The notes under the pieces were generated by a model. That model saw only the letters and a program-made list of their open reading frames with translations. It did no database searches and was not told the DNA's origin. DNA of 7,223 nt, taken from positions 1 through 7,223 of the forward strand of contig JAGHAJ010000223.1 in the NCBI GenBank assembly GCA_021161545.1, written 5' to 3'. The translations under genes were made by a program, and so were the position numbers. The DNA comes from Synergistota bacterium (GTDB lineage: Bacteria > Synergistota > JAGHAJ01). Shown here piece after piece: positions 1 to 7,223 of the stretch. Each line of letters opens with the position of its first letter. Position 1 is the first letter of the stretch.

Positions 1-1
1 G

Positions 2-400
2 CTCATCAAACACTCAACTATATCCCATAACTTCAGAGGAATTCTGGTCAGCACAAAAACAAGTATAGACATAAAATCCAACACGTTAAAGGAAAACACT
101 ATAGGGGTACTCTTAAAAGAAGCAAAAAACACACACATAATTCAAAACAAATCAGAAGAAAACGGCATAGGTATAGCAATAATCGATAGTAAAGATATAA
201 ATATAGGAAAAAACCTGTTCAAACATAATGTCTGGGGGATAGCTGTATCCAATAGCAAGGAAAACTACCTCAAGATTTCAGAAAACCGATTCATGTTCAA
301 CTATATTGGCATCGTAGGATTTGAATCATCCCTTATAAACTCCATCAACAACGAATTTCAGGTAAACAGTATAGCCATCGCACTCACAGACAGAGCTGTA
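2..400 (+). repeat. Six degenerate beta-helix coils (protein-level repeat)
   Basis: Translated in the frame starting at base 2, about six consecutive units align on the conserved Gly-Ile/Val (GILV, GVLL, GIAI, GIAV, GIVG, then AIAL). Spacing is 22 residues, apart from one unit of 24. The repeat is visible only in the protein; the DNA has diverged, so this is not a recent tandem duplication. Confidence 0.7.
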
Positions 401-496
401 ATCAACGAATCTGAGAAAAAGGGCAATTTTGTTGGAAATAAGAAGAATATCTACTACTACAACAAAGGTTACTACATCCCAAACATGAAATACTAA
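2..496 (+). CDS. Right-handed parallel beta-helix repeat protein, C-terminal fragment (5' end outside window)
   Basis: This frame is open from base 2 to the TAA at 494-496, giving 164 residues with no start needed inside the window, so the gene begins upstream. The visible protein is a stack of coils of about 22 residues with the pattern N-x-F/L-x-x-N-x-x-G-I-x-V. The glycine recurs at fragment residues 13, 35, 57, 79 and 103, with an alanine at 125, and turn asparagines fall in register. This is the PbH1/NosD-like right-handed beta-helix signature. A tail of about 30 residues, rich in Tyr, Asn and Lys, closes the protein without a recognisable sorting or anchor domain. Proteins of this fold include polysaccharide lyases, NosD/CASH-type periplasmic proteins and surface proteins. 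No catalytic residues can be assigned here, so enzymatic function and location are unknown. It ends 78 bases before the next gene, which appears to have its own promoter. An internal ATG at 293 is very unlikely to be the start because the repeats run through it. Confidence 0.8.
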   Translation, partial: LIKHSTISHNFRGILVSTKTSIDIKSNTLKENTIGVLLKEAKNTHIIQNKSEENGIGIAIIDSKDINIGKNLFKHNVWGIAVSNSKENYLKISENRFMFNYIGIVGFESSLINSINNEFQVNSIAIALTDRAVINESEKKGNFVGNKKNIYYYNKGYYIPNMKY

Positions 497-511
497 CCCG
501 AAAATCAAGCA

Positions 512-541
512 CTGTCCTTTTCACAGCTTTCCTGCTATAAT
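512..541 (+). promoter_or_regulatory. Probable sigma-70-type extended -10 promoter for the aminotransferase-efflux operon
   Basis: TATAAT at 536-541 is a perfect -10 hexamer. It is preceded by TGC at 533-535, which makes the extended -10 motif TGnTATAAT. The best -35 candidate is CTGTCC at 512-517, 18 bases upstream, with only three matches to consensus, so the extended -10 would have to carry most of the recognition. Transcription would begin near 548-549 and leave a leader of about 27 bases before the TTG start. The element lies in the only sizeable gap between genes. No operator palindrome is evident around it. Confidence 0.55.
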
Positions 542-560
542 AATATACACAAACAATCAA

Positions 561-568
561 GGGAGGTG
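561..568 (+). promoter_or_regulatory. Shine-Dalgarno site that fixes the TTG start of the aminotransferase
   Basis: GGGAGGTG lies six bases upstream of the TTG at 575. It is a strong match to the anti-SD sequence at good spacing. The next in-frame Met is residue 52, too late for a complete aminotransferase fold, so the TTG start is well supported. Confidence 0.8.
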
Positions 569-574
569 CCCTAA

Positions 575-1732
575 TTGGTATTAAACCATTACTTGGACAC
601 TATTAAGCCTTCAGGAATCAGGAAATTGTTTGATCTGGCACAGAGTGCCAAAGATGCAGTAAATTTTGGGATAGGAGAACCCGATTTCGATACCCCCAAG
701 ATCATCAGAGAAGCTGCCCAGAAAGCAATGGAGAATGGAATTACACACTACACACCTAATGCTGGTTTTAAGGAGCTCAGAGAAGCTATATCAGAAAAAC
801 TCTTAAAGGATAACAATATAACTGCAGACATAGATGAAATCATCGTTACAGCAGGAGGAACAGCATCGCTCCTAATCTCGCTATACACACTTATAAATCC
901 CGGGGATGAGGTAATAATACCAGACCCCGGATTCGTAGCGTATGAAAATCAGGTAAAGCTATTCGGCGGAATACCAGTAGCATTCAAATTAAGTGAAGAG
1001 GATAATTTCCATCCAGACATAGAGTTACTGAAATCTCTTATAACACCAAAAACAAAAGCAATAATAGTAAACACCCCATCAAATCCAACTGCTGCAGTAT
1101 ATACCAAAGAGGAATTAGAAGCCATTGCAGAACTTGCACTAAAGAATGACATATACTTAATATGCGACGAGCTTTACGAATACATACTCTACGATGGAAG
1201 AAAACATCACAGTATCGCTTCCTTTCCCGAAATGAAGAAACTAACCATAACTATTAACGGTTTTTCAAAGAGTTATGCAATGACAGGTTGGAGATTGGGA
1301 TACATAGTAGCGGAAAAGGAACTCATAAAGGCTATGTTAAAGTTTCAGCAAAATTCTATCGTATGCGCAAATTCAATCACGCAAATGGCCGGTATAACTG
1401 CACTAAAGGAGGCAGCAAAAGATGTAGAGATAATGCTAAAAGAATATACGCGGAGAAAGAAGTTTATATTCAAGGCAATAAACAGTATTGGCGGCATCTC
1501 TTGTAAACAGATAGAAGGGGCATTCTACGCATTCGTAAATATAAAAGATACCCAAATGTCGTCAGACGAGCTATCCATGTATCTCCTAAAGGAATACGAA
1601 GTAGTTACCGTTCCAGGTACGGCATTTGGAAAGTACGGAGAAGGCTACATAAGACTATCCTTTGCCACTTCTATGGAAAAGATAGAAGAAGGCACAAGAA
1701 GGATGAAAGAGGCCATAGAAAAACTGAGATGA
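575..1732 (+). CDS. PLP-dependent class I/II aminotransferase (aspartate/aromatic aminotransferase-like)
   Basis: This is a 385-residue cytoplasmic fold-type I aminotransferase of normal length that transfers an amino group between an amino acid and a 2-oxo acid. The N-terminal GIGEPDFDTP motif is at residues 32-41 and the Y-T-P-N-x-G-x-x-x-L-R segment at 59-69. N170 in NTPSNPT, D198 and Y201 in CDELYEY should contact PLP. K232 in SKSYAMTGWRLGY is the Schiff-base lysine, with R240 near the cofactor phosphate. R360 in YIRLSF is the expected substrate alpha-carboxylate arginine. One small deviation is Ala where the NPTG motif usually has Gly (residue 173). The sequence resembles archaeal and thermophile aspartate aminotransferases, but substrate cannot be read from it: Asp, Ala, aromatic or branched-chain amino acids are all possible. 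Translation starts at TTG behind a strong ribosome binding site. The TGA stop overlaps the ATG of the TolC-family gene, so it is the lead gene of the efflux operon. Confidence 0.93.
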   Translation: MVLNHYLDTIKPSGIRKLFDLAQSAKDAVNFGIGEPDFDTPKIIREAAQKAMENGITHYTPNAGFKELREAISEKLLKDNNITADIDEIIVTAGGTASLLISLYTLINPGDEVIIPDPGFVAYENQVKLFGGIPVAFKLSEEDNFHPDIELLKSLITPKTKAIIVNTPSNPTAAVYTKEELEAIAELALKNDIYLICDELYEYILYDGRKHHSIASFPEMKKLTITINGFSKSYAMTGWRLGYIVAEKELIKAMLKFQQNSIVCANSITQMAGITALKEAAKDVEIMLKEYTRRKKFIFKAINSIGGISCKQIEGAFYAFVNIKDTQMSSDELSMYLLKEYEVVTVPGTAFGKYGEGYIRLSFATSMEKIEEGTRRMKEAIEKLR

Positions 1733-2982
1733 CAAAGTTAAAACCAACTAAGTTAGCCTTATACCTTGTAATTGTAACTATCATCCTGTTAGAAAGCATT
1801 GGCACATGTTACGCAATTATTACGGTAGAAGACATAGTAGAACTCACACTTAGACATAACCGAAATATAAAGCGGGCAAAGCAGCTACTAAAAAAGGCGA
1901 CCTTTGACTTCAAATCACAGGTCGCCTCTGTGATGCCAAATGTATCCTTTTCAGGAAGGATTTCCAAAACAAATGGTATGTCAACCTACCACAACATAGG
2001 TATAACCCTCACTCAACCTATTGATGCAAGTGGAAGGATATCAGACACATTAAAATTAGCAAACCTACAGGTAAAAATAGCAGAAGCTAATCTACTTGAG
2101 ATAAGAAGGAACATTGTCTTCAGAGCAAAATCAACCTTTTATCGAGTATTACTGGACAAAAGTCTCATAAAAGTAGAAGAACTCCACCTACAGAGCCTAA
2201 AAGAGAGATATAAAATCATATCCGAAAAATATAAAAAAGGTATGGTTTCCTACCACGATTTAATAAGAGCAAAGGTAGATTTATCAAATGCATATCCACA
2301 CTACATCACGCTAAAAAATAATCTAAAATCAGATATAAACAGCCTCACGCTGTTGGCAGGCAAAAATATACGGAACAGCAAGCTACCAGAAAGGCTCACA
2401 TATACACTTCACACCATCCCACCAGAGCCACTGATAGAGAAAAAAGCCCTAAAAAACAGGCCAGATCTACTACTTGCAAGACTAAACGAAGCTGCGGCAA
2501 AACTAACTCTCCTCCTGAAAGAGAAAGAAAACTCACCACAGCTCTCATTTTTGGCAAACTTTGTGCTCCACAGCTCTGTATCGAAAGAGAACCACAATTT
2601 TACACTATCACTAAACCTCAGCTTTCCGATTTACGACAGTAACAAAAGAGATTTAGACGTAAAGAGCCAAAAGGCATATCTCAAGAGCATTCTACTGGCA
2701 AAAGAGCAGCTAATAGAGGAAATAAAAAACGAGGTAAAGGATGCCTACAATGGCATAAAGAAGGCTGAAAGTACCATAAAGGCAATAAAGGGAAATATAC
2801 AGCAGGCGAAGTTGGGACTAAAGATAGCAACAACAAGATACAAAGAGGGATTAAGCACTTACCTTGACCTTATGAACAGCGAACTGGCACTACACACAGC
2901 AAGGGTAAACATGTCTGAGGCCATTTACTCCTACTTTGTTTCTATAGCAAATCTAAAACTGGTAGAGGGAGAAACACGGTGA
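1729..2982 (+). CDS. TolC-family outer-membrane efflux channel protein
   Basis: The 417-residue precursor begins with a basic N-terminus (residues 1-9) and a hydrophobic stretch (10-24), then GTCYA with likely signal-peptidase cleavage after A29. Mature TolC-type proteins form trimers: an outer-membrane beta-barrel joined to a long periplasmic alpha-helical tunnel, the exit duct of tripartite pumps. The internal duplication of the OEP family is visible. A helix segment Y-K-K-G-M-V-S-Y-H-D-L near residues 168-178 is matched by Y-K-E-G-L-S-T-Y-L-D-L near 371-381. The characteristic RPDL segment is at 244-247. Beta-strand segments follow VMPN (68-71) and SPQL (269-272), as expected for the two barrel hairpins. 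There is no Cys at the signal cleavage site, so it is not a lipoprotein. Its ATG overlaps the preceding stop as ATGA. No strong Shine-Dalgarno is seen close by, so translation probably depends on coupling to the aminotransferase. Confidence 0.9.
   Translation: MTKLKPTKLALYLVIVTIILLESIGTCYAIITVEDIVELTLRHNRNIKRAKQLLKKATFDFKSQVASVMPNVSFSGRISKTNGMSTYHNIGITLTQPIDASGRISDTLKLANLQVKIAEANLLEIRRNIVFRAKSTFYRVLLDKSLIKVEELHLQSLKERYKIISEKYKKGMVSYHDLIRAKVDLSNAYPHYITLKNNLKSDINSLTLLAGKNIRNSKLPERLTYTLHTIPPEPLIEKKALKNRPDLLLARLNEAAAKLTLLLKEKENSPQLSFLANFVLHSSVSKENHNFTLSLNLSFPIYDSNKRDLDVKSQKAYLKSILLAKEQLIEEIKNEVKDAYNGIKKAESTIKAIKGNIQQAKLGLKIATTRYKEGLSTYLDLMNSELALHTARVNMSEAIYSYFVSIANLKLVEGETR
2964..2971 (+). promoter_or_regulatory. 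Shine-Dalgarno site for the GTG-started adaptor gene
   Basis: AGAGGGAG lies seven bases upstream of the GTG at 2979, inside the end of the TolC-family gene. It supports use of that non-ATG start, which forms a GTGA overlap with the preceding stop. Confidence 0.6.
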
Positions 2983-4046
2983 AAAAAGTAATAATAATCC
3001 TGTTTATATCACTCCTTGTAGCGGGAGGAAGCTACTACTATTACAAACACCTTCATGTGCAAAAGAAGGTGAAAAGTAAGCACATACCTACTATAGAAGA
3101 GATACAAAGGCTGAGAGGTATTCCAGTCGTAGTTTATAAAGCTAACTACAAAGATATAAAGATATACAGATCCTTTATAGGAACAGTAGAACCAAAGAAG
3201 GTGATAAACATCACAGCAAAGGACAGAGACACAATAAAAGAAGTGTATGTAGATGTGGGAGATAGGGTAAGAAAAGGTGATAAGCTCATAAGGATAAACA
3301 GAAGTACAATCAGCGCACAACTGAGTGCCATACAGGTTAAGCTAAACAAGGCGAAGAAAGACCTTTTAAGGTTAAAAAAACTCCTCGAAAAGGGAGCTGT
3401 ATCAAGGTCAGATGTAGAAAATGCACGAGTAGCGTATGAGAGTATATACTCTCAGTACCGGGTACTAAAGACACAGCTATCAGATAGAATAATAGTATCA
3501 CCAATAGATGGAATAGTCTCCTACAGAAATGCACAGGTAGGTGAAGTAGCAACAAGCACCGTTCCACTACTTAAGATAATATCTACAAAGGGTAATGAGA
3601 TAAAACTTGACATACCAGAAACTTACATAATGGAGATAAAGCGTGGTGAGTTAGCTACTATCTCAGTAGACAGCATGCCAGGGAAAACATATAAAGGGAA
3701 GGTTTCTGTAGTGTATCCAATAGCAAATCCATCAAAGTTGTTCACCGTCAAGGTTCAAATTATGCAAAAGAATCCCCTCCTTGCAGGCATGTTTGCAAGG
3801 GTGAAAATATTAGTAGCTACATACAGGAATACACTCATGGTGCCACTTGCAGCTATCCTTGAGAAGAACGGCAAAAAGTATCTGTTCGTGGTAAAAGGCA
3901 ATAAAGCCCAGAAAAGGTATATATCACTTGGGACAGTCTACAAAGAGCTTGTAGAGGTAAAGAACGGCATTAAAAAGGGCGAGTTAGTGGTCATCAAAGG
4001 AGGATACTACCTCAGCGATGGTGCAAAGGTTAGAATCGTAAGATGA
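2979..4046 (+). CDS. RND efflux periplasmic adaptor (membrane fusion protein, HlyD/AcrA-like)
   Basis: A 355-residue adaptor that should bridge the inner-membrane permease and the TolC-type channel. Residues 4-20 form one hydrophobic segment followed by four tyrosines and a basic stretch. There is no lipobox cysteine, so it is probably held by an uncleaved N-terminal anchor rather than a lipid. The first lipoyl half is at residues 83-107, with V-D-V-G-D-R-V-R-K-G-D-K-L as its core. A charged helical hairpin of about 60 residues (108-168) is the presumed coiled coil that reaches the channel. The second lipoyl half follows at 169-200 (SPIDGIVSYRNAQVGE). A beta-barrel domain lies at about 205-285, and the C-terminal membrane-proximal domain is 286-355, containing VPLAAI and the G-I-K-K-G-E-L-V-V motif. 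Domain order and length are typical. The start is GTG, overlapping the channel gene stop; its own stop overlaps the permease ATG. Substrate class cannot be inferred from the adaptor. Confidence 0.92.
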   Translation: MKKVIIILFISLLVAGGSYYYYKHLHVQKKVKSKHIPTIEEIQRLRGIPVVVYKANYKDIKIYRSFIGTVEPKKVINITAKDRDTIKEVYVDVGDRVRKGDKLIRINRSTISAQLSAIQVKLNKAKKDLLRLKKLLEKGAVSRSDVENARVAYESIYSQYRVLKTQLSDRIIVSPIDGIVSYRNAQVGEVATSTVPLLKIISTKGNEIKLDIPETYIMEIKRGELATISVDSMPGKTYKGKVSVVYPIANPSKLFTVKVQIMQKNPLLAGMFARVKILVATYRNTLMVPLAAILEKNGKKYLFVVKGNKAQKRYISLGTVYKELVEVKNGIKKGELVVIKGGYYLSDGAKVRIVR

Positions 4047-7000
4047 AACTTACTGATATATCCGTAAATAAGCCTGTCTTTACATCTGTAATAGTTATAA
4101 TAGCGGTTGTTATTGGAATATACTCATACACACTATTGGGAGTGGACTTGCTTCCCCCCACAGACTTTCCCGTAGTAAGCATAACAACCTTTTACCCAGG
4201 AGCATCTCCAGAGGATATAAAAGAAAGCATCACCAAAAAGATAGAAGAGGCTGTTTCTACTATCGATGGAGTAAAACATATAAATTCTACATCATTAGAG
4301 AGAATATCCTTTGTGACAGTAGAGTTCAACCTAAGTAAGAATATCAATCAAGCTGCGATAGACATATCCAATAAAATAAACAGAATAAAACGAGCTTTAC
4401 CAGAAGATGCTGGCGACCCCATAATACAGAAGTTTGACGTAAATGCACGTCCATTCATGCGAATAGCTATAACGGGAGATTTTCCTCTAAGTTTCATAAG
4501 AAGGATTGCAGAAGACGATATAAAGAAACAACTTTTACAGATGGATGGAATGGCGTCTATAAAGGTAGTTGGTGGAGAGGAAAGAGAGATACAAGTTCTC
4601 GTAGATCCTGACCGTATGTTGTTCTACAAGGTTCCATTTATACAAATAGTATCTGCAATCCAGCAGAATAATATAAATATCCCTATAGGACACATAGAAA
4701 GTAAAGAAGTAGAGTATTCCATAAGAGTAAAAGGGGAGGTATCCGACTACTGTGCGCTAAACAACATAAATGTTCAAAACATAAACGGCGCAATACTCCC
4801 ACTTCGCACACTGGCAAAGGTAAAAAGTGGCATAAAGGAAAGAAACAGCTTCGCAAGGTTGAACACAAAAAGCTCTATAATACTAAACCTTTATAAAAGA
4901 ACAGATGCAAATATAGTAACACTCGCAAACAGTGTCAAAAATAGGCTAAAACAGATAGAAGGAATCCTTCCAACAGGACTTAAAGTAGATGTAGTGCATG
5001 ACAAAAGCAAATTTATCAAAAACGCCATATCAAACGTAATAAAAAACATGATTATAGGAATAGTATTAACGTCACTCGTATTATGGCTGTTCTTAAACAG
5101 GATTTATCCTACATTCATAATAGCACTCGCCATGCCGACATCTGTAATCTCCACCTTCTTGCTCTTTTCCATGGCAAACTTTACATTAAACATCATGAGT
5201 TTGATGGGACTCGCAATATCCGTTGGGGTACTTGTAAACAATTCCATCCTTGTGCTTGAAAACATCTACAGATACCACGATTTAGGTTATTCTTACAAAG
5301 AAGCCGCGAGAAAAGGCTCAGCAGAAATATTTCTTGCAGTTTTTAGTACCACCTTGACAAACATCGCTGTATTTGTCCCAATAGCGTTTATGGGTAGTAC
5401 CGTGGGCATGTTCTTCAAACAGTTTGGATTAGTTGTAGTCTTTTCAACCCTGATGTCGCTTCTCGTATCATTTACACTCACACCAATGATGGCTGCACAC
5501 CCTCTTGGAAGAGCAAGAAGCATACCACTTGTGGGACTACTACCAAAGGCTTGGAATGCAATATACAGTCTCATTCTGTCCATATACATAAAGATACTAA
5601 AGGGACTGCTACACTACCCCAAAACATCTTTAACGGGATTTATCTTTATATTTTTAGCATCATTCACGCTATTCCCGATGATAGGATTTCAATTCTTTCC
5701 AAGAGTAGATAGAGGTACATTCTCCATACAGATAGAAGTTCCTCCAAGCTCAACGCTTAACGACACAAAGAGCGTTGTACTGAAGGTTGAGAAACTTGTT
5801 AGAAAGATACCAGAAGTCAAGTACATAACGAGCTCAGCAGGGGGTAGCGGCTCATCCAGTGGAGTAAACTATGGAGAAGTAAGCGTAAAACTGGTGGGCA
5901 AAAAAGACAGAAAGCGTTCTACATTTGCCATAGCACACAGCCTGAGGAGAGATTTAGCAGGCATCCCCGGCGCAAAATTCACCATAAGCATTCTTAGCGG
6001 GCGACACAGTGGTAAACCCATACAAATAGAGATTAGAGGCAAGTCAGTTTCAACGTTAAATAGGATAGCAAACCAGATAGAAGAAAGATTAGAAGAGATA
6101 AAGGGAACAGCAGACATAGACACAGATTGGAGGATGGGAAAACCACAACTTAAACTCAAACCATACATCGAAAAACTACCTTACTATCATACAACCACGA
6201 CAGAAATCTCAACCACACTGAGGTACTACATTTCTGGTAAGAGTGCCTCAACATATAGAGAAAAAGGCGAGGACTATGATATCACCGTCAAAGTAGACCC
6301 AAAGAGAATAAAGGATATAAGAGACATAGAGAATTTACCCCTCATAGGTAAGAACTACTTAATACCAGTGAAGGAAGTAGCTTCTTCCACATATACAATA
6401 GGGCCTGTAGCTATCAAGAGGGTAGACCAACTAAACACAGTAACGGTGAGTTGTAACGTGGTAAACAGAAGCACAGGAAAGGTGTATCAAGACATTTCAA
6501 ATAAGCTCAAAGGGCTAAAGTTACCATCAGGGTACACCATAAGATTCGGCGGAGAAGTAGCCACAATGAAGGAGGAATTTGCAACATTGTCCAAGGCCCT
6601 TATACTCGCCGTAGTATTGACGTTTTTGCTAATAGCGGCAATACTGGAATCTTACCGTTATGCTGTAATCATTATGCTAACCGTGCCATTCGCAGTCGTT
6701 GGTATACTAATTGCCCTGTTATTAACAAAGGTAACCCTAAACATATTCGGTATTATGGGGATAATAATGCTTGTAGGCCTCGTAGTAAATAACGCCATCG
6801 TCATCCTTGACTACGCATTTATCTTAAGGAAAGAGGGTAAAAATCCATACGATGCTATTACTACTTCATGTAGAGTGAGATTAAGACCCATCCTAATGGC
6901 AAATCTTACGACCATAGCGGGGTGGATTCCTCTCGTCCTCGGATTTGGAGAGGGCGGTGAATACATGCGCGCGATGGCAGTTGTGGTCACAGGTGGACTA

Positions 7001-7096
7001 ATATCAGGAGGATGGCTCGCCTTGTTCGTCATACCCATAATATACTACCTAAGGGAAAGGAAAAGCAAGATTGAAGCAGATTCGACTAATATATAG
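4043..7096 (+). CDS. RND-family efflux permease (HAE1/AcrB-like) lacking the canonical proton-relay residues
   Basis: The 1017-residue protein has the full RND plan: TM1 at about 12-32, a periplasmic porter/docking loop to about 325, TM2-TM6 at about 331-483, TM7 at about 530-547, a second periplasmic loop to about 848, and TM8-TM12 at about 851-1002. Family landmarks include NKPVF near the N-terminus, FPVV (42-45), YPGASPEDIK (51-60), FFPRVDRG (551-558), RLRPILM (946-952) and GGLISG (984-989). It should work as an inner-membrane trimer that takes substrate from the membrane or periplasm and passes it to the adaptor and channel encoded just upstream. In TM4 the AcrB D407/D408 positions are N399/N400, and in TM10 the K940 position is N916. 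E406, matching AcrB E414, is kept. Energy coupling is therefore uncertain. The length and pump-type neighbours argue for efflux rather than a SecD- or MmpL-type role. ATG overlaps the adaptor stop (ATGA); no good ribosome binding site is adjacent. Confidence 0.93.
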   Translation: MKLTDISVNKPVFTSVIVIIAVVIGIYSYTLLGVDLLPPTDFPVVSITTFYPGASPEDIKESITKKIEEAVSTIDGVKHINSTSLERISFVTVEFNLSKNINQAAIDISNKINRIKRALPEDAGDPIIQKFDVNARPFMRIAITGDFPLSFIRRIAEDDIKKQLLQMDGMASIKVVGGEEREIQVLVDPDRMLFYKVPFIQIVSAIQQNNINIPIGHIESKEVEYSIRVKGEVSDYCALNNINVQNINGAILPLRTLAKVKSGIKERNSFARLNTKSSIILNLYKRTDANIVTLANSVKNRLKQIEGILPTGLKVDVVHDKSKFIKNAISNVIKNMIIGIVLTSLVLWLFLNRIYPTFIIALAMPTSVISTFLLFSMANFTLNIMSLMGLAISVGVLVNNSILVLENIYRYHDLGYSYKEAARKGSAEIFLAVFSTTLTNIAVFVPIAFMGSTVGMFFKQFGLVVVFSTLMSLLVSFTLTPMMAAHPLGRARSIPLVGLLPKAWNAIYSLILSIYIKILKGLLHYPKTSLTGFIFIFLASFTLFPMIGFQFFPRVDRGTFSIQIEVPPSSTLNDTKSVVLKVEKLVRKIPEVKYITSSAGGSGSSSGVNYGEVSVKLVGKKDRKRSTFAIAHSLRRDLAGIPGAKFTISILSGRHSGKPIQIEIRGKSVSTLNRIANQIEERLEEIKGTADIDTDWRMGKPQLKLKPYIEKLPYYHTTTTEISTTLRYYISGKSASTYREKGEDYDITVKVDPKRIKDIRDIENLPLIGKNYLIPVKEVASSTYTIGPVAIKRVDQLNTVTVSCNVVNRSTGKVYQDISNKLKGLKLPSGYTIRFGGEVATMKEEFATLSKALILAVVLTFLLIAAILESYRYAVIIMLTVPFAVVGILIALLLTKVTLNIFGIMGIIMLVGLVVNNAIVILDYAFILRKEGKNPYDAITTSCRVRLRPILMANLTTIAGWIPLVLGFGEGGEYMRAMAVVVTGGLISGGWLALFVIPIIYYLRERKSKIEADSTNI

Positions 7097-7223
7097 GAGA
7101 ATACCAAACAGGACACTGGTTAGGTATGATATCGTGCTTGGCGAGGAAGCAGGTAATATCATTGCTTATTCCACATTTGAAGGACTACGATCCCCGATAA
7201 GGGTAGATAACAAAATAGTCATA
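7071..7223 (+). CDS. N-terminal fragment of a DUF402-like protein (3' end outside window)
   Basis: After a TAA at 7050-7052 this frame stays open to the window edge, while the other two plus frames contain stops. The best start is TTG at 7071, with GGGAAAGG at 7053-7060 about ten bases upstream. That gives 51 codons and a 26-base overlap with the end of the permease gene. The protein begins MKQIRLIYRRIPNRTLVRYD and ends SPIRVDNKIVI at the edge. The basic Y-x-R-x-P-x-R opening, followed by alternating hydrophobic strands and an I-R-V-D-x-x-I-V-I segment, resembles the start of DUF402 domains. Those occur in FAU-1-like RNA-binding and nucleotide-phosphatase proteins. The match is from memory of the family pattern and the conserved C-terminal acidic residues of the domain lie beyond the window. 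It is a real coding candidate and probably the next gene of the same operon; its function is unassigned. Confidence 0.6.
   Translation, partial: MKQIRLIYRRIPNRTLVRYDIVLGEEAGNIIAYSTFEGLRSPIRVDNKIVI

What the first reader, a model, noticed from the sequence alone, without database searches (positions are those of the whole stretch)
5237..6793. RND permease with Asn-Asn in TM4 and Asn in TM10 in place of the proton relay
Seen directly: TM4 reads GVLVNNSILVLEN, with N399/N400 encoded by AAC AAT at 5237-5242. TM10 reads GLVVNNAIVILD, with N916/N917 at 6788-6793. Established: in AcrB, D407/D408 (TM4) and K940 (TM10) are the proton-relay residues and are needed for drug export. Many HAE1 relatives already have Asn at the TM10 position but keep at least one TM4 Asp. 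Inference: with no acid at either TM4 position, this pump cannot use the known protonation cycle. It may use other ionisable residues, another ion, a partner permease, or act as a non-coupled or altered member. The rest of the protein looks intact, so decay is not the obvious explanation.
Basis: partly seen in the sequence, partly recalled or inferred. Interest (0 to 1): 0.62.

Follow-up and report, generated by a model that had tools for sequence, protein, structure and literature searches.

The report
Efflux pump lacking its proton-binding acids
This is a bacterial efflux pump of the well-studied AcrB type in which the amino acids known to capture the protons that power such pumps are replaced by uncharged asparagine, and because the same replacement is kept by selection in distant bacterial phyla, the pump is probably working and powered in some way not yet described.

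Summary
The permease (window 4043-7096, 1017 aa) has Asn-Asn where AcrB has D407/D408 and Asn where AcrB has K940; T978, E346 and D924 are also replaced. It is not an error or a decayed copy. Homologues at 36-44% identity keep the TM4 Asn pair in Synergistota, Planctomycetota, Auribacterota and Lentisphaerota, and homologue pairs show purifying selection. A tree built without the relay columns places the query as sister to the other Synergistota proteins, inside a large clade without a TM4 acid. Most Synergistota members gained substitute Asp in TM11 (AcrB 979) and TM2 (AcrB 343). The query has Asn at both, like 13 permeases mostly from other phyla, so it lacks even that substitute. TM4 Asp was regained at least twice inside the clade, suggesting that ion coupling at this interface persists. 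Operons examined have one permease with TolC and adaptor genes; three of three checked carry a TetR regulator. Best reading: a working tripartite efflux pump with a rebuilt, neutral Asn/Thr relay. How it is energised is unproven; Na+ coupling is my favoured idea, against protons through the few remaining ionisable residues. New variant of a known kind.

The parts
4043..7096 (+). RND permease, 1017 aa, full length, TM4-acid-free
   Evidence: ORF; PF00873 806 bits over 3-1019 of 1021; AlphaFold2 mean pLDDT 85.7; Foldseek best 8f3e_B TM 0.91; VIA-align Z 51.3, 990 aligned, rmsd 3.9
5237..5242 (+). N399-N400 in TM4 (AcrB D407/D408)
   Evidence: AAC AAT; alignment
6788..6793 (+). N916-N917 in TM10 (AcrB K940/N941)
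   Evidence: AAT AAC; alignment
6902..6904 (+). N954 in TM11 (AcrB S979); Asp in 52 of 52 group A rows, Asn in 14 of 14 group B rows
5045..5047 (+). N335 in TM2 (AcrB T343); Asp in 48 of 52 group A rows, Asn in 14 of 14 group B rows
6899..6901 (+). A953 in TM11 (AcrB T978, relay hydrogen-bond partner lost)
5258..5260 (+). E406 (AcrB E414), retained
6878..6880 (+). R946 (AcrB R971), retained
5069..5071 (+). T343 in TM2 (AcrB V351), polar residue typical of the acid-free clade
5360..5362 (+). N440 in TM5 (AcrB L449), polar residue typical of the acid-free clade
5447..5449 (+). T469 in TM6 (AcrB M478), polar residue typical of the acid-free clade
6620..6622 (+). T860 in TM8 (AcrB V884), polar residue typical of the acid-free clade
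2979..4046 (+). Periplasmic adaptor (RND_mfp); 4-base overlap with the permease start
   Evidence: TIGR01730 207.7 bits, cut-off 94.9; coordinates
1729..2982 (+). TolC-family outer-membrane channel; 4-base overlap with the adaptor
   Evidence: TIGR01844 115 bits, below its cut-off; coordinates
575..1732 (+). PLP-dependent aminotransferase; 4-base overlap with the TolC gene
   Evidence: coordinates

Best explanation
The gene encodes the permease of a complete, selected TolC-adaptor-permease efflux pump with the AcrB fold. It belongs to an old clade in which the acid and lysine proton relay was replaced by a neutral polar cluster: N335 in TM2, N399/N400 in TM4, N440 in TM5, T469/S472 in TM6, N916/N917 in TM10 and N954 in TM11. 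Shown: homology, intactness, conservation across phyla, one permease per operon, and repeated gain, loss and movement of acids at the same helix interface. Inferred: the porter domains still cycle as in AcrB, and an ion gradient still drives the cycle through this interface, with the ion site formed by neutral ligands. Na+ is the most likely ion in my judgement (about 0.3 on its own), because a neutral Asn/Thr/carbonyl cage can bind Na+ but cannot hold a proton. A proton path using the retained E406/R946 and D923 comes next (about 0.25).
For: NN in TM4 in every nearest homologue. Group B (query plus 13 permeases from Planctomycetota, Auribacterota and unnamed PVC MAGs) has Asn at AcrB 343, 407, 408, 940, 941 and 979 in 14 of 14 rows. 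New polar residues T351, N449, T478 and T884 are shared by the acid-free groups and mostly absent from conventional permeases. Purifying selection: dN/dS 0.09-0.31 in group B pairs. One permease per operon; TetR gene next to three of three group B operons checked. Tree: acid-free clade SH-aLRT 98, TM4 Asp regained inside it. AcrB-like fold. The genome encodes a V-type c-subunit that looks Na+-binding (motif from memory).
Against: No transport data exist for any member of the clade that I know of. D407N or D408N alone inactivates AcrB (PMC4359379). Dispatched, a Na+-linked RND-superfamily protein (from memory), keeps three TM acids (PMC8630017). No coordinates could be measured, so the spatial cluster rests on alignment to AcrB. 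The genome also has a conventional TM4-Asp pump on another contig.
Confidence: 0.5

Rival explanations
1. Still proton-driven, but protonation occurs at ionisable residues shared with all pumps: E406 (AcrB E414) with R946 (R971), D923 (E947) or E869 (E893), reached by a water chain through the Asn cluster.
For: E406, D923, R946 and E869 are invariant in groups A and B; acids reappear at several positions of the same interface.
Against: These residues are about equally conserved in conventional pumps, where they do not suffice without D407/D408 (PMC4359379); E414 is Gln in group D and E893 is mostly Asn in group E.
Confidence: 0.25
2. Uncoupled or weakly coupled member: the permease cycles by substrate binding or membrane potential and serves as a facilitator between periplasm and TolC.
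For: AcrB D-to-N variants cannot translocate protons (PMC4359379); the triple Asp-to-Asn Dispatched mutant still folds and binds its ligand more strongly (PMC8630017).
Against: TM interface residues are strictly conserved, and acids were regained there at least twice, which is odd if coupling were dispensable.
Confidence: 0.15
3. Mixed trimer: the acid-free permease works with a TM4-Asp permease encoded elsewhere, as MdtB and MdtC do.
For: MdtBC divides energising and substrate binding between subunits (PMC4338810); the own genome has a VDN permease.
Against: No second permease was found in the operons examined; the conventional pump in the own genome has its own adaptor; one Planctomycetes MAG (G193) holds the NN/N permease as its only clear PF00873 match, though its completeness is unknown.
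Confidence: 0.08
4. Decayed gene or sequencing/assembly error.
For: The genome is an incomplete MAG (82% complete); the query branch is long (0.72).
Against: The ORF is intact, the same residues occur in independent genomes of several phyla, and homologue pairs show purifying selection.
Confidence: 0.02

Closest known systems
AcrB (HAE-1, E. coli)
   Same: Fold over the whole length, tripartite pump, G403, E414, N941, R971 and R973 retained.
   Different: D407N, D408N, K940N, T978A, E346I and D924N; about 24% structure-based identity.
MdtB/MdtC (heterotrimeric pump)
   Same: Best sequence match among solved structures is MdtB.
   Different: MdtB and MdtC keep DD and K and are encoded side by side; here a single permease gene.
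CusA/CzcA (HME metal pumps)
   Same: RND fold (3ne5).
   Different: CusA keeps the TM4 Asp; TIGR00914 scores 424 bits against a cut-off of 701.
Dispatched triple-Asn laboratory mutant
   Same: TM4 Asp-Asp and TM10 Asp changed to Asn (PMC8630017), close to the state found here in nature.
   Different: Made in the laboratory in a human protein; it binds its ligand more strongly than wild type.
Synergistota NN permeases with TM11 Asp (group A of this report)
   Same: TM4 NN, TM10 NN, same operon order, 40-44% identity.
   Different: Asp at AcrB 979 and mostly at 343, where the query has Asn.

Membership tests
RND permease, Pfam ACR_tran (PF00873) | Full-length match above the curated cut-off | tested here: met
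   806 bits against 28, positions 3-1019 of 1021
RND permease, Pfam ACR_tran (PF00873) | AcrB-type fold, TM and porter domains | tested here: met
   pLDDT 85.7; TM 0.91 to 8f3e_B; Z 51.3 over 990 residues
HAE-1/HME proton relay | TM4 motif GxxxDxxxxxxE (PMC2891726) | tested here: not met
   G395 and E406 present, D407 position is N399
HAE-1 proton relay | D407, D408, K940, T978 | tested here: not met
   N399, N400, N916, A953
HAE-1 proton relay | R971 in TM11 | tested here: met
   R946, invariant in groups A-D
NCBIfam drug-efflux permease subfamilies | Curated cut-off of RND_permease_2 (NF033617) | tested here: not met
   724 bits against 1250
HME metal pumps (CusA/CzcA, TIGR00914) | Curated cut-off | tested here: not met
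   424 against 701 bits
Tripartite efflux system | TolC, adaptor and permease genes in one operon | tested here: met
   Window genes with 4-base overlaps; same order in relatives
MdtBC-type heterotrimer | Two permease genes in the operon | tested here: not met
   One permease per locus in relatives; the window contig ends 127 bases after the gene, so its own downstream side is not seen
TM4-acid-free RND clade (defined here) | No acid at AcrB 407/408 plus T351, N449, T478, T884 | tested here: met
   T343, N440, T469, T860; tree
Na+-coupled RND protein | Na+-dependent transport | not testable with these tools
   Needs a transport assay

The most novel reading that the evidence does not exclude
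An AcrB-type tripartite efflux pump powered by Na+, or another cation, bound in a neutral Asn/Thr cage in place of the acid relay, as an old and widespread alternative to proton-driven efflux in several bacterial phyla.
Probability: 0.3. Interest if true: 0.85.

Novelty: new variant of a known kind. Interest (0 to 1): 0.6.

Why it matters
The TM4 acids are treated as the general engine of HAE-1 and HME pumps: the GxxxDxxxxxxE motif was reported as highly conserved in 39 reference proteins and present in all 254 Burkholderia sequences (PMC2891726), and Asp-to-Asn changes inactivate AcrB (PMC4359379). A conserved clade that lacks them, with natural intermediates in which acids appear in TM2 or TM11 or return to TM4, gives an experiment of nature on how RND pumps couple an ion gradient to export. 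It also warns that presence of an RND gene does not by itself imply proton-driven efflux. I found no description of such permeases in the papers searched, but that library omits most subscription journals.

Tried and rejected
Compensating acid in the query's TM helices: none found; the acids there (E406, D923, E869, E428) are shared with conventional pumps. TM11 Asp as compensation: true for group A, not for the query. Query-like TM11 stretch elsewhere: no exact match in genome contigs, and among 185 Synergistota genomes only the own one matched the TM11 Asn pattern. Viral contigs: no relatives. Query and group B as one clade: p-AU 0.045, so the shared Asn979 looks like a retained older state, at borderline significance. 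Rnf in the own genome: no match, so that Na+ pump gives no support. Literature searches for acid-free RND permeases found none. Borrelia BesB was followed as a possible precedent; the passages read gave nothing on its relay residues.

Full report
Observation. The window holds four genes on the plus strand that overlap each other by 4 bases: an aminotransferase (575-1732), a TolC-family channel (1729-2982), a periplasmic adaptor (2979-4046) and an RND permease (4043-7096). TM4 reads GVLVNNSILVLEN with AAC AAT at 5237-5242, and TM10 reads GLVVNNAIVILD with AAT AAC at 6788-6793. Alignment to AcrB, MdtB, MdtC and CusA places these on D407/D408 and K940/N941. The protein is complete: PF00873 matches over 3-1019 of 1021 positions, the AlphaFold2 model has mean pLDDT 85.7, and it superposes on AcrD and AcrB chains over about 1000 residues. 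I could not read coordinates, so no distances are claimed.

In AcrB, D407 hydrogen-bonds T978, D408 bonds S481, and E346 and D924 stand at the periplasmic proton entrances (PMC4359379). In this protein T978 is Ala, E346 is Ile and D924 is Asn, while S481, E414, R971 and R973 remain.

Not decay, not error. The window lies in an incomplete Synergistota MAG (82% complete; phylum inferred from named records of the same genomes' permeases). The closest homologues share 40-44% identity and all have NN in TM4 and TM10. A scan of named genomes kept 80 loci. Sorted by relay state: group A, NN plus Asp at AcrB 979, 52 rows, all Synergistota as far as named; group B, NN plus Asn979, 14 rows, namely the query and permeases of Planctomycetota (including Sedimentisphaerales and Brocadiaceae), Auribacterota and unnamed PVC MAGs; a Lentisphaerota protein with Glu979 (L102) groups with them in the tree; group C, NN plus Ile979, five Synergistota; group D, Met-Asn plus Val979, 15 Synergistota; group E, mostly Ala-Asn or Ser-Asn, from Omnitrophota, Elusimicrobiota, Bdellovibrionota and others; group F, conventional TM4 Asp. 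Some group A rows are the same gene found by two searches. The scan was seeded with the motifs MLVGLVVN and G[VI]LVNN[SA]IL, so these counts are not frequencies. Pairs of homologues show dN/dS of 0.14, 0.09 and 0.31 in group B, 0.05 in group C and 0.06 in group A, the last with dS near 1.9.

History. A tree of 65 permeases with the relay columns removed puts all acid-free rows on one side of a branch with SH-aLRT 98, together with three Asp-bearing rows (L020, L095, L103) nested inside. Holding those three outside is rejected (p-AU 7.6e-73), so TM4 Asp was most simply regained at least twice. L020, nested among group A rows, regained D407 and lacks Asp979. The query is sister to all other Synergistota rows (support 99 and 100). 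Grouping it with group B is borderline rejected (p-AU 0.045). The simplest history is therefore that NN with Asn979 is the older state, kept by the query, and that Asp979 arose later in Synergistota.

A rebuilt interface. In group B, Asn is invariant at AcrB positions 343, 407, 408, 940, 941 and 979. All acid-free groups also share Thr351 (TM2), Asn449 (TM5), Thr478 (TM6) and Thr884 (TM8) with few exceptions. Conventional permeases from the same genomes mostly lack them, and the nested Asp-bearing rows mostly keep them. Because AcrB D408 contacts S481 of TM6 and L442 of TM5 (PMC4359379), helix periodicity suggests that T469/S472 and N440 face N400. This is inference.

Context. Relatives with enough flank show the order TolC, adaptor, permease or adaptor, permease, with one permease gene. 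Three of three group B operons examined have a TetR gene directly before TolC, the usual arrangement of an inducible efflux pump. In 11 genomes that carry such a permease outside Synergistota, the other RND permeases that could be read have TM4 Asp; in one Planctomycetes MAG (G193) the acid-free permease is the only clear match. The own genome has a TM4-Asp permease with its own adaptor and a piece of a TolC gene.

Mechanism. Established: D407N, D408N, K940A and R971A each abolish proton translocation and drug efflux in AcrB (PMC4359379), so the published cycle cannot run here. The repeated return and relocation of acids at this interface suggests that coupling through it has been retained. 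I favour a cation bound by neutral ligands, with Na+ first. The own genome encodes a V-type ATPase c-subunit with LPGTQG, GISQG and VETYA segments that resemble the Na+-binding type from memory, and a membrane pyrophosphatase, but no Rnf. A sodium cycle is plausible, not shown. The proton rival uses E406/R946 and D923. A mixed trimer and an uncoupled facilitator are less likely but not excluded.

Novelty. The TM4 motif is described as highly conserved in HAE-1 and HME proteins and was found in all 254 Burkholderia sequences (PMC2891726); D408 and the TM10 base are known to vary (PMC5719797). I found no report of permeases lacking both TM4 acids in ten literature searches, within a library that omits many journals. 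I file it as a new variant of a known kind.

Noticed in passing
window 575-1732 and 1729: An aminotransferase gene overlaps the TolC gene start by 4 bases, so it looks co-transcribed with the pump. No strong aminotransferase match was seen beside relatives' operons; it may hint at export of an amino-acid-derived compound.
   Followed up: partly
window 2-496: C-terminal part of a NosD-like parallel beta-helix protein (PF05048).
   Followed up: no
window 7071-7223: An open frame starting TTG inside the permease 3' end runs off the contig; no Pfam match for the 51 residues.
   Followed up: no
L002 and L003 (own genome C81, C195): Two pieces of a conventional TM4-Asp permease are 94% identical over 382 residues: strain mixture or a recent duplication.
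   Followed up: no
L019, L021-L034: A Synergistota clade has Met-Asn in TM4, Gln instead of the conserved Glu (IIQN) and Val in TM11, so it lacks the TM4 and TM11 acids and E414 while keeping an Asp at AcrB 343.
   Followed up: partly
L106, L109, L116-L130: Many Omnitrophota, Elusimicrobiota and Bdellovibrionota permeases have LGTLIANA in TM4, Lys instead of R971 and mostly Asn instead of E893.
   Followed up: partly
L040: A group A-like permease with Asn-Asp in TM4 and Asp979 together, a possible intermediate.
   Followed up: no
L168, L169 (own genome C197, C206): Two different V/A-type ATPase c-subunits, one with a Na+-type look and one without (judged by motif from memory).
   Followed up: partly
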